DNA of 64,000 nucleotides from Methylophilus methylotrophus DSM 46235 = ATCC 53528 (GTDB lineage Bacteria > Pseudomonadota > Gammaproteobacteria > Burkholderiales > Methylophilaceae), in contig NZ_KB905143.1 of NCBI RefSeq assembly GCF_000378225.1, positions 124,001-188,000 on the forward strand. The letters run 5' to 3'. Under the pieces are notes generated by a model, which saw only the letters and a list, made by a program, of their open reading frames with translations, had not been told where the DNA came from and ran no database searches. Shown here in pieces: positions 1 to 64,000 of this stretch. Position 1 is the first letter of the stretch. Each line of letters begins with the position of its first letter. A program made the position numbers and the translations under genes.

Positions 1-2
1 GC

Positions 3-572
3 ATGCCAAGTAAAATTTCAACTCAATCGCTGGCAATTGCATTTGTCATTGCACTGATGGTTATCGTCACACGTGGTCATCACTTTGCTTCTATCGACTT
101 TTTACCTAGTGCGTCTTACGCAGCGTTCTTTATTGCTGGCTATTACTTGCGCTCAACCATCCTGTTCGTGGCATTGCTGGCTTTGTGCGCTGGCCTGGAT
201 ATGGCAGCGGTGACCTGGGGCGGCGTGAGCAATTTCTGTGTGACTCCAGCTTATGGCTTCCTGTTACCGGCTTATGGCACGATGTGGCTGGCGGGTCGCG
301 GGCTGGCAGACAATACCACCTGGGCAGTCAGCAGCCTGTTTAAACTGACTGGTGTAACTGTGGTTGCATCCGCGATTGCCGAGTTGTTTTCAAGCGGTGG
401 TTTCTACTTCTTTGGGGGCCGTTACCCTGACCCAACTTTTGCCGAGTTCTTACCTCGTCTGGTCAAATATTTCCCTAAACAATTAGAAGCGATTGCGTTC
501 TGGGTCGTTGTGGCACTGATCGCGCATGTAGTGTTTGGCATGGCTAAGCGCTCTGTTCGCGAAAACGCCTAA
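3..572 (+). CDS. Polytopic membrane protein heading the cobalamin operon; possible corrinoid uptake component
   Basis: This 189-residue protein is almost entirely hydrophobic, with about five or six predicted membrane segments and a short basic C-terminus. It looks like the substrate-binding (S) component of an ECF-type vitamin transporter, in size and in having no ATPase or soluble domain. It lies 6 bases before cobO and is the first visible gene of the operon, so a role in corrinoid or cobalt uptake is a reasonable inference. No partner EcfT or EcfA genes are in the window. The start used is the ATG at base 3. The upstream sequence, including any B12 riboswitch, is off the window, so the true start could lie further left. 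Confidence 0.6.
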   Translation: MPSKISTQSLAIAFVIALMVIVTRGHHFASIDFLPSASYAAFFIAGYYLRSTILFVALLALCAGLDMAAVTWGGVSNFCVTPAYGFLLPAYGTMWLAGRGLADNTTWAVSSLFKLTGVTVVASAIAELFSSGGFYFFGGRYPDPTFAEFLPRLVKYFPKQLEAIAFWVVVALIAHVVFGMAKRSVRENA

Positions 573-578
573 TGCATC

Positions 579-1184
579 ATGGAAACCGATGACCGCGATA
601 GCCGCCACAAGGCGCGCATGATCCGCAAGAAAGCAGTCATTGATGAAAAAATCGAGCAGGCCAATCAGGAAAAAGGCCTGCTACTCATCCTCACTGGTAA
701 CGGCAAAGGCAAAAGTTCTTCTGCCTTTGGCATGGTGGCACGTTCCCTGGGCCACGGCATGCGTGTCGGTGTCGCCCAATTTATCAAAGGCCGTTCGGAT
801 ACTGGCGAAGAAGCTTTTTTCCGCCAGCACCCTGCCGTGACCTGGCATGTGCTGGGTGAAGGCTTTACCTGGAACACCCAGGACCGCCAGCGCGATACCG
901 AAACCGCCATGCGCGGCTGGCAAATTGTGGCGCAGATGCTGCAAGACCCTGCCATCAATCTCATCGTGCTGGATGAACTGACTTACACCTTCAAATACGG
1001 TTACCTGGACGAGCAAATGGTGCTGGACGCGATTGCAAAGCGTCCGCCCATGCAGCACGTGGTGATTACCGGCCGCGGGGCATCTGAAGCCTTAAGAAAT
1101 GCTGCCGACACCGTTTCTGAACTCATCGACGTCAAACACGCCTGGCGTGCAGGCATCAAGGCCCAGGCTGGGATAGACCTGTAA
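579..1184 (+). CDS. cobO: Cob(I)alamin (corrinoid) adenosyltransferase, CobO/BtuR family
   Basis: This enzyme transfers the adenosyl group of ATP to the cobalt of reduced corrinoids, making the Co-C bond of adenosylcobalamin precursors in the cytoplasm. At 201 residues it has the family's usual length. The N-terminus is charged and helical, followed by a P-loop (TGNGKGKS, residues 39-46) and a later acidic LDELTY motif near residue 131. The stop codon overlaps the cobB start as TAATG, so the two are probably translationally coupled. The pathway neighbours make the assignment secure. Confidence 0.95.
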   Translation: METDDRDSRHKARMIRKKAVIDEKIEQANQEKGLLLILTGNGKGKSSSAFGMVARSLGHGMRVGVAQFIKGRSDTGEEAFFRQHPAVTWHVLGEGFTWNTQDRQRDTETAMRGWQIVAQMLQDPAINLIVLDELTYTFKYGYLDEQMVLDAIAKRPPMQHVVITGRGASEALRNAADTVSELIDVKHAWRAGIKAQAGIDL

Positions 1185-2470
1185 TGCAATCTACTGCCGC
1201 AAGCTGCCCGGCCATGCTGATGGCCGCCCCGGCTTCAGGCCAGGGGAAAACCATGACCACCGCTGCACTCGCTCGTGCGTACCGTAACCGCGGCTTACGC
1301 GTGCAGGCGTTTAAATGCGGGCCAGATTTTATCGACGGCATGATCTTACAAGTCGCCACTGGCAATCCGGTGTATAACCTCGACCTTGGCATGTGTGGCG
1401 AAGCCGATGCGCAACGGTTATTGTATCAAGCCGCCCAAGAAAATGACGTCATTCTGCTTGAAGGTGTCATGGGCTTGTATGATGGCAAGCCTTCTTGTGC
1501 GGATATTGCCGAGCACTTTGGCATCCCGGTTGCACTGGTACTCAATGCCAAAGCCATGGCACAGACCTGTGCAGCAGTCGCCTACGGTTTGTACGGTTTC
1601 CGGCCTGCCCTGAAACGCGCAGGTGTCATTGCCAACCAGGTGGGCAGTGATGGCCACGCCAATATGATTAAAGAAGCGCTGCCAGCTGACATCCCGTGGC
1701 TGGGCGCCATGAAACATGATGCCCAACTGAGCCTGCCAGAGCGCCACCTGGGCTTGCACCTGGCACAGGAAATTGCCGATATTGACCTCCGCATAGAAGC
1801 CGCCGCGCAACTGCTGGGGCCAGACTTGCCATTGCCACCGGCAGTGGATTTCGCGGCACCAGAAAAACAAGACATCCCGCCATTGCTGCAAGGGAAAACC
1901 ATAGCCGTAGCCAAAGATGCTGCCTTCTGTTTCACCTACCAGGCCAACCTCGATTTGCTGCAAGCCATGGGTGCAGATATCAGTTTTTTCTCGCCGCTGC
2001 ACGATACGCAATTACCCGCCGCAGATGCCTACTGGCTGCCTGGTGGCTACCCAGAGCTGCATCTGCAACAATTAAAAGACAATACAGCCATGCGGGATGG
2101 GTTGCAGGCGGCAGCAGACACCGGCACCCCCATACTGGCAGAATGCGGCGGCATGCTCGCACTGGGTGAAACACTGAATGGTCAGCCTGTGTTCGGCCTG
2201 CTCCCCGGCAGTGCAGAAACTCAGCCCAAACTGCAAGGCCTGGGCACACAGCATGCAACGTTTCCAGCAGCGGGTGCTGATACAACCACCATAGGCGCAC
2301 ATACTTTTCACTATGGCCGTTTTGAAACCAACTTGCCAGTGATCACACAAGGCAAAGGTAAATACGGTGCCGGTGAGCCGGTCTATAAACAAGGAAGCAT
2401 CACCGCCAGCTTTTTGCACTTTTACTTTCCATCGAACCCGGCACTGGCTGCACAATTTTTCCTGCCATGA
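1184..2470 (+). CDS. cobB: Cobyrinate a,c-diamide synthase (CobB/CbiA)
   Basis: This protein amidates the a and c side chains of cobyrinate using glutamine and ATP. The 428 residues split into an N-terminal dethiobiotin-synthetase-like ATPase domain with P-loop (PASGQGKT, about residues 16-23) and a C-terminal class-I glutaminase domain. The likely nucleophile is Cys321 in AECGGM, and His412 in the C-terminal SFLHFYF motif is the likely partner. It overlaps cobO by one base and bluB by four (ATGA). Its presence shows the cell can work on early a,c-amidation, not only on salvage of complete cobinamide. Confidence 0.94.
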   Translation: MQSTAASCPAMLMAAPASGQGKTMTTAALARAYRNRGLRVQAFKCGPDFIDGMILQVATGNPVYNLDLGMCGEADAQRLLYQAAQENDVILLEGVMGLYDGKPSCADIAEHFGIPVALVLNAKAMAQTCAAVAYGLYGFRPALKRAGVIANQVGSDGHANMIKEALPADIPWLGAMKHDAQLSLPERHLGLHLAQEIADIDLRIEAAAQLLGPDLPLPPAVDFAAPEKQDIPPLLQGKTIAVAKDAAFCFTYQANLDLLQAMGADISFFSPLHDTQLPAADAYWLPGGYPELHLQQLKDNTAMRDGLQAAADTGTPILAECGGMLALGETLNGQPVFGLLPGSAETQPKLQGLGTQHATFPAAGADTTTIGAHTFHYGRFETNLPVITQGKGKYGAGEPVYKQGSITASFLHFYFPSNPALAAQFFLP

Positions 2471-3138
2471 GTTTTGCTTATTCTGAGGCTGATAAAGCGG
2501 CCATTTACAAAGTGATTGCCGAGCGGCGCGATATGCGGCATTTTCTGCCGACGCCGATTGCGTCCGAGTTACTGCAAAAATTATTGCAGGCAGCCCATCA
2601 CGCGCCGAGTGTCGGTCTCATGCAGCCTTGGCGTTTTATCCGCATTAGCGATGCCACTTTGCGCCATTCCATCCACAAACTGGTCGATGAAGAGCGCAAA
2701 TTTACAGCGCAAGCGATTGGTGAATTTGACGACACGGACCGCATGGCCGAGTTTATGCGGCTTAAAGTGGAAGGCATCCTCGATTGCGGCGAAGTGCTGG
2801 TCGCCACCTTGTGCGACCAGCGCGAAAAACATATTTTTGGCCGTCGTACATTACCGGAAATGGATCTTGCTTCGGTCAGCTGCGCAATTCAAAACTTGTG
2901 GCTGGCTGCACGTGCAGAAGGCATAGGCATGGGCTGGGTCAGCCTGTTTGACCCACAACAATTGGCGCAGTTATTGAATATGCCAGAAGGCGCCAAACCA
3001 GTGGCGATTTTGTGCCTGGGCTATGTGAATACGTTTTACAAATCACCCATGCTGGTCGAAGAAGGCTGGACCACAGAAAAACCGCTGGCTGACATGCTGA
3101 TGGAAAACGGCTGGCAAAATAACGAGAGGCAACCATGA
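2467..3138 (+). CDS. bluB: 5,6-dimethylbenzimidazole synthase
   Basis: BluB is a flavin-destroying member of the nitroreductase fold. It converts FMNH2 and oxygen into 5,6-dimethylbenzimidazole, the lower ligand of cobalamin. The 223-residue length matches the family. The N-terminal motif ERRDMRHF with the following HHAPSVGLMQPW segment is typical of BluB and unlike general nitroreductases. It overlaps cobB and the next gene by four bases each. Its presence implies aerobic DMB synthesis and true cobalamin rather than pseudocobalamin. CobT at 11025-12071 would use the product. Confidence 0.93.
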   Translation: MSFAYSEADKAAIYKVIAERRDMRHFLPTPIASELLQKLLQAAHHAPSVGLMQPWRFIRISDATLRHSIHKLVDEERKFTAQAIGEFDDTDRMAEFMRLKVEGILDCGEVLVATLCDQREKHIFGRRTLPEMDLASVSCAIQNLWLAARAEGIGMGWVSLFDPQQLAQLLNMPEGAKPVAILCLGYVNTFYKSPMLVEEGWTTEKPLADMLMENGWQNNERQP

Positions 3139-3938
3139 AACGCTGGCCTGAGCGCATTGTTTGCCTGACCACTGAAACCGTCGAAGTACTCTACCTGCTC
3201 GGTGAGCAAGACCGTATTGTGGGCATTTCTGGCTTCACCACACGGCCTGCGATTGCGCGTAAAGAAAAACCCAAAATCAGTGCCTTTACCAGTGCCAATA
3301 TTGAGAAAATCCTGGCGCTGCAACCAGACCTGGTGCTGTGTTTCTCTAACTTGCAGGCTGTGATCGCGGCCTCACTAATCAAAGCCGGTTGCCAAGTGCA
3401 CGTGTTTAACCAGCGCAGCCTGGATGATACCTTGCAGATGATATTGACCGTCGGCGATCTGGTCGGCGCCAGTAGCAAGGCACAGCAGTTGGTAGACACT
3501 TACCAGGCACAACTGGCAACTGCGCGGCAGCAAGCGGCCACCTGGACGCGCAAACCCAAAGTGTATTTTGAAGAATGGGATGAACCCATGATGTGCAGTA
3601 TCCGCTGGGCGGCTGAATTGATCACCGCCGCCGGGGGCAAAGATTGCTTCCCCGAACTCAGCCCCTTTCATAGCGCACGTGACCGCACAGTCACGGCAGA
3701 ACAAGTGCTGGCCAGACAACCGGATATCATCATAGGCTCGTGGTGTGGCAAGAAATTTCAGCCAGAAAAAGTCAAAGCACGCGAGGGCTGGCATGCCATA
3801 CCTGCGGTCCGCGACGGGCATGTTTACGAAATCAAATCGGTTGATATCTTGCAGCCTGGCCCCGCGCTATTTAGCGAAGGCCTGCCGCAACTGCAAGCCA
3901 TCATGCAACGCTGGCAACAGCAAAGGAGCGACACATGA
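3135..3938 (+). CDS. BtuF-like cobalamin-binding protein without a signal peptide
   Basis: The 267-residue protein has the two-lobed periplasmic-binding-protein pattern of BtuF/FepB relatives: an N-terminal segment RIVCLTTETVEVLYLLGE, the motif IEKILALQPDLVL, and a C-terminal lobe with QVLARQPDIIIGSW. It begins MKRWPERIVC with no hydrophobic leader, so export is not expected from the sequence as read. No BtuC or BtuD gene is adjacent. It overlaps bluB and cobU by four bases each. It may act as a cytoplasmic corrinoid-binding or trafficking protein. The alternative is that the leader was lost, or that the protein is exported some other way. Confidence 0.8.
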   Translation: MKRWPERIVCLTTETVEVLYLLGEQDRIVGISGFTTRPAIARKEKPKISAFTSANIEKILALQPDLVLCFSNLQAVIAASLIKAGCQVHVFNQRSLDDTLQMILTVGDLVGASSKAQQLVDTYQAQLATARQQAATWTRKPKVYFEEWDEPMMCSIRWAAELITAAGGKDCFPELSPFHSARDRTVTAEQVLARQPDIIIGSWCGKKFQPEKVKAREGWHAIPAVRDGHVYEIKSVDILQPGPALFSEGLPQLQAIMQRWQQQRSDT

Positions 3939-4459
3939 GCACCCATTTGATTTTAGGCGGCGCCCGCAGTGGCAAAAGTGCCTACGCCGAGCGCCTGGCC
4001 TCTGTGCTTGAGATGCCGGTCACGTATATTGCCACCGCGCAGGTCTATGACGATGAGTTTGCCAAACGCGTGGAACATCACAAAACCCGCCGCCCGCCTT
4101 ACTGGAGACTGGTAGAAGCGCCATTCAACCTGGGGCAGACCTTGCTGGATAACGACGAACCTGAAACCTGCCTGATTGTCGATTGTTTAACCCTGTGGCT
4201 GGCACAGTGCATCTGCCCAGATTGTGAAAAACCTGAACGGCTGAACTGGCAGGCGGAAAAACAGGCCTTGCTGGCCGCGCTGCCACAGCTACAGGCGCAC
4301 GTATTTCTGGTGAGTAACGAGGTCGGCATGGGCATTGTCCCGCTCGGTGAAATCAACCGCCAGTTCCAGGATGAGCAAGGCCGCTTAAACCAGCATGTGG
4401 CAGCAATTTCGGATCACGTCAGCTTTGTTGCGGCAGGATTGCCGTTGAAGCTTAAATAA
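3935..4459 (+). CDS. cobU: Adenosylcobinamide kinase / adenosylcobinamide-phosphate guanylyltransferase
   Basis: This bifunctional enzyme phosphorylates adenosylcobinamide and then attaches GMP, giving the AdoCbi-GDP used by CobS. It has 174 residues, the usual size. The P-loop GGARSGKS (residues 7-14) opens the protein, and the VSNEVGMGIVP and NRQFQDEQGRLNQ motifs near the C-terminus are characteristic of CobU/CobP. The start overlaps the preceding stop as ATGA. An internal CICPDC pair near residue 90 is a small lineage-specific insertion. Confidence 0.95.
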   Translation: MSTHLILGGARSGKSAYAERLASVLEMPVTYIATAQVYDDEFAKRVEHHKTRRPPYWRLVEAPFNLGQTLLDNDEPETCLIVDCLTLWLAQCICPDCEKPERLNWQAEKQALLAALPQLQAHVFLVSNEVGMGIVPLGEINRQFQDEQGRLNQHVAAISDHVSFVAAGLPLKLK

Positions 4460-4474
4460 CAAGAAAGAAATATC

Positions 4475-5287
4475 ATGAAAAAGTTTTCCCTCGCCCTTAT
4501 TGTTTTAATCACCACTCTGGCTGCCGAGGCGCATGTACCGTTTTTAAAACCTAACCAGTTCAATGTCACCCATCACCGCCTGACCATTGAATCTGCGTTT
4601 ACCGAGTTCCCGTTCCAAGCCGACTTTGCCATGGACTCGCCTAACTTCACAATCACCTCACCGCAAGGCATCATCACAGCAATCAAACCTGTCGCCAAAA
4701 CAAAGGCTGCTGTCTACCTGGAACCTGAACTGAAGGAAGAAGGCACCTACCGTATCAGCACCGGCCAGCGTGTAGGGCCTGTTTATAAGGCGGTGGAGAC
4801 GCCTGATAAAAAACTGTATTTTGCAGCGGATATGAAGCGGGTCAGCGGTAAGCCGACCACCATGAATTACTACAGCTATGCCGATACTTATATTTTCAAA
4901 GGGCAACAAAAATACAAGCCCGTACCTTTGAATAAAGGCTTGGAGATCATCCCTCTGACCTCGCCAAATGCAGTGCAATTGGGCTGGGAACTCAGCTTAC
5001 AGGTATTGGAAAATGGCAAGCCGGTGCCGAACGCCCGCATTATCGTAGTCACCGATAACGAGCACTTTAGCAAACACCGGATTGAAGACCTTTACGATGT
5101 TGAAAACGTCAGGGCGTCCAATATCCACGCCAATCAGCAAGGCGAATTTACCTTCAAACCGCATAAAGCCGGACTGAATTTCCTGTTTGTAACGGTGCAT
5201 CACCAGCTCAATGAAACCCTGTGGGAAAGCCAGAATGCCTCGCTGACACTGGAAGTGAATTTACCGCCAGAAACAAACAAGCCTTAA
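4475..5287 (+). CDS. Exported DUF4198-family protein, possibly metal-transport related
   Basis: The 270-residue product starts with a clear Sec signal peptide ending at about AEAHVPFL. It continues as a beta-rich protein of the DUF4198 type, with an Ig-like carboxypeptidase-regulatory pattern in the second half (around residues 165-265). DUF4198 proteins are described as periplasmic components associated with nickel or cobalt uptake, so a role in cobalt supply for corrinoid synthesis is plausible but inferred. Only 15 bases separate it from cobU, and AAGAAAG lies upstream of the ATG, so it is probably cotranscribed. Confidence 0.75.
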   Translation: MKKFSLALIVLITTLAAEAHVPFLKPNQFNVTHHRLTIESAFTEFPFQADFAMDSPNFTITSPQGIITAIKPVAKTKAAVYLEPELKEEGTYRISTGQRVGPVYKAVETPDKKLYFAADMKRVSGKPTTMNYYSYADTYIFKGQQKYKPVPLNKGLEIIPLTSPNAVQLGWELSLQVLENGKPVPNARIIVVTDNEHFSKHRIEDLYDVENVRASNIHANQQGEFTFKPHKAGLNFLFVTVHHQLNETLWESQNASLTLEVNLPPETNKP

Positions 5288-5319
5288 AATGACTGTTTCA
5301 GGCATTGAAGGGAAACACC

Positions 5320-5538
5320 ATGGCAACGACGACTTTTCAATTGAGAGGCGAATATATCGCACTCTGTGATTTGCTTAAACTGGAAGGCGTGGCCGATAGC
5401 GGTGGCCAGGGCAAGTCCATGGTGGCCGAAGGTCTGATCAAGGTAGATGGCGCCATCGAGCGCAGAAAAACCGCCAAAATCCGCGCCGGGCAAGTGGTGC
5501 AGGCGTTTGAGCAGACCATTAAGGTGGTTGCTGGTTAA
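5320..5538 (+). CDS. Small S4-domain RNA-binding protein (YbcJ-like)
   Basis: This 72-residue protein is essentially a single S4 RNA-binding fold: [44 protein letters not shown] shows the usual helix-turn-strand pattern with basic residues. The family includes E. coli YbcJ. I chose the ATG at 5320 over the in-frame TTG at 5305 because GAAGGGAA sits at the right distance. Its 3' end overlaps the 3' end of cobQ by four bases in convergent orientation. The role is probably ribosome or RNA binding and looks unrelated to cobalamin. Confidence 0.85.
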
Positions 5539-7016
5539 GCTGGCATAAAGTCTTTGGGAAAGTAAGGGGCAAGTGCTGACCAGTTGAAGTGCTGCAGCAC
5601 GCTGTCTGCCAGTTTATCCAGGCTCTGCTCGCGCAACTGGGTGTAATCGTAAGCCACTTGTTCAGGCAAACCTGCCCATTGCAACCAGGCGGCGCAAGCT
5701 TGCGGATGGTCAAACAGGCCATGGATATAACTACCTGCCACCTGACCATCTTCAGACAATGCACCTTCAGCCACCCCGTCTATCAGGTGTACGGAGTGCC
5801 GCAAAGCGGGCCCTTGGCTGATACCCATATGAATCTCATAGCCTTGCACCGCCGCCTCGGCAAAGGCTAGCTTGCCAGAAACCTGTTTGAGCTGCTTGTG
5901 CGGTTCCAGTGTGGTTTCCATGGCCAGCCAGCCCAGGCCAGCGCTACTGCCTGCCTCACCTTCAATGGCCAAGGGGTCATGTAACTGCTGGCCCAGCATC
6001 TGAAAGCCGCCGCAAATCCCCAGTACTTTGCCACCGTAACGTAAATGGCGAGCAATCAAGGGCTCCCAGCCATGTTGACGCAAGGCAGCCAGGTCACCAC
6101 GCACATTTTTGCTACCGGGCAGGATGATTAAATCAGCCGCTGGCACAGGCTCGCTCAAGCGTACAAACTGAAGGTCTACTTGCGGGTGCAGGCGCAAGGC
6201 ATCAAAGTCAGTGTGGTTGGCGATATGCGGCAATACAGGGACAACCACCGTCAACTGAACATCGGTTTTTTTAGCACGATTGTTTGCAACCGCATCTTCA
6301 GCCTCAAGATGCAGGTCATGCATATAAGGCAGCACACCAATCACAGGTTTCCCGGTGCGATCTTCCAGCCAATCCAGTCCTGGTTGCAGCAGGGCAATAT
6401 CACCGCGGAATTTGTTAATCACAAACCCCACTACCCTGGCCTGCTCACTTTCGGATAACAAGGCCAATGTGCCGACCAGGTGTGCAAACACGCCGCCTTT
6501 ATCAATATCAGCCACAAAGATCACCGGGCAATCGACCGCTTCGGCAAAGCCCATATTGGCAATATCGTTGGCGCGCAGGTTAATCTCGGCCGGGCTGCCC
6601 GCACCTTCTACCACAATGCATGCATACTGCTGCTGCAAGCGTCGGAAGGATTGCAGCACCGCCTGCATGGCTGTTTTTTTGTAGTTGTGGTAAGTACTCG
6701 CTTCCTGGTTGCCCACCACCTTTCCCTGAATAATCACCTGGCAACCGGTATCCGAGTTAGGCTTGAGCAAGACCGGGTTCATATCGGTATGTGGCGGTAA
6801 TCCGCAGGCCATCGCCTGCACCGCCTGCGCGCGGCCAATCTCGCCGCCATCTTCAGTCACTGCGGCATTCAGTGCCATGTTTTGCGGCTTGAATGGCGCC
6901 ACCGCCACCCCGCTGCGGTACAATACGCGGCACAATCCAGCTACCAGCGTACTTTTACCGGCATCCGACGTGGTGCCCTGAACCATTAATGTTTTCACTG
7001 CCTGTTTATCCATCAT
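5535..7016 (-). CDS. cobQ: Cobyric acid synthase
   Basis: CobQ/CbiP amidates the b, d, e and g side chains of adenosylcobyrinate a,c-diamide using glutamine and ATP. The 493 residues carry an N-terminal P-loop-like motif ([10 protein letters not shown], residues 14-23) and a C-terminal type-1 glutaminase domain with the nucleophile Cys in GICGGFQ and a later YIHGLFDHP motif containing the catalytic His. Two consecutive ATGs are at 7011-7016. A third in-frame ATG at 6984-6986 would remove the overlap with cobD, so the true start is uncertain by ten codons. Confidence 0.94.
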
Positions 7017-7942
7017 TCGATTATCTCACACTCGCCGGGCTTGCCTGTGGCGCGGTGCTGCTGGATGCCTGGCTGGGTGAACCCCGTCGCTGGCATCCAC
7101 TGGTCGGGTTTGGCAACTTGGTGTCGCAGCTTGAAAAGCGCTTAAACCCTTTACCCTGGCAGCCATTACGCAGCCAATACCTTTGGGGGCTGGTTGGTGT
7201 CATCCTGCTGGTATTGCCTTTCCTCTTTATCGTTGTGTTGCTCATGCAATTATCCATCTGGCTGGCGCTCGCACTCCATATGTATTGCCTGTATTTTGCC
7301 ATTGGTCACCGTAGCTTGCGCCAGCATGGCCTGGCTGTTTATCAGGCTTTGCAAGCGGGGCAATTTGCGCAGGCACAACGCGCCACCTCGTATATGGTCA
7401 GCCGCGATGTGGAGGCGATAGAACCCGTGAGCGCCACCATCGAGTCGGTGCTGGAAAACGGCAACGACAGTGTGTTTGGTGCCCTCTTCTGGTTCTTTGT
7501 GGCTGGGGGCCCCGGTGCACTCGCCTATCGTTTGGTGAATACGCTAGACGCCATGTGGGGCTATAGAACCTCACGTTATTATTATTTTGGCTGGGCCGCC
7601 GCGCGGCTGGATGATGTACTGAACTACCTCCCGGCACGGCTCACGGCCATTACCTACGCGTTGCTCGGCCAGACATCACTGGCTTGGCAATCCTGGCAAA
7701 CACAAGCGCCGTTATGGGATAGCCCGAACGCAGGCCCTGTGATGTCCGCAGGGGCGGGCGCACTCAATGTGCAACTAGGCGGCGCGGCGCGCTATCTCGG
7801 TGAATGGCATGAACGGCCACGCCTCGGCACAACAGTGGCAGCAACGGCTGAAGATATTCCCAGGGCGTTGCAACTGGTGCGCAATGGCATGCTGAGCTGG
7901 CTGGTGGTTGCCGTCCTCATTGGGGCGATGACCTATGCTTGA
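6989..7942 (+). CDS. cobD: Adenosylcobinamide-phosphate synthase (CobD/CbiB)
   Basis: This integral membrane protein attaches the aminopropanol (phosphate) arm to adenosylcobyric acid. The 317 residues contain [19 protein letters not shown] near the N-terminus and several membrane segments, both typical of CbiB. I chose the ATG at 6989 because the product then starts a dozen residues before the conserved motif, as in homologues. The longer frame beginning at 6893 lies inside cobQ. The 5' end is divergent from and overlaps that of cobQ. The 3' end overlaps the next gene by eight bases. Confidence 0.9.
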
Positions 7943-8927
7943 ACACGGCGGCAATTTACAGCAGGCCGCGCAGCAATACGGCAGGCCATTGGCAGACTGG
8001 CTGGATATCTCCACCGGCATTAATCCGCAACATTACCCAATTCCGGCACTGGAGCCATCACTGTTTCAACGCCTGCCGCCGGTCACTGAGTCATTGCATG
8101 CGGCAGCCCGCGCTTATTATGGCTGCCAACACGTGTTGGCCTGCGCAGGCTCACAAGCCGCCTTGCAAGTGCTGCCCACTTTACGCCCGCCCTGCCGCGT
8201 GGCCATGCCCCGCACCATGTACCAGGAACATGCCCATGCCTGGCAACGCACAGGGCATGAGATACAGTTTTTTGAACAAACACCCGACAACCATATCCTG
8301 CAACAGTCGGACGTATTGCTGGTGTGCAACCCAAACAATCCCACCGGGCATTTATATGCAACCGACACGCTTTTAGACTGGCATGCGCAATTGGCAGCGC
8401 GTGGTGGCTGGCTGGTGGTGGACGAAGCCTTTATGGACACTACGCCACAACACAGCCTGGCCAGCCATACCGGACAAGCGGGCTTATGGGTGTTACGGTC
8501 ACTCGGCAAGTTTTTTGGCCTGGCCGGACTCAGGGTTGGTTTTTTACTGGGTGAGCCGACAGCCCTGGCACAAGTTGAATCAAGGCTGGGTCCGTGGTCA
8601 GTGACCGGCCCAAGCCAATATATCGCGAGTCTGGCGCTGGCCGATCATGCGTGGCAACTACACATGCGTGCTGAGTTGCCAGCGCAATCAGCGCAACTGT
8701 CCCAATTGCTCAGCCAGCATGGCCTCACTCCGACTGGAGGCACAGATTTATTTCAATATGTGCCGCATCCTCAAAGTCTGCGATTGCATCAAGTGCTGGC
8801 CAAATATGGGGTGTGGACGCGTTATTTTGCCGCACCAGCTGCCTTACGCTTCGGACTACTATCCACCCAGGATTGGGATAGACTGAATGATGCACTGACG
8901 TTGGCGATTAAGTCTTTAAGCGATTAA
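7935..8927 (+). CDS. cobC: Threonine-phosphate decarboxylase (PLP-dependent)
   Basis: This fold-type-I PLP enzyme makes (R)-1-amino-2-propanol O-phosphate from L-threonine phosphate, the substrate of the preceding CobD. The 330 residues start with HGGNLQQAAQQYG, typical of this aminotransferase-like family. They include CNPNNPTG, VDEAFMD and the PLP-lysine motif RSLGKFFGLAGLR. The symbol follows Pseudomonas usage; the same enzyme is CobD in Salmonella. It overlaps cobD by eight bases, which supports coexpression. Its 3' end overlaps a convergent gene by 20 bases. Confidence 0.9.
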   Translation: MLEHGGNLQQAAQQYGRPLADWLDISTGINPQHYPIPALEPSLFQRLPPVTESLHAAARAYYGCQHVLACAGSQAALQVLPTLRPPCRVAMPRTMYQEHAHAWQRTGHEIQFFEQTPDNHILQQSDVLLVCNPNNPTGHLYATDTLLDWHAQLAARGGWLVVDEAFMDTTPQHSLASHTGQAGLWVLRSLGKFFGLAGLRVGFLLGEPTALAQVESRLGPWSVTGPSQYIASLALADHAWQLHMRAELPAQSAQLSQLLSQHGLTPTGGTDLFQYVPHPQSLRLHQVLAKYGVWTRYFAAPAALRFGLLSTQDWDRLNDALTLAIKSLSD

Positions 8928-9537
8928 TCGTTTCCACGATCCCTGCCATTTCGCTGGCTTGCGTGTTAGCCGTACTTTTCAAGCCATACATCACACCCTG
9001 TTGATTTTCCAGCGGCTGATTCTGGCTTACCTTCCACTTGCCGGTCAATTGTGTGATTTCGATCTCAATGCCCACTACTGACTGCATCAATTGAGCAATA
9101 AAGTCTGCAGGCGCATCGCCCAACTGCCATGCCTGCTCAAAGGGGGCCTCGTGTTGGGCAGTCAGCGCTTCAAGATGTGAACGTAACCAGTGCACATCAT
9201 TGATCACACGCAATTTGCCACGCGCATGTGCCACCACATAGTTCCAGGTCGGCACCACCCTACCGGTGGCCTTGGTGGGATACCACGAAGGCGAAACATA
9301 GGCATTGGGCCCATGAAAGATCACGAGCACCTCCTGAGCGTTTGCCGCCTCTTGCCATAAAGGGTTTGCACGGGCAACGTGACCGCTTAATGTCCTGTTG
9401 CCATCCAGATATAACGGGAGATGATGTGCATTGATCCCATCGGCGGAATGGATGACCAGGGTAGCGAACGGGTATGCCCGCATTAAATCGTGCAACGCTT
9501 GATCACTGGGAGCAGAAAAATGTTTTGGCGTATACAT
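8908..9537 (-). CDS. PaiB-family FMN-binding protein / negative regulator
   Basis: The 209-residue protein has the PaiB pattern: MYTPKHFSAPSDQALHDLMR, then a split-barrel flavin-binding core with HLPLYLD and YVSPSWYPTK near residues 85-95, and a C-terminal TGKWKVSQNQP motif. PaiB in Bacillus is linked to repression of degradative enzymes and sporulation. In most bacteria the role is unknown and pyridoxamine-oxidase-like flavin binding is assumed. It sits between two cobalamin transcription units but points the other way from cobC, so the link to B12 is only positional. Confidence 0.85.
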   Translation of the reverse strand: MYTPKHFSAPSDQALHDLMRAYPFATLVIHSADGINAHHLPLYLDGNRTLSGHVARANPLWQEAANAQEVLVIFHGPNAYVSPSWYPTKATGRVVPTWNYVVAHARGKLRVINDVHWLRSHLEALTAQHEAPFEQAWQLGDAPADFIAQLMQSVVGIEIEITQLTGKWKVSQNQPLENQQGVMYGLKSTANTQASEMAGIVETINRLKT

Positions 9538-9641
9538 TGATGTTCATTCGATTAGTGTGGTGGCCCATCTTTAGAACGGGGCAAGTGCAATGATTTCTTT
9601 ATATGAAGCCAATTAAGCTTCTGGCATACACCTCTGATCAA

Positions 9642-10208
9642 CTACCTATTTACAAACTCCACCTTTGGAATCGTTCCCGACAGATCCAGCCGCGTGAGGC
9701 TGGCGTAATCCACATGAAAGCGGAAAAGGCCTTTGAGTTGCATGTTCAGCACATGTGCAATCAAGGCGCGTATCATCCCGCCATGGGTCACGACCAACAC
9801 ATGCTGGCCATGATGGCGCGCCTGCACTTCCTGCAAAAAATCGATGCCTCGCTGCTGCAAACCTGCAAAGGTTTCACCATTGGGAGGCGCCAGTTCGGCA
9901 TAGTTCTGCGCCCACACATCAAATAATTCCCGTGGAATATCGTTCCAGGATTGCATTTCCCAATCGCCAAAATGCAGTTCTTTTAGTCGCTCATCGTGCA
10001 AAATGTCATCAAAGCCGAGCGCATGTGCCAACTTGCTGCAGCGTTGGAGCGGGCTGCTATAGACCGCATCGACCTGCTCATGAATCAGTTTTTGCTTTAG
10101 TTGCGTCAGCTCACTGGCAAAGTTGATGGAAACGTCAATATCGCTTTGGCCATAACAGATGCCCTCGTTAATTTGCAAACTGGTATGCCTGACCAGTGTC
10201 AGCCTCAT
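9642..10208 (-). CDS. Alpha-ribazole phosphatase (histidine phosphatase family)
   Basis: The product has 188 residues and starts MRLTLVRHTS, where RHT is the variant RHG catalytic motif of the histidine phosphatase superfamily. The second catalytic His lies in THGGMIRAL. Its location directly after cobS, overlapping it by four bases (ATGA), points to dephosphorylation of alpha-ribazole phosphate or cobalamin 5'-phosphate in nucleotide-loop assembly (CobC of Salmonella). I use no symbol to avoid confusion with the PLP enzyme. The frame extends upstream, but that part lies inside cobS. Confidence 0.88.
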   Translation of the reverse strand: MRLTLVRHTSLQINEGICYGQSDIDVSINFASELTQLKQKLIHEQVDAVYSSPLQRCSKLAHALGFDDILHDERLKELHFGDWEMQSWNDIPRELFDVWAQNYAELAPPNGETFAGLQQRGIDFLQEVQARHHGQHVLVVTHGGMIRALIAHVLNMQLKGLFRFHVDYASLTRLDLSGTIPKVEFVNR

Positions 10209-10996
10209 ACGAAATGCTCCCAGGCCAGCAGGCCCAAATAAAATGCCACCTCGGTCAATTGCTGGGTTGCTCCCAGCGTATCGCCGGTGTAGCCCTGCAA
10301 GTTTCGCAAAATCAGGCGACGCCACCACCACCAGATACCCAGCACCGGCAGCGCTGTGACAAGCAGAAACCTAATCGCAGCCATTGCCGAGTGATTCACA
10401 CCCAGCATCGCGGCAAAGCCCAACCAGCACAGTAAACCAAACGCACTGGCTAACCACAGATCTTGCCGTGGCAGCGTCGTTGCGAGTGGCTTGGATTTAC
10501 CGGCAGACCGCACATAACTTGTAGTCGCCATGATATAAACCGCTGCCAGGCGGCTCAGGGCATGCGCAGCGATCAAGGCAAACGGCAAGATTGCAGGGGT
10601 AAGCGCGGACAAAGCTTGGAACTTGAATAGCAGCACGCCTACCAGTGCAATCGCCCCATAACTGCCTAGACGGGAATCCTGCATGACTTCCAGTTGTCTT
10701 GCGCGGTCCATACCGCCACCCAGACCATCCGCACTGTCGGCCAGGCCATCTTCATGAAAGGCCCCTGTCACATAAATAGTGGCGGCCATACTACACAATA
10801 CGGCTAACGCAGGTGGCAGGACCCAACTTGCCAGCCACCAAGTCACGGCTGCCATTAAACCAACCAGCAACCCAACCAGTGGAAAATACCTGGCAGCATG
10901 ATTGAGCTCAGCCTCTTGAAAATCCGGCAACGCCGGGACCGGCAGCCGCGTGAAAAAACCCACGGCCAGCAGAAAATAGCGCCATTGCAGCTTCAC
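10205..10996 (-). CDS. cobS: Adenosylcobinamide-GDP ribazoletransferase (cobalamin synthase)
   Basis: This membrane enzyme joins alpha-ribazole (phosphate) to adenosylcobinamide-GDP, closing the nucleotide loop. The 263 residues show multiple membrane segments and the signature GAFHEDGLADSADG near residues 80-93, whose acidic residues coordinate the metal and pyrophosphate. The GTG start is preceded by GAGG. It sits 28 bases from cobT and overlaps the phosphatase gene, giving a cobT-cobS-phosphatase nucleotide-loop operon. Confidence 0.94.
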   Translation of the reverse strand: MKLQWRYFLLAVGFFTRLPVPALPDFQEAELNHAARYFPLVGLLVGLMAAVTWWLASWVLPPALAVLCSMAATIYVTGAFHEDGLADSADGLGGGMDRARQLEVMQDSRLGSYGAIALVGVLLFKFQALSALTPAILPFALIAAHALSRLAAVYIMATTSYVRSAGKSKPLATTLPRQDLWLASAFGLLCWLGFAAMLGVNHSAMAAIRFLLVTALPVLGIWWWWRRLILRNLQGYTGDTLGATQQLTEVAFYLGLLAWEHFV

Positions 10997-11024
10997 TGGT
11001 CCATCCTCACTGACTTGATGACCC

Positions 11025-12071
11025 TCACTTTATTTGCCCACTGACGCCAGCGCTGTCAAAGCTGGCCATTTCATGCAGGAAAGCGGCGGATGACTGCAGC
11101 AAGGGATAAGCGAGCACCGCGCCCGTGCCTTCGCCTAATCGCAAGGCAAGGTGCAACAAAGGTTGAGCCTTGAGATGATCCAGCATCATGCGATGCCCGC
11201 TTTCATCCGAACAATGTGCAAACACACAATAATCCACTACTTGCGGATAGAGTTTGGCTGCCACCAGCAAAGCGGAAGTTGCAATGAACCCATCAATCAG
11301 GAGTGTGGCCCTGGCCTCTGCCGCAGCCAGTAAAGCGCCTACCATCATGGCAATTTCAAAGCCGCCAAATACGGCCAGTACTTGCAAGGGATCATCACCG
11401 GAAACGTGATGATGCTGCAAGGCTGAGGTCAGGACTGACAGTTTATGTTGCAAGCCCTTGTCACTGAGCCCGGTACCGCGCCCCACACACTGGTGCATAG
11501 GCTGCCCACACAACACACTCATGAGGCAACTGGCACTGGAGGTATTGCCTATCCCCATTTCGCCCAGCGCCAGTACATTCGTGCCCTGCATCACCACATC
11601 ACGCGCAATCTCGGCCCCGGTGCGAATCGCTTCTGCACATTGCGCAGTGGTCATGGCTGGCTGTTGCAAGAAGTTGGCTGTGCCCATGCCCAACTTGGCA
11701 TCAATCAGCATTGGATGTGGCTGCAGTACAGCATTCACACCACTATCCACGACATGCAGATCAAATCCATGCTGCCGGGCAAACACATTGATGGCTGCGC
11801 CGCCATTTAAAAAATTGAGCACCATTTGTGCGGTGACTGCCTGCGGATAAGGACTGACGCCTTCAGCCACAATGCCATGGTCTCCGGCAAATACCAGCAT
11901 GGCTGGCTGCTGCAACACAGGATGTTCAGTTTGCTGCACCAGCCCGAGCTGCATCGCCAGGCTTTCAAGGCGGCCAAGCGCACCCAAAGGTTTGGTTTTC
12001 TGGTTGATGCGTTGGACAAGCGCCGCTCGCAAGGTTTCGTTGTGGATGGGCGTAATCTGGAATGTCTGCAT
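11025..12071 (-). CDS. cobT: Nicotinate-nucleotide--dimethylbenzimidazole phosphoribosyltransferase
   Basis: CobT activates DMB by transferring phosphoribose from nicotinate mononucleotide, giving alpha-ribazole phosphate for CobS. The 348 residues are the usual family length. Characteristic motifs include [13 protein letters not shown] near the N-terminus, [14 protein letters not shown] in the middle and a glycine-rich [13 protein letters not shown] near the C-terminus. It begins the leftward nucleotide-loop operon. The upstream 250 bases contain no B12-box that I can recognise. Confidence 0.95.
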
Positions 12072-12191
12072 ATTGTTATTCTACCGATCAAAACTGAAGC
12101 GTATCAAAATAATCTGCTGATTCACGCATCAGGGCGTTTCTATAAATTCAAATTGCTAAGCCAGATAAGGCACGATTAAAAATTTGCCAGC

Positions 12192-12206
12192 ATGCGTTTC
12201 ACGCAT
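12192..12206. repeat. Short inverted repeat upstream of cobT
   Basis: ATGCGT and ACGCAT flank a three-base loop, with further partial pairing of GCC and GGC outside. It could form a small hairpin in the cobT leader or be an operator. There is no T-run, so it is not a terminator. The rest of the 12072-12274 interval shows no gene and no recognisable riboswitch core. Confidence 0.3.
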
Positions 12207-12273
12207 GGCCTGCTTAACACACTGTATGCGCAACGCCGTATCGCGACGAAATTTGAATTTCTAGAAGTGTCCA

Positions 12274-12298
12274 TAAAAAAGCCCCGCGATCGCGGGGC
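12274..12298 (-). terminator. Rho-independent terminator of the Do-protease gene
   Basis: A perfect 9-bp GC-rich stem, GCCCCGCGA with TCGCGGGGC, is followed on the minus strand by a run of six T residues and then ATGG. It lies about 30 bases downstream of the protease stop codon. Confidence 0.9.
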
Positions 12299-12326
12299 AA
12301 GGCTCTAAGGATTACACACGCAAAAA

Positions 12327-13787
12327 TCAGCCTATCTTGACCGGGACGTAAATCTTGCTTTCACCCCGCATCACCAGTAGTGCCACGTTCTTTCCATTTT
12401 TAGACAACTCATCCCGCAATTGCGCCACACTTTTCACCTGATCGCCATTCACCGCCAAAATCACATCGCCGGGTTGAATGCCTGCTGCGGCAGCAGGGCC
12501 TTTAGCCACTTCCTCAACCAACAAGCCCTGCTTGAGCTGTGTTTGTGCCAACTCTTGCGAAGTCAAAGGACGCACACTTACCCCTAAACTAGGTTGCTGG
12601 CTATCCGGCAATGTTGCAGGCCCAGCCTGCGCCGTTTGCATTTCGGCCACACGTACAGACAATTTTTTCAATTGCTTGTTGCGCCAAACCTCAATGTTAA
12701 CCGTGCTGCCAGGTTTCACACTGGCCACCATGGGTGGCAAATCACTTGAACGGTCTATGCTTTGGCCATTGAAGCTGACAATCACATCACCAGGTTCCAG
12801 GCCCGCCTTATCTGCCGGACCATTTTTTTCGATGTTGCTGACCAGCGCACCACTCGGCGACTTCAACCCAAAGGAGGTCGCCAAATCCTGGTTGATCGCC
12901 TGCACACCGATACCCAGGCGACCACGGCTGACTTTACCTGTTTCCAATAATTGCTGCTCAATGTTCATCGCCACATCAATTGGGATGGCAAACGACAGGC
13001 CTTGATACCCTCCGCTACGGCTATAAATTTGCGAGTTAATCCCGATCACCTCGCCATTCAGGTTAAACAGCGGGCCCCCGGAATTACCGGGGTTGATGGC
13101 CACATCCGTTTGCAGGAATGGCACATAGCCTTCATCTGGCAAGGCACGTGACTTGGCCGAGATAATCCCTGCCGTGACTGTATTCTCAAAGCCAAACGGG
13201 GAGCCAATCGCCACCACCCAGTCACCAACGTTGCTATTTTTGGTACTGCCGATATTCACTGTTGGCAAATCCTTGGCATCAATCTTCAACACGGCAACAT
13301 CGGTCAATTTATCTACGCCCACCACTTTGGCCTGGAACTCGCGCTTATCAGACAGTTTTACCGTGACGACATCCGCCTTATCGACGACATGGGCATTGGT
13401 CAGCACCACGCCATCAGACTTGACGATAAACCCTGAACCCAAGCCATTCATTGGTGTTTCGGTTTGCGGCAGATTAGGCTGGAAGCGGCGGAACAGTTCA
13501 AACATCGGGTCATTGGGATCAACGCCCGGAATCCCTGCCGTTTTCACCGTGCCCGTCACACTGATATTGACCACAGCCGCCCCTTGGCTATTCGCAATAC
13601 TGGCGAAGTTAGGCAAGGTAATATAAGCACTGGGAGCGGTCATGGTTTTTGCTGAAACGGGCGCGGTCGCCTGCGCATTATTCACCAGCGTATCGCCCTT
13701 GACCCAATAACCGGCGCCAAACAAGGCTGCCACGGCCAGTGGAACAGTCACCCAATGGGTGATCCTGGATTGTAAAAATGCTTGCAT
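12327..13787 (-). CDS. Periplasmic Do-family serine endoprotease (DegP/DegQ/MucD type)
   Basis: This envelope quality-control protease has 486 residues. An N-terminal membrane-spanning or signal segment (about residues 10-28) is followed by the trypsin-like domain with catalytic His133 (TNAHVV), Asp163 (LTDVAVL) and Ser236 (NPGNSGGP). Two PDZ domains occupy roughly residues 290-375 and 390-485. I chose the ATG at 13785-13787, preceded by AAAGGAAA, over an adjacent GTG. The next plus-strand gene begins about 200 bases away, so the two are divergent. Confidence 0.93.
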   Translation of the reverse strand: MQAFLQSRITHWVTVPLAVAALFGAGYWVKGDTLVNNAQATAPVSAKTMTAPSAYITLPNFASIANSQGAAVVNISVTGTVKTAGIPGVDPNDPMFELFRRFQPNLPQTETPMNGLGSGFIVKSDGVVLTNAHVVDKADVVTVKLSDKREFQAKVVGVDKLTDVAVLKIDAKDLPTVNIGSTKNSNVGDWVVAIGSPFGFENTVTAGIISAKSRALPDEGYVPFLQTDVAINPGNSGGPLFNLNGEVIGINSQIYSRSGGYQGLSFAIPIDVAMNIEQQLLETGKVSRGRLGIGVQAINQDLATSFGLKSPSGALVSNIEKNGPADKAGLEPGDVIVSFNGQSIDRSSDLPPMVASVKPGSTVNIEVWRNKQLKKLSVRVAEMQTAQAGPATLPDSQQPSLGVSVRPLTSQELAQTQLKQGLLVEEVAKGPAAAAGIQPGDVILAVNGDQVKSVAQLRDELSKNGKNVALLVMRGESKIYVPVKIG

Positions 13788-13988
13788 CACAATTTCCTTT
13801 CTTGCGTATCAGTCAATGCATCCCGCTATCAAACAGCGGTTTCTGCGCATATGAGCGATAAAGTTGCCTCGAAGTTTCACTGTTTTTGTATCCTGATTGT
13901 ATCGGCATCCATTGCCTGGCAGTGGCTGACGAAAACTGAATCCATTGCCTGTCGTGATACACTGCGTTTTTTGCTTTTTAGACACGCA

Positions 13989-15131
13989 ATGGCAGATTTA
14001 CCGTCTTTCCTGAAGCCTTACTGGCCTCAACGCATGACTGGCACCCTGCGCGATTATGCGCGGGCAGCCACAGGGGCGGGATTAGGGATTTTGTCTACCG
14101 GCCTGATCTCTATGGCCGCCGTCTCTGGCGATTGGCATGGGGTGGTCTTCCTGATCGCACCCATGGGCGCTTCTGCCGTGATTCTGTTCTGCTTGCCTTC
14201 CAGCCCGCTGGCGCAACCATGGGCCATCCTGGCCGGGAACACTGTTGCCGCATTAGCTGGGGTATTTTTTACGCAACTGCTAGCTGACCAATTAGTATTG
14301 GCGGCGGCATTGGCCATGCTCACAGCCATTGGACTAATGTTTGCGTTACGCTGTTTGCACCCTCCCAGTGGTGCAGTGGCATTGACCGCCGTATTGGGTG
14401 GGGATGCCATTCACCAGTTGGGCTATGACTTTGTCTGGTGGCCGGTATTGGCAAACAGTGCATTACTGGTGTTGGCGGCCTGGCTCTACCACACCTTGAC
14501 CGGCTACCGTTATCCTGCCGTGCATCATGACCATACACCCAATACACCGACGCACATGCATTACCAGTTCGGCTTTAAGCAGGAGGATTTGCAAGCAGCG
14601 CTCGGGCAATTTCACGAAGTGCTGGACATCAACCCCGAACAGCTACAAAGTCTGCTGGAGAAAACCGAACTCATCGCCTACAAACGCAAACTGGAAGCCA
14701 TTGAGTGCCGGCAAATCATGCGGCCGGTGACCACCACTTTCGAGTTTGGAGATGCGCTGGAAATGGCATGGCAAGTGATTCTCAAACAGACAGAGCCCGC
14801 CATCCCGGTGGTAAACAAGGCACAACTGGTAATTGGCCTGCTCAGTGTTTCCGACTTTGTACGCCATGCCAAGGCAGAAAGCTACCGCGAAGTGGCACCT
14901 GCACTCAAGCGCCTGATCCGCTGGTCACCAACCACGCACAGCGACAAACCGGAAGTCGTTGGGCAGATCATGACCACGCCCGCCCTGACCATCTCCGAAA
15001 ATATGCACCTCATGCATACTATCCCGCTCATGACCAGCCATCATTTACAGCTGCTGCCTGTCGTTGACCACACCAATAAGCTGGTCGGTATCCTCACCCA
15101 GACCGACGTCATACGCGCGCTTTATCGCTAA
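13989..15131 (+). CDS. HPP-family membrane protein with C-terminal CBS pair
   Basis: The 380-residue protein has an N-terminal HPP domain of about four membrane helices (residues 20-170), containing the motif RCLHPPSGAVALTA that names the family. A cytosolic C-terminal region follows with two CBS motifs (about residues 240-300 and 320-378), which usually bind adenine nucleotides. HPP proteins have been linked to nitrite transport in plastids and cyanobacteria; function here is not established. The ATG at 13989 is preferred because the upstream in-frame extension is atypical and overlaps the protease gene start. Confidence 0.85.
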   Translation: MADLPSFLKPYWPQRMTGTLRDYARAATGAGLGILSTGLISMAAVSGDWHGVVFLIAPMGASAVILFCLPSSPLAQPWAILAGNTVAALAGVFFTQLLADQLVLAAALAMLTAIGLMFALRCLHPPSGAVALTAVLGGDAIHQLGYDFVWWPVLANSALLVLAAWLYHTLTGYRYPAVHHDHTPNTPTHMHYQFGFKQEDLQAALGQFHEVLDINPEQLQSLLEKTELIAYKRKLEAIECRQIMRPVTTTFEFGDALEMAWQVILKQTEPAIPVVNKAQLVIGLLSVSDFVRHAKAESYREVAPALKRLIRWSPTTHSDKPEVVGQIMTTPALTISENMHLMHTIPLMTSHHLQLLPVVDHTNKLVGILTQTDVIRALYR

Positions 15132-15583
15132 TGCCGCTCTGACTTTTCTTGCTGCTGAAAAGGCACGATCACTTCGCGCGAAGCCAGTACGATCTCACGT
15201 AAAAAGCATAGCAGGCCCAGAATAAGCGAGGCCATGGAAATAATGAAGGAAACCATCACCAGGTGCGGCAACCGCAGGCCGGTCTCCACCGAGATGAACA
15301 TACTCGCAATCGATACACAAATACACAATGCCGCAAAGGTGGCCAGCCCAATCGCCCGCCGCAGCCATTTGGTCCGTCGCACAATAATCTTCAGCTCATC
15401 CTTAAAACGCTCGCGCTTCTCCTCCGGTACATCGGTCAAAAAGCGAGCACGATCTATCGAACGGCCCAGGCGGCCAATCAACACGCCGAGGATAGAGCCT
15501 ATGCCGGTTAACAAAAACACTGGCGCCACCGCATCCCGAATGGCATCAGACACACTGTGAATTTCAATCATGGTATTGATCAT
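15128..15583 (-). CDS. DUF2721-family membrane protein
   Basis: This protein of about 151 residues has one membrane helix near the N-terminus (VAPVFLLTGIGSILGVLIG), a charged central stretch rich in Arg and Lys, and two more helices near the C-terminus. This architecture fits DUF2721, a family without known function. It is convergent with the HPP gene, overlapping it by four bases. The start is taken at the ATG ending at 15583; another ATG lies a few codons further in. Confidence 0.75.
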   Translation of the reverse strand: MINTMIEIHSVSDAIRDAVAPVFLLTGIGSILGVLIGRLGRSIDRARFLTDVPEEKRERFKDELKIIVRRTKWLRRAIGLATFAALCICVSIASMFISVETGLRLPHLVMVSFIISMASLILGLLCFLREIVLASREVIVPFQQQEKSERH

Positions 15584-15910
15584 CGAAACTGATCTCAAAA
15601 AAGGCTAAAAAGCGCTATCGCGGTTGATAAGATGACTTTGCCAGATTCCGCACTATTTTGGAGATTGATGCACCTTAAAAATGCACAGAAAAATCAATTT
15701 TGCAAAAAAGAAGGGAGTTCGCTGCCAATTCAGGGATTGATAAGCGATTTTTACGCCAGGTTAGACGCATTTATGGCCTTCATATTGCAATAAAAGCATT
15801 TTTCTTGCCATTGTTTTGCAATTTGACCTATGAAAACGGGAACCATTCTTGCTCTACGCCTTATGGTAATCACCAGCATTAACGAATTAAGTATAGAGAA
15901 GAGATAATAG
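15584..15910. other. Intergenic region between divergent genes
   Basis: This AT-rich stretch of about 327 bases separates the DUF2721 gene from the Cache-CheW gene and must hold both promoters. AGAAGAGA lies upstream of the ATG at 15911. I cannot assign convincing -35/-10 pairs, and I see no repeats or short genes in it. Confidence 0.5.
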
Positions 15911-18493
15911 ATGCACCCGCAACCTTTAACTGAGGATTTAGCTAACCACTTCAAGAAGGTCAATGATTTTCGAACCCACATTTACCAACTGCAACATGCA
16001 TGGGATAGCCTGGCACTGATGGCCCAGCTGTCTGGCACTGGGTCTGAGATGGAAGAAACCCGCAGCGCATTCAATTCGATTTCGAATGATGTATTACGCC
16101 ACCTGTCTCAAGAAACCCTGCATAAAACCGCAGCGCAACTTTCTTCCAAAGCATTTGAGATTATTAACCTGCTCGTCCGCAACCTGTTTGAGCGGACGGC
16201 TGACATTGGCTTTTTCGCCACCGATGATGACGTACGGGAATATCTGGAGATGCAGGCTGCGGATAGCCTGGACGCAGGAGATCAGCACCGGATAGAGTTT
16301 CGCTTCCAAGAGTACCAGAAGAAATATACGGTTTACGAGAATATTGTGCTGTTTGATGCGCAAGGCCATCTTTTACATCAGCTGGATGATACGCAAACCA
16401 CGTTATTCCATTACCATCCGATTGTTGAAATGGCGCAGCAATCCACAGAACCTTATGTGGAGCGCTTTTATGAAACCGAGATCAATGGCAGGATGCGTAA
16501 ATCACTGGTGTATGCGCACGAAGTACGTAGCAAGGATGACAGCCGTTCTTTAGGGGTCCTTTGCCTGTGCTTTAAATTCGTCAACGAGCTGGATACTATT
16601 TTCCGCAACCTGATTTCCCCCAATGATTGGACCATAGGCGTCCTGCTTGATGAAGAGCGCAATGTGATCGCTTCCAGCGATCCGTATCAGATCCCCCCCG
16701 GGATCAATCTATGTGTAGATACTGATACCGATTGGTTTATCACCCGCTTCAGTGGCCGGGAATACCTGTGTGTCACTAAGCAGTCTGAAGGCTATCAGGG
16801 CTACCAGGGGCCGGGCTGGCTGGGCCAGGCCATGATTCCTCTAGAACATGCGTTTAACCAGAGCATACACGACACCGTCAACAACATTGATGCGGACACC
16901 CTACGCAAAGTCATGCGTAGCCCGCTGATTTTTTCCGAAAGCCTGCTCAATATCCCCAAACAGGCAGCCAACATCCAGAGCAAACTCAACCAATCCGTAT
17001 GGAACGGTAATATCTGGCAAAGCAATTATGTGAATACGCAGCAGAAAAACTTCTCCAAAAGCCTGCTTTCGGAGATCAGCCATACGGGTCACAAAACGCA
17101 GAAGATCATTGAAAACATGGTGTCTGAGCTGTACCAGACGGTGGTCTCCGTCATGCTGGAGAACTCCAGTTTTTATGCGCAGCTGGCGGTAGAAATCATG
17201 GACCGCAACTTGTACGAGCGTGCCAATGATGTACGTTGGTGGGCACTCACACATGTATTCAGGGAAATACTGGCACAGAGTCACCTGGCTGATGAAGATA
17301 AAAGCAAAATGACGGCAGTCTTACGCCACATCAACAGCCTGTACACGGTTTATGACAACCTAATCATCTTTGATCGCAAGGGCGAAGTCATGGCCGTATC
17401 AAATATGCAATATGCCCATTTGGTTGGTCAGCCATTGGCCGATGAATGGGTCGGTCGAACGCGTAGCTGCAGCTCCACGCAAGATTATGTTGTTTCGCAG
17501 TTTGAACCAACCCCTCTCTACAGTGACAAACCGACCTATATTTACGCCGCCCCTATCCGCCACCTGGATGGCAACAGCATCGTTGGCGGCATCGCCATCG
17601 TCTTCGACAGCACACCCCAGTTCCAGGCCATGTTGCGGGATGTGATTCCGCGCGACAAGACAGATACGTCCGTCAAGGGCAGCTTCACCTTATTTGTGAA
17701 TGAGCAGCTCAGTGTGATTGCGAGTACACACCCCGACTTCAACATCAGCGATACGTTTGAGCTGATGCCAGGCATCACCAAACTCAAAGAAGGTGACCAA
17801 CTGTTTGATATTGCGGTTTACCAAAACACTTATTATGCGGTGGGTGCGCGTGCAGCTTACGGTTACCGTGAATTCAAGAGCGAACAGGACAGCTACCGCA
17901 ACAAGGTCGTCGCCCTGATCTTCACACCGTTGGGCAAAGTGGATGAAATTAACCAGCGCATTCATGCCGAAGCGCAAGTAATCCATAATAAATTCAACCC
18001 GAGTCTGTTCTCACAGTCCGGACAGGAGAGCCAGGAATATGCCACCTTTTATGTAGGTGATTCCTGGTTGGGCATTGAGGCGCGGTTTGTACGCGAGGCC
18101 ATCGATGAAGAACAATTACGCACATTGCCGGAGTCAGCACCTTTTATCGCCGGCATGCATACTTATCGCGACGGTGTGATCCCGGTGATTGACCTGGCCC
18201 GCATGCTTGGACATCCGCATTACTTTACCGATTACCGGCAAATTGTCGTCATAGAAGACAAAGACCATTCCCTCAAGTTCGGCGTGTTTGTATCGGCACT
18301 GGGTGAAATTCCCTATTTGACTACTCAGCAGATCCAGCCCATGAATACCTTTTTCAGAGGGGCCAGCAACAATCCTGGCGTTGCCATTGCAAATCTGGCC
18401 CAGCACAGCATGCTGACACTGATCACTGCCAGCAGCCTATGGGAAAAAGTTTTGACGGGTCGTACCCAGCCTGAAGAGCGGGTATACGCCTGA
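15911..18493 (+). CDS. Large soluble Cache-Cache-CheW signalling protein
   Basis: The 860-residue protein carries two related sensory modules. The first begins near residue 88 (NLFERTADIGFFA) and the second near 420 (NLYERANDVRWWA); each continues with a Cache-like domain holding a VYDNLIIFD-type strand. The C-terminal 150 residues (about 705-855) form a CheW domain (YATFYVGDSWLGIEARFVREAI). I see no signal peptide or membrane helix, so it seems cytoplasmic. CheW domains dock receptors to CheA, so it may plug a soluble sensor into a chemosensory array. Its TGA overlaps the ATG of the next gene by one base. Confidence 0.82.
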   Translation: MHPQPLTEDLANHFKKVNDFRTHIYQLQHAWDSLALMAQLSGTGSEMEETRSAFNSISNDVLRHLSQETLHKTAAQLSSKAFEIINLLVRNLFERTADIGFFATDDDVREYLEMQAADSLDAGDQHRIEFRFQEYQKKYTVYENIVLFDAQGHLLHQLDDTQTTLFHYHPIVEMAQQSTEPYVERFYETEINGRMRKSLVYAHEVRSKDDSRSLGVLCLCFKFVNELDTIFRNLISPNDWTIGVLLDEERNVIASSDPYQIPPGINLCVDTDTDWFITRFSGREYLCVTKQSEGYQGYQGPGWLGQAMIPLEHAFNQSIHDTVNNIDADTLRKVMRSPLIFSESLLNIPKQAANIQSKLNQSVWNGNIWQSNYVNTQQKNFSKSLLSEISHTGHKTQKIIENMVSELYQTVVSVMLENSSFYAQLAVEIMDRNLYERANDVRWWALTHVFREILAQSHLADEDKSKMTAVLRHINSLYTVYDNLIIFDRKGEVMAVSNMQYAHLVGQPLADEWVGRTRSCSSTQDYVVSQFEPTPLYSDKPTYIYAAPIRHLDGNSIVGGIAIVFDSTPQFQAMLRDVIPRDKTDTSVKGSFTLFVNEQLSVIASTHPDFNISDTFELMPGITKLKEGDQLFDIAVYQNTYYAVGARAAYGYREFKSEQDSYRNKVVALIFTPLGKVDEINQRIHAEAQVIHNKFNPSLFSQSGQESQEYATFYVGDSWLGIEARFVREAIDEEQLRTLPESAPFIAGMHTYRDGVIPVIDLARMLGHPHYFTDYRQIVVIEDKDHSLKFGVFVSALGEIPYLTTQQIQPMNTFFRGASNNPGVAIANLAQHSMLTLITASSLWEKVLTGRTQPEERVYA

Positions 18494-20658
18494 TGAATAG
18501 CCAGACGACCATTCTTGGCATCATGCAAAACGAGATCCTGGAATCCTTACTGACAGCACAGCAACAGCGATTGCTGGATACCCTGCTGGACAATCTGGAT
18601 GGCATGATTTACCGCTGCCTGTATGACAACAGCTGGACCATGATTTATGTCAGCAAGGGCTGCGATAGCCTGACGGGCTATCCGGCACATGACTTACTGC
18701 TCAACAAAGAAATTTCCTACGAAAATATTACGCATCCTGAAGACAGGCAGAAAGCAAGGGCTACTATTGCAGAAGCCATCAAAAAAGGGGAGCGTTTTGA
18801 ACTCGAGTACCGCATTATCCGCGCAGATGGTGAAGTGATATGGGTTGCCGAACGTGGCAGTGCAGTGCTTGACCCAGCTGGGCAACCGGTGGCGCTAGAA
18901 GGCATTATTCAAGACATCAGCAGCCGTAAACGGATAGAACACGAGTTATTTAGTACCGAGCAAAAATACCGCTCCATGTTCGAAAACTCCACGCTGGGCA
19001 TGTTCCAGACCACAGAGTCAGGCACCTACCTTAACGCCAATCCTGCCCTGGCCAAACTGTATGGTTATGCCTCCCCTGCTGCCCTCATCAGCGACCTCAA
19101 TAACATCAGCAGCCAGTTGTATGTTTCCGAAGCACGCCGTGGTGAGTTTACTGAAGCCATCAAGACTCAAGGCCGGGTACAGAACTTTGAATCGGAGGTT
19201 TACCGTCTCGATGGCGGCGCGATCTGGATCTCGGAGAATGCACATGCTGTGTATGATGCAGACGGCAACATCCTTTATTACGAAGGCACAGTAGAAGATA
19301 TTACTGAACGTAAAAACCATGAACTGCAAATCCGCCAACTGGCGGTGACAGATAATCTGACCGGTCTGCTTAACCGTCATGCTTTTAGCGGCAAGCTGGC
19401 CAGCCTGATTGCTGAAGCAGATAAAATGCAACGCAAAATTGCGATTGCCTTTATCGACCTGGACCACTTCAAACTGATTAACGATACCCTGGGACATCGT
19501 GCCGGTGACAAGCTACTGGAAAATGTGGCCCAGCGCCTGATTCAAAGCACTCGTCCCACGGATGCCATTGTGCGCTTTGGCGGCGATGAATTTGTCATGC
19601 TTTACCCGGGGCTGCGCTCTGCTGAAGATGCCGAACCTTTGCTGGAACGCGTGATGGAAGCCATTTCACAACCGATTGCAATTGGCGACTATGTTTTCAA
19701 TATGACTTGTAGCGTTGGCGTTAGCATTTACCCTGACCACGCCCAAGAAATTGATAGCCTGCTCACCTGTGCCGACTCGGCCCTATACAGTGCCAAAAAT
19801 GCCGGCAAAAACAAGGTACAGATGTTCAGCGGTGTGCTGGCTCAACAACTGGGCGAACGCAACGAAATTGAATATGGCCTTGGCCATGCCTTGCAACGGC
19901 AGGAGCTGATGTTGTATTACCAGCCGCAAATCAATATGCAGCACGGCAATATCAGTGCACTGGAGGCCCTGATTCGCTGGCAACACCCGGAAAAAGGCTT
20001 GATCCCGCCCGACCAGTTTATCCCGGTGGCGGAAGAAACTGGTCATATTCTTGCGATTGGTGAATGGGTTCTGCAAACCGCCTGCCAGAAAATCAAGTCC
20101 ATGCAGACGGAATGGGGCTACCTGGTACCGATTGCCATCAACGTATCACCCATACAATTCTTGCGTGGCAACCTGGTAGAAACGGTGCAGCGCGTGTTGC
20201 GGCAAGAGCGTGTACCGCCACATCTGATCACACTGGAAGTCACGGAAAATGCACGCTTCAAAGATGAAGCCATGTTTACGCGCACGCTGGAGCAGTTGAA
20301 ACGGCTGGGCGTATGTATTGCCATTGATGATTTCGGTATTGGCTATTCCAACATGGCCTACCTCAAAAACTACCCTATCGACGAATTAAAAATCGACAAG
20401 GCCTTTGTGCAGGATCTGGAACAAAGTGTCACCAATGGCAACATTTTGCTGGCATTGATCAACCTCGGCAAAAGCCTGCATAAATCAGTCACGGCTGAAG
20501 GCATAGAAACCGAATACCAGCATCGCTTTTTGCTACACAGTGGCTGCGATGTCGGCCAGGGATACTATTACAGCCGACCGCTATCTGAGGAAGCGCTGTC
20601 AGAATTCATGCGTGACCAGCGGCCCAAATTTGATCACTTGCAGCAGGTGACCAGGTAA
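18493..20658 (+). CDS. PAS-PAS-GGDEF-EAL cyclic-di-GMP enzyme
   Basis: The 721 residues contain two PAS domains with PAC motifs (roughly residues 30-145 and 150-275), a GGDEF domain with intact FGGDEF near residue 361, and an EAL domain with EALIRWQHP near 490 and DDFGIGYSN further on. Both catalytic signatures look intact, so it could make or hydrolyse cyclic-di-GMP. It has no membrane segment. Start and stop overlap with the Cache-CheW gene (TGATG) implies coupled translation and a joint pathway. Confidence 0.92.
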   Translation: MNSQTTILGIMQNEILESLLTAQQQRLLDTLLDNLDGMIYRCLYDNSWTMIYVSKGCDSLTGYPAHDLLLNKEISYENITHPEDRQKARATIAEAIKKGERFELEYRIIRADGEVIWVAERGSAVLDPAGQPVALEGIIQDISSRKRIEHELFSTEQKYRSMFENSTLGMFQTTESGTYLNANPALAKLYGYASPAALISDLNNISSQLYVSEARRGEFTEAIKTQGRVQNFESEVYRLDGGAIWISENAHAVYDADGNILYYEGTVEDITERKNHELQIRQLAVTDNLTGLLNRHAFSGKLASLIAEADKMQRKIAIAFIDLDHFKLINDTLGHRAGDKLLENVAQRLIQSTRPTDAIVRFGGDEFVMLYPGLRSAEDAEPLLERVMEAISQPIAIGDYVFNMTCSVGVSIYPDHAQEIDSLLTCADSALYSAKNAGKNKVQMFSGVLAQQLGERNEIEYGLGHALQRQELMLYYQPQINMQHGNISALEALIRWQHPEKGLIPPDQFIPVAEETGHILAIGEWVLQTACQKIKSMQTEWGYLVPIAINVSPIQFLRGNLVETVQRVLRQERVPPHLITLEVTENARFKDEAMFTRTLEQLKRLGVCIAIDDFGIGYSNMAYLKNYPIDELKIDKAFVQDLEQSVTNGNILLALINLGKSLHKSVTAEGIETEYQHRFLLHSGCDVGQGYYYSRPLSEEALSEFMRDQRPKFDHLQQVTR

Positions 20659-20678
20659 CGCTGGTCACTGCTGTTTTT
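20647..20678 (+). terminator. Terminator at the end of the CheW / GGDEF-EAL operon
   Basis: GTGACCAG pairs with CTGGTCAC across a six-base loop, followed after a few bases by TTTTT. The stem includes the last codons and the stop of the GGDEF-EAL gene. Confidence 0.6.
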
Positions 20679-20692
20679 AGCATAAGGATTCA

Positions 20693-21919
20693 TCAGGCCA
20701 TTGTGTGTTCTATTTCTGGCAAGGCTTCATGCTTGATAGCTGCCTCAAAAGCCGTTAACCGTTTATAGACCGACAACAACTCAACGATAGTGGTCCAGGA
20801 ATTGACCAAATATTGAAACGAATTGCTGACCTGTGAAAACGCGGTCAGGATTTGCTGCAGGATACCAAAGGTGATTTTACCGGCGGCAATGGTTGGCACC
20901 AGGATCAGGTAAGCAAAGATATTGTCAGCCTGCAGATACAGGCTGCGCGCCACATTAAAGTACATATAGTGAAAGTACAGGCGGAAGTAATTTTTACGCA
21001 CATCCGCAAACAGCGCCTTCAAGGTAGCGGGTTGCGCGCGCTCCGCATTATCCTCTCCGTAGACCAGCTCCTTGCGGTAAGCCGCTTCTACACGCTGGTT
21101 CCTGAACTCCAGTCCTGGCAACTTGATCCCTACGGCCGCGAGCAGTAACGTCCCAAACACTGACCAGGCAATGGCTGAAGTAAACAAGGGCGCAGGTACC
21201 GCACCAAAGACGGGCAACTCGCTGACGTAAGAAGACAGGCTCCATAGCACAGGCAAGAACGCAAATAGCGTCATGATCGCCTCTACCATGGAAACGCCCA
21301 AGCCTTCCATAATGGTGGCAAAACGCATGGTATCTTCCTGCACACGCTGGGAAGCACCCTCAATACGACGCACCTGCGGCCATTGGCTGGTATAAAAGTC
21401 GTTCATGGCCGTGCGCCAACGGAAAATATAGTGGCTGACAAAGAAACGGGTAATCACATAGATAAAAATCGCTACAAAAGCGATTTCTGAAAACTGCAAC
21501 ATCAAGGTATATAACTCAGTGGTCGTCACTTTAGAGTTGGGAGATAACGCCGCCTGTACCGCATCAAAAAAGGGTCTGCGCCAATTATTCAGTGCCACCG
21601 ATACCTGCACCGAGTAATAGGTGGAGAACAAAATAAACGCCGAGCCGACAATGGACCACCACTGCCAGCGGCTAGGCTTGAACTTAAACCAGAACAGGGC
21701 GAACAAGGCGACACTCACCGCATAATAAGCATAAAACAGCTTGAATGAATCGGTGACAAAGTGGCCCAGGCCGATGACAGGGGGTTCTTCGGACATGGTA
21801 AAGCCGAATGTCGTACCCATGACGGTAGAATATTCAAACCATACAGCGCAGCAAATCACAGACCAGACGATGACTGAAGGCCAGAACCAGCGGGAATCGG
21901 GAAAAAAGGACTTGAACAT
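20693..21919 (-). CDS. sbmA: SbmA/BacA-family peptide (and possibly cobalamin) transporter
   Basis: The 408-residue inner-membrane protein has the SbmA/BacA layout: several membrane helices and no ATPase domain. Typical segments include SRWFWPSVIVWS at the start, FYTSQWPQVRRIEGASQRVQEDTMRF in the middle and LVNSWTTIVELLSVYKRL near the C-terminus. The family imports proline-rich peptides, microcins and other bulky solutes using the proton gradient. Related mycobacterial BacA-type proteins take up vitamin B12. The family assignment is firm, the substrate is not. Confidence 0.92.
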   Translation of the reverse strand: MFKSFFPDSRWFWPSVIVWSVICCAVWFEYSTVMGTTFGFTMSEEPPVIGLGHFVTDSFKLFYAYYAVSVALFALFWFKFKPSRWQWWSIVGSAFILFSTYYSVQVSVALNNWRRPFFDAVQAALSPNSKVTTTELYTLMLQFSEIAFVAIFIYVITRFFVSHYIFRWRTAMNDFYTSQWPQVRRIEGASQRVQEDTMRFATIMEGLGVSMVEAIMTLFAFLPVLWSLSSYVSELPVFGAVPAPLFTSAIAWSVFGTLLLAAVGIKLPGLEFRNQRVEAAYRKELVYGEDNAERAQPATLKALFADVRKNYFRLYFHYMYFNVARSLYLQADNIFAYLILVPTIAAGKITFGILQQILTAFSQVSNSFQYLVNSWTTIVELLSVYKRLTAFEAAIKHEALPEIEHTMA

Positions 21920-22004
21920 AAGTTTTTCTTTATAGAATATTTTCGAATGATTGTTGCGACAAATATCCCGTGAGTGTATTGCCTCTTTCCCACACCTGCA
22001 ACAA

Positions 22005-22028
22005 AAAAGCCTCCAGATGGAGGCTTTT
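22005..22028 (-). terminator. Symmetric terminator downstream of the 22063-22422 gene
   Basis: AAAAGCCTCC and GGAGGCTTTT form a 10-bp stem around AGAT, with A/T runs on both sides, so it could act in either direction. It lies 35 bases after the stop of the minus-strand gene that ends at 22063. Confidence 0.75.
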
Positions 22029-22062
22029 GCACAGGTTTAAATGTAGTGGTTTAAATAAAGAC

Positions 22063-22422
22063 TTAGGTGCGATTGCCGCGGAAGCAACAATCCACAGCAG
22101 AGTTTGCTGTATATGTTGCCTTAATCAACATGGATTGGGTCTTCAATCTGGAATAATGCTGCGTAGGTTTTTTATACGCGGCTGTTTTTTTCACTGACAT
22201 CGGCCTGTCCACTTTGATCGCTTGCTGTGGCTCAGCCGCAGATGCAGTGACAGATGCTTGCATGAAGGCACCCTGGTCAGCAGGGACAGGTTGTTTAACC
22301 TTGGCGTTTTTCATTAAAGGCTGGTCATTCGCAGTAGTAGTGTGTTCAAAGGAGAACATCATCAATGCCAGCACGTTCAGGCAGACCAGCTTTGGGACCA
22401 TATAGGATTTTGTATGTCGCAT
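22063..22422 (-). CDS. Small exported or membrane-anchored protein of unknown function
   Basis: The product has 119 residues and I do not recognise its family. The N-terminus has a basic start and a hydrophobic segment (about residues 9-24) that could be a signal peptide or anchor. The rest is basic, rich in Lys, Ala and Thr, and ends with a CCFRGNRT tail. I chose the ATG at 22422 because GAAAGGAAA precedes it; an upstream in-frame ATG at 22443 lacks a site. A terminator follows and 160 bases of promoter region precede, so it is probably monocistronic. Confidence 0.6.
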   Translation of the reverse strand: MRHTKSYMVPKLVCLNVLALMMFSFEHTTTANDQPLMKNAKVKQPVPADQGAFMQASVTASAAEPQQAIKVDRPMSVKKTAAYKKPTQHYSRLKTQSMLIKATYTANSAVDCCFRGNRT

Positions 22423-22604
22423 TTTTATTTCCTTTCTCCGCATATGGTAGAGGTTGGGTCTGACAGAATAAGTAGGCGAGCGCTTATTTAGCTGTCAGAA
22501 AATCTTTACAAATAGCTGCCGCATAAAACATTTACGCGCAAAGTTGGTCAGACGAGAAGTCGGGTGCATGATGCTCCCGATTTCCGCTTAATAAGGGACA
22601 CTTG

Positions 22605-23624
22605 ATGAAGCCATTACTGCTATTTCCTATCGTGTTATTCACTATTGCCGATGCCCAGGCGCAACCTACAATTGTAGATACGTTGGAGCTTGGCCACTCA
22701 ATTGTCATGGTGACCACTGACCTGCCAGATGGCTCTAACGGGCGAGGTTCCGGCGTGGTTGTGAGTCCGGAATATGTCGCCACCAACTGTCATGTGATTG
22801 CCAATAGCAAAGGCGTCAATATTGCCAAGTTCAGGGATGGCTATCAGCCGATTGCCTTGAAAGCCAACTGGAAACGGGATGTCTGCCTGCTCAAGTTTGA
22901 TCCCTTACCGTTCAAACCTATCCCCATGCGGGACAGCAAAAGTCTGCAATATGAGGAGGAGGTCTTTAGCATGAGTTTTCCGGCAGGGGCGCCCGTACCA
23001 CAGATTTCTTATGGTGCGATCAAGGGCATTTATCCCTTTGATGGCAGCCTGATTGTGCGCTCAAATGCCTCTTTTTACATGGGGTCTAGCGGCGGCGCAC
23101 TGTTTGACCAGAATTTCAACTTGATTGGCCTGACCACTTTTAAGAGTCCTGGGCATCAAGCGTTTTATTACAGCTTGCCCGTGGAGTGGATCAAGGAGCT
23201 CATGGAGGCACCAGAAGTCACTTCCCTGAAAACCAATGATGTTCCCTTCTGGGCGCTGCCATTGGAAGAGCGCCCTTACTTTATGCAAGTCGTCCTCCCC
23301 TATCAAAATGCTGACTGGCCATCACTGCAAACAATTGCGGCCAAGTGGTCTAAAAAAGAACCAGCCTCTGCCGATGCCTGGTATTTTCTCGGCCTCGCAG
23401 AAGAGGGCTTGCAACACTATGCCCAGGCCGAACAAGATTTAAAACGGGCATATGAGCTAAACCAGCGGGATTATGATGCCTTGCTGGCTTTGTCACGAGT
23501 GGCCTTCCTGCAAAAAGATCTGGCGACGCTTGAGTCACTACAGCCAGGCATCCAGGCGATAGATCCGGCAGAAGGCGAAAAAGTCGCACAACAAATCCTG
23601 ACACTGCGGCAGGCCACTCCTTAA
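22605..23624 (+). CDS. Secreted trypsin-like serine protease with C-terminal TPR repeats
   Basis: The 339-residue protein has a Sec signal peptide ending near ADAQAQP, then a trypsin-like domain. The likely triad is His in TNCHVIA, Asp in KRDVCLLKF and Ser in MGSSGGALF. The last 110 residues (from about 230) form TPR-like helices (AWYFLGLAEEGLQHYAQAEQ). There is no PDZ domain, unlike Do proteases. AAGGGA precedes the ATG at 22605. Substrates are unknown; the TPRs may recruit partner proteins in the periplasm. Confidence 0.82.
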   Translation: MKPLLLFPIVLFTIADAQAQPTIVDTLELGHSIVMVTTDLPDGSNGRGSGVVVSPEYVATNCHVIANSKGVNIAKFRDGYQPIALKANWKRDVCLLKFDPLPFKPIPMRDSKSLQYEEEVFSMSFPAGAPVPQISYGAIKGIYPFDGSLIVRSNASFYMGSSGGALFDQNFNLIGLTTFKSPGHQAFYYSLPVEWIKELMEAPEVTSLKTNDVPFWALPLEERPYFMQVVLPYQNADWPSLQTIAAKWSKKEPASADAWYFLGLAEEGLQHYAQAEQDLKRAYELNQRDYDALLALSRVAFLQKDLATLESLQPGIQAIDPAEGEKVAQQILTLRQATP

Positions 23625-23636
23625 GCTGACCCGACG

Positions 23637-24071
23637 CTAAAATTGCAACACCAGCATCACGCACAAACAAAGCAGCACTAACATGGTGACTTGCTTACGC
23701 AACTGGTAAAACCAGCGCTCAATCACGCCCTCGGCGACCAGTCTGCGGTCAATCAGCCATAGCACAATAAAGGCTGCAATTTGCACCAGGTATTGCGTCA
23801 CCGGGACCACAAAAAATAGCGTAGCCCAGGCAATCACCGCTAACAGGTTACTGCTCACCAGCAAATTCAGCCGGATTTCGTGGGCATGGCTTAAAAATAA
23901 ACCCCAGTGAATGCCACATAAAAACGAGATAATGACGGCACCATATGACAGGGCAAGGTAACCGCTGTGATAATGCGCCATGCCCAGTGATTGCGCGACA
24001 ACTGCGCCAATAAAGGGCAGTGCGCCCATAAAAGCCAAGGTTTTGGCTAGTTGAATATGTGCTGATCGCAT
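23637..24071 (-). CDS. DUF3429-family membrane protein
   Basis: The 144-residue protein has about five hydrophobic segments with a GIHWGLFL motif in the second half of the first 60 residues, characteristic of DUF3429. The function of the family is unknown. It is convergent with the protease gene, 12 bases apart. The start ATG follows the usual N-terminal pattern of the family. Confidence 0.8.
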   Translation of the reverse strand: MRSAHIQLAKTLAFMGALPFIGAVVAQSLGMAHYHSGYLALSYGAVIISFLCGIHWGLFLSHAHEIRLNLLVSSNLLAVIAWATLFFVVPVTQYLVQIAAFIVLWLIDRRLVAEGVIERWFYQLRKQVTMLVLLCLCVMLVLQF

Positions 24072-24216
24072 GTTGATTTCTCCAGTTTGCAGCGATGTGA
24101 CAATGATGAATCCTTTTGGTTTTTGACCAGTTAAAAAATGGATGCCAGTGATGTGGGAACTAAATCCCTGATAGACTGCTCAAGCAAGCTGCATATAATA
24201 ATTACGGATACACACA

Positions 24217-25011
24217 ATGACCCCATATCATGCTTATCTTCTGGCAGGTGCCTGCCTGGCCCTGACGTTACAGAGCAATACTGCCACTGCAGAATCGCGC
24301 ATAGACCGTCAAACCGAAACCGCGGTGCCCAGGTCACAAAACCTGTATGGTATTGGCCTCGGTGTCCTACCAAAGACTTCCGGCTCGGACGAATACCGTG
24401 CGCTGGTGTTACCGATCATCAATGCCAACTACGGTGACCGTTTTTTTATCAACGCTTTGCAGGCAGGCGTCTGGTTGCTGGACAGTGAGGACCAGCGTTT
24501 GCGGTTTGGCTTGTCGGCCGAAGCAAAGTTTGGTTGGGATGCCAGCAAAGGCGACCGCACGCGCGGCATGGACGACAGGGACTTTTCAATTTTTGTCGGC
24601 CCACTGCTACGCTGGCAAACCGACTATGGCACATTTAATGCGCAATGGACGACTGACGCCAGCGGTAACAGCGATGGCCAGCAGTTCCAGGTGCAATATA
24701 TCAAGAGCCTGATCCGCTCACCGCAACTACGCCTGAACGGGCTGGTTGGGGTAACCTGGAACAGCCAGAAATTCAATGACTACTATTTTGGTGTACGCCG
24801 CGATGAAGTTACCCCCAACCGGCCGTTTTACCGAGCAGGTTCAGGCGTTGAGTGGCAGCTTGGCATCAATGGCATGATGCCTGCCTTTAAAGATCATTCT
24901 TTGCTGTTTGGCGCATTTGTCACACGCCTCAGCAGTGAGCAAAATGACAGCCCGATTACCGAAACCAGAATCCAGCCCTTGGCCTATGTAGGTTACAGCA
25001 TCCCATTTTAA
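24217..25011 (+). CDS. MipA/OmpV-family outer-membrane protein
   Basis: The 264 residues begin with a signal peptide (cleavage near ATAES) followed by alternating beta-strand pattern. The protein ends in a terminal Phe (GYSIPF), as expected for a BAM-inserted barrel. The segment YGIGLGVLPKTSGSDEYRA and the later FGLSAEAKFGWD pattern match MipA/OmpV proteins, described as scaffolds for murein-synthesising enzymes or as osmolarity-related porins. A TATAAT box sits about 20 bases before the ATG with TAGACT 16 bases further upstream. Confidence 0.85.
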   Translation: MTPYHAYLLAGACLALTLQSNTATAESRIDRQTETAVPRSQNLYGIGLGVLPKTSGSDEYRALVLPIINANYGDRFFINALQAGVWLLDSEDQRLRFGLSAEAKFGWDASKGDRTRGMDDRDFSIFVGPLLRWQTDYGTFNAQWTTDASGNSDGQQFQVQYIKSLIRSPQLRLNGLVGVTWNSQKFNDYYFGVRRDEVTPNRPFYRAGSGVEWQLGINGMMPAFKDHSLLFGAFVTRLSSEQNDSPITETRIQPLAYVGYSIPF

Positions 25012-25021
25012 TTTATGGTGA

Positions 25022-25936
25022 CTAGCGGCCCTGACCATTGAAAAACTGCCAGATGACATCATTGGCAGAAATGGCGCTGGAACCGGCCTGCCCCCCGCGA
25101 GGCTTGCTGCCGCCAGGCCAGGAATGGCCGCCGGTTTCTGTGACACATAGTTGCACAGGGGCCAGGCCGCCACGGTGAATTTCGCAGTAAGCACCTGGCA
25201 CCTCCAGAATGCGTTCCGCCTGTTGGTTAGCCTGATTGATTTCCACCCACTTTTGGATAGTGGCAGGCACGGAATTAAAACTCACATCTGCCATTGATTG
25301 CTGGCCTTTACCGCCCTCGAATGGCACATGGTCATCATCTTTGGCGTGTATATGTAATACCGCCACCGGCTTGGCAGGTTGGCAACGCTGCGTATTGTCA
25401 GTGCCCGCCACCGCGGCGATGGCACTGACTGTGCCAGATAACTCGCAAGCCAAACGATAGCTCATCATGCCGCCGTTAGACATGCCATCCACGAAAATAC
25501 GTTTTGCATCGACCTTGGCGCGCTGCTGCATGTCCTCAATGATGGCACGGATCACCGCCACATCATCACTTTGTTTCTTGACGGCAGGTCCACAGCAAAG
25601 GCCTGCGTTCCAGGTGGCAAACTTGCCACCTGGCAAACGGCTGTAGCCGTTGGGAAACACCACGATATAGCCGTATTTTTCTGCCGCAGACACTTGGTGG
25701 TAAAACCGCTCGCTGGCCTGTACATGCATATTGCCCAGTCCGCCATGCAAGGCCAATACCATGGGCAACGCCTGGCCCGCTTGCGATTGAGTGGGGATGT
25801 GCACCAGGTAAGGACGTTTATCCCCATTGACGTTGACGGCGAACTCATAATCTCCTGCTGCCAGATTTGCCAGCACATACGCAGGAAAACAGAGCAAACT
25901 CAGCAACAGGCTGTAATATAAACGTTTAGAAACCAT
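25022..25936 (-). CDS. Secreted PHB-depolymerase-like alpha/beta hydrolase (LpqC type)
   Basis: The 304-residue protein has a Sec signal peptide (cleaved after about residue 23) and an alpha/beta hydrolase fold. It has an oxyanion-hole region LALHGGLGN, the nucleophile elbow GMSNGG and the catalytic His in GGHSWPGG. Family members hydrolyse polyhydroxybutyrate oligomers or feruloyl esters outside the cytoplasm. A CC pair in GLCCGP and further cysteines suggest disulfides. It is convergent with the MipA gene, 10 bases apart. Confidence 0.85.
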   Translation of the reverse strand: MVSKRLYYSLLLSLLCFPAYVLANLAAGDYEFAVNVNGDKRPYLVHIPTQSQAGQALPMVLALHGGLGNMHVQASERFYHQVSAAEKYGYIVVFPNGYSRLPGGKFATWNAGLCCGPAVKKQSDDVAVIRAIIEDMQQRAKVDAKRIFVDGMSNGGMMSYRLACELSGTVSAIAAVAGTDNTQRCQPAKPVAVLHIHAKDDDHVPFEGGKGQQSMADVSFNSVPATIQKWVEINQANQQAERILEVPGAYCEIHRGGLAPVQLCVTETGGHSWPGGSKPRGGQAGSSAISANDVIWQFFNGQGR

Positions 25937-26021
25937 CTTAGACTCTCCCGGATAAACGAATGATCAGCCTGCTTAAACGCGCCTGTGGCAGGCTTTGTTG
26001 ACCAGTGATCCTGATAAAAAT

Positions 26022-26621
26022 ATGCTAGCTGCCAGCCCTGTCCCCTTATCCACCGTAGGCGTCCTGCTTGCAGGCGGCTTTTCACGCCGCTTTGGCCCCC
26101 AAAACAAGCTCACGCAACGGTTAGCCAATGGCGAAATGATAGGAATACATTCGGCAAAAACGCTGATTGCTGCCTTGCCTGTAGCGATTGCTGTGGTACG
26201 TGAGAGTGACCCCGATTTCACTGCAAGCCTGGCCGCCCTGGGTTACCATGTAGTGCTTTGCCACATGCAACATGCGGTGATGGCAGACAGCCTGAAACTG
26301 GGGATATTGACTGCACAATCTGCTTTTCCACACATGACTGGCCTGGTGATTGCGCTGGCGGACATGCCATACATTCAGGCGAAAACCATCAGGCAGGTGG
26401 CCGCCGGACTGGCCAGGGCCAGTATTGTGCAGCCAGTCATGCAGGGACAACCTGGGCATCCGGTCGCCTTTGCTTCGCGCTTGATACCTGAATTACTGGC
26501 GATTGAAGGCGACCAGGGCGCGCGTGAGGTATTACGTGCGCATCAAGCCGACATATTGCAGTTGGAATGCCAGGATCCCGGCATTTTAAAGGACATTGAT
26601 ACGCCTGCAGATTTTGGCTGA
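26022..26621 (+). CDS. MocA-like molybdenum cofactor nucleotidyltransferase
   Basis: The 199-residue protein opens with VGVLLAGGFSRRFGPQNK, the NTP-binding motif of MobA/MocA cytidylyl- or guanylyltransferases, and contains ALADMPYIQ for the metal site and a QPGHPVAF motif later. MocA attaches CMP to molybdopterin for xanthine-dehydrogenase-family enzymes. The neighbouring XdhC and molybdenum hydroxylase genes support that job. I chose the ATG at 26022; an upstream TTG adds nine poor residues. It ends two bases from the convergent XdhC-like gene. Confidence 0.85.
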   Translation: MLAASPVPLSTVGVLLAGGFSRRFGPQNKLTQRLANGEMIGIHSAKTLIAALPVAIAVVRESDPDFTASLAALGYHVVLCHMQHAVMADSLKLGILTAQSAFPHMTGLVIALADMPYIQAKTIRQVAAGLARASIVQPVMQGQPGHPVAFASRLIPELLAIEGDQGAREVLRAHQADILQLECQDPGILKDIDTPADFG

Positions 26622-26622
26622 A

Positions 26623-27603
26623 TCAGGCAACGGCACGCGTTGTCATTTGCGCGACACCCGCCTGTTGCAATTGCGAGCGCACCTGGATCAGTTCGGCCAG
26701 GATAGAGACCGCAATTTCAGCCGGGGTACGGCTCCCGATGCGCAACCCGACCGGCCCATGCAGGCGGTTCACTTCCTGCTCGCTGAGGTCAAAACTGCGC
26801 AAACGCTGCTTGCGCTTTTCCTGGTTTTTGACCGACCCCAGTGCACCAATATAAAAAGCCTCTGATTTCAGCGCTTCGAGCAAGGCCATATCATCCAGCT
26901 TGGGGTCATGCGTGACGGCAACAATCGCAGTGTGCGTGTCTGGCGCAATGTCCAGCACCACATCATCAGGCATGCCGGGTAGCCAGTCAGCGCCTTCCAC
27001 ATGCCATTCAGCACGCATTTCTTCACGCGGGTCACAAATCATGACATGAAAATCCAGCGCTTGCGCCATCGCCGCCAGCACTGAGCCCAACTGGTTGGCG
27101 CCAATAATCAGCAAGCGCCATTGCGGACCAAAGTAACTGTGAAACCAGTCATCCTCCATGTAAGGCATGCCTTCAGGCAACACCATGGTGTGACGCACCT
27201 CGCCGGTGTGCAAATGCACCGAGCGCTTTAACAAGCGGCGTTGCGTGAGGCTTTCGAGCATGGGTGCCAGTTGTGTGGCATGCGCCAGCGGCTCGGCAAA
27301 AATCTTGAGTTGCCCGCCACAAGGAATGCCAAAACGCTGTGCTTCGGCCTGGTTGATGCCATATTCCAGAATGGCAGGTTGTGTGGGCAATTGCTGATGC
27401 CTGGCTTTGTCAGCCAGATCATCTTCAATGCAGCCGCCCGACACAGAACCCACCAGATGGCCATCTTCACGTACCACAAGAATGGCCCCCGGTAACCGTG
27501 GTGCAGACCCCCAAGTCTGGATCACCGTGAACAGGTGTGCACGGTAACCCTGTTGTAGCCATTCACTGGCACGTTGCAGCACTTCCCAATCAGACGATTG
27601 CAT
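26623..27603 (-). CDS. XdhC/CoxI-family molybdenum hydroxylase maturation factor
   Basis: The 326 residues combine an N-terminal XdhC/CoxI segment (FTVIQTWGSAPRLPGA and GSVSGGCIEDDL, about residues 24-65) with a C-terminal Rossmann-like domain (LLIIGANQLGSVLAAMAQ near 165). XdhC proteins bind and insert the sulfurated molybdenum cofactor into xanthine-dehydrogenase-type enzymes. It lies five bases downstream of the large hydroxylase subunit in the same direction, so it is the third gene of that operon. Confidence 0.88.
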   Translation of the reverse strand: MQSSDWEVLQRASEWLQQGYRAHLFTVIQTWGSAPRLPGAILVVREDGHLVGSVSGGCIEDDLADKARHQQLPTQPAILEYGINQAEAQRFGIPCGGQLKIFAEPLAHATQLAPMLESLTQRRLLKRSVHLHTGEVRHTMVLPEGMPYMEDDWFHSYFGPQWRLLIIGANQLGSVLAAMAQALDFHVMICDPREEMRAEWHVEGADWLPGMPDDVVLDIAPDTHTAIVAVTHDPKLDDMALLEALKSEAFYIGALGSVKNQEKRKQRLRSFDLSEQEVNRLHGPVGLRIGSRTPAEIAVSILAELIQVRSQLQQAGVAQMTTRAVA

Positions 27604-27608
27604 CGCAC

Positions 27609-29771
27609 CTAAGCCAGTTGGTCGCCAATTGGCAGGCGGCGGATACGCTTGCCAGTAGCAGCAAAGATGGCATTGGTCACCGCAGGTGCCAGAGGCGGTA
27701 CGCCAGGTTCGCCAACACCGCCCATTTTTTCTGTGCTAGGCACAATATGCACCTCAACTTTGGGCATGTCTTTCATGCGTAACACCTGGTAGTCATGGAA
27801 GTTGGACTGTACGACCTGACCATCCTTGAAGCTGATTTCACTGCTCAGGGCAGCGCCCAAGGCAAAAGCCACACAAGATTCCATCTGCGCTTTCACACCA
27901 TCAGGGTTGACCGCCAGGCCGCAATCAATCGCGACAACGACGCGATGCACCTTGACCTCGCCGTCTTTCACCGACACTTCGGCTACCTCCGCCACATAGC
28001 TGCCAAACGATTCATGCACAGCAATGCCGCGGGATACCCCGGCAGGCAGTGGTTTACCCCAATTGGCCTTGTCGGCAGCCAGGTTGAGCGCAGCCAGATG
28101 GCGCGGATGATCTTTGAGCAGCTGGCGTCGGTAAGTCAGTGGATCCTGCTTGCTGGCATGCGCCAGCTCATCGATCAGGCTTTCCATGACAAACCCGGAA
28201 TGGCTATGCCCGACCGAACGCCACCACAACACTGGTACTTCACTTGGCACCGAATGCAGATGCACCTGGTGGTTGGCCGTGCCCTTGACGTATGGCGAAT
28301 CTGCCACGCCCTCCACCGAGGTCGCATCAATGCCGTCTTTAATCATCACGCCTTCAAACGGGGTGCCCTTGATAATGGATTGCCCGACCAGCTTATGCTG
28401 CCATGCCAACGGCTTGCCTTGCTTATCTAATGCCACATTGGCGCGATGCAAAAACATCGGGCGATAAAAGCCGCCTTTGATGTCATCTTCACGACTCCAT
28501 ACTGTTTTCACAGGTAATCCGGCGGCTTTAGCCACCTCCACCGCTTCAGACACAAAATCCGCCCGCGGGTTGGCACGGCGACCGAAACCGCCGCCTAAGA
28601 ATTGGGTATGGATGTTGACCTGTTCTGGTTTGAGACCCAGGATCTTGGCTGCAGAAGCCTGGTCTGTGGTCTGCATCTGGGTCCCGGTCCAGATATCGCA
28701 GCCGTGGTCCGAAATTTTTACCGCGCAATTCAATGGTTCCATAGGCGCATGTGACAGGTATGGCAACACATATTCTGCGCTCACCGTATGTTTGGCCTGC
28801 TTGCTGGCACCGGCAACATCACCGGCTTTGGCTGCCTGCACGCCGGGCTGTTGCGCCAGGGCCTGGTATTGTTTCAACAGGACAGCAGAATCGGGTTTGT
28901 CATGTCCTGCCAGGTCCCATTCCAACTTGAGTGCTTCGCGACCTTGTTTGGCGGCCCAGTAATGTTCAGCAATCACGGCGACCCCGGTAGGTACTTTGAC
29001 CACTTTGATCACCCCTGGTACTTTGCGCGCTTCACTGTCGTCCACGCTTTTGAGCTTGGTACCGAACACAGGGGCACGCGCCACCATGGCGATTTTCAGG
29101 CCCTCAAACTGTATATCCTGACCAAACTTGGCACTGCCATTAATTTTCTCTGCACTATCCAGGCGCTTGGTGGCTTTGCCAATAAACTTCCATTGTTCGG
29201 GTTTTTTGAGGGTGACTGTGGTCGGCGTTGGCAGCTTGCTGGCAGTCTCCACCAGTTGACCATAGCTCAACTTTTTCTGGCCGTTAACCACGGCACCGTT
29301 TTCAGTGTGCAAGCTATCCACAGGGACATTCCACTGTTTGGCCGCGGCCTGCATCAATAAAGCACGTGTCAGTGCACCTGCCTGGCGGTAACGATCAAAC
29401 TCTGACCAGGTGGTTGTAGAGCCACCTGTAATCTGGAGTCCATACGCGGTATGGATATACGCCGGGGCTGCTGGGGCATGCTCCACCTTCACCTTGTTCC
29501 AGTCTGCATCCAGCTCATCGGCAATCAGCATCGGCAAGGTGGTCCATACGCCCTGGCCCATTTCACTATGGGCCAGCAATACAGTGATACTATCATCCGC
29601 GCCTATACGCAAGAAAGCATTGGGTGCAGGCAGCGGCATGGCTTCTGCAGCATTGGCTACACCCATAAAACGTTTGGCTTGCGGAATACTGAATGCCACC
29701 ACCAGGCCACCGGCCACCAGCGCAGTGCTTTTGATGAAGGTACGACGAGAGAGATTGATCATATCGTTCAT
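27609..29771 (-). CDS. Tat-exported molybdopterin-binding subunit of an aldehyde/isoquinoline oxidoreductase-like enzyme
   Basis: The 720-residue protein begins with a twin-arginine signal (LSRRTFIKSTALVAGG), so the folded holoenzyme is exported to the periplasm. The body has the xanthine-dehydrogenase-family molybdopterin layout: HSEMGQGVWTTLPM, QFLGGGFGRR and a late GGVGEPGVPPLAPA motif near the active-site Glu. The pairing with a small 2Fe-2S subunit and no FAD subunit matches isoquinoline 1-oxidoreductase or periplasmic aldehyde dehydrogenases. The substrate cannot be told from sequence. I dropped an atypical 24-residue upstream extension. Confidence 0.88.
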   Translation of the reverse strand: MNDMINLSRRTFIKSTALVAGGLVVAFSIPQAKRFMGVANAAEAMPLPAPNAFLRIGADDSITVLLAHSEMGQGVWTTLPMLIADELDADWNKVKVEHAPAAPAYIHTAYGLQITGGSTTTWSEFDRYRQAGALTRALLMQAAAKQWNVPVDSLHTENGAVVNGQKKLSYGQLVETASKLPTPTTVTLKKPEQWKFIGKATKRLDSAEKINGSAKFGQDIQFEGLKIAMVARAPVFGTKLKSVDDSEARKVPGVIKVVKVPTGVAVIAEHYWAAKQGREALKLEWDLAGHDKPDSAVLLKQYQALAQQPGVQAAKAGDVAGASKQAKHTVSAEYVLPYLSHAPMEPLNCAVKISDHGCDIWTGTQMQTTDQASAAKILGLKPEQVNIHTQFLGGGFGRRANPRADFVSEAVEVAKAAGLPVKTVWSREDDIKGGFYRPMFLHRANVALDKQGKPLAWQHKLVGQSIIKGTPFEGVMIKDGIDATSVEGVADSPYVKGTANHQVHLHSVPSEVPVLWWRSVGHSHSGFVMESLIDELAHASKQDPLTYRRQLLKDHPRHLAALNLAADKANWGKPLPAGVSRGIAVHESFGSYVAEVAEVSVKDGEVKVHRVVVAIDCGLAVNPDGVKAQMESCVAFALGAALSSEISFKDGQVVQSNFHDYQVLRMKDMPKVEVHIVPSTEKMGGVGEPGVPPLAPAVTNAIFAATGKRIRRLPIGDQLA

Positions 29772-29782
29772 GGTGTCTCTCC

Positions 29783-30238
29783 TTAAGCGAGTTTGGCAGC
29801 GGCTTCGTGAATCGCTGCCCGGATGCGTTGGTAAGTCCCACAACGGCAGATATTGCCACTCATGGCGGCATCAATATCAGCATCGCTGGGTTTAGGATTC
29901 TGTTTCAATAACGAGGTTGCTGACATGATCTGCCCAGACTGGCAGTAACCGCATTGCACGACATCAATCTGCTGCCAGGCTGCCTGCACCACCTGCCCGA
30001 CCTTATCTTCCTGCATGGCTTCTATGGTAGTGATTTTCTTGCCAATGGCTGCACTGACTGGCGTCACGCAGGAGCGGATCGCCTGTCCATCCAGATGCAC
30101 CGTACAGGCGCCGCACTGCGCCATGCCACAGCCAAACTTGGTGCCTGTCATGCCCGCCACATCCCGGATTGCCCACAAAATAGGCATATCATCACTCACA
30201 TTGAGTTCTGTATCCTTGCCATTGATATTCAGTTTCAT
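29783..30238 (-). CDS. 2Fe-2S subunit of the molybdenum hydroxylase
   Basis: The 151-residue protein has a plant-type 2Fe-2S domain ([13 protein letters not shown], with the fourth Cys in RSCV) and a helical second cluster domain (CGYCQSGQ and [13 protein letters not shown]). This is the standard small subunit of xanthine-dehydrogenase-family enzymes. It carries no leader and would travel to the periplasm with the Tat-tagged partner. AAGGAACA precedes the ATG at 30238. It is the first gene of the operon, 11 bases before the large subunit. Confidence 0.92.
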
Positions 30239-30471
30239 AGGGATTGTTCCTTGTTGAATGATTGTTGATGCAGCTGGAACCGTAGCGTCCATTTAAGATA
30301 AATATACTAACATACACTACTGTATGTATGCTTGGTGATCTGTTATTCATCAAAAGATTTAACTCTGTTAAATTTTTATCGCTGACCGGCCAGTGCACTG
30401 ACAAATACATAAGACGATTGATGAGTTCCAGTACCGAAAAACCTCTCGACATGCTGGCATGCGCTGCACAT

Positions 30472-31449
30472 TCAAGACAGGGATTGTTGCCGGTAGATGC
30501 GCGGCGATACGCCAAACTGCTGTTTGAAAGCGCGGCTAAAATGCGAAAAATCATTGAAGCCGCAGGCCAGTGCAATCTCGGAAATACTGCGGTGACGCCA
30601 TGCCGGACGTGTCAGGCTTTGCGCGCTCAAGGCCAATCGTTGTTGCCAGACATACCGCATCAGCGACGTGCCCTCCAGTGCAAACAGCTGGTTAATATAG
30701 CGACTGCTGAGACCGGTCGCTGCTGCAATGATGTCGCTATTAAGCTCGCCATCCTGCACATGATCAACTATCCATTGCTTGACCTTGAGCAACGACACTG
30801 CAGCACTGCCAGATTGCGCCAACCCCGAGCCATCCAGTTCACGCAAACTTAATCCCAGCAAATCGACCACACTGGGAGCACTGGCGGCAAAGCTGTTACC
30901 GGAAAGTTGTGGCAACTGTGCAGCAACCTGACGGATCAATGGCGAGAGGACTGCGGCTAGGCCTTGCCTTCCATCCATACGCATGGCCGTTAAATGCCCG
31001 GCGGCTGGCTGTACCTGATGCATCACCGAGCGAGGAATAGAAACGATCAATTTTGAAAATGCCTGGGGACAATAAATGCGATGCGGCCGCGTGGCATCAT
31101 AAAGCGTCATATCTCCTGGTTGCAGAAACACCTCCCGTCCCTGCTGTTGCAAGCTGTAAGTCCCCTCAAGCAACACTACCGCAAAATAATTATCCAGGCT
31201 GGCCTGGCTGATCTCGCGCGTACCACGCTGAATAGTAATGCCATTGGAACGGATGACGGATAACTGCAAATCCTGCCAGGGATAAAGCGTCATTTCATTG
31301 AAGAGTGGCATGTCGGCAGGCGGTATGATTTCAACCTCAGCATATTCCCTGCCGATGACTTCACATAGCCAAGCCTTGCGATGCCAGGGCTGGATATCTT
31401 CGGTACTAAACCGGCGACCACTTTCTGTCTCCCGCTGCCTGGTTTGCAT
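30472..31449 (-). CDS. AraC-family transcriptional regulator
   Basis: The 325 residues hold an N-terminal AraC-binding-like sensor domain (VVLLEGTYSLQQQGREVFLQPGDM, about residues 90-115) and a C-terminal two-helix-turn-helix DNA-binding domain (about 220-322) ending with ISEIALACGFNDFSHFSRAFKQQFG. It points toward the molybdenum hydroxylase operon, 233 bases upstream of it, and may control it. That is inferred from position. AAGGAGGCAG before the ATG is a strong ribosome-binding site. Confidence 0.9.
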   Translation of the reverse strand: MQTRQRETESGRRFSTEDIQPWHRKAWLCEVIGREYAEVEIIPPADMPLFNEMTLYPWQDLQLSVIRSNGITIQRGTREISQASLDNYFAVVLLEGTYSLQQQGREVFLQPGDMTLYDATRPHRIYCPQAFSKLIVSIPRSVMHQVQPAAGHLTAMRMDGRQGLAAVLSPLIRQVAAQLPQLSGNSFAASAPSVVDLLGLSLRELDGSGLAQSGSAAVSLLKVKQWIVDHVQDGELNSDIIAAATGLSSRYINQLFALEGTSLMRYVWQQRLALSAQSLTRPAWRHRSISEIALACGFNDFSHFSRAFKQQFGVSPRIYRQQSLS

Positions 31450-31609
31450 ACTGCCTCCTTTCCTGCCCCCAGATTAAGTCATAACTCATGGTCTAGGCAA
31501 GTGAGTAACCTCCGTTTCAGTCAAGTTTTGACTCCGGCACAATCAAGCCAGAGCAAAGCAATGTTTTATGCTTAAAAAATAAATCCAATGATGGAAAATA
31601 GGAGGCTGT

Positions 31610-32047
31610 ATGACTGATCATAAATCCAGTGACACGGAACATCGTATGCTGCTCAGCGGCGCGGCCCTTTGGCTATTGATGGCTCTATTACTGGCATGGT
31701 GCATGGTAGGCTTGAACTTTGGCGTGACGCCACTCAAAACAATATTTGCCGGAAAATTCACCCGCTTGTTGCAGGCACATATTGATTTCCTGCTCATGAC
31801 AGCGTTGATTTTAGGCATTGCTGCCTCCCGCGTGCGCTTGCCCTGGACGGTACGCTGGGCCATGGTCATCGGGGCCTTTACCAATTCCAGCCTTTTCCTG
31901 CTGATGTCCATTTTTCCGTCGCTGGACAATCCTGAATTACCTCCACCCATGCTGTTCCAGGTGTACCTGTTTGCCAGCCTGATCACAACCTCTTATGGGT
32001 TTGGCAAAGCGTCGGTATTGATTCTAAAATCTTCACTCCGGCCTTAG
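31610..32047 (+). CDS. Small membrane protein with four helices, possibly hydroxylaminobenzene-mutase-like
   Basis: The 145-residue protein shows four hydrophobic segments separated by short loops, with an N-terminal cytoplasmic tail containing several charged residues. The length, four-helix layout and the QAHIDFLLMTALILGI segment recall the HabB / styrene-oxide-isomerase group, but I cannot confirm that. AGGAGG is placed well before the ATG at 31610. It is convergent with the DUF2892 gene. No neighbour suggests a pathway. Confidence 0.55.
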   Translation: MTDHKSSDTEHRMLLSGAALWLLMALLLAWCMVGLNFGVTPLKTIFAGKFTRLLQAHIDFLLMTALILGIAASRVRLPWTVRWAMVIGAFTNSSLFLLMSIFPSLDNPELPPPMLFQVYLFASLITTSYGFGKASVLILKSSLRP

Positions 32048-32135
32048 GTCATCATTTTGCAGCACATGGGTGTGGTGGAGTCCGGCGCCCATGCAACAAA
32101 CAGGGCTGGTTGTGGGAAAAAAATTAACGGATGCG

Positions 32136-32306
32136 CTACTTGCGAAACAGGGAGTACACTGGGCACCAGCCAATTAGCCCGGTCGCTAAAGGCACAACAC
32201 CCAGCCAGCCCCAGGCTGCCCCCTCAAAAAACAGCGTCCATAGCAACAAGCCTCCCCCAACGATCACTCTTAAATATCGCTCGAACTGATTGATGTTATC
32301 TGCCAT
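32136..32306 (-). CDS. DUF2892 (YgaP-type) small membrane protein
   Basis: The 56-residue protein begins MADNINQFERYLRVIVGG and has two hydrophobic segments ending with GWCPVYSLF. DUF2892 forms the membrane domain of YgaP rhodanese and often occurs as a free small protein in sulfur gene clusters. AAGGAGGC precedes the ATG. It lies 34 bases downstream of the SulP gene in the same direction, so it is the last gene of the persulfide operon. The upstream in-frame stretch belongs to SulP. Confidence 0.85.
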   Translation of the reverse strand: MADNINQFERYLRVIVGGGLLLWTLFFEGAAWGWLGVVPLATGLIGWCPVYSLFRK

Positions 32307-32340
32307 CACTGCCTCCTTGCTGTTGATCAAAATATTCTTC

Positions 32341-34050
32341 TTAATGACAGGCCAGCGCTGCATAGGCCTGATACTGGCTGAGATAAATCTTGCCATTGAG
32401 CTGCTGCCTCAGTGTGGAATGTTGCAACATATCCATCACCGGCCCTTTGACCTCGGACAAATGAAAGCCAATTTTGAGGGCAGATAAATGTTGATTGATG
32501 GCTTCCAGCACTTCGAGTGCACTGCCATCCACCTCATTGACCGCTGAGCACATGAGGATCACATGCTTCACGGACGGGTTGTCTGCCACGACTTCCAACA
32601 CTTTTTGTTCGAGATAGCGCGCATTGGCAAAATACAAACTCTGGTCCACGCGCAAGGTCACTACATCGGGGCAGACTTTGACCGCATGCCGAGTAACGTT
32701 TCTGAAATGTTCGGTGCCGGGCACCTGCCCCACCACGGCAATATGTGGACGACTGCTACGGTATACATGCATGGCAATCGAGATCAACACGCCCGCACTG
32801 ATGCCGTGCTCCACATCCACCAGCAGCGTGATGGTGAATGTCATGAGTAAAGCAATAAAGTCACTTCGGTTGCGGCGCCAGCTATCGGCAAACATCCGCC
32901 AGTCGAACAAGCTCATGACAGCCACAATGATGGTAGCGGCCAGAATAAAGCGTGGCAGCTGACTCAGCCACCCAGCTAGAAACACGGTGGCGAGTAGCAT
33001 GCCTAGCGCAGTGAACAGGCCGGCGGCTGGGGTTTCGGCACCCGCATCCCGATTGACGACCGAGCGCGAAACACCACCAGTGACTGGTTGACCGGCCGTG
33101 AAACTGGCCGCCAGATTTGCCGCGCCCAGGGCGATCAGCTCCTGGTCTGGATCTATACGCTCACGCCGTTTCATGGCCAGGCTCTGTGCCACGGAAATGG
33201 ATTCAACATAGCCGACAATGGAAATAAAGATGGCAGGCATCAGCAATGATTGCCACATGGTGTATGCCCCTGCAGGTAATGTCAGTGCAGGCAAGCCTGC
33301 CGGAATGTCACCTACCGTTGCCACCCCTTGCATGCATGTACACGCCCCTTGCACGGCAAGGATGCCAACAATCACCAGCATGGCTGGCACGGAGCGGCAC
33401 ATTGCCTGCGCCCAAAAAGGCATTAACCCCATGGCCTGTAACAGGCGAACGCCATATTGCCTGCTTACCACCAGTATCAGGATAGTCAGGCCGGAAAGGA
33501 TGGCTGTAGGCAGATGGGCTCGGCTGGCATGCTGAAGAATGCCCTGCCAGAGACTGAGCATATTGTCACCACTTCCCTTGATGCCTAGCAATGCTGGGAG
33601 CTGGCTGCTGGCAATCAGCAGGCTGGCGGCACTGATAAAACCGGCAATCACGGGATGCGACAGGAAGTTGGCCAGGAAGCCCAGCCGCAAAAAACCTGTC
33701 AGCCCCAGAAATATGCCTGACAGGCAGGCGAGGATGATGGCAGCCTGTATGCCAAGGGCCGGGTCTATGGCCGAGTAAGGGGCAATGGCACTGGCGGTCA
33801 TCAACGCGGCCACTGCCACGGGCCCCACTGCCAGGGTGGGACTGGTACCCATCAGGGCATACACGGCCAGGGGCAACATGCTGGCATACAGCCCCACCTG
33901 AGGCGGCAAACCGGCAAGAATGGCGTACGCCAGGGCTTGCGGCACCAGCATCAAGGTGACGATCACAGCCGCGGTCAAATCATGCAATGCTTGTTGCGGT
34001 TTATAATCCCGCCCCCAACGCAGAACCGGAAAATACTGGGCCAGTTTCAT
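32341..34050 (-). CDS. SulP-family inorganic anion transporter with STAS domain
   Basis: The 569-residue protein has about ten or more membrane helices, with the SulP signature LVPQALAYAILAGLPPQVGLYAS near residues 40-62 and VTGGVSRSVVNRDAGA in the middle. A C-terminal STAS domain follows (about residues 440-560). The family carries sulfate, bicarbonate and related anions. Next to a persulfide dioxygenase, export or exchange of sulfite or sulfate is the likely use. Its ATG overlaps the dioxygenase stop as TGATG. Confidence 0.9.
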   Translation of the reverse strand: MKLAQYFPVLRWGRDYKPQQALHDLTAAVIVTLMLVPQALAYAILAGLPPQVGLYASMLPLAVYALMGTSPTLAVGPVAVAALMTASAIAPYSAIDPALGIQAAIILACLSGIFLGLTGFLRLGFLANFLSHPVIAGFISAASLLIASSQLPALLGIKGSGDNMLSLWQGILQHASRAHLPTAILSGLTILILVVSRQYGVRLLQAMGLMPFWAQAMCRSVPAMLVIVGILAVQGACTCMQGVATVGDIPAGLPALTLPAGAYTMWQSLLMPAIFISIVGYVESISVAQSLAMKRRERIDPDQELIALGAANLAASFTAGQPVTGGVSRSVVNRDAGAETPAAGLFTALGMLLATVFLAGWLSQLPRFILAATIIVAVMSLFDWRMFADSWRRNRSDFIALLMTFTITLLVDVEHGISAGVLISIAMHVYRSSRPHIAVVGQVPGTEHFRNVTRHAVKVCPDVVTLRVDQSLYFANARYLEQKVLEVVADNPSVKHVILMCSAVNEVDGSALEVLEAINQHLSALKIGFHLSEVKGPVMDMLQHSTLRQQLNGKIYLSQYQAYAALACH

Positions 34051-34754
34051 CAGGCAGATTGCTTGACCGCAATATTGCCGCACGCCTGGTTGGCTGGCAG
34101 GGCAACATCAATCTGTTTTGGATACGCCAGCTTTAAATTCGCCATGATTTCCACAAACTCCTGACGCGACTTCTGGCCACCCAAGCGCTTGTTTTCAAGC
34201 TTTTCCTGACCGACCGTAGAGACAGTGTTGCCGTTGTAATCGTGACCGGGGTAAATCAAGGTCTCATCCGGCAAACTGAAAATCTGCTTGTGTATGCTGT
34301 CATACAACTGCCCCGCATTGCCTTGCTGAAAGTCAGTACGGCCACAGCCCCCGATCAACAAAGCATCGCCGGTAAAAATACGGTCGCCCACGTAGTAGCT
34401 GACACAGCCATTGGTATGCCCTGGGGTGTAACGCACCTCAATGTCTATGCTACCCACCTGCACATGAATGCCATCAGTCACCAGCAAATCACCACACATG
34501 GCACCTGCATCACGGTGCACCACACTTTTGCTACCCAGCCGTTTACGCAAGGTGTCCGCCGCCGTGACATGATCGGCATGCACGTGGGTCTCCAGCGTAT
34601 AAACGAGGGTGAGGTCATGCTTTTGCAAGGCAGCCACATACTTCTCAACATCGCACTCCACAGTGTCAATCAGCACCGCCTGCCTGGTGTGCTCGCAACC
34701 GAGAAGATAAGTAAAAGTACTGCTATCGGGCTCAAAAAACTGCTCAAATATCAT
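34050..34754 (-). CDS. Persulfide dioxygenase (ETHE1/Blh-like metallo-beta-lactamase fold)
   Basis: The 234-residue protein carries the metallo-beta-lactamase motif THVHADH (near residue 56), a second His in RYTPGHTNGC, Asp in FTGDALLI and a final YPGHDYNG motif. This is the persulfide dioxygenase pattern, a mononuclear iron enzyme that oxidises glutathione persulfide to sulfite. AAGGAGAG precedes the ATG at 34754. The adjacent FisR-like activator and the sigma-54 promoter at 34786-34801 strongly support the assignment over a glyoxalase II role. Confidence 0.9.
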   Translation of the reverse strand: MIFEQFFEPDSSTFTYLLGCEHTRQAVLIDTVECDVEKYVAALQKHDLTLVYTLETHVHADHVTAADTLRKRLGSKSVVHRDAGAMCGDLLVTDGIHVQVGSIDIEVRYTPGHTNGCVSYYVGDRIFTGDALLIGGCGRTDFQQGNAGQLYDSIHKQIFSLPDETLIYPGHDYNGNTVSTVGQEKLENKRLGGQKSRQEFVEIMANLKLAYPKQIDVALPANQACGNIAVKQSA

Positions 34755-34785
34755 GATGGCTCTCCTTAAAACGACACTTGTCTTG

Positions 34786-34801
34786 AGCAAAAGGAGTGCC
34801 A
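34786..34801 (-). promoter_or_regulatory. Sigma-54 (-24/-12) promoter of the persulfide dioxygenase operon
   Basis: On the minus strand the sequence reads TGGCAC-TCCTT-TTGCT, a full match to the -24/-12 consensus with correct five-base spacing. Transcription would start around 34775, giving a leader of about 20 bases before the ATG at 34754. The divergent gene encodes a GAFTGA-containing activator. Confidence 0.9.
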
Positions 34802-34876
34802 ATGTTTCATTAAGAATATAACTCTATTAAAATCAGATAGTTATACTCTTTTTTGCTTGCATTACCCCGAAAATAG

Positions 34877-34891
34877 TGTTTCAATGGAACA
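34877..34891. promoter_or_regulatory. Candidate FisR-binding dyad (upstream activating site 1)
   Basis: TGTTTCAATGGAACA is an imperfect palindrome with half-sites TGTTYCA, centred about 110 bases upstream of the predicted sigma-54 start site. That is a normal enhancer distance. A lone half-site TGTTTCA also lies next to the -24 element at 34803-34809. Confidence 0.6.
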
Positions 34892-34903
34892 CCGATACCA
34901 CAG

Positions 34904-34916
34904 TGGAACGTTTCAA
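34904..34916. promoter_or_regulatory. Second candidate FisR dyad overlapping the regulator start codon
   Basis: TGGAACGTTTCAA repeats the half-sites of the first dyad in the opposite arrangement. It ends on the first base of the regulator's ATG, so binding here could repress the regulator's own gene. Confidence 0.5.
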
Positions 34917-36289
34917 TGCCTATAATGGAACAGACGACTCCTGATTTTTTCAGTCACCATGCAGGCCTCTCCCGTGCCCAAGGTGAATCCCTGGCCCGCA
35001 TGATCTCCTTGATCATGCCGGACGCTGCCGTGTTTACCGTAGACGCACACAAGCGCATCAGCTACTGGAGTCCAGGCGCAGAGAAGTTGCTCGGCTTCAA
35101 ACAGCAATCACTGCTGGGCGAAAACTGCCTGACCGCTAACCGTTGTGAGCAATGTATGCGTAGCTGCGGCTTGACCGAATCCGGCAAGGTAGAAGGCGTA
35201 CCATTGTTGTTGCATCGGGTGGATGGCACCCGGCAGGCAGTGTTGAAATATGCCATGGCCTACGAGCAAGAGGGCGACGCATTTGCTGGCGGCCTGGAAA
35301 TTCTGCTTCCGCAACAGCCCGACCAGGCAAAATCAGTGGAACAATCATCGCTGGGGGAAAAGTATGGTTTGATCAGTCACGCACCGGAAATGCATAAAAT
35401 CTTTGACATGATACGGCGCGTGGCGGCGACGGACATTCCTGTTTTGATCCGTGGCGACTCCGGCACCGGCAAAGAATTGGTGGCACGCGCCATTCATGGC
35501 GAGAGTCCGCGTCACCGCGCACCCTTTGTCGCCATCAACTGCGCGACCCTCAATGCGGGCATGCTGGAAAGTGAATTGTTCGGGCATGTCAAAGGCGCTT
35601 TCACCGGCGCCATTCGCGATCACCAAGGCTTGTTTCGGCGCGCTGAGGGGGGCACGCTGTTTTTGGATGAAATTGCCGAGTTACCGTATGAGTTACAGGC
35701 CAAACTCTTGCGCGTACTCGAAACCGGTGAATATCTGCCAGTGGGTGGAACGCAACCCATGCAGGCCAATGTCCGCATCGTGGCCGCCACCCATAAAGCC
35801 TTGCGTGAAGAGGTCAAGGCCGGGCGCTTCCGCCAGGACCTGCTGTTCCGTTTGCGTGTGGTGCCGATTTTCTTACCCAGCTTACAGGCCCGTAAACAGG
35901 ATATTCCGCTGATACTGCGTCACTTCCTGAAACAGCAATTTACCGGGGAACAATTACCTGTGGTGACCGCAGCCGCGATGCAGCAACTGCTGGCCTACGA
36001 CTGGCCGGGCAATGTGCGCGAACTACGCAATGTGTTGAATTACGCACTGGTGATGTCGGATGGCAAACAATTAGACGTGGGAGACTTGCCGCCAGAATTA
36101 CAAACACAGCCAGCTCCTCATCAGACGGCGGTCACGGAACCCGCAAAATCTGGACGCCAGACGCCGTCAGAAGCAGCCATCTTGCAGGCGGTGGCTGACT
36201 GCCAGGGCAACCTGACGCAAGCAGCCAAGCAGCTCGGGATTGGCCGCACCACGCTGTGGCGTTACCGTAAATTATGGCAAAAAGAATAA
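34916..36289 (+). CDS. FisR-like sigma-54-dependent activator with Cys-rich PAS domain
   Basis: The 457 residues comprise a PAS sensor (about 30-130), an AAA+ domain (about 150-385) with Walker A GDSGTGKE near residue 180 and the sigma-54-contact motif GAFTGA, and a Fis-type HTH at the C-terminus. The PAS region holds four close cysteines (71, 77, 80, 84). FisR proteins sense sulfane sulfur through sensor-domain cysteines and activate persulfide dioxygenase and SQR genes; the divergent dioxygenase fits. The start codon has no clear Shine-Dalgarno; an alternative ATG is at 34925. Confidence 0.88.
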   Translation: MPIMEQTTPDFFSHHAGLSRAQGESLARMISLIMPDAAVFTVDAHKRISYWSPGAEKLLGFKQQSLLGENCLTANRCEQCMRSCGLTESGKVEGVPLLLHRVDGTRQAVLKYAMAYEQEGDAFAGGLEILLPQQPDQAKSVEQSSLGEKYGLISHAPEMHKIFDMIRRVAATDIPVLIRGDSGTGKELVARAIHGESPRHRAPFVAINCATLNAGMLESELFGHVKGAFTGAIRDHQGLFRRAEGGTLFLDEIAELPYELQAKLLRVLETGEYLPVGGTQPMQANVRIVAATHKALREEVKAGRFRQDLLFRLRVVPIFLPSLQARKQDIPLILRHFLKQQFTGEQLPVVTAAAMQQLLAYDWPGNVRELRNVLNYALVMSDGKQLDVGDLPPELQTQPAPHQTAVTEPAKSGRQTPSEAAILQAVADCQGNLTQAAKQLGIGRTTLWRYRKLWQKE

Positions 36290-36294
36290 TGCTG

Positions 36295-36714
36295 TCACAA
36301 CCAGCCGCGACGTACTCCCAGCGTATGTAGGGCCATCCCTGCCAGCATGCTGGCGACAAATAGCCAGACAGCGACGCCTCCAGTGAAGACCGAGGTGACT
36401 GCAGGACCAGGGCAGAAACCGGCTATTCCCCAGCCGGCGCCAAACAGCACGGCACCCAATAATAACTTACGGTCAATCAGGCGGGTTCCCGGCAATTGCA
36501 CCGGCACTCCCAACAGACTTACAGGTTTTCTGGCGGCGGCCCTGAAGGCAAAAAAGCCGACGGCAATAGCCCCCAGCATGACAAATGCCAGTGAGGGATC
36601 CCAATCTCCCATAATATCCAGAAAAGCCAGCACTTTAGCCGGGTTGGTCATGCCACCCACAATCAACCCCAAACCAAAAATGATGCCCGCTAATAACGCG
36701 ATCAATACAATCAT
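36295..36714 (-). CDS. YeeE/YedE-family sulfur-compound transporter, second half-protein
   Basis: This 139-residue protein has four hydrophobic segments and the GIAGFCPGPAVTS motif, which supplies one of the conserved cysteines of YeeE/YedE transporters. With the upstream gene it makes a two-part version of the single-chain YeeE thiosulfate importer. Nine bases separate the two genes. Its 3' end lies five bases from the stop of the convergent activator gene. Confidence 0.87.
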   Translation of the reverse strand: MIVLIALLAGIIFGLGLIVGGMTNPAKVLAFLDIMGDWDPSLAFVMLGAIAVGFFAFRAAARKPVSLLGVPVQLPGTRLIDRKLLLGAVLFGAGWGIAGFCPGPAVTSVFTGGVAVWLFVASMLAGMALHTLGVRRGWL

Positions 36715-36723
36715 TTTTTGCGC

Positions 36724-37149
36724 CTACCCTATCAAAAATACATGTCGAACCAGCCACACTACGAGCATCGCTGTCGCCATAAAGGTCAGGGTTGCCACCA
36801 GCGAACGTAATGATAAACGCGACAGTCCACATACCCCATGCCCGCTGGTACAACCACTGCCCAGGCGGCTACCAAAGCCCACCAGCACACCAGCCAGCAC
36901 TAACCAGGGGGTGCTGGCCACAATCTGCACCGCAGGCAATGGCGCAAACAGTGCATATACCAATGGGGAGACCAGTAAGCCGACCACAAAAGCGAACCGC
37001 CATGCACGGTCATTCGCAGGCGCCGACCAAAGCTGGCCGACAATGCCGCTGATGCCAGAAATCTTGCCCAGCCAGCGTATCATCAATAAGGTTGAAAAGC
37101 CGATCAGCAAACCGCCGACTAGCGACTCTAAAGGCGTAAAGTGGACCAT
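36724..37149 (-). CDS. YeeE/YedE-family sulfur-compound transporter, first half-protein
   Basis: The 141 residues have about four hydrophobic segments and the family motif [17 protein letters not shown] (near residues 95-112), whose cysteines are thought to pass thiosulfate or sulfide through the membrane. Homologues are named PmpA/PmpB. The location in the persulfide island suggests uptake of thiosulfate or sulfane sulfur. It follows a small Cys-containing gene by 49 bases. Confidence 0.87.
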
Positions 37150-37198
37150 ACGTTTTCTATCTTTTTATGTTTGTTCGGCAGCTGAAGGAGGTGGAAAG

Positions 37199-37420
37199 TT
37201 AATCCACTTCATCTGCCCTGTCTTCATGTGGAACAGATGAATTACGGTTACATTCAAAACCAGCCTTTTCCAGCGCTACCCGATAATCACACGTCGGCAG
37301 GTGCCCTTCCAGACGGCCATTGATTTTGGTCGTTTCCTGTTTGCAAAAAGCACAACGGTAACGGTGTGCCTGGCCCTCAAAATGCTCTTGCGGATAATCG
37401 ATATAAAACAGTCTTTTCAT
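37199..37420 (-). CDS. Small protein with a possible CxxC/HxxxC zinc site
   Basis: This 73-residue protein begins MKRLFYIDYPQEHFEGQAHRYRCAFCKQET. The CAFC pair followed by HLPTC about 18 residues later could bind zinc. I know of no assigned function. I prefer the second of two adjacent ATGs because GGGGAG lies six bases before it. It precedes the YeeE/YedE pair in the same direction and may be cotranscribed. Confidence 0.7.
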   Translation of the reverse strand: MKRLFYIDYPQEHFEGQAHRYRCAFCKQETTKINGRLEGHLPTCDYRVALEKAGFECNRNSSVPHEDRADEVD

Positions 37421-37423
37421 CAT

Positions 37424-37781
37424 ACGCTCCCCATATTGGCGACACTGATGCGCTTAATGCTACGCCGGCTCTTGGCAGCTGGCAATACACAAAAAACAGC
37501 TGTCAGCAAGCATTTTCAGCAAATAATTTGAGCGTACAGATTTTAATCAACCGCCATTTACAGCATTGAATCATATACTTACAGCACTCACCCACAACAC
37601 AATCCAAAAGTTATCCACAAAAAATGTGGACAGCAAGACCCTCACGGCAGTGCCCATTCTATGGATCAACAAAAGACAGAATGTATAGATCAGATAATCG
37701 ATCAGCATGGTGCATTTCTCAGATGCCTTCTCTCGAAGCATGCAGTGATCAATCATTTCACCAACACTTCAGGATACAATA
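37424..37781. other. Intergenic region with a DnaA-box hairpin
   Basis: This 358-base stretch lies between divergent small genes. I find no convincing coding frame. It contains a perfect DnaA-box-like TTATCCACA at 37611-37619 and an inverted TGTGGACA at 37625-37632, together forming a six-base stem (TCCACA / TGTGGA). The rest is AT-rich with no clear promoter that I can define. Confidence 0.5.
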
Positions 37782-37790
37782 GTGCAAACG

Positions 37791-38069
37791 ATGGTCCTAC
37801 TGTTTTTGGCGGAGGCAATTGCCGTGTTTTTACTCAAGAAATGGTTATGGTCACAATGGCAGAAACTGCGTGGTGCAGATCGCGCCTATGCAAAGTACCT
37901 GGCGCACTTTGAGCATTATCAGACAGAAGTGGTGAATAGCGAATTACAGCAATCGCTCAACATTCAACCTATGTCCAAAGAAGCATTTTTGCAAGCCTGG
38001 CAGAAACAAGGCCTCACGAGCGGCGGAAAATCGTGTGGTTGCAAGACAAAAACAGGTTGCTGTGGTTAG
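37791..38069 (+). CDS. Small membrane-anchored protein with Cys-rich tail
   Basis: The product has 92 residues from the ATG at 37791, or 95 from a GTG at 37782. The N-terminus is a membrane helix (MVLLFLAEAIAVFLLKKW), the middle is charged and helical, and the last 15 residues (KSCGCKTKTGCCG) contain four cysteines. I do not recognise the family. The tail could bind a metal. It precedes the KTSC gene by nine bases and may be coexpressed. Confidence 0.6.
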   Translation: MVLLFLAEAIAVFLLKKWLWSQWQKLRGADRAYAKYLAHFEHYQTEVVNSELQQSLNIQPMSKEAFLQAWQKQGLTSGGKSCGCKTKTGCCG

Positions 38070-38078
38070 GCGTCTGTG

Positions 38079-38342
38079 ATGGACATGATCCGCATCCATT
38101 CCGGCAAATTACGTGCGATAGGCTATGATGCGAGCAAACGCATACTGAGAGTGGAGCTTGAAGATGGCCGTACACTGGAGCACCTTAACGTGGGCGAAAG
38201 CCTATGGCGCAGCTTAAAGAATGCCAGTGCACAGTGGAGTTATTACCGTGACAATATTGAAGACGAATTCACTGTGAACCGTGTCTCAAACAAGGCACCC
38301 TCCGGCAAAAACCCGCTGGATGATTTGTTTGGTCCAACGTAA
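38079..38342 (+). CDS. KTSC-domain protein
   Basis: The 87-residue protein fits the KTSC domain, a small fold found alone or in lysyl-tRNA-synthetase-like and restriction contexts. Here the pattern is SGKLRAIGYDASKRILRVELEDGRTLEHLNVGESLWRSL, in which the name-giving KTSC residues are replaced. The function is unknown, with nucleic-acid binding suggested. Starts at 38076 (GTG), 38079 and 38085 (ATG) are all possible. There is no good Shine-Dalgarno, so it may be coupled to the preceding gene. Confidence 0.7.
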   Translation: MDMIRIHSGKLRAIGYDASKRILRVELEDGRTLEHLNVGESLWRSLKNASAQWSYYRDNIEDEFTVNRVSNKAPSGKNPLDDLFGPT

Positions 38343-38367
38343 AGATTAACTGCAGTTTATCGCCAAC

Positions 38368-39837
38368 TTATGTTCGACTGTATTGCGAATAGGGCGCATC
38401 CATATAGGCTTTGAAGTAACGGGTTGCACATAGGCCGAGAGCGGTATGGTGCTTGGCAGGTGATAACCAGTCAATCAGGAACTCCATCCGTTTTGGGCCT
38501 AACCCGTGCAGGTAACGCTCCAGCGATAATTGCTCTTGGTTAATATCGTCATCCGGGAGATCAAGCTCCGCCAGGCGCAGCCCGGAACGCAAATCATAGA
38601 CGTTTCCGCATTGTTTCTCCCGCTGTGCCATGGGATGTTCAGCCATCCGCCATGGAGGGCCTAACCGGGCCACTCTGGGCAGAATCTCCAACACATCGCC
38701 AGCGATCCAGTCATAAATCACCTGCCGTTCATAAGCCGTAAACACGCCGAACATCGGCGCTTTTTCGGCAGCAATCACTTGCCAGAAACGGCTTTGTTCC
38801 GGATCCTGGTGTCGTTTGATCCAACCTGTTTTCTGCATGATATACAGCAATTTGGCCACCTGATCCGGGTCTGCCAACCACTCGTTCATGGTTTTGCCCT
38901 CAATCACACAGCGGTTGGAATGCATGTATCGGCCGATATCCGCCTTGTTTTGTAGCACACGTATCACTTCACCGTGCAAGTCAAAATGATTAATGATATC
39001 CAGCGTGCCCAGCCCGGCGTCATTCAATTTCACGCCAGCCATGATGCGTTCCATATAGCGGCGGGCAGAACCGAAGGTGGGCATGGCCTCAGACACCGCT
39101 TCGATTGCTGCACGTGCATGCCCGCTATGAGCATTATCAATGGTGGTGTGCAAGGTAAAGTAATAAGGGTCAATATTCAGCTCTTTGAGCTCATAAGCCG
39201 TGATCAGCAAATGCAGGGGCAATTGCTCGTAACCAAGATTGAAACCGATAACTTCAGGCACATGCGTTTCAGTATTGGCGGCCAAGGCCAGTTGTAGCGC
39301 ACCTTGCGTGAAAAACTTGTCGTCCAGGTTTTTCGAGTCTTCACATTCATTGACTTTAAGCAGTTTGCGGTAGAGGACGACATGGTTCATCGCCTCCATG
39401 CCATTCCCTAACTCTTCGAGATAAATTTTAAGCAAGGAGGCAAATCGCGCATCATGCCAGTGCCGGGTAATGCCATAAAGCCAGGCACCATCTACCATTT
39501 TTGTCGGGGCGACCGCTCTCAAAAAATATAAAGCATGTGCCTTGCTACTGAAGTACCAACGCCGCCCACCTTCTTGACGAACCGCCAGGTAGTCCTGGAA
39601 CTGTCGGCCAACCACTTGAGTGTGCTCATCCAGCCAGGCTTCAAGCTGTTCCGGATGTGCTGGCATATTGTTAAGGTGCTGGCTGGTTTCCTTGAGATGC
39701 GCTGTGAGGAAACCAGCACTATCTGCCCTGCCCTTGCTGAAGCCGGAGGGCGAAAGCAGTGAAAAATACATATCCCTTGCCGACCAGTCATTGACCGTTC
39801 TTTCCCGTTTTCCGACTTCATTGCTGATGACCGACAT
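38368..39837 (-). CDS. Heme-oxygenase-like iron-containing redox enzyme (HDO-type)
   Basis: The 489-residue protein resembles the iron-containing redox enzyme family with the heme-oxygenase-like fold. Candidate metal ligands are Glu142 and His152 in the first helix pair, Glu204, and the trio His230, Asp234, His237 (H-x3-D-x2-H). That spacing is like diiron oxygenases such as SznF. The C-terminal 200 residues add a helical extension I cannot assign. GGAGGCAGAAG precedes the ATG at 39837. No biosynthetic neighbours identify the substrate. Confidence 0.7.
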   Translation of the reverse strand: MSVISNEVGKRERTVNDWSARDMYFSLLSPSGFSKGRADSAGFLTAHLKETSQHLNNMPAHPEQLEAWLDEHTQVVGRQFQDYLAVRQEGGRRWYFSSKAHALYFLRAVAPTKMVDGAWLYGITRHWHDARFASLLKIYLEELGNGMEAMNHVVLYRKLLKVNECEDSKNLDDKFFTQGALQLALAANTETHVPEVIGFNLGYEQLPLHLLITAYELKELNIDPYYFTLHTTIDNAHSGHARAAIEAVSEAMPTFGSARRYMERIMAGVKLNDAGLGTLDIINHFDLHGEVIRVLQNKADIGRYMHSNRCVIEGKTMNEWLADPDQVAKLLYIMQKTGWIKRHQDPEQSRFWQVIAAEKAPMFGVFTAYERQVIYDWIAGDVLEILPRVARLGPPWRMAEHPMAQREKQCGNVYDLRSGLRLAELDLPDDDINQEQLSLERYLHGLGPKRMEFLIDWLSPAKHHTALGLCATRYFKAYMDAPYSQYSRT

Positions 39838-40017
39838 TTCTTCTGCCTCCAAAGATTAGCCTGCAGGTGTAATTGCAAGTAGAAAGCAGATACGTTACGC
39901 AGATGTGATCAAAATCCCTATCAGACAATCCATGAGCGCATTGTAGGAATACGCTTATAAGAGAAAAACCAAGGTTCTGCTAAGCTAAAAGCCGCCTTTC
40001 TTCAAGAGGTTATTTCC

Positions 40018-40977
40018 ATGAAAAACTCTGTAAAGACACCGATCCAGCCACAAATAAATGCACCCCTGGTGAAAGTGCTGCATGCATTACAGGCCCGCGA
40101 TTATCATTTTGTGACCGTCACACCGACCACGCATCGGCTGGTTAATCAGCGGCCAGAGAATCGCTGGGCACGTTCCTTGCAGGATATTTTTGGCTGGAAT
40201 CGCCCATTTGCAGCCAGCACACCTGATGCAGAATTATTTGAGCTGATGCAGGCGGCTGGCATCGTGCGGCCACTTGCCCAGGGCTGGCAATCACTCATAC
40301 GCGTGTCCAGCCTCAACAATACCCTGTTTGCACACTCGCCGTTTCCTACTGACGCCAGTGATGCTGTTTTTCTGGGACCGGACACTTACCGGTTTATACG
40401 CGCGATAGATCAGGCATTGCCAGATCTGCACAAGCCGATTAAGCGCTGTGTCGATATCGGCACCGGGCCTGGAACAGCTGCCATTCTACTGGCCAGCATG
40501 CTGCCTGAAACGGAAGTGTGGGGCGTGGATATCAACGAAAACGCGCTGACAATCGCAGCCAGCAACGCCGAGGCCAACGGGGTCAGCAATGTCCGCTTCC
40601 AGTACAGTAACCTGCTCAATGATATCGACGGCCATTTTGACCTCATCGTTGCCAATCCGCCTTACCTGGTTGACCCGCTGGAACGCGCTTATCGACATGG
40701 CAACGGAGCGTTAGGGGCACAACTTTCGCTCGATATTGTGGATACCGCACTGACCCGACTGGCCCCCGGTGGGACGTTAATGCTGTATACGGGCGTCGCC
40801 ATGCTAGCTGGGAAGGACCCGTTTATCAATGCCATTAGCCCCAAAATTAAAAGCGCGAGCGCCACTTACAGCTATATCGAAATTGATCCCGATATTTTTA
40901 GTGAAGAACTGATGAACGAAGCCTATTATGAAGCCGAGAGAATCGCTGCTGTCTGGCTGCAAGTACAAAAACCGTAA
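40018..40977 (+). CDS. Class I SAM-dependent methyltransferase with NPPY motif (PrmC/HemK-like)
   Basis: The 319 residues have a variable N-terminal 130-residue region and a Rossmann methyltransferase domain with VDIGTGPGTAAI (near 142) for SAM binding, VDINENAL, and IVANPPYLVD (near 210). The NPPY motif marks enzymes that methylate amide or amino nitrogens, such as glutamine N5 in release factors or bases in RNA and DNA. The N-terminal part differs from classic PrmC, so the substrate is open. Confidence 0.8.
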   Translation: MKNSVKTPIQPQINAPLVKVLHALQARDYHFVTVTPTTHRLVNQRPENRWARSLQDIFGWNRPFAASTPDAELFELMQAAGIVRPLAQGWQSLIRVSSLNNTLFAHSPFPTDASDAVFLGPDTYRFIRAIDQALPDLHKPIKRCVDIGTGPGTAAILLASMLPETEVWGVDINENALTIAASNAEANGVSNVRFQYSNLLNDIDGHFDLIVANPPYLVDPLERAYRHGNGALGAQLSLDIVDTALTRLAPGGTLMLYTGVAMLAGKDPFINAISPKIKSASATYSYIEIDPDIFSEELMNEAYYEAERIAAVWLQVQKP

Positions 40978-40991
40978 AAAGAACTAAAGAG

Positions 40992-41516
40992 TTAGCGCAC
41001 ACTTTCAGCATTGAGCTTACCTGTGGCCAGCCATAGCAGATAGACCCGGCAATCAAATTCATATTGCATATAGTTGGGCTCCATATGCAAACACAATTGG
41101 TAAAACGCCTTGTCGTGATCGCGCTCCTTGAGATGTGCCAGCTCATGCACCACAATCATCTGCAAAAATGCCAGCGGGGCTGTCTTGAAAAATGCAGAAA
41201 TACGGATTTCTTTCTTGGCCTTGAGTTTGCCACCCTGTACACGCGAGATGGCTGTATTCAAGCCTAGCGTCTGTTTTTCTATGGTCAGCCGGTTATCAAA
41301 ATACACCTTGTCCAGCATGGGCGCATTTTTCAGGTAGCGGTTTTTGAGCTCCATGCAAAAGTCATACAATGCCTTGTCGCTCTGTACCTTATGTTCCTCT
41401 GGATAGCGCTGTTGCAGGTAGCGCCCGAGCTGCCCCTTTGCGTGCAAGGAAGCGATCTGGTCACGCAAATGCGCTGGGTAATGAGGTAAAAACTGTTGGA
41501 TGAGCATGGCTGACAT
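40992..41516 (-). CDS. YgjP-like M48-type metallopeptidase domain protein
   Basis: The 174-residue protein has the zinc-binding motif VVHELAHLKERDHDKAF near residue 123, with HExxH spacing HELAH and a third ligand shortly after. This is the pattern of YgjP/DUF45 metallopeptidase-like proteins. There is no leader or membrane segment. The start at 41516 is the longest; a second ATG lies three codons in. Function is unknown. Confidence 0.82.
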   Translation of the reverse strand: MSAMLIQQFLPHYPAHLRDQIASLHAKGQLGRYLQQRYPEEHKVQSDKALYDFCMELKNRYLKNAPMLDKVYFDNRLTIEKQTLGLNTAISRVQGGKLKAKKEIRISAFFKTAPLAFLQMIVVHELAHLKERDHDKAFYQLCLHMEPNYMQYEFDCRVYLLWLATGKLNAESVR

Positions 41517-41552
41517 GCAGCCATTGTATATGGCTATGCCATCATGACTGCA

Positions 41553-41786
41553 TTACATCGAAAAATCAGAAGATAAATCCATGGTATTGGGCCCGGTCTG
41601 TTCCTGGTACTGCGACTCAGGCAGACTGCCTTTCCGATCTTCAGTAGTCTGTTGCTCTGTCGAGCTCAAAGTATTCACCTGATCAGCGGAAAGCTGTTCA
41701 CGCGCACGCTCATCCACAACTTGTCCGGCAACGGACTGCAAGGTGATGAGCAAAACCAGTCCCGCTACAACCATCCCGTATTTCAT
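41553..41786 (-). CDS. Small exported protein of unknown function
   Basis: The 77-residue product begins with a signal peptide (MKYGMVVAGLVLLITLQSVAGQ), followed by an acidic, Gln/Ser/Thr-rich mature part likely to be disordered. No cysteines remain in the mature part. I do not recognise it. The ATG at 41786 is preferred over an upstream GTG because the leader then has a normal start. Confidence 0.55.
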   Translation of the reverse strand: MKYGMVVAGLVLLITLQSVAGQVVDERAREQLSADQVNTLSSTEQQTTEDRKGSLPESQYQEQTGPNTMDLSSDFSM

Positions 41787-42015
41787 GCATCTTCTCACTA
41801 GTGGTGATCATCTGTTGCAAGCCTAGGCAAAGGGCTGAAGACAGACAATAGGAAAGATTCACTTTATTCAGCCATCGGATCAAGACCATGGTAAGGCTGG
41901 CAAGGAGTAAACTTAATGGCATATCATGAATCTCACCATTCAAGGTTCTGATAACGGACGCACATGTACTATCTTCTATGCGGTAGATTGACAGTAAAGT
42001 TAGAAAGGAGTCGTC

Positions 42016-42195
42016 ATGAACGAAGACCTGAAAATAGCAACCTTGCAGGCGCATCGCCAGGCACTGGAAAAACACCAGGCATTGCTGGAAAAGCTGCACT
42101 TGAATACCAACCAGCATCTGGATGAAGTCAATGAGTCCTTGCAGACGCTGACACTCACGCTTGAAGAATACCTTAAGATCATCGGCATTCCCTAG
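42016..42195 (+). CDS. 59-residue coiled-coil small protein
   Basis: The frame runs MNEDLKIATLQAHRQALEKH and continues as an almost uninterrupted amphipathic helix with Leu at heptad spacing (residues about 5-55), ending IGIP. GAAAGGAG lies five bases before the ATG, a strong ribosome-binding site. No family is recognised. It lies upstream of the sensory operon but is separated from it by about 200 bases. The longer opposite-strand frames here look like shadows. Confidence 0.65.
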   Translation: MNEDLKIATLQAHRQALEKHQALLEKLHLNTNQHLDEVNESLQTLTLTLEEYLKIIGIP

Positions 42196-42403
42196 CGAGA
42201 GAAATCTGCTATTAAACAAGGCTATTTAATGGCAGATTGCCCAGCCAGTGGCCGTTTGTTATGATGACTTATCCTTCAAAAAAGAACACCATGCCAGTGC
42301 TGGGAATACATGCAGCACGCCATGCCACATCCAAGCCTAAAAAAATAGCAACAAAGCATTCGCCAGACAGATTTTTTGCGGGAACCAAAAGGGGACTGTC
42401 ATC

Positions 42404-43708
42404 ATGAGTGAGGAAATTGGGGATATCGAACGTGCCAACCTGCCTTTCCGCCAGGTTGTAGAAGCCGCGCCCACTGCAATGGTGATGGTCAATAAAGCCG
42501 GCGTCATCGAAATGGTGAACACCCAGACCGAACTCATTTTTGGTTACTCACGTGTAGAGCTATTAGGCCAGCTGATCGACATCCTGCTTCCTGAACGCTT
42601 CCGTCACCAGCATCCGCATCACCGAGCCTCTTTTTTCTCCGATCTCAGTCCGCGCGCCATGGGGACTGGCCGCGACCTGTATGGCCGCCGCAAGGATGGC
42701 AGCGAGTTCCCGGTGGAAGTGGGCCTCAACCCGATTGAAACCGATGATGGCGTTAAAGTGCTCTCGGCGATTACCGATATTTCCGCACGCAAGCGCATGG
42801 AAGAGCGCTTTCGCCAAGTGGTAGAGGCCGCCCCGAATGCTATGGTGATGGTCAATAAGAAGGGGATCATCGAGATGGTGAATACCCAAGCAGAACGGAT
42901 TTTCGGCTACTCCCGGGCCGAACTGTTAGGGCAACTGATTGATATTTTGCTGCCAGAACGCTTCCGCCACCAGCACCCCGGTCACCGTGCTTCTTTTTTT
43001 TCAGACCTCAGTCCGCGCGCCATGGGAACTGGCCGCGACCTGAAATCGCCATTACGCGGCATCTTCCAGATCTCACACTGGATAGAAGAAGACCTGACCA
43101 ACGGGCAAACCGACGCGATTCCCCAACATATGAGCCTGTTACGGGGCCGTCTGCGCCGTATGGAGCGTCTATTGGATGACTTGTTGGCCTATTCACGCGC
43201 CGGACGGTTGGAAGGCAGCGTGAGCCAGGTAGAGCTTGGCAAATGGGCACAGAACATCTTCGAGATGCAAGCACCGCCTGAAGGCTTCACGCTTGAAGTG
43301 GCCGCCGACCTGCCCACCCTGACCACGCTTGCCACCCCGCTGGAGCAGGTCCTGCGCAACCTGTTTACTAATGCGATCAAGCACCATGACCGTCCTCAAG
43401 GCCGTATTCGTTTGGATTGGCGGGCTGCCAGTAAAACTTACCATGAGTTTAGTGTCACCGACGATGGCCCTGGCATTTCACCCGAGTACCAGGAACGGGT
43501 ATACCTGATGTTCCAAACCTTGCGTCCGCGCGATGAAGTTGAGGGCAGTGGCATGGGGCTGGCGCTGGTGAAAAAAATTGTGGAAGCCTATGGCGGCACG
43601 ACTAGCATTGTTTCTGATGGTATACGTGGGACGACCATCCGTTTTACCTGGCCAATCAATATTGAAGAAAGGCTGATCCGTGCAAATCCTGCAGAAGCAA
43701 AACTATAG
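42404..43708 (+). CDS. PAS-PAS histidine-kinase-like protein lacking the H-box histidine
   Basis: The 434 residues start with a full PAS-PAC domain (about 14-135), then a second PAS copy that stops at GTGRDL (about residue 212). The sequence continues directly as KSPLRGIFQISHW, the second half of a kinase H-box usually written SHDLKSPLR. The phosphoacceptor His is replaced by Arg. The downstream HATPase domain is intact (NLFTNAIKHH, DDGPGI, GSGMGLALVKK). AAAAGGGGAC precedes the ATG. Autophosphorylation in the usual way looks impossible. Confidence 0.88.
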   Translation: MSEEIGDIERANLPFRQVVEAAPTAMVMVNKAGVIEMVNTQTELIFGYSRVELLGQLIDILLPERFRHQHPHHRASFFSDLSPRAMGTGRDLYGRRKDGSEFPVEVGLNPIETDDGVKVLSAITDISARKRMEERFRQVVEAAPNAMVMVNKKGIIEMVNTQAERIFGYSRAELLGQLIDILLPERFRHQHPGHRASFFSDLSPRAMGTGRDLKSPLRGIFQISHWIEEDLTNGQTDAIPQHMSLLRGRLRRMERLLDDLLAYSRAGRLEGSVSQVELGKWAQNIFEMQAPPEGFTLEVAADLPTLTTLATPLEQVLRNLFTNAIKHHDRPQGRIRLDWRAASKTYHEFSVTDDGPGISPEYQERVYLMFQTLRPRDEVEGSGMGLALVKKIVEAYGGTTSIVSDGIRGTTIRFTWPINIEERLIRANPAEAKL

Positions 43709-44123
43709 GGAAACCACTTTATTCATTGTGGATGATGATGACATTGATGCCATTGCACTGGAACGTGCATTGCGCAAATTACGCCTGCTAAATACGGTGA
43801 TACGGGCCAGGGATGGGCGTGAAGCATTGGAACTGCTACGCGCAGGCAAGGTGTCTTCCCCCTATATCATCCTGCTCGACCTGAATATGCCGCGCATGAA
43901 TGGCCTGGAGTTTCTGGAGAGTTTGCGCACAGATCCTTTACTGACATATGCCGTCGTGTTTGTGTTGACGACCTCCAAGTCAGATGAGGATCTGGTCGCG
44001 GCCTACCGTCAACATGTCGCGGGCTATGTGTTCAAACAGCACATGGACAGGGACTTTCTGGAGGTGGTTGGTTTAATTGAGCATTACTGGCGCCTGGTAG
44101 AACTACCAATCACAAAGGAGTAA
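43680..44123 (+). CDS. Single-domain response regulator (Rcp1-like)
   Basis: The 147-residue protein is a stand-alone CheY-like receiver. It has acidic residues in IVDDDDIDA, the phosphoacceptor Asp in ILLDLNMPRMNG (near residue 62), Thr in VLTTSK and Lys in FKQH. Such receivers commonly follow PAS- or phytochrome-linked kinases of this HATPase type. The GTG start lies inside the kinase gene (29-base overlap) with AAAGG before it. The partner kinase seems unable to phosphorylate it. Confidence 0.88.
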   Translation: MQILQKQNYRETTLFIVDDDDIDAIALERALRKLRLLNTVIRARDGREALELLRAGKVSSPYIILLDLNMPRMNGLEFLESLRTDPLLTYAVVFVLTTSKSDEDLVAAYRQHVAGYVFKQHMDRDFLEVVGLIEHYWRLVELPITKE

Positions 44124-44126
44124 AAG

Positions 44127-45863
44127 ATGCGATTGCTACTCGTTGATGATGACGAACTGGACAGGATGGCCGTCATCCGGGTCCTGAAAAATCCAAGCCT
44201 GGTCAAAGACATCGTGCAAGCCAATACGGCAGTGAAGGCGCTGAAGCTGTTTGATGAGAATACCTTTGATATTGTGCTGCTGGATTACCGCCTGCCGGAT
44301 ATGGAATGCCTGGATGTGCTCAATCAACTGACCCAGCACGCAGAGAAACAGGCCGCGGTCGTTATCCTCACCGGTATGGAGGACAACGAAATCATTGAGC
44401 GAAACTGTATCTTTGCCGGCGCCCAGGATTTTTTACTGAAAAAAGAACTCTCTGAACGCCACTTGACCAAAGCACTGCTCCACGCCCAGGCACGCCATGC
44501 GCTCAACAGCAAACTGATCGACACACACAAACGTCTCAAATACCTGGCCGAGAATGACCCTATGACCGGGTTATCTAATCGCTATTTTTTTGAAGAGCAT
44601 TTGCAAAGCGCCATTCTACGGGCACAGCGACTCAACTCTCAATTAGGCTTGATCTATCTGGATATCGATAACTTCAAACTGATCAATGACAGCCTGGGTC
44701 ACGACTCAGGTGACCAATTATTGCAGCAGATCGCGCAACGCTTGCTACAAGTGGTCAGAGATGGGGATGTCGTCTGCCGCTTGGGTGGGGATGAGTTTGC
44801 CATTGTCGTGCAAGACGTGGACACCCAAACCTCAGTGGGTGCACTAGCACAACGTGTCCTCGAAAGCGTGCGCGAACCGATTACACTCAACAATAACGAG
44901 CACTTTATTACCTGCAGTATCGGCATTTCAACCTATCCACGTTGTGCGCTCAATGCCGAAGACATGCTAAAACATGCCGATCTCGCCATGTATCAAGTCA
45001 AGCGCCAGGGACGTAATGGTTTTCATTTTTTTAGCGAAGACCTGCAAGACCAGATTTTGCACCGCTTCATGATGGAAGCCGAATTACGCTCGCAACGCTT
45101 ACAAAACCAGCTGGTGCAATATTACCAACCAGTCATCCATGCCCAAACCCTGGAGATATGCGGCGCAGAAATGCTCATCCGCTGGAACCATCCGACGAGA
45201 GGTCTGTTACCGCCTATTGCTTTTATTGAGGTGGTGGAAGAGCTTGGCTTTATGGCTGCCATCGATACCCAAAACAGGGAGTTGGCATGCAGGCAGGTGG
45301 CCCAGTGGCACAAGGACCATCTGATCAACGAGCATTTTGTGTTGGCGGTCAATGCCAGTGAGCAACTGCTACAACAAGAGAGTATGTGCCATGACATTCA
45401 ACGCGACCTGGAAAGCACAGGCCTGCCTGGTGCCTGCCTCACCATAGAGGTCACTGAAAGTGTGCTGGTATCGGATTTTGACAAGACCTCCCTATTGCTG
45501 AATCAACTGAAAACATTAGGTATCACGATTGCGCTGGATGATTTTGGCATCGGCTACTCGTCTATGTCCTATCTGAAATGGTTGCCCGCCTCTATTTTAA
45601 AAGTGGATCGATCCTTCGTCCAAAACGTGCCTGGAAGCGAAGCCGACAGCCGCATATTGAAAGCATTGATTGCCATGGCAAAGAGCCTGGATCTGGAAGT
45701 GATTGTTGAGGGGATAGAAACTCTGGAGCAAGCCAGGCTATGCCGCGAATTAGGTGCCGATATGCTGCAAGGATACCTGTTCTCCAAACCGCTCTCCGTC
45801 GATGACTTTGCGCGGTTCTTAAACGAACATAACCCGCAATCCTATTGCATGAGCTTTTCCTGA
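44127..45863 (+). CDS. REC-GGDEF-EAL cyclic-di-GMP regulator
   Basis: The 578 residues contain an N-terminal receiver (LLVDDDELD, LLDYRLPD, about 1-120), a GGDEF domain with LGGDEF near residue 219 and an EAL-type domain. In the EAL domain the signature reads EML (AEMLIRWNHP near 347), and DDFGIGYSS follows later. EML fits the ExL pattern of active phosphodiesterases. It lies three bases after the response regulator, so the three genes form an operon linking light, redox or other PAS input to cyclic-di-GMP. Confidence 0.92.
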   Translation: MRLLLVDDDELDRMAVIRVLKNPSLVKDIVQANTAVKALKLFDENTFDIVLLDYRLPDMECLDVLNQLTQHAEKQAAVVILTGMEDNEIIERNCIFAGAQDFLLKKELSERHLTKALLHAQARHALNSKLIDTHKRLKYLAENDPMTGLSNRYFFEEHLQSAILRAQRLNSQLGLIYLDIDNFKLINDSLGHDSGDQLLQQIAQRLLQVVRDGDVVCRLGGDEFAIVVQDVDTQTSVGALAQRVLESVREPITLNNNEHFITCSIGISTYPRCALNAEDMLKHADLAMYQVKRQGRNGFHFFSEDLQDQILHRFMMEAELRSQRLQNQLVQYYQPVIHAQTLEICGAEMLIRWNHPTRGLLPPIAFIEVVEELGFMAAIDTQNRELACRQVAQWHKDHLINEHFVLAVNASEQLLQQESMCHDIQRDLESTGLPGACLTIEVTESVLVSDFDKTSLLLNQLKTLGITIALDDFGIGYSSMSYLKWLPASILKVDRSFVQNVPGSEADSRILKALIAMAKSLDLEVIVEGIETLEQARLCRELGADMLQGYLFSKPLSVDDFARFLNEHNPQSYCMSFS

Positions 45864-45907
45864 ATAGTTACCAAACGACACTTTCATTCCAACCGTGTTG
45901 GTACATG

Positions 45908-46870
45908 CTACTTTTTCTTCTGGCCACTAGCCTTGCTCGGATTTATCTCACCCGGTGCATCGGCGTGCGACCAATCGAGTTCCGCCAGGCCGGTCTCCAG
46001 ATGAAGCCGCCTTAACAGTTTGCGTGCATCAAAAGGGGCTTTCACCTTAATATCGTTATCAAAATAGCAGTACACATCGCGCGATTTACGGAGAGCAGGC
46101 GCCTGATGCGAAATCAGCTGTGGATCTTGCGGTTGCCCACCTTTGCTCCATGCCGTGATGCGTGCAGCCCAACCATCCAGCGCCTGATCACTGTAGCCAC
46201 TGCTATAGAGCTCTGCATCCCCATGCAGGCGCAAGTAAGTAAAGTCTGCGGTGATATCTTCCTTATACGGCCATTTGCCTGCCGTATCCGCAATCACCAG
46301 CGCCACCTTATATTTTCGTAGCAATTGAATAAATGCAGGGTCTTCAAAGCTTTTGTTGCGGATTTCAACCGCGTGGCGCAACGGTCGCTTTTTATCCGTT
46401 CTGAGCAATTCGCGGCCATGCATGGTGGCATCACGGTGTGATGCCAGGTTGGCCGCGGTCTGCGTATCGTGTGGTAATTGCTTTAGAAAACCTTCAAACA
46501 AGTCTGCATCAAAACGAAAGCTGGGCGGAAACTGCCAGAGAATGGGGCCTAACTTTTCCTTAAGTGCCAGCAGGCCGGAAGCAAAAAAGTTTGCCATGGC
46601 GGTTTCAATATTTTCCAACCGCAAAATGTGGGTGATATAACGTGTCGCCTTGATGCTGAATACAAAATCCGCTGGCGTCTGTTCGTACCATTGTTGATAG
46701 CTGCTCGGGCGCTGCAAGGCATAAAAAGAACCATTGAGTTCTATGGTCGGCAAGGCGCGCGAGGCAAATGCGAGCTCGCGTTTCTGCGTCAAGCCTTCAG
46801 GGTAAAAGACTTTCCGCCAGGGCGCATAACGCCAGCCAGAGATGCCAATAAGGATATGAGCATGAGCCAT
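45908..46870 (-). CDS. DUF72-family protein
   Basis: The 320-residue protein has the DUF72 pattern: IGISGWRYAPWRKVFYPEGL at the start, TIELNGSFY near residue 43, LWQFPPSF near 112 and a later FTYLRLHGD segment. The family has a TIM-barrel-like fold and no established activity. The C-terminal 60 residues form a lysine-rich tail. It is convergent with the cyclic-di-GMP operon and divergent from catalase. Confidence 0.88.
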   Translation of the reverse strand: MAHAHILIGISGWRYAPWRKVFYPEGLTQKRELAFASRALPTIELNGSFYALQRPSSYQQWYEQTPADFVFSIKATRYITHILRLENIETAMANFFASGLLALKEKLGPILWQFPPSFRFDADLFEGFLKQLPHDTQTAANLASHRDATMHGRELLRTDKKRPLRHAVEIRNKSFEDPAFIQLLRKYKVALVIADTAGKWPYKEDITADFTYLRLHGDAELYSSGYSDQALDGWAARITAWSKGGQPQDPQLISHQAPALRKSRDVYCYFDNDIKVKAPFDARKLLRRLHLETGLAELDWSHADAPGEINPSKASGQKKK

Positions 46871-47080
46871 ATCGGTTTGTTTACAGGCCCGGGCAGAAGT
46901 TCAGGGCGCGGAATATTCGCTTGCAGATGAGTGTACCTGTCAGGCACTCAGCAATGATTCTCCTACAATCAAATCGGAGAGCGCTTATATTCACCCCATG
47001 GTGATATCCCGATAATCGTTTCGTACTTTCACTTCATTTTTGCGGTGCATTCTTGCACTTTATTTTCGGGAAAAACAATC

Positions 47081-49474
47081 ATGGCAAAAGCAAAGACTCA
47101 AGTAGGGCTAGGCTCCATTTTATCGACTGTCTCCGGGCCTTCTACCCATGAGCCACCGATGTCATCCATGGAAGGCGCCGTTCCTCCAGACTTGATTGAC
47201 AAGGTGGTCGGTGGTGATGTGTTGTCCCAAACGTTTCCCTACAACGAGACCAAGGCGGCGGAATACGGGGAAAAGGCCAGATGTCCCATGACAGGGATAG
47301 CCCGTGAAGCGGATGACGCTGTGGTGAGGGCCAGCACCATTACCGAGGACAATCCCAATGAAAAAACCGGCGAAGGTGCCACCGAGGGCGAAAATATGCT
47401 CAAGGGTGACCTGGACCGCGTGCGCTCCGATTCCAATTTGCAGGCATTAACCACCAACCAGGGAGTGACCGTCGGCGACAATCAGCACTCACTCAAAATA
47501 GGCCTGCGCGGCCCTACGGCATTAGAAGATTTTATCCTGCGTGAAAAGCTGACCCATTTTGACCATGAGCGTATCCCCGAGCGCGTGGTACATGCCCGAG
47601 GCTCTGCCGCGCATGGCTATTTTGAAAACTACCAACCGCTCACCGCAGTCACCAAAGCGACACCGTTCAGTGAAGCAGGTAAACAAACGCCAGTATTTGT
47701 GCGTTTTTCCACGGTAGCGGGCGAGCGTGGCTCTACCGACACTGCCCGCGACGTGCGTGGATTTGCTGTCAAGTTTTATACCGATGAAGGCAACTGGGAC
47801 TTGGTCGGCAACAATATCCCGGTGTTTTTCATCCAGGATGCCATGAAGTTTCCAGACCTGGTGCATGCCGTCAAGCCGGAGCCACATCATGGCATGCCGC
47901 AGGCCTCGTCTGCACATGATACGTTCTGGGACTTTATTTCCTTAATGCCTGAATCCACGCATATGGTCATGTGGCAAATGTCAGATCGAGCCATCCCGCG
48001 CAGCTACCGCATGATGCAAGGGTTTGGTGTACACACTTTTAGGCTGGTGAATGCGCAAAACGAATCAGTGTTCTGCAAATTCCACTGGACACCCATGGCC
48101 GGCACGCATTCACTGGCTTGGGATGAAGCGGTAAAAATCAGCGGCGCCGACCCAGATTTCCACCGCCGCGATTTGTGGGAAGCCATTGAAGCCGGGGCCT
48201 ATCCGGAATGGGAATTGGGTCTGCAAATTTTCACCGAGGAACAGGCAGAAGCATTTGAGTTTGATGTGCTGGACCCGACCAAAATCATCCCGGAAGAACT
48301 GGTACCGCTGACACCGGTTGGCAAACTGGTGCTTAACCGTAACCCGGATAACTTTTTTGCAGAAACCGAGCAGGTGGCTTTTTGTACGGCACATATCATC
48401 CCTGGGATAGACTTTAGCAATGATCCCCTGCTACAAGGCCGCATCCACTCTTATGTAGATACACAATTAACCCGTCTTGGCGGTCCCAACTTCCACGAGA
48501 TTCCCATTAATGCGCCTTTAAAAGAAATCCATAACAACCAGCGTGATGGCATGCACAGGCAAAATATCCCGCGGGGGCGCGTGGCCTACGAACCAAATTC
48601 GCTGGGAGGTGGCTGCCCATTCCAGGCGGGCATGAATGGCTTTACCAGTTTCCCCGAACATATCAGTGAAGACAAAGTACGCGGTAAACCGGAAAAGTTT
48701 GCCGATCACTACTCACAGGCCACCCTGTTCTGGAACAGTCAGTCAGCCGCCGAAAAGCAACATATTATTAACGCATACAGGTTTGAGCTCACACGGGTGC
48801 AAACGCCAGCCATACGAGAACGCATGGTGTCACTCCTGGTCAACGTCGACGCCACCCTGGCGCAAGCCGTTGCGGATGGCCTGGGCATTCCGCTGCCAGC
48901 ACCCGCGCCATTAGCCAGCGACCAGCCTTTTCCGGTGTTGCCAGCCTCCCCCGCCCTGTCAGAAACGCATTACCCGGGCGATGGTTCAATCAAAACCAGG
49001 AAAGTCGCCATCCTCGCTGCCAATGGAGTGGACGCAATCTGCGTCAATGCCCTGTACGACGCCATCCTGTCGCAAGGCGGTGTCCCCCGGCTGTTAAGCA
49101 TCAAACTCGGCAAGGTGGAAACAGCGCAAGGGAGTACATTAGATGCAGAAGCGACATTGGAAACTATGCCTAACGTATTATTTGATGCCATGGTGATTGC
49201 GGACGGCGAACGCTCCATTGCCAATCTGGCGCTGGATGGCCGCACTGTGGAATTCCTGCGTGACCAATACCGTCATTGCAAACCAATCCTCGTCCCCACA
49301 GGTGCAAGTGATTTATTGCAAAAAGCCGGTATTGAGACCATGCTGCCAGACGGCAACCCAGACCCCGGGTTGATCATTGCCGAAGACAGGCTCTCTGATG
49401 AGATTGAAATGTTCCTCATGACCCTGGCCAAGCCCCGCGACCACGGTCGCGAAACAGACCCGCCATTGGTTTAG
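47081..49474 (+). CDS. katE: Large-subunit catalase HPII (KatE type)
   Basis: This heme enzyme decomposes hydrogen peroxide. The 797 residues match the large clade-2 catalases. The catalytic His is in [11 protein letters not shown], Asn in [10 protein letters not shown] and the heme-ligand Tyr in [12 protein letters not shown]-terminal flavodoxin-like (DJ-1/PfpI) domain occupies about residues 640-797. I chose the ATG at 47081, which begins [10 protein letters not shown] strong terminator follows. Clade-2 enzymes are usually stationary-phase stress proteins. Confidence 0.95.
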
Positions 49475-49525
49475 CTGACGATACATGCGCTCGCAACATG
49501 CGCATGTGTAAGAAGTCATTGCACC

Positions 49526-49554
49526 CCGCCAACGATGTAACGTTGGCGGTTTTT
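49526..49554 (+). terminator. Terminator of the catalase gene
   Basis: CCGCCAACG and CGTTGGCGG form a perfect nine-base stem around ATGTAA, followed by TTTTT. It lies about 50 bases after the katE stop. Confidence 0.92.
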
Positions 49555-49668
49555 CTATGCTGGCAGCAGGAAAAAGACAAAGCCATCCTTTGAGACCGGG
49601 TGTGCAAAGTCACCGTGATCATGCCGCCGTGATACACTCGTACCAGTCCCTCAACGGCTTCCGCAATC

Positions 49669-50532
49669 ATGATTCAATATAACCCCAAAGACTGGCTCAC
49701 CTTCATTTTCCGCTTTCACGAGTCTGATACCTTCCGGCAACTGATGCCTATGATGATACTGATCGGCTGCTATGCAGGCGGTATTGCCTATCTTGAGCTG
49801 GAATACTGGAAACTAGCCGATAGTAGCCATGTGAAAAACCTCTCGTTAATTCATACCACTGTCGGTTTTGTCTTGTCATTATTACTGGCTTACCGCACCA
49901 ACACCGCCTATGACCGCTGGTGGGAGGGCCGCAAAGCCTGGGGCGCATTGGTTAATAACAGCCGAAATCTGGCGATTAAATTGTCCGCTTATCTGACCAA
50001 TGAATCTGACCGTGACTTTTTCAGGAAAATTATCCCGACTTATGCGGCGGTGCTATCCAAACACCTGATGAATGAGGACGTCAGTAAAATGCTGTTTGAT
50101 GGCTTGGACCTGGAGATCGACCACCACGAACATCATCCCAACCAGATCGCACAGCGCATATTCCAGAAAGCCAATGAACTCTACATTGCAGGTCACATCA
50201 CTGGCGACCAGTTTTTTATCATTAACGAAGAACTCAAAGCCTTCACTGATATATGCGGGGTCTGCGAACGAATCAAGAATACGCCTATCCCGTACTCCTA
50301 CAGCGCATTTATCAAGAAATTCATCTTCTTTTATGTCATGACCCTGCCGTTTGGCTTTGTGTTTAACCTGGGTTATTACGTGATTCCGGTAGTGGTGTTT
50401 ATCTTTTATGTGTTAGCCAGCCTGGAGTTGATTGCCGAAGAAATTGAAGACCCGTTTGGCACTGACACCAACGATTTGCCCACACCCAAAATGGCGGCTA
50501 ATATCAAAAAACATGTCGCAGAATTGCTTTAG
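49669..50532 (+). CDS. Bestrophin-family anion channel protein
   Basis: The 287 residues match bacterial bestrophins: WLTFIFRFHESDTFR at the N-terminus, a GFVLSLLLAYRTNTAYDRWWEGRKAWGALVNNSRN block (about 67-100), and a C-terminal LGYYVIPVVVFIFYVLASLELIAEEIEDPFG segment. There are about four membrane helices. Bestrophins form pentameric channels for anions, sometimes sodium. It is probably transcribed alone or with the following antiporter, 54 bases away. Confidence 0.92.
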   Translation: MIQYNPKDWLTFIFRFHESDTFRQLMPMMILIGCYAGGIAYLELEYWKLADSSHVKNLSLIHTTVGFVLSLLLAYRTNTAYDRWWEGRKAWGALVNNSRNLAIKLSAYLTNESDRDFFRKIIPTYAAVLSKHLMNEDVSKMLFDGLDLEIDHHEHHPNQIAQRIFQKANELYIAGHITGDQFFIINEELKAFTDICGVCERIKNTPIPYSYSAFIKKFIFFYVMTLPFGFVFNLGYYVIPVVVFIFYVLASLELIAEEIEDPFGTDTNDLPTPKMAANIKKHVAELL

Positions 50533-50586
50533 CTCAAGCGGGAAAAGTGCTGCGCACAGCATCAATGAATTTGCAGAGGATTGAAC

Positions 50587-51525
50587 ATGTTGACTGATGT
50601 ACTGATATTTATTCTTTCACTGTCTTTGTTACTCTTTTCAGCCAGAGTATTCACGCAAAATGCCAGTGAAATCGGAAAATATTTACGCCTGCCTGAATTT
50701 GTCATAGGCATTTTTATTGTGGGGATAGGCACCTCGCTCCCCGAGCTCATCTCGGGCATTTTGTCGGTGAAGGCCGGAGTTTCCAGCATCGTCCCCGGTA
50801 ATATCATGGGCGCCTCCATTTCCAATTTGCTTTTAGTGACAGGATTGGCTGTTGTCTTTTACCGCAAGCCCATCCAGCTTGGTAGCGCCTATATCTTTAT
50901 TGACCTGCATTTCTTAGTAGGGAGTTTCTTTGCCTTCACCGTCATTGCATATGATGGTGTCATCAGATGGCCGGAAGCGATCTTTGGCATGATGATTTTT
51001 CTTATTTATAGCATTTACTTGGTGAAAGGTGGTCAACTGGAAGATGTGATGCCTGATGCAGAAGCCAACGTGTATGCGCCCCCCACTAAAGCAATCTTGT
51101 ATCTCATACTGGCTTCCGTCGGTATTTATTTTGGCGCCGATTACACCGTCAGCGCTATTGCCTCAATTGCCAAAAGTTTGTCTATTCCAGAGTCCGTCAT
51201 TGCCTTAACCGTACTTTCTATCGGCACTACCCTGCCGGAGTTGGCAGTGAATATCTCGGCAGTGTCTTCCGGCAAAGCAGAAATGGCGATCGGCAACGTG
51301 CTTGGTTCTTGCGTCTTCAATACCCTGGTGATTCCTTTTGTAGTCAGTCTGTATGGTCCCATTTCTGTCCCGGAAATCCTGATTTATTTTTCATTGCCTT
51401 TCATGCTGGCAGCCGGGTTACTCTTTTACCTGCTCACCCAAGACAAAAAAATATCGGTTTGGGAAGGATTGCTGATGATATGGCTATATAGCCTCTTTAT
51501 TTTCAAAGTCGCTACGCAAGTGTGA
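50587..51525 (+). CDS. Sodium/calcium-exchanger-family (YrbG) antiporter
   Basis: The 312-residue membrane protein has the two inverted alpha repeats of the CaCA superfamily: GIGTSLPELISGILS (about residues 50-64) and SIGTTLPELAVNISA (about 215-229). Around ten helices are expected. The start is the ATG at 50587, since GAGGA is six bases before it; an in-frame TTG lies two codons upstream. It probably exchanges Ca2+ for Na+ or H+. Confidence 0.92.
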   Translation: MLTDVLIFILSLSLLLFSARVFTQNASEIGKYLRLPEFVIGIFIVGIGTSLPELISGILSVKAGVSSIVPGNIMGASISNLLLVTGLAVVFYRKPIQLGSAYIFIDLHFLVGSFFAFTVIAYDGVIRWPEAIFGMMIFLIYSIYLVKGGQLEDVMPDAEANVYAPPTKAILYLILASVGIYFGADYTVSAIASIAKSLSIPESVIALTVLSIGTTLPELAVNISAVSSGKAEMAIGNVLGSCVFNTLVIPFVVSLYGPISVPEILIYFSLPFMLAAGLLFYLLTQDKKISVWEGLLMIWLYSLFIFKVATQV

Positions 51526-51580
51526 GCGTGCTGTATGCTGTCATAAGAAGCGCGCACGATAAAGGTAAGCGAAAGCATCT

Positions 51581-54145
51581 TCATGCCGGATTTTGCATTC
51601 TGGCACTCAGCCAGTCCTCGAATGCGTCGGCTGACAAAGGTCTGGAATACCAGTAGCCCTGGATATAATCGCAACCTATCTGGGTTAATAATGCAAGTTG
51701 TGAGGCTGTTTCCACGCCCTCTGCAATGACCTTGAGTCCCAATTTGTGGGCCATCATGATGATCGCCTCAACCAAGGGGTAATCGGCAGATTCGCTGGCG
51801 AGATGTGTGATAAAAGTACGATCGATTTTGAGATAGTCCACATTGATGCGCTTGATGTAAGCCAGTGAAGAATATCCGGTGCCAAAATCATCGATGGCCA
51901 CCTCCACCCCGGCTTCCTGGAAACGTAATAACTGCTCTGACGTCTTGTCCGAAGCATCTAACAACACGCCTTCTGTAATTTCGACGCATAGGCAATGTTT
52001 ACTGGCTGCCGTTGACGCAAGCAAATTAAACCAGCGATCAAAGTAAGCCGTATTTTTAAACTGGACCGGGGAAAGATTGACACTGATTTGAAAGTCGGGA
52101 TGAAACCGGCTACGCCACTGAAGTGCCTGTTCCAGGCATTGTATAAATACCCAGCTGCCGATTTCATGGATCAGGCCTGCATCCTCAGCCAAGGGGATGA
52201 ATTCTGCCGGACTGACAATCCCCATGGTGCCATGCCGCCACCGCAGTAAGGCCTCTGCCTTGGTCACCATCCCAGACTTGGGCTCTACCACAGGCTGGTA
52301 ATAAATTTCAAACTCATGATTGGCCAATGCATGCCTGAGTTCCCGTTTTTGTTCAGTGCGACGCTGCGCCAAATACTGCATTTCCTGGGTATAAAAAGAA
52401 TACTGGTTACGACCGCGCTTTTTGGCTTCATACATCGCCTGGTCGGCATTTTTAATCAGGGCGGATGCATCTTCAGCATCGTCAGGGTACACCGTAATCC
52501 CGATACTGGCGGAGATGTAAGTGGCATGCGTATCAATCATGATGGGGGCTTGTAATAGGTCCAGGATAGACGTTGCCACATTGGTCGCGGCTTGTGAGTC
52601 CTGGACATCTACCAGGGTCACGGTAAATTCATCACCACCCAGACGAGAAATGCAGTCGGTAATCCTGACCACATGCGTGAGCCGCCGTGCCACTTCAATG
52701 AGCAACTGGTCTCCGCCTTGATGACCCAAGGCGTCATTGACTTCCTTGAAACCATCCAGATCCAAATACAACAAGACCACTTTAGCGCCTACGCGGTTGG
52801 CTCGAAACACCTCCTGTTGCAACCGCTCCTGGAACAAACGGCGATTCGGCAAATGGGTCAAGGCATCGTAATTCGCTTCGTACCAGATACTTTCTTCGTG
52901 TTTTTTCTTTTCGGTAATGTCAGAAAACAACACCACGCGCCTGAATGGCTGCCCTTTTTCATCATTGGTGGTATTGACCGTCACCCAGTTGATATATTCT
53001 TCACCGTTTTTTTTAACACCATAGATTTCGCCCCGCCAGGATCCTTTTTCTTCAAGATCACTGCGTATCGCGCTATAAAAATCCTGATCATGCCGGGGCG
53101 AGCCAAACGCCATCGGGTGATGCCCAATGACCTCTTCAGCACTGTAGCCGGAGATGTTGGTAAAAGCCGGGTTAGTCGCGATGATCAAACCATCAATATC
53201 CAACACTAGCATGGCTTCACTGGTGTTCTTGAAAATGGAGTCCGATAGCCGTAGCTCTTCCGCAGCGCGATGCCGCTCAATGGCGATCCTGGCCAGGTTG
53301 GAAAGATATTCCATTTGCTCAAGATCGGCTTGCGTAGGCACCTTGGGTGTTTTGTGATAAATCCCGAAGGTGCCGATCACTTCATGATGGTCGACAATAA
53401 TCGGCATGGACCAACACGACGCCAACCCATATTGGGCAGCCAGCGCTTTGAAACTCTTCCACAAGGGATCTGTCTGGATGTTCTCCACAATGACTGGCTT
53501 ACCTCTAAACGCAGCCGTACCGCATGAACCGACACTGGGGCCCACTTCCAGGTTTTCTATGGCCTCGCAATAACCCTTGGGCAAACTGGGCGCCACATAG
53601 TTTTTAAGCACTTGGTTGGATTTATCCAGCAGCAGAATCGAGCATAACCGCTCCGGATTTTCTTCTTCCACCCCTTGTACAAGGTAGCCGAGAATACTTT
53701 TTAAAGGTGCATTGCGGGCAACCAGATCCAACACATGATTTTTGATGTGCTCGCGTGTTTCTGCACGCTTGCGCTCTATGATGGGTCTGACGATGGCACA
53801 GTTATATTCATGGCCGTTGTATTCAATATAATTTGAATTGATTTCCACGGGCAATACACTGCCATCTTTTTTTCGATGTTGCGTTTCAAACGTTTTAGCG
53901 CCTAATGTTTTTAAACTGGCAAAATGCGCGGCCCATGATGCAGGCGAATAACTTTCATCAATCTGAAAAATATTCAACCCATAGACTTCTTCTTTGCTAT
54001 AGCCCAATGCCTTGTACGCCGCCTCATTGACATAAACGAGATCACCCGCCGCATTTAGCCAGGTAATCCAATCTTGAACCTTATCAAGCGAGAAACGTGA
54101 AAATAACTCAAAATCTGTGAGACCCTCTCCTTTTGCAACTGGCAT
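51581..54145 (-). CDS. PAS-GAF-PAS-GGDEF-EAL cyclic-di-GMP protein
   Basis: The 854 residues contain a PAS domain (about 20-130), a GAF domain (about 150-290, with GPSVGSCGTAAFRGKPV), a second PAS-PAC (about 300-420), a GGDEF domain with LGGDEF near 502 and an EAL domain with KAEALLRWRH near 632 and DDFGTGYSS. Both catalytic motifs look intact. There is no membrane segment. GGAGGAGA precedes the ATG at 54145. It stands alone with about 265 bases of promoter region upstream. Confidence 0.92.
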   Translation of the reverse strand: MPVAKGEGLTDFELFSRFSLDKVQDWITWLNAAGDLVYVNEAAYKALGYSKEEVYGLNIFQIDESYSPASWAAHFASLKTLGAKTFETQHRKKDGSVLPVEINSNYIEYNGHEYNCAIVRPIIERKRAETREHIKNHVLDLVARNAPLKSILGYLVQGVEEENPERLCSILLLDKSNQVLKNYVAPSLPKGYCEAIENLEVGPSVGSCGTAAFRGKPVIVENIQTDPLWKSFKALAAQYGLASCWSMPIIVDHHEVIGTFGIYHKTPKVPTQADLEQMEYLSNLARIAIERHRAAEELRLSDSIFKNTSEAMLVLDIDGLIIATNPAFTNISGYSAEEVIGHHPMAFGSPRHDQDFYSAIRSDLEEKGSWRGEIYGVKKNGEEYINWVTVNTTNDEKGQPFRRVVLFSDITEKKKHEESIWYEANYDALTHLPNRRLFQERLQQEVFRANRVGAKVVLLYLDLDGFKEVNDALGHQGGDQLLIEVARRLTHVVRITDCISRLGGDEFTVTLVDVQDSQAATNVATSILDLLQAPIMIDTHATYISASIGITVYPDDAEDASALIKNADQAMYEAKKRGRNQYSFYTQEMQYLAQRRTEQKRELRHALANHEFEIYYQPVVEPKSGMVTKAEALLRWRHGTMGIVSPAEFIPLAEDAGLIHEIGSWVFIQCLEQALQWRSRFHPDFQISVNLSPVQFKNTAYFDRWFNLLASTAASKHCLCVEITEGVLLDASDKTSEQLLRFQEAGVEVAIDDFGTGYSSLAYIKRINVDYLKIDRTFITHLASESADYPLVEAIIMMAHKLGLKVIAEGVETASQLALLTQIGCDYIQGYWYSRPLSADAFEDWLSARMQNPA

Positions 54146-54413
54146 CACATCTCCTCCGCAACAATATTTATTTGATTAGCTGCACCAGAACGCACTGTTG
54201 AAAATCACCCTCTGTCTAGTAGACCTCGTTTGACAGCGGTTAGTTGTGTATAACGGCAGAAGAAGCTGCATTTATAAGTCACAATACTCTTATTTACGCT
54301 CATGTGAAATTCCGACGCTTCAATCAGACCTAGCCGGATTATTTCCTTGCTTCCTACACGTTACTTTAACGGTTTACAACACCGTTCCTGTTATCAGTTA
54401 AGGAGAAGAAATC

Positions 54414-55313
54414 ATGAGTAAACTTATTACGCCAATTAGCGAACAAGTGATGGTGATCACCGGCGCCTCCAGTGGCATCGGGTTGGCAACAGCCTATGCT
54501 GCGGCAGAGCAAGGTGCGAGACTGGTATTGGTTGCCCGTAGTGAAGACATATTAATGAATGTGGTCGATTTGATTGTTGAGAATGGCGGTGAAGCCATGT
54601 ATGTCGTGGCAGATGTCAGCCAGCGTGAAGAGTTGGAAAGAGTTGCGCAGATCGCTATTGAGCGATTTGGTAGCATAGACACCTGGGTCAATAATGCAGG
54701 CGTATCTATCTATGGCCGGCTGGATGAAGTCAGTGACGAAGACCATCGCCGACTGTTCGATATCAACTTCTGGGGTGTGGTGTATGGCTCACTGGTTGCG
54801 TTGCCACATTTGATTAAAAGTGAAGGCACGTTAATTAATCTTGGTAGTGAAGTATCTGAAGCGGTACTGCCATTACAGGGCATGTATTCTGCCACCAAGC
54901 ATGCGGTGAAAGGCTTTACCGATGCCTTGCGCGTAGAAGTGCAAGAACTGGACCAGGCACCGATTTCCATCACCCTGATCCAGCCAACCGCCGTCAATAC
55001 GCCTTATCCCCAGCATGCCAAAAACTACATGAACAAAGAACCCAAACTGCCTACGCCACAGATTGACCCTGCCGATGTGGCCAATGCGATTCTGGAGGCC
55101 GCCACCAGCATTACCCATCACATCAAGGTGGGCATGATGTCCAAGGTCAATACCACCCTGCAAAACCTGATGCCGACACTGGCTGAGAAAATGTCGGCCA
55201 AACAGGCTAACCGGCAACAGTATGCAGAAGCGCCCAGAGACCCCGATGGGACTTTATATGCACCCAGTGGTGACGGCCATATTCATGGTAGCGGTGGCAT
55301 CGTCACGCATTAG
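54414..55313 (+). CDS. Short-chain dehydrogenase/reductase
   Basis: The 299 residues show the classical SDR pattern: TGASSGIG (cofactor binding, about residues 17-24), NNAGVS, a catalytic Ser in LGSEVSE and YSATKHAVK for the Tyr-x3-Lys pair. The C-terminal 60 residues are longer than in minimal SDRs. AAGGAGAAG precedes the ATG. The substrate cannot be inferred; membrane-lipid or stress-related SDRs of this length are common. Confidence 0.9.
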   Translation: MSKLITPISEQVMVITGASSGIGLATAYAAAEQGARLVLVARSEDILMNVVDLIVENGGEAMYVVADVSQREELERVAQIAIERFGSIDTWVNNAGVSIYGRLDEVSDEDHRRLFDINFWGVVYGSLVALPHLIKSEGTLINLGSEVSEAVLPLQGMYSATKHAVKGFTDALRVEVQELDQAPISITLIQPTAVNTPYPQHAKNYMNKEPKLPTPQIDPADVANAILEAATSITHHIKVGMMSKVNTTLQNLMPTLAEKMSAKQANRQQYAEAPRDPDGTLYAPSGDGHIHGSGGIVTH

Positions 55314-55446
55314 GCTTGGATATTCTGACAAGCAAACCAGAAAATGACCGATGAATCCAGCATGAGATTGGCAGTATTCTGGAATCGTTGATACCAAGAG
55401 TTCAAGCCCACCTGGGGTTAAATCTCACAAATGGTCATCAGCACAG

Positions 55447-55480
55447 CGGTGGCTCCTGCGGGAGCCACCGTTTTGGTTTA
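55447..55480 (+). terminator. Terminator between the SDR gene and the bufferin operon
   Basis: CGGTGGCTCC and GGAGCCACCG form a ten-base stem with a TGCG loop, followed by TTTTGGTTT. It lies about 130 bases after the SDR stop and next to the convergent doxX end. Confidence 0.85.
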
Positions 55481-55930
55481 TTTATCAGACTGTTTGCGCT
55501 CCAGAAAATAATCTAGCGAGACCTTGCCTGCCCCACAAATCGCCAGCCAGGTGAACACGGCAAAATAGGTCGCTTCTTCAAATCCCAGCAAGGTTTCCAG
55601 CGAATCAATATCCGCCAGCTTGGCGGAAATAATGGCCACCACCATGACCACGGCCAGGCCGCCTCCGAGCACTCTGGTCATCAGCCCCAGTATCAGGCCC
55701 AGCCCGCCCAAAAACTCCCAGCCTGCCACAAAAGGCGTCAACAATTCCGGGAATGGAATACCCCAGCTTTTGAAGTTTTCTATGATGGCTGGTAAGTTAT
55801 CGAGCTTGGCCCAACCGGTCAGCATAAATGTATAGCCAACCACGATACGCGCGACCAGCGGGCCAGCCCATTCAAAATGGGCGGCGATGCGTTTAGGCCA
55901 ACAGATCAACAGGTTCAGTAATGCGTTCAT
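55478..55930 (-). CDS. DoxX-family membrane protein of the bufferin operon
   Basis: The 150-residue protein has four hydrophobic segments and the DoxX pattern (VARIVVGYTFMLTGWAKL, then FPELLTPFVAGWEFLGGLGLILG). In bufferin and gold-induced gig operons the last gene is a DoxX protein (GigT), thought to support redox or electron needs of the modification enzyme or export. GGGGAAAT precedes the ATG at 55930. It follows the fused bufBC gene by 26 bases. Confidence 0.88.
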   Translation of the reverse strand: MNALLNLLICWPKRIAAHFEWAGPLVARIVVGYTFMLTGWAKLDNLPAIIENFKSWGIPFPELLTPFVAGWEFLGGLGLILGLMTRVLGGGLAVVMVVAIISAKLADIDSLETLLGFEEATYFAVFTWLAICGAGKVSLDYFLERKQSDK

Positions 55931-55956
55931 TGGTATTTCCCCTTCAGTGTGTATGT

Positions 55957-57606
55957 TTACGTGTATTGATGCGATGCGAGCAAGCCGTTGCGCATCCATT
56001 TTGAAAAATATTCCGTGATCTTGTATTTCGCGTCTTCCTCAACGTCAGCCAAGGTCTCGCCTATGTTTGCGCCGCTAAATAGTTTGCTGAGCAAGCCAAA
56101 TTCCTGTGCCTCCAGCTCCATGCGCCACACTACATCCTCATGTCTGAAGACAGCCAGGTAAACGGCCTCATGCAGTGGCTCATGAGGCGTTTGGTCATCC
56201 ATCACGGACTGGTAATAGGCATTCACCTGCTGATCAAATTGCATCAAGGCCAGGGCCTGGCGTGGATACAGTGTCAGGTCTAACAATGTCTCGGCTGTCA
56301 GCCCATGGATATCTGCTTCATCCAGTGGCTGGGTTTCGGTAGGGTCTGTCATTTGCGCCACCGTGGTTTCCAGCTGGCACATGGCATGCGCAAAAGCATC
56401 GTCAGGCAAGGTCTGTTGAATAAAGGCTGGCAGTTTGAGTGCAAAACGGCCAATATTAAAGTGGTCCGGTAACACCTCTTCCACAAACGCCCAAATCAGG
56501 TCCGAGAATATTTTGTCGGTCAGGTAATGCCGCAATACCGGATAATCTTCAGCCACCGCATCATACAAACGGTAGCGGTAAGCGTTGGCGTAGACCGCTA
56601 ACTGCTCGTGTGGCGCAAATGCGTTTTTGGCCCGTATCCACTGCACAGGCACGCTATCAAAACGGTCACCCAGCATCACCGCCTGTTGCATATGGGTTTG
56701 TGCCTTTAAGAGCGGCACGCTTTCTTCAGCCGCAACGACGCTTTCATCATGCGCAATCTGCGGCAAGGTAAATTCGGTGGCATGCCTGGAGGCTTCCCTG
56801 GCCTTATCCAGCTCTGCGGATAACACCGGAAATTCTGGGATACGGTCATCCCATTCAATCATGGTATTGGGCACACGCCCGGCCCTATGCACCACATATT
56901 TGTAGAGGTTCCACACCTCATCAATCACATGGTCATCATGAGTATCCACAATATGGTTGCCTTTATGGCTATGCCCGGAAAGATGTACCTGTATGACGCG
57001 GTCCAAAGGCAGGGCATCCAGGTAGCTTTGCGGGTCCAGCCGGTGGTTAAAGCAGGTGACATACACATTGTTCACATCCAGTAGCAAATGGCAGTCAGCC
57101 TCATTAGCCATGGCTGCAATAAACTCTGCTTCCGGCATCGTAGAGTGCTTGAACTCCAGATAAGTCGAAGGATTTTCCAGCGCAATCCTGCACCCCAGCC
57201 GATCCTGCACCTGCTGGATACGGTGGACAATATGCTTGAGCGATTCTTCGGTATAAGGCAGCGGCAACAAATCATGCGTATTTTTATGCGCCACACCGGT
57301 CCAGCACAGGTGGTCGGAAACCCATGCAGGATTCACCCAGTCCATCAGCGCTTTCAGTTTTTTAAGATAGTCAGAATTCAACGGGTCTACGCTGCCTATC
57401 GACAGGGACACCCCGTGCATGACGACCGGGTACTGTTCTTGGATACGCGCCAGATTGCGTTTGGGCTTGCCGTCGGTATCCATAAAGTTTTCGGAAATCA
57501 CTTCAAACCAGTCAACCTTGGGTTGATGCTCAAAAATATAAGGGTAGTGCTGAGGTCTGAGCCCGAGTCCGAAACCGAGAGATAAATGATCTAAATCTAA
57601 GCCCAT
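55957..57606 (-). CDS. Fused MNIO enzyme and partner (BufB-BufC; DUF692-DUF2063)
   Basis: The 549-residue protein fuses two normally separate proteins. Residues 1-280 are DUF692, a TIM-barrel multinuclear non-heme iron oxidase. Its candidate ligands are in [32 protein letters not shown] and VHLSGHS. Residues about 300-549 are DUF2063 ([30 protein letters not shown]), the peptide-binding partner. Known MNIOs convert precursor cysteines to thiooxazole-type groups that bind copper. AAAGGAA lies before the ATG. The upstream gene encodes the precursor. Confidence 0.92.
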
Positions 57607-57621
57607 TTAAAAATTCCTTTC

Positions 57622-57645
57622 AAAAAAGCAGGGTGACTACCCTGC
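57622..57645 (-). terminator. Intercistronic terminator-like hairpin between bufA and bufBC
   Basis: On the minus strand GCAGGGT pairs with ACCCTGC around AGTC, followed at once by TTTTTT. It sits between the precursor stop and the enzyme start. Partial termination here would give more precursor than enzyme transcript. Confidence 0.8.
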
Positions 57646-57676
57646 CTTTTTGAATCTGGTTGAGATAATTTCTAAA

Positions 57677-57946
57677 TTACTTGCTACCGTCAGTGGCGCA
57701 TGAACCCTTGCCCTTACACGCGTTTTTGCCATCGCCACCCTGGCCTTTGCAGGCGTTTTTACCTTTACATGCATGCTTCTCTTTGCCATCTGCCGTTTTG
57801 CAATTGGCTTTTTCCATCTTGGTATCGTCTTTGCCGTGACAGCCAGACTTGCTCTCTTCGCCTGCGAATGCCGGGGTGGCAGTCATCACGTTGGCGGTAA
57901 ACAGGCCCAAAAGTGCTGCAGCAGCTAATTTGTTAGTCGTTTTCAT
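57677..57946 (-). CDS. Bufferin-like Cys-rich exported RiPP precursor (BufA/GigP type)
   Basis: The 89-residue product has a Sec signal peptide (cleavage near residue 28, TPAFA-GEES). The 61-residue mature part has six cysteines at 36, 49, 60, 66, 77 and 83 and is very rich in Lys and Gly. KNACKG occurs twice (63-68 and 74-79), giving two C-x5-C pairs. It is the first gene before a fused MNIO enzyme, the layout of bufferin precursors, which bind copper after cysteine modification in the periplasm. TTAGGAG precedes the ATG at 57946. Confidence 0.88.
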   Translation of the reverse strand: MKTTNKLAAAALLGLFTANVMTATPAFAGEESKSGCHGKDDTKMEKANCKTADGKEKHACKGKNACKGQGGDGKNACKGKGSCATDGSK

Positions 57947-57970
57947 CACATCTCCTAAAAGTAACAAATC

Positions 57971-57998
57971 AAAAAAATGAACCAGTCCATGAGGACTG
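57971..57998 (-). promoter_or_regulatory. Possible attenuator hairpin in the bufA leader
   Basis: On the minus strand CAGTCC pairs with GGACTG around TCAT, and seven T residues follow five bases later. It lies about 25-50 bases before the bufA start codon. The stem is only six base pairs, so termination strength is uncertain. Confidence 0.35.
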
Positions 57999-58243
57999 CC
58001 ACCTTTAGTCTGAGGAGATAGAAATTACTTACATGTATTTTTCAAACAGGTTGAAAATTTTTATAAACGGCTTTTCCACAACACCGGAGATCTATGAACA
58101 GATAGAAAAATTGAAACATCTGCAACAGGGATGGTCACTTTATTTAGGATTGGTCCATGCTTCAAGTTAGACTATGGACCTCTAGTAATTAGCGGATTGA
58201 TGCTGACGCTAACCCAACATGAATCAATGAAAGCAATCCAAGC

Positions 58244-59560
58244 ATGCTGAAAAAGCTCAGGAGAATCGCCTTATCCATCAAGATGACTGACCTCCATGCC
58301 TGGCTGGGCAGGTTTATCATCTGGTCCGCAGCGGCCATTACCGGGCTGGTGATTGTATTATTTGCGCGTGCCACAGAGCAGGCGATTGCCTGGTTTTATG
58401 GGATGCAATCCGCGTTCTGGTGGCTGCCTATCCTGATCATGCCCATCGTGGGCATCTTTATCGTCTGGGTGACCCGCACCTGGCTGGCCGGTGCCGCCGG
58501 TAGCGGTATCCCGCAAACCATTGCCGCCTTAAAATACGAAGAACACCAGTCCATCAGCCATTTGGTGTCGATTAAAATCGCCGTCACCAAAATGCTGTTT
58601 GTCACACTAGGGCTGGCCGCCGGATTCTCTGCAGGCAGGGAGGGCCCCTCGGTGCAGGTTGGCGCAAGCATCATGCATGGTTTCCGCAGATATTTCCCGG
58701 CTCACTTTCATGTAGATCCCAGACACCTGATTCTGGCGGGCGGCGCAGCAGGTATTTCAGCGGCATTTAACACCCCCCTGGCAGGGATTGTGTTTGCGAT
58801 TGAGGAACTGAGCCGCAAGTTTGAACAAAAAACCAATGGCGTCATGATCACCGCCATTGTCTTGTCCGGCCTGGTTTCCATTTCATTACAAGGCAATTAC
58901 ACCTATTTCGGCAGCCTGAATGTCGGCGCCATCCACACCGAGATCCTGTTGCCCGTGCTCATCTGCGGGCTGGTTTGCGGCATGTCTGGCGGCATCTTCA
59001 GCCGGACGCTTATCGAATTCTCTGAAAACCTGCCTGGCAGAATCACGGCATTCCGCACCCGCCACCCCCTTTACTGGACAGGCTTTTGCGCATTACTCGT
59101 GGCAGGCCTGGGGATTGTCAGCCACGGTGCCGCTAACGGCTCGGGCTACTCAATGACCAAAGCCATGCTAGATGGCACCCTCAATGAAACCTGGTACTAC
59201 CCTATCGTCAAATACCTCTCCACCATTTTCACTTATTTGAGTGGCATTCCGGGCGGCATCTTTGCCCCGGCATTGTCGATAGGCGCAGGCATCGGTTACG
59301 ACCTGTCGACCATCTTTCACTACCACGATATCGCCATTGCATTCAGTGCCTTATGCATGGCGGGTTTTCTGGCAGGCGTCACCCAAGCACCCATTACCTC
59401 CTTTATTATTGTCATGGAAATGATAGACGGCCATGAAATGGTCATCAGCCTGATGGCCGTTTCACTCATTGCCACTGTCACCTCCAGAATCTTCAGCCGC
59501 CCGCTCTACTCGGTACTGGCTGGCCAGTTTAGCCCAGGCAGCCACACGCCAAAACAGTGA
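58244..59560 (+). CDS. ClC-family chloride channel/transporter
   Basis: The 438 residues carry the ClC selectivity motifs GSGIPQ (about residue 87), GREGPSVQ (about 129, with the gating Glu) and GGIFAPAL (about 344). A second Glu in FAIEEL at the proton-glutamate position suggests a Cl-/H+ exchanger rather than a pure channel. There are no CBS domains. The start has no strong Shine-Dalgarno; an alternative ATG is 13 codons further in. Confidence 0.92.
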   Translation: MLKKLRRIALSIKMTDLHAWLGRFIIWSAAAITGLVIVLFARATEQAIAWFYGMQSAFWWLPILIMPIVGIFIVWVTRTWLAGAAGSGIPQTIAALKYEEHQSISHLVSIKIAVTKMLFVTLGLAAGFSAGREGPSVQVGASIMHGFRRYFPAHFHVDPRHLILAGGAAGISAAFNTPLAGIVFAIEELSRKFEQKTNGVMITAIVLSGLVSISLQGNYTYFGSLNVGAIHTEILLPVLICGLVCGMSGGIFSRTLIEFSENLPGRITAFRTRHPLYWTGFCALLVAGLGIVSHGAANGSGYSMTKAMLDGTLNETWYYPIVKYLSTIFTYLSGIPGGIFAPALSIGAGIGYDLSTIFHYHDIAIAFSALCMAGFLAGVTQAPITSFIIVMEMIDGHEMVISLMAVSLIATVTSRIFSRPLYSVLAGQFSPGSHTPKQ

Positions 59561-59582
59561 CCATCCCCAAGGAGACCGCATC

Positions 59583-59819
59583 ATGGAAGCTTCACTACAC
59601 ACCCTCAATAACCTGTTTGCACAACTCGGTTTGCCGAATAGCGATGCAGAGATCGACGCATTTATACAAACACATAGCCATCTGGCTGGCTATATTTCAC
59701 TCGCTGAAGCACCCTACTGGACACCCGTCCAAGCCGCATTTCTGCGTGAAGAGATTTTAAAAGATGCAGACTGGGCGGAAGTGATAGATCAGTTGAATGC
59801 CAGGCTGCACAAGAAGTAA
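59583..59819 (+). CDS. DUF2789-family small protein
   Basis: The 78-residue helical protein (LHTLNNLFAQLGLPNSDAEIDAFI, then WTPVQAAFLREEILKDADWAEVIDQLN) matches DUF2789, which has no known function. CAAGGAGA precedes the ATG at 59583. It follows the ClC gene by 22 bases and precedes the unknown 284-residue gene by 17, suggesting a three-gene operon. Confidence 0.85.
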   Translation: MEASLHTLNNLFAQLGLPNSDAEIDAFIQTHSHLAGYISLAEAPYWTPVQAAFLREEILKDADWAEVIDQLNARLHKK

Positions 59820-59836
59820 ACAGGGCATGAGATTTT

Positions 59837-60691
59837 ATGAGTGACGATTTCAACCTGCCGCCTGGCTACAATACAGTGCGGCTGCAAGACCTCAGCGTGG
59901 CCGAACAAACCCGGCTGCTACCGCAAGTGTTTGCACTCGCTAAGGAGCAATACCCTGAGTGGCCCACCGAGCAAGTGAAGAACTGGCTTGCTGCCCTGGC
60001 CAGTGGCAATGACAACGGCACCAAAATGGCTGTTTCAGTAGTGTTGGATGCACAAGCTGATGCAGCGGCCGCCAGCGCGATGGAGTTATATCGCAATGGC
60101 ACGGCCATGATCAACTATAGTCTTGCCCAGAAAACGACAGCGCATGGCGCTGCCCTCATTTACGCGGCCACCAAAGATATGGCAGCAGGCATCAAAGCGT
60201 TGCAAGCCCGGGGTGAAACTATCCACTTTGTCGGCAAAGAGCACCATTTAAAAAGCCTGCGCGCCATCGCCGGTTATTACGCGGTCGGCCAGGTACCAAT
60301 TGATGGCCCGACCTCACTACTCACCGCCAAAGTGAAATATTACGAAGTCGCCTATGGTGACCCGAAAGAAGTTGAAAACCAGGCCAGGATAGATCATGCC
60401 TATAGCCTGGCGGACCCGAAAGCTGGCTACAGCCAAGAAGAGGATGTACACCTCTGGCTGCTAGGCGACTTTATACCCAGCGATCCTGCCAAACCTCTGG
60501 CCGAATCCCTCAGGGCACTGGCAGAAACCTACGCCCTGGAGCACAGCATTTTCCGAGAAAAAGATATCCGTTTAGACCCCGGCTATCTGTCACTCCACCA
60601 GCTGGCTGACCATTTGCCAGCGACGGCCACCTACCAACAAGCGGTACAAGCCTCGGCACGTGGTGCCGCGCAATGGATGGGTATGGCTTGA
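59837..60691 (+). CDS. Unknown soluble protein following DUF2789
   Basis: I do not recognise this 284-residue protein. It has no leader or membrane segment and is Ala-rich. A block AMINYSLAQKTTAHGAALIYAATKDMAAGIKAL (about 90-122) is followed by GETIHFVGKEHHLKSLRAIAGYYAVGQVPIDGPTSL. The pattern is alpha/beta. Neighbours (ClC, DUF2789) give no pathway. No Shine-Dalgarno is obvious before the ATG, so it may be coupled to DUF2789. Confidence 0.7.
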   Translation: MSDDFNLPPGYNTVRLQDLSVAEQTRLLPQVFALAKEQYPEWPTEQVKNWLAALASGNDNGTKMAVSVVLDAQADAAAASAMELYRNGTAMINYSLAQKTTAHGAALIYAATKDMAAGIKALQARGETIHFVGKEHHLKSLRAIAGYYAVGQVPIDGPTSLLTAKVKYYEVAYGDPKEVENQARIDHAYSLADPKAGYSQEEDVHLWLLGDFIPSDPAKPLAESLRALAETYALEHSIFREKDIRLDPGYLSLHQLADHLPATATYQQAVQASARGAAQWMGMA

Positions 60692-60957
60692 GTAGACCTG
60701 CAGCGGCGACAAAAAACGGATGCGCTGTTAGCTAAACAGCGTTGTCTGGTGCGCTGATTCTGACATGGTTTTCAGTGTCTTCCTGATAAACACCACTTGC
60801 CCGCCATATTAATCTACCGCTACAGGTTGATTGTTTGATGAATTAATTTCGGAAATTAGGTTCAATGTGCCGGAGGTCTGAAGGAAATCATGATGCTACC
60901 AATCAACCTTTTCAAGCGCGTATTCCAGTGACGTTCATTCACTGGCTATCAACCTAG

Positions 60958-62250
60958 ATGACTTCTCCCTTGTGGTTTTTACTCATAGGACTGTTAATGT
61001 TAACCAGGGGGTTAAGCCAAACCTGCTTGCAGAAGCTGCCTTTTACCCCGGCCATTGTGTATCTCGTCATTGGCTTTCTTCTCGGGCCATCTTTTTTCAA
61101 TTTCTTTTATTTTGACCCTATCAAGCAAGCCCCCCTCCTGGAAAAGCTGACCGAGATCGCAGTCCTCATCTCGCTGTTTTCAGCCGGGGTTAAAATGCCC
61201 GTCCCGTTTAAACTCACACAGTGGCAATTACCGCTCAGGCTGGCCTCTCTCTCCATGATGTTCACCATTGCACTGATCACCGTATTCGCTGTGTTTATAC
61301 TCGAGCTGCCATTAGGCGCAGGCGTACTGCTCGGAGCCTTGCTGGCACCCACCGACCCTGTGCTGGCGACGGATGCTCAGTCCCGCTACCCGGGAGACAA
61401 AGATCAACTCAGGTTCACGCTCACGTGCGAAGCCGGGATGAATGATGGCACTGCGTTTCCCTTTATCATGCTCGGCCTCGGCTTGCTCGGCCTGCACGAC
61501 TTGGGTACCGCCGGTGGCCAATGGCTGATGAAAGAGATCATCTGGGCCACCGCTATCGCCGTTATCATCGGCATCGCCGGAGGTATTGCCGTCGGTAAAA
61601 TGGTCTGGGAGCTGAGAGGCCAGCGAACCAGGCAAGACGTGCTGGACGATTTAGTCGGTTTGGGATTAATCGCCATTGTGTATGGCTTTAGCCTGTTATT
61701 AAATGGCTGGGGATTTTTAGCGGTATTCTTTGCCGCCGTGGCGCTTAGACATACTGAGCTCAAGCTCGCAAAAGCTGCCGGGATCAAACCCGAACAACTG
61801 GGCGCCGGCGTCGAAGAGCCCGTGGTTGAAGATGCCGACACTGCGGTGCCTTCGATTGTCAGTGCAGAAGCCCTGGTATTCAAAGAGCATCTCGAAAGAC
61901 TCTCGGAACTCATGCTGGTATTGCTGGTAGGAGGCATGCTGGTGGCTGATTTCTGGAACTGGCGCACAATCAGCCTCGCTCTATTTGTCTTTGTGGTAGC
62001 ACGCCCGTTAAGCGTGTTATGCGGATTGATGCTCACCAAAACACGCTGGCCCATTCAGGCAACCCTGGCGTGGTTTGGCGTGCGTGGCATAGGCTCAATT
62101 TACTACCTCATGTATGCCATTCAGCATGGCGTACCCGAGTCCATCGCCAGAGAGCTGATTCAACTCACCTTTATTGTCATTGCGCTCTCCATCGTGGTGC
62201 ATGGTATCAGCGTCAAGCCTCTTCTTAATGGTTTATTCGATCGCAAGTGA
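60958..62250 (+). CDS. CPA1-type monovalent cation:proton antiporter
   Basis: The 430-residue membrane protein has about a dozen hydrophobic segments and CPA1 signatures: LGALLAPTDPVLATD (about 120-135) and CEAGMNDGTAFPF (about 157-169), where the acidic residue followed by Asp carries cation and proton. A hydrophilic loop (about 265-300) separates the last helices. It probably exports Na+ or K+ in exchange for protons. The 266 bases upstream show no gene. Confidence 0.9.
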   Translation: MTSPLWFLLIGLLMLTRGLSQTCLQKLPFTPAIVYLVIGFLLGPSFFNFFYFDPIKQAPLLEKLTEIAVLISLFSAGVKMPVPFKLTQWQLPLRLASLSMMFTIALITVFAVFILELPLGAGVLLGALLAPTDPVLATDAQSRYPGDKDQLRFTLTCEAGMNDGTAFPFIMLGLGLLGLHDLGTAGGQWLMKEIIWATAIAVIIGIAGGIAVGKMVWELRGQRTRQDVLDDLVGLGLIAIVYGFSLLLNGWGFLAVFFAAVALRHTELKLAKAAGIKPEQLGAGVEEPVVEDADTAVPSIVSAEALVFKEHLERLSELMLVLLVGGMLVADFWNWRTISLALFVFVVARPLSVLCGLMLTKTRWPIQATLAWFGVRGIGSIYYLMYAIQHGVPESIARELIQLTFIVIALSIVVHGISVKPLLNGLFDRK

Positions 62251-62377
62251 GGAAACAAAGTAAAGCAGCAAAATGATTAGGCTTGGTTTGTGTTACTAAA
62301 AGTCATGACATCTCTGTCAGGAGTGCATCGGCAAGCCGACGAAACTGTGCGATAAGTTTTCACGGTTTAATTGTTAA

Positions 62378-62409
62378 ATGACATAATAATTGTGACAGAA
62401 ATATGACAT
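62378..62409 (-). promoter_or_regulatory. Pho-box-like repeats upstream of the porin gene
   Basis: On the plus strand ATGACAT (62378-62384), GTGACAG (62392-62398) and ATGACAT (62403-62409) occur, the last two separated by AAAT with an 11-base period. On the minus strand this reads ATGTCAT-ATTT-CTGTCAC, close to the PhoB-box direct repeat. The orientation is opposite to the porin gene, which lowers confidence. Confidence 0.4.
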
Positions 62410-62450
62410 TTTAAACTTTCATTTAACACTTCAACATGACCGGTGACGAC

Positions 62451-63959
62451 ATGAACAACCTCCCACGTTTAACGTGCTATTTAATATTCGCTGCATTTTT
62501 CAACCCTTCAGCGAACGCGCTGGATTTATATGTAGATAATGACACACAGCAAATTTATGCCGCCCCCGGTCATAACCGGACCAGATTAGGAACGTTTGAA
62601 AAAAAAGAAGAGATTGAAAAATTACGGGCCAGCTTAAAAGCTGAAATCGAAAAAGAGCTGCAATTAAAAGAAAAACACCCTAGCAATAACGCCTTGACAG
62701 AAAACCAAGCGGTGGCTTCTGTGCAGAATATTCTCACAGAAGAAGAAATGGCAAAAAATAGAACTGCGCCACCCAAAAACAAAGCAAACACCCCCGCTAC
62801 CACCAGTTATGGCAAAAATGGTTTCGAATTCAGAACCGACAACGACAAGTTTTCGCTGGCGATTCAAAACCGGCTGCAGGCGCGCTATGCAGAACCGTTT
62901 GACAGTGACCCCCGCACCCTCGCTGACGTACAGAGAGATGAAAGCTCTTTCATGATTCGTCGCGCACGCACCAAACTCAATGGTCACGCTTATTCCCCCT
63001 GGCTCAAATATTATCTGCAATATGACTGGTCGCAACCTGTATTACGTGATGCCAATTTAACCTATGATAAGTACAAATGGGCGCAGGTGCGGGTGGGGCG
63101 AGGCAAAGTGAGCTATAACAATGAGCGTGTCACTTCCTCAGGCAGCCAGCAATTTGTGAACCGTTCCATCGTCAACGACATCTTCACGGTTGATCGCCAG
63201 CAGGGCATAGAGGTGAAGGGTAACCTTTTTCCTGGTCAGTGGTACGACTTCACTTATTATGCGGGTGTATTTACCGGCCTGGGAGTGGGCGAACGAAACA
63301 ACGACGATGGCAACATGATGTATTCAGGTCGTTTGCAATGGAACGCACTGGGAGGGGAAATGAGGTTCAGCCAGTCCGATGTGGAATATCATGAACACCC
63401 GGCATTGAATATCTCGATCGCGGCAAACACTAACCGTAGTAAATGTACTGCCTTTGAAACCGATAGCCGCAGTTGCAGAAGACTGACGGATTTAAACGCT
63501 GCAGGTGGGGCGCGTTATAGAGATCCTGCCACCTCCGGCGCGGCAGGCGCCCAAAATGGGCAATATGAAATACAGCAGATGATGGAAGAAGTCCATTTTA
63601 AATGGAAAGGGTTTTCATTGTTACATGAGTTGCATGCCAAAGAGATCAAAGACACATTAAATAACGATGCACGCACCAAGTTACTGGGCGGGTTTGTGCA
63701 GGCAGGATACTTCCCGCACGCTTTTCTGGACTTCATCCCGACCGGCATCGAATTTGCAGGCCGTTATGCAGTGGTGGATATGGACACCAGCCGTGACAAT
63801 GACAAACAGACTGAATTCAGTGCTGTGATCAATTACTTTTTAGAAGGCCACTTCAACAAACTGAGTCTGCAATTTAGCCGCCTGAGTGTAGAGGATCCGG
63901 TCAGGTTGCAAAAAGATGCCGAAAACAGGATGTGGGCACAGTGGGATTTTTCTTTTTAA
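62451..63959 (+). CDS. OprO/OprP-like outer-membrane porin
   Basis: The 502-residue protein has a signal peptide (cleavage near PSANA-LDLYV), a coiled-coil-like charged stretch (about residues 40-85), and a C-terminal barrel with motifs such as SSFMIRRARTKLNGHAY and a terminal Phe (WAQWDFSF). The RRAR motif and barrel layout match phosphate- or pyrophosphate-selective O/P porins. I chose the ATG at 62451, preceded by GGTGA, over one at 62436. Pho-box-like repeats lie 40 bases upstream. Confidence 0.85.
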   Translation: MNNLPRLTCYLIFAAFFNPSANALDLYVDNDTQQIYAAPGHNRTRLGTFEKKEEIEKLRASLKAEIEKELQLKEKHPSNNALTENQAVASVQNILTEEEMAKNRTAPPKNKANTPATTSYGKNGFEFRTDNDKFSLAIQNRLQARYAEPFDSDPRTLADVQRDESSFMIRRARTKLNGHAYSPWLKYYLQYDWSQPVLRDANLTYDKYKWAQVRVGRGKVSYNNERVTSSGSQQFVNRSIVNDIFTVDRQQGIEVKGNLFPGQWYDFTYYAGVFTGLGVGERNNDDGNMMYSGRLQWNALGGEMRFSQSDVEYHEHPALNISIAANTNRSKCTAFETDSRSCRRLTDLNAAGGARYRDPATSGAAGAQNGQYEIQQMMEEVHFKWKGFSLLHELHAKEIKDTLNNDARTKLLGGFVQAGYFPHAFLDFIPTGIEFAGRYAVVDMDTSRDNDKQTEFSAVINYFLEGHFNKLSLQFSRLSVEDPVRLQKDAENRMWAQWDFSF

Positions 63960-64000
63960 TGCTTAAGCTATGAGTGCATGCTAATAACGATTATAAGCAT

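Follow-up and report, generated by a model that had tools for sequence, protein, structure and literature searches.

A gene joining a bufferin-type MNIO maturase to its DUF2063 partner in Methylophilus methylotrophus

Does an open frame that unites two proteins usually kept apart encode a genuine one-polypeptide maturase, and if so, where could it have come from and what would it make? These questions are raised by a locus in the 64,000-nucleotide stretch of Methylophilus methylotrophus DNA analyzed here (the window; host genome size, 2.86 Mb), for which a sequence-only reading had proposed a bufferin-type operon with an exported Cys-rich precursor (six mature cysteines, duplicated units), one 549-residue DUF692-DUF2063 protein, and DoxX. 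All of these components were confirmed and given exact coordinates on the minus strand, together with three further elements and the linker of the joined protein:

55478..55930, minus strand: DoxX/HvfX-type membrane protein, 150 aa (PF07681, HvfX model)
55957..57606, minus strand: fused MNIO (BufB) and BufC (DUF2063 and putative RRE-type domain), 549 aa (Pfam, NCBIfam, conserved fused frame)
56707..56796, minus strand: linker, residues 271-300, leading from the MNIO barrel to DUF2063 (variable sequence)
57619..57654, minus strand: terminator-like hairpin lying in the precursor-enzyme gap (folding)
57677..57946, minus strand: precursor gene (bufA2-like), 89 aa (ORF; aligned with relatives)
57983..57998, minus strand: small hairpin/palindrome CAGTCC-TCAT-GGACTG, just 3' of the promoter-like element (covariation)
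58005..58033, minus strand: promoter-like element TGTAAG-N17-GACTAA (conserved upstream of Methylophilaceae Buf2-type loci)

One gene in the place of bufB2 and bufC2

The gene order (precursor, MNIO, DUF2063, DoxX) is that of Buf2 operons, bufA2-bufB2-bufC2-doxX, which likewise encode an exported Cys-Lys precursor, a BufB-type MNIO, a partner of the DUF2063 plus RRE type and DoxX. Here, however, the middle two genes are one, so that B and C form a single polypeptide, whereas the bufferin systems described in the available text of the literature keep them separate; moreover, the window precursor lies under the BufA2 cut-off and its Cys units are rearranged. In the single frame, Pfam placed PF05114 (MNIO) at residues 12-272 (1.5e-110) and DUF2063 (PF09836) at residues 303-396 (6e-12), and the NCBIfam BufB maturase model NF050167 matched residues 12-270 with 374.6 bits, exceeding its cut-off of 310, while the second half had weak HvfC similarity (NCBIfam). 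The downstream protein matched PF07681 (1.4e-20, above the Pfam cut-off) and the HvfX model NF050144 (65.3 bits, under the cut-off of 80), both scanned from position 55939; the start at 55930 (150 aa) is a choice made from reading the sequence. DoxX adjoined 14 of the 18 distinct fused loci checked by motif, and was not found in this way beside L005/L019, L087, L088, and L059, nor in the split loci L015, L016, and L041.

E251-W-D253-D254 of the fused enzyme aligned on E-R-D-F of 3BWW, the solved H. somni homologue, and Asp-Thr-His (221-223) and Asp-Val-Asn-Asn (177-180) fell on the same motifs of that structure. According to the available text of Gadgil et al. (PMC12668002), the Asp of the Asp-Phe pair (FonB Asp249) is the proposed catalytic base, and Cys-Lys MNIOs have Asp where the next residue is otherwise Phe. 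D254 sits on the Phe of 3BWW and corresponds, as placed via this alignment, to the Asp replacing FonB Phe250; both D253 and D254 were invariant in all 17 fused rows, the G277 fusion described below included. HvfB residues N175, D242, and H244 are essential according to the accessible part of PMC13419390, and were matched to the fused enzyme by motif only. The barrel of the predicted structure found its best matches in TglH, 3BWW, and MbnB.

The BufC half, a putative PME-type 1 partner, aligned along its length with split BufC over 248 columns (probability 100, E 1.7e-42), and DUF2063 was present in 9/9 fused BufC halves scanned. The RRE-type family PF22106 matched three of these nine and gave no match on the window's own BufC half. 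Because relatives match PF22106, the split-BufC alignment runs through the region, and AlphaFold2 predicted a helix-strand pattern at residues 452-539, the window BufC half would, by this indirect route, carry a C-terminal RRE-type domain as well.

Reality, distribution, and origin of the fused frame

A joined frame can be produced by a sequencing or assembly error, or by a lone frameshift uniting two overlapping genes, and split relatives illustrate how short the step is: bufB and bufC overlap by 4 bases out of frame in L064 and L066, so that one indel close to it would be enough to join them, and a lone stop codon is all that separates the two genes, which share a frame, in L065 and L067. 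Nevertheless, the fusion is real, since the uninterrupted frame recurs in 10 of the 22 Methylophilus genomes (547-583 aa, stop to stop), in five alphaproteobacterial MAGs (47-61% identity to the window; class by bin label), and in two genomes of another class. Both halves are, in addition, under purifying selection, with median dN/dS values of 0.05 for the MNIO half and 0.15 for the BufC half (32 usable of 36 pairs each). A sequencing frameshift, the objection raised in the sequence-only reading, was thereby ruled out, and the chance that the frame is an artifact or a lone mutation is practically negligible.

The Methylophilus sample contained 33 MNIO matches in 21/22 genomes. The precursor gene lies directly upstream of the fused gene in 10/10 fused Methylophilus genomes, and no genome of this genus was listed with both a fused and a split Buf2-type gene (by score), G008 and G011 having the split form. 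A scan of genome contigs with short-peptide patterns, which were taken from the window protein and favor close relatives, returned 12 loci, 11 fused and 1 split; six of the 11 were in genomes already counted among the 10 of 22, and the remaining five were the alphaproteobacterial MAGs mentioned above. At one fused locus (L087), no Cys-rich gene was found by filter within 7 kb, nor in the 800 bases read upstream.

In broader samples, a profile search for DUF692-DUF2063 fusions, as the sequence-only reading had suggested, yielded further cases. The fused frame was absent from the other genera of the family sample (149 matches in 113/187 genomes), and in the phylum sample (145/398 genomes with a match) the host genome had the only unbroken full-length match among the matches listed. 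The class sample (222/369 genomes with a match) contained one further fusion, G277, among the matches listed, and in the class of G890 (inferred to be Alphaproteobacteria) 31/289 genomes matched at E 1e-80 or better, two of them fused. Two candidates were rejected: the 668-residue frame of G445 merely includes an upstream open frame, and the 439-residue frame of G528 is accompanied by a separate, overlapping bufC candidate. The fusion counts also leave out a 425-residue frame of G399 (L061). The MNIO-partner fusion is rare, and most relatives have two proteins.

Several long frames also occur, for example in G792 (604 residues), G566 (660), G829 (627), G860 (523), and G962 (554), in which the fused-profile match stops near residue 270-310. 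A divergent fusion could exist among such frames or beyond the matches listed.

Phylogenetic analysis of 48 BufB domains placed 14 fused proteins in one clade (99/97), nested in a larger clade (100/99) that also takes in two split pairs from another class (L064 and L066) and one from a planctomycete MAG (L012). A different clade (100/99) was formed by 15 split Methylophilaceae enzymes, that of Methylophilus G008 among them, and a split Methylophilus copy (G011, L015) and the family copy L048 fell outside both. The BufC-half tree agreed for the 14 fused proteins (90/98), with several long branches and unsettled bootstrap. The G277 fusion grouped with split enzymes of its own class, and the branches placing it beside L054 and L062 were not starred. 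In AU tests, for which the groups were named after the tree had been seen and whose tree has long branches at L012, L014, and L059, a single fused clade including G277 was rejected (p 3.3e-5), as was joint monophyly of nine fused and 15 split Methylophilaceae enzymes (p 1.7e-8). On this sequence evidence, G277 is a second, independent fusion. Moreover, since the 14 fused rows group separately from the split genes of the family itself, horizontal gain of the operon by Methylophilus is probable, with the Alphaproteobacteria (members assigned by metagenome bin label or inferred class) as the probable donor.

In the 17 fused rows, 35-42 residues separate the equivalents of Ala269 and Gln307; to judge from the ends of split proteins, this linker amounts to scarcely more than the C-terminal tail of split BufB followed by the start of BufC. 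It is variable and the fastest-evolving part of the protein (dN/dS 0.31, with just 11 usable of 36 pairs). Given this low number of usable pairs, and since the closest pair (the window and L018) differs here by six non-synonymous and zero synonymous changes, the linker may be nearly free to vary. Such variability, together with Met306, which lies near the BufC start and could initiate translation in the window, would suit a fused gene whose working forms are nonetheless separate, with free BufC also arising from an internal start or from proteolysis of the linker. However, an equivalent of Met306 is present in just 10/17 fused rows, and the AlphaFold2 model of the whole 549-aa chain (mean pLDDT 86.7) had a pTM of 0.84, as expected for domains packed against one another (judged by pTM only). 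Separate working forms are therefore quite improbable, and a single working chain remains the preferred reading.

Promoter-like element and hairpins

The element TGTAAG-N17-GACTAA, with at most one mismatch and at most 900 bases upstream of bufB, was found in 30 of 31 Methylophilaceae Buf2-type loci, fused or split, with 25 exact matches; these loci belong to related species and are thus not independent. The sole miss (L038) has just 315 bases of upstream sequence. For comparison, letter shuffling of these 31 stretches, repeated 300 times, yielded on average 0.12 matches and at most 4. The element was found in 0/18 loci of the other class or planctomycete and in 0/14 loci of the class and phylum samples. 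Across the host genome, the exact pattern had two matches (the operon and L095), and a reversed control pattern also had two, so that only position and conservation carry weight; no bufferin-like gene follows the L095 match. A sigma-70 scan did not report the element, which resembles the promoter type used by ECF sigma factors, and the host genome had 20 sigma-region-4 matches.

Several loci were missed by the bufB pattern and stand outside the 31. None of the nine Lys-Cys-type loci among them (L014 and L026-L033) was listed in the exact promoter scan; L006 and L009, scanned whole, had no element within one mismatch, and L053 had two one-mismatch sites. A near-match in L014 falls within the ECF gene and was set aside as coding sequence of the conserved helix. 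L014 is the second MNIO operon of the same genome, and likewise comprises an MNIO, a DUF2063 partner, and an exported Cys-rich precursor, but it has split genes, an EGxC-type precursor, an ECF sigma gene upstream, and Ser at the Asp254 position. Split Methylophilaceae bufBC pairs such as L016 and L041, on the other hand, share with the window the exact promoter element, a Cys-Lys precursor, and the active-site Asp-Asp, and differ in having separate B and C genes in another clade and lipoprotein-like precursors (by eye). In the available text of Antoine et al. (PMC12452194), sigma factor genes are described in Buf1, not Buf2, clusters. The G277 fused gene is followed by an ECF gene and a DUF3379 gene.

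Just 3' of the promoter-like element, the palindrome CAGTCC-TCAT-GGACTG was compared in the 10 fused Methylophilus loci over five pairs, of which 94% of cells were paired. The covariation score of 0.52 was reached by 0/500 shuffles, with the structure read from the same sequences, and three pairs changed on both sides, a number reached by 15/500 shuffles. In the gap between precursor and enzyme, the hairpin at 57619..57654 folded at -25.8 kcal/mol (z -5.3), and hairpins were present in all eight precursor-enzyme gaps folded (z -2.4 to -6.6), two of which are alphaproteobacterial MAG loci with unrelated gap sequence. As background, a terminator scan found six terminator-like sites in the region versus 3.5 in shuffles. 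The gap hairpin possibly lowers the enzyme relative to the precursor; if it is a partial terminator, the excess of precursor over enzyme would be set by the hairpin and the 1:1 ratio of enzyme to partner by the fusion. The putative promoter element common to fused and split Methylophilaceae Buf2 operons and the terminator-like precursor/enzyme hairpin are new here.

Precursor, expected product, and proposed working of the single-chain enzyme

The precursor starts with a signal peptide, MKTTNKLAAAALLGLFTANVMTATPAFA, which ends in AFA (basic start and hydrophobic stretch, read by eye), and its mature part has six cysteines (C-H, C-K, C-K, C-K, C-K, C-A) and two GKNACKG units. The sequence-only reading had set its Lys/Gly-rich spacing apart from classical EGKCG motifs. 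The NCBIfam BufA2 model (NF050166) gave 30.3 bits (3.6e-7), under the cut-off of 60, and the peptide is by its sequence a divergent member of the known Buf2 (Cys-Lys) captophorins. Five fused-clade precursors tested, window included, scored 29-41 bits, versus 98-100 bits for classical Buf2 peptides (split L041 and L042 and the G277 fusion; n=3). Since the split sister locus L066 scored equally low (30.8 bits), the divergence does not stem from the fusion. Aligned precursors share the core ACKGxNxCKG and differ in Cys number: the window and L088 have six each, L007 has four, and L008 has seven. As the first outer Cys is missing from L007 and L088, a closing disulphide is not general. The four Cys-Lys cysteines of the window precursor are predicted to be modified.

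The Lys/Gly-rich spacing had also been read as a sign of a possible new modification or metal, a reading that found no support. Gadgil et al. (PMC12668002, accessible text) included NACKG in their tests of common 5-mer motifs; as a swapped-in repeat, it was not processed by the Lys-Cys enzyme FonBC. With this motif already described and the Cys-Lys marker Asp254 present in the enzyme, the sequences do not indicate new chemistry or a new metal.

A product for a different metal or stress (gold or mercury; redox or sulphur stress), or one with a different Cys modification, is hinted at by the divergence of the precursor subfamily and its varying Cys number; an ECF-type promoter would point to redox stress, as would a thioredoxin-like gene (CxxC motif) behind a matching promoter site in L015 and L046. 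A related MNIO/DUF2063 system of Microbulbifer went undetected in the proteome with or without added copper and was not induced by it (available text of PMC12538549), so that a role in copper stress is not general. Against such alternatives, the low precursor score is not tied to the fusion, the core ACKGxNxCKG and Asp254 are Cys-Lys captophorin features, and the MNIO-PME1 products examined by Gadgil et al. carried 5-thiooxazoles, one of them being shown to bind Cu (PMC12668002, in the part available). A different product is accordingly improbable. As judged from these motifs, known Cys-Lys captophorins are the most likely model for both chemistry and role, and we consider it likely that the operon makes a Buf2-type copper-binding peptide using a natural single-chain maturase.

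The closest counterpart of this maturase is the man-made HvfBC fusion of Haemophilus influenzae (oxazolin; PMC13419390, available text), which joins an MNIO C-terminus to a DUF2063-partner N-terminus in the same way and is 1:1 by design. It differs from the window protein in being artificial, without a linker, and directed to a Lys-Cys (EGKCG) substrate, whereas the window fusion is natural, has a linker, and has a Cys-Lys substrate. MNIO-partner pairs may be weak: obtaining a homogeneous, highly active enzyme required HvfB and HvfC to be joined, and without a linker the fusion modified its precursor fully in vivo, with product formation markedly above that of the co-expressed pair. By analogy, this lends support to the earlier idea of a single-protein 1:1 maturase. 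The same text states that the mixed-valent iron state needs HvfC and that HvfA without its signal sequence is poorly modified. It also describes MovX, likewise a natural MNIO with its own recognition domain (C-terminal RRE), in which only the RRE is named as fused and no DUF2063 partner. Bufferin-side fusions and an MNIO-nitroreductase fusion are described in the available text of PMC12452194, none with DUF2063. No natural MNIO-DUF2063 fusion was found in the accessible text of the literature searched (PMC12452194, PMC13419390, PMC12668002, PMC13097082, PMC12538549, PMC12710340, and PMC13174530), which stops short of proving that none has been described. What appears to be unreported is therefore the complete fusion as it occurs in nature, along with its two origins, its transfer, the precursor subfamily, and the promoter element.

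We propose that transcription would start at the conserved ECF-type promoter, and that the hairpin after the precursor gene would let less mRNA reach the enzyme, leaving precursor in excess. Within the cytosol, the signal peptide would serve as a leader held by the RRE-type domain, while docking of the DUF2063 part on the barrel would favor the iron pair in its active Fe(II)/Fe(III) state. The barrel would convert each Cys before Lys (four here) to a 5-thiooxazole in a four-electron oxidation using O2 (about -4 Da per site). Sec would export the peptide, which would bind Cu(I) in the periplasm. Covalent joining would make the otherwise weak B-C pairing obligatory. We give roughly even chances to a fuller scenario, in which a one-polypeptide MNIO-partner maturase evolved at least twice, and a self-contained cassette, bringing its own precursor subfamily (tandem Cys-Lys units that lack the classical first Buf2 unit), passed between Alphaproteobacteria and Methylophilus and now stands behind the split-Buf2 promoter element of the recipient family; the product would be a captophorin of the Cys-Lys type in which the number of thiooxazoles varies and the outer disulphide is often missing.

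The joined MNIO-partner form has arisen naturally at least twice, once in Methylophilus, a culturable genus. The fused protein should give a stable single-chain enzyme with which to probe the effect of the partner on the iron cofactor, and should serve for making Cys-Lys thiooxazole peptides. Moreover, since the promoter element is common to fused and split operons, the regulation of Buf2 operons would be directly testable.

Gene layouts between and beyond split and fused maturases

In two loci (L065 and L067), whose precursors are duplicated Buf2 peptides with 12 Cys, bufB and bufC lie in the same frame and are separated by one stop codon alone, and this layout is a natural intermediate between the split and fused arrangements. 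A second and independent MNIO-DUF2063 fusion was observed in another genome (L059, G277:C27:121500-126500), where the precursor is a classical Buf2; genes for an ECF sigma factor and a DUF3379 protein lie after the fusion. For a further fused maturase (L087, G1019:C2:59500-66500), filtering of the 7 kb of the locus found no Cys-rich precursor gene, and its substrate precursor may be encoded elsewhere.

The fused gene also occurs in a metagenome bin of environmental origin (L009), whose label, Rickettsia typhi, looks doubtful. Two IMG/VR contigs filed as viral (L117 and L118) bear MNIO genes that are relatives of the barrel half, and these could be carried genes or else host sequence.

A shared promoter element

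Fused and split Buf2 operons have one promoter element in common, with fixed spacing, present in 30 of the 31 Methylophilaceae loci scanned upstream of bufB, including the one in the window:

58005-58033, minus strand: promoter element TGTAAG-N17-GACTAA, upstream of the precursor gene

Further copies were located upstream of a gene judged thioredoxin-like by eye in L015 (spacing 18) and L046, and of an exported protein judged EF-hand-like by eye in L005, hinting at a small regulon.

A second MNIO operon in the same genome

The genome of the window also encodes a conventional MNIO operon (L014):

G000:C1:1223459-1227265: a gene for an ECF sigma factor, a small gene, a precursor of the EGxC type that matches HvfA weakly, and BufB and BufC as split genes

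This system and the fused one probably serve different precursors.
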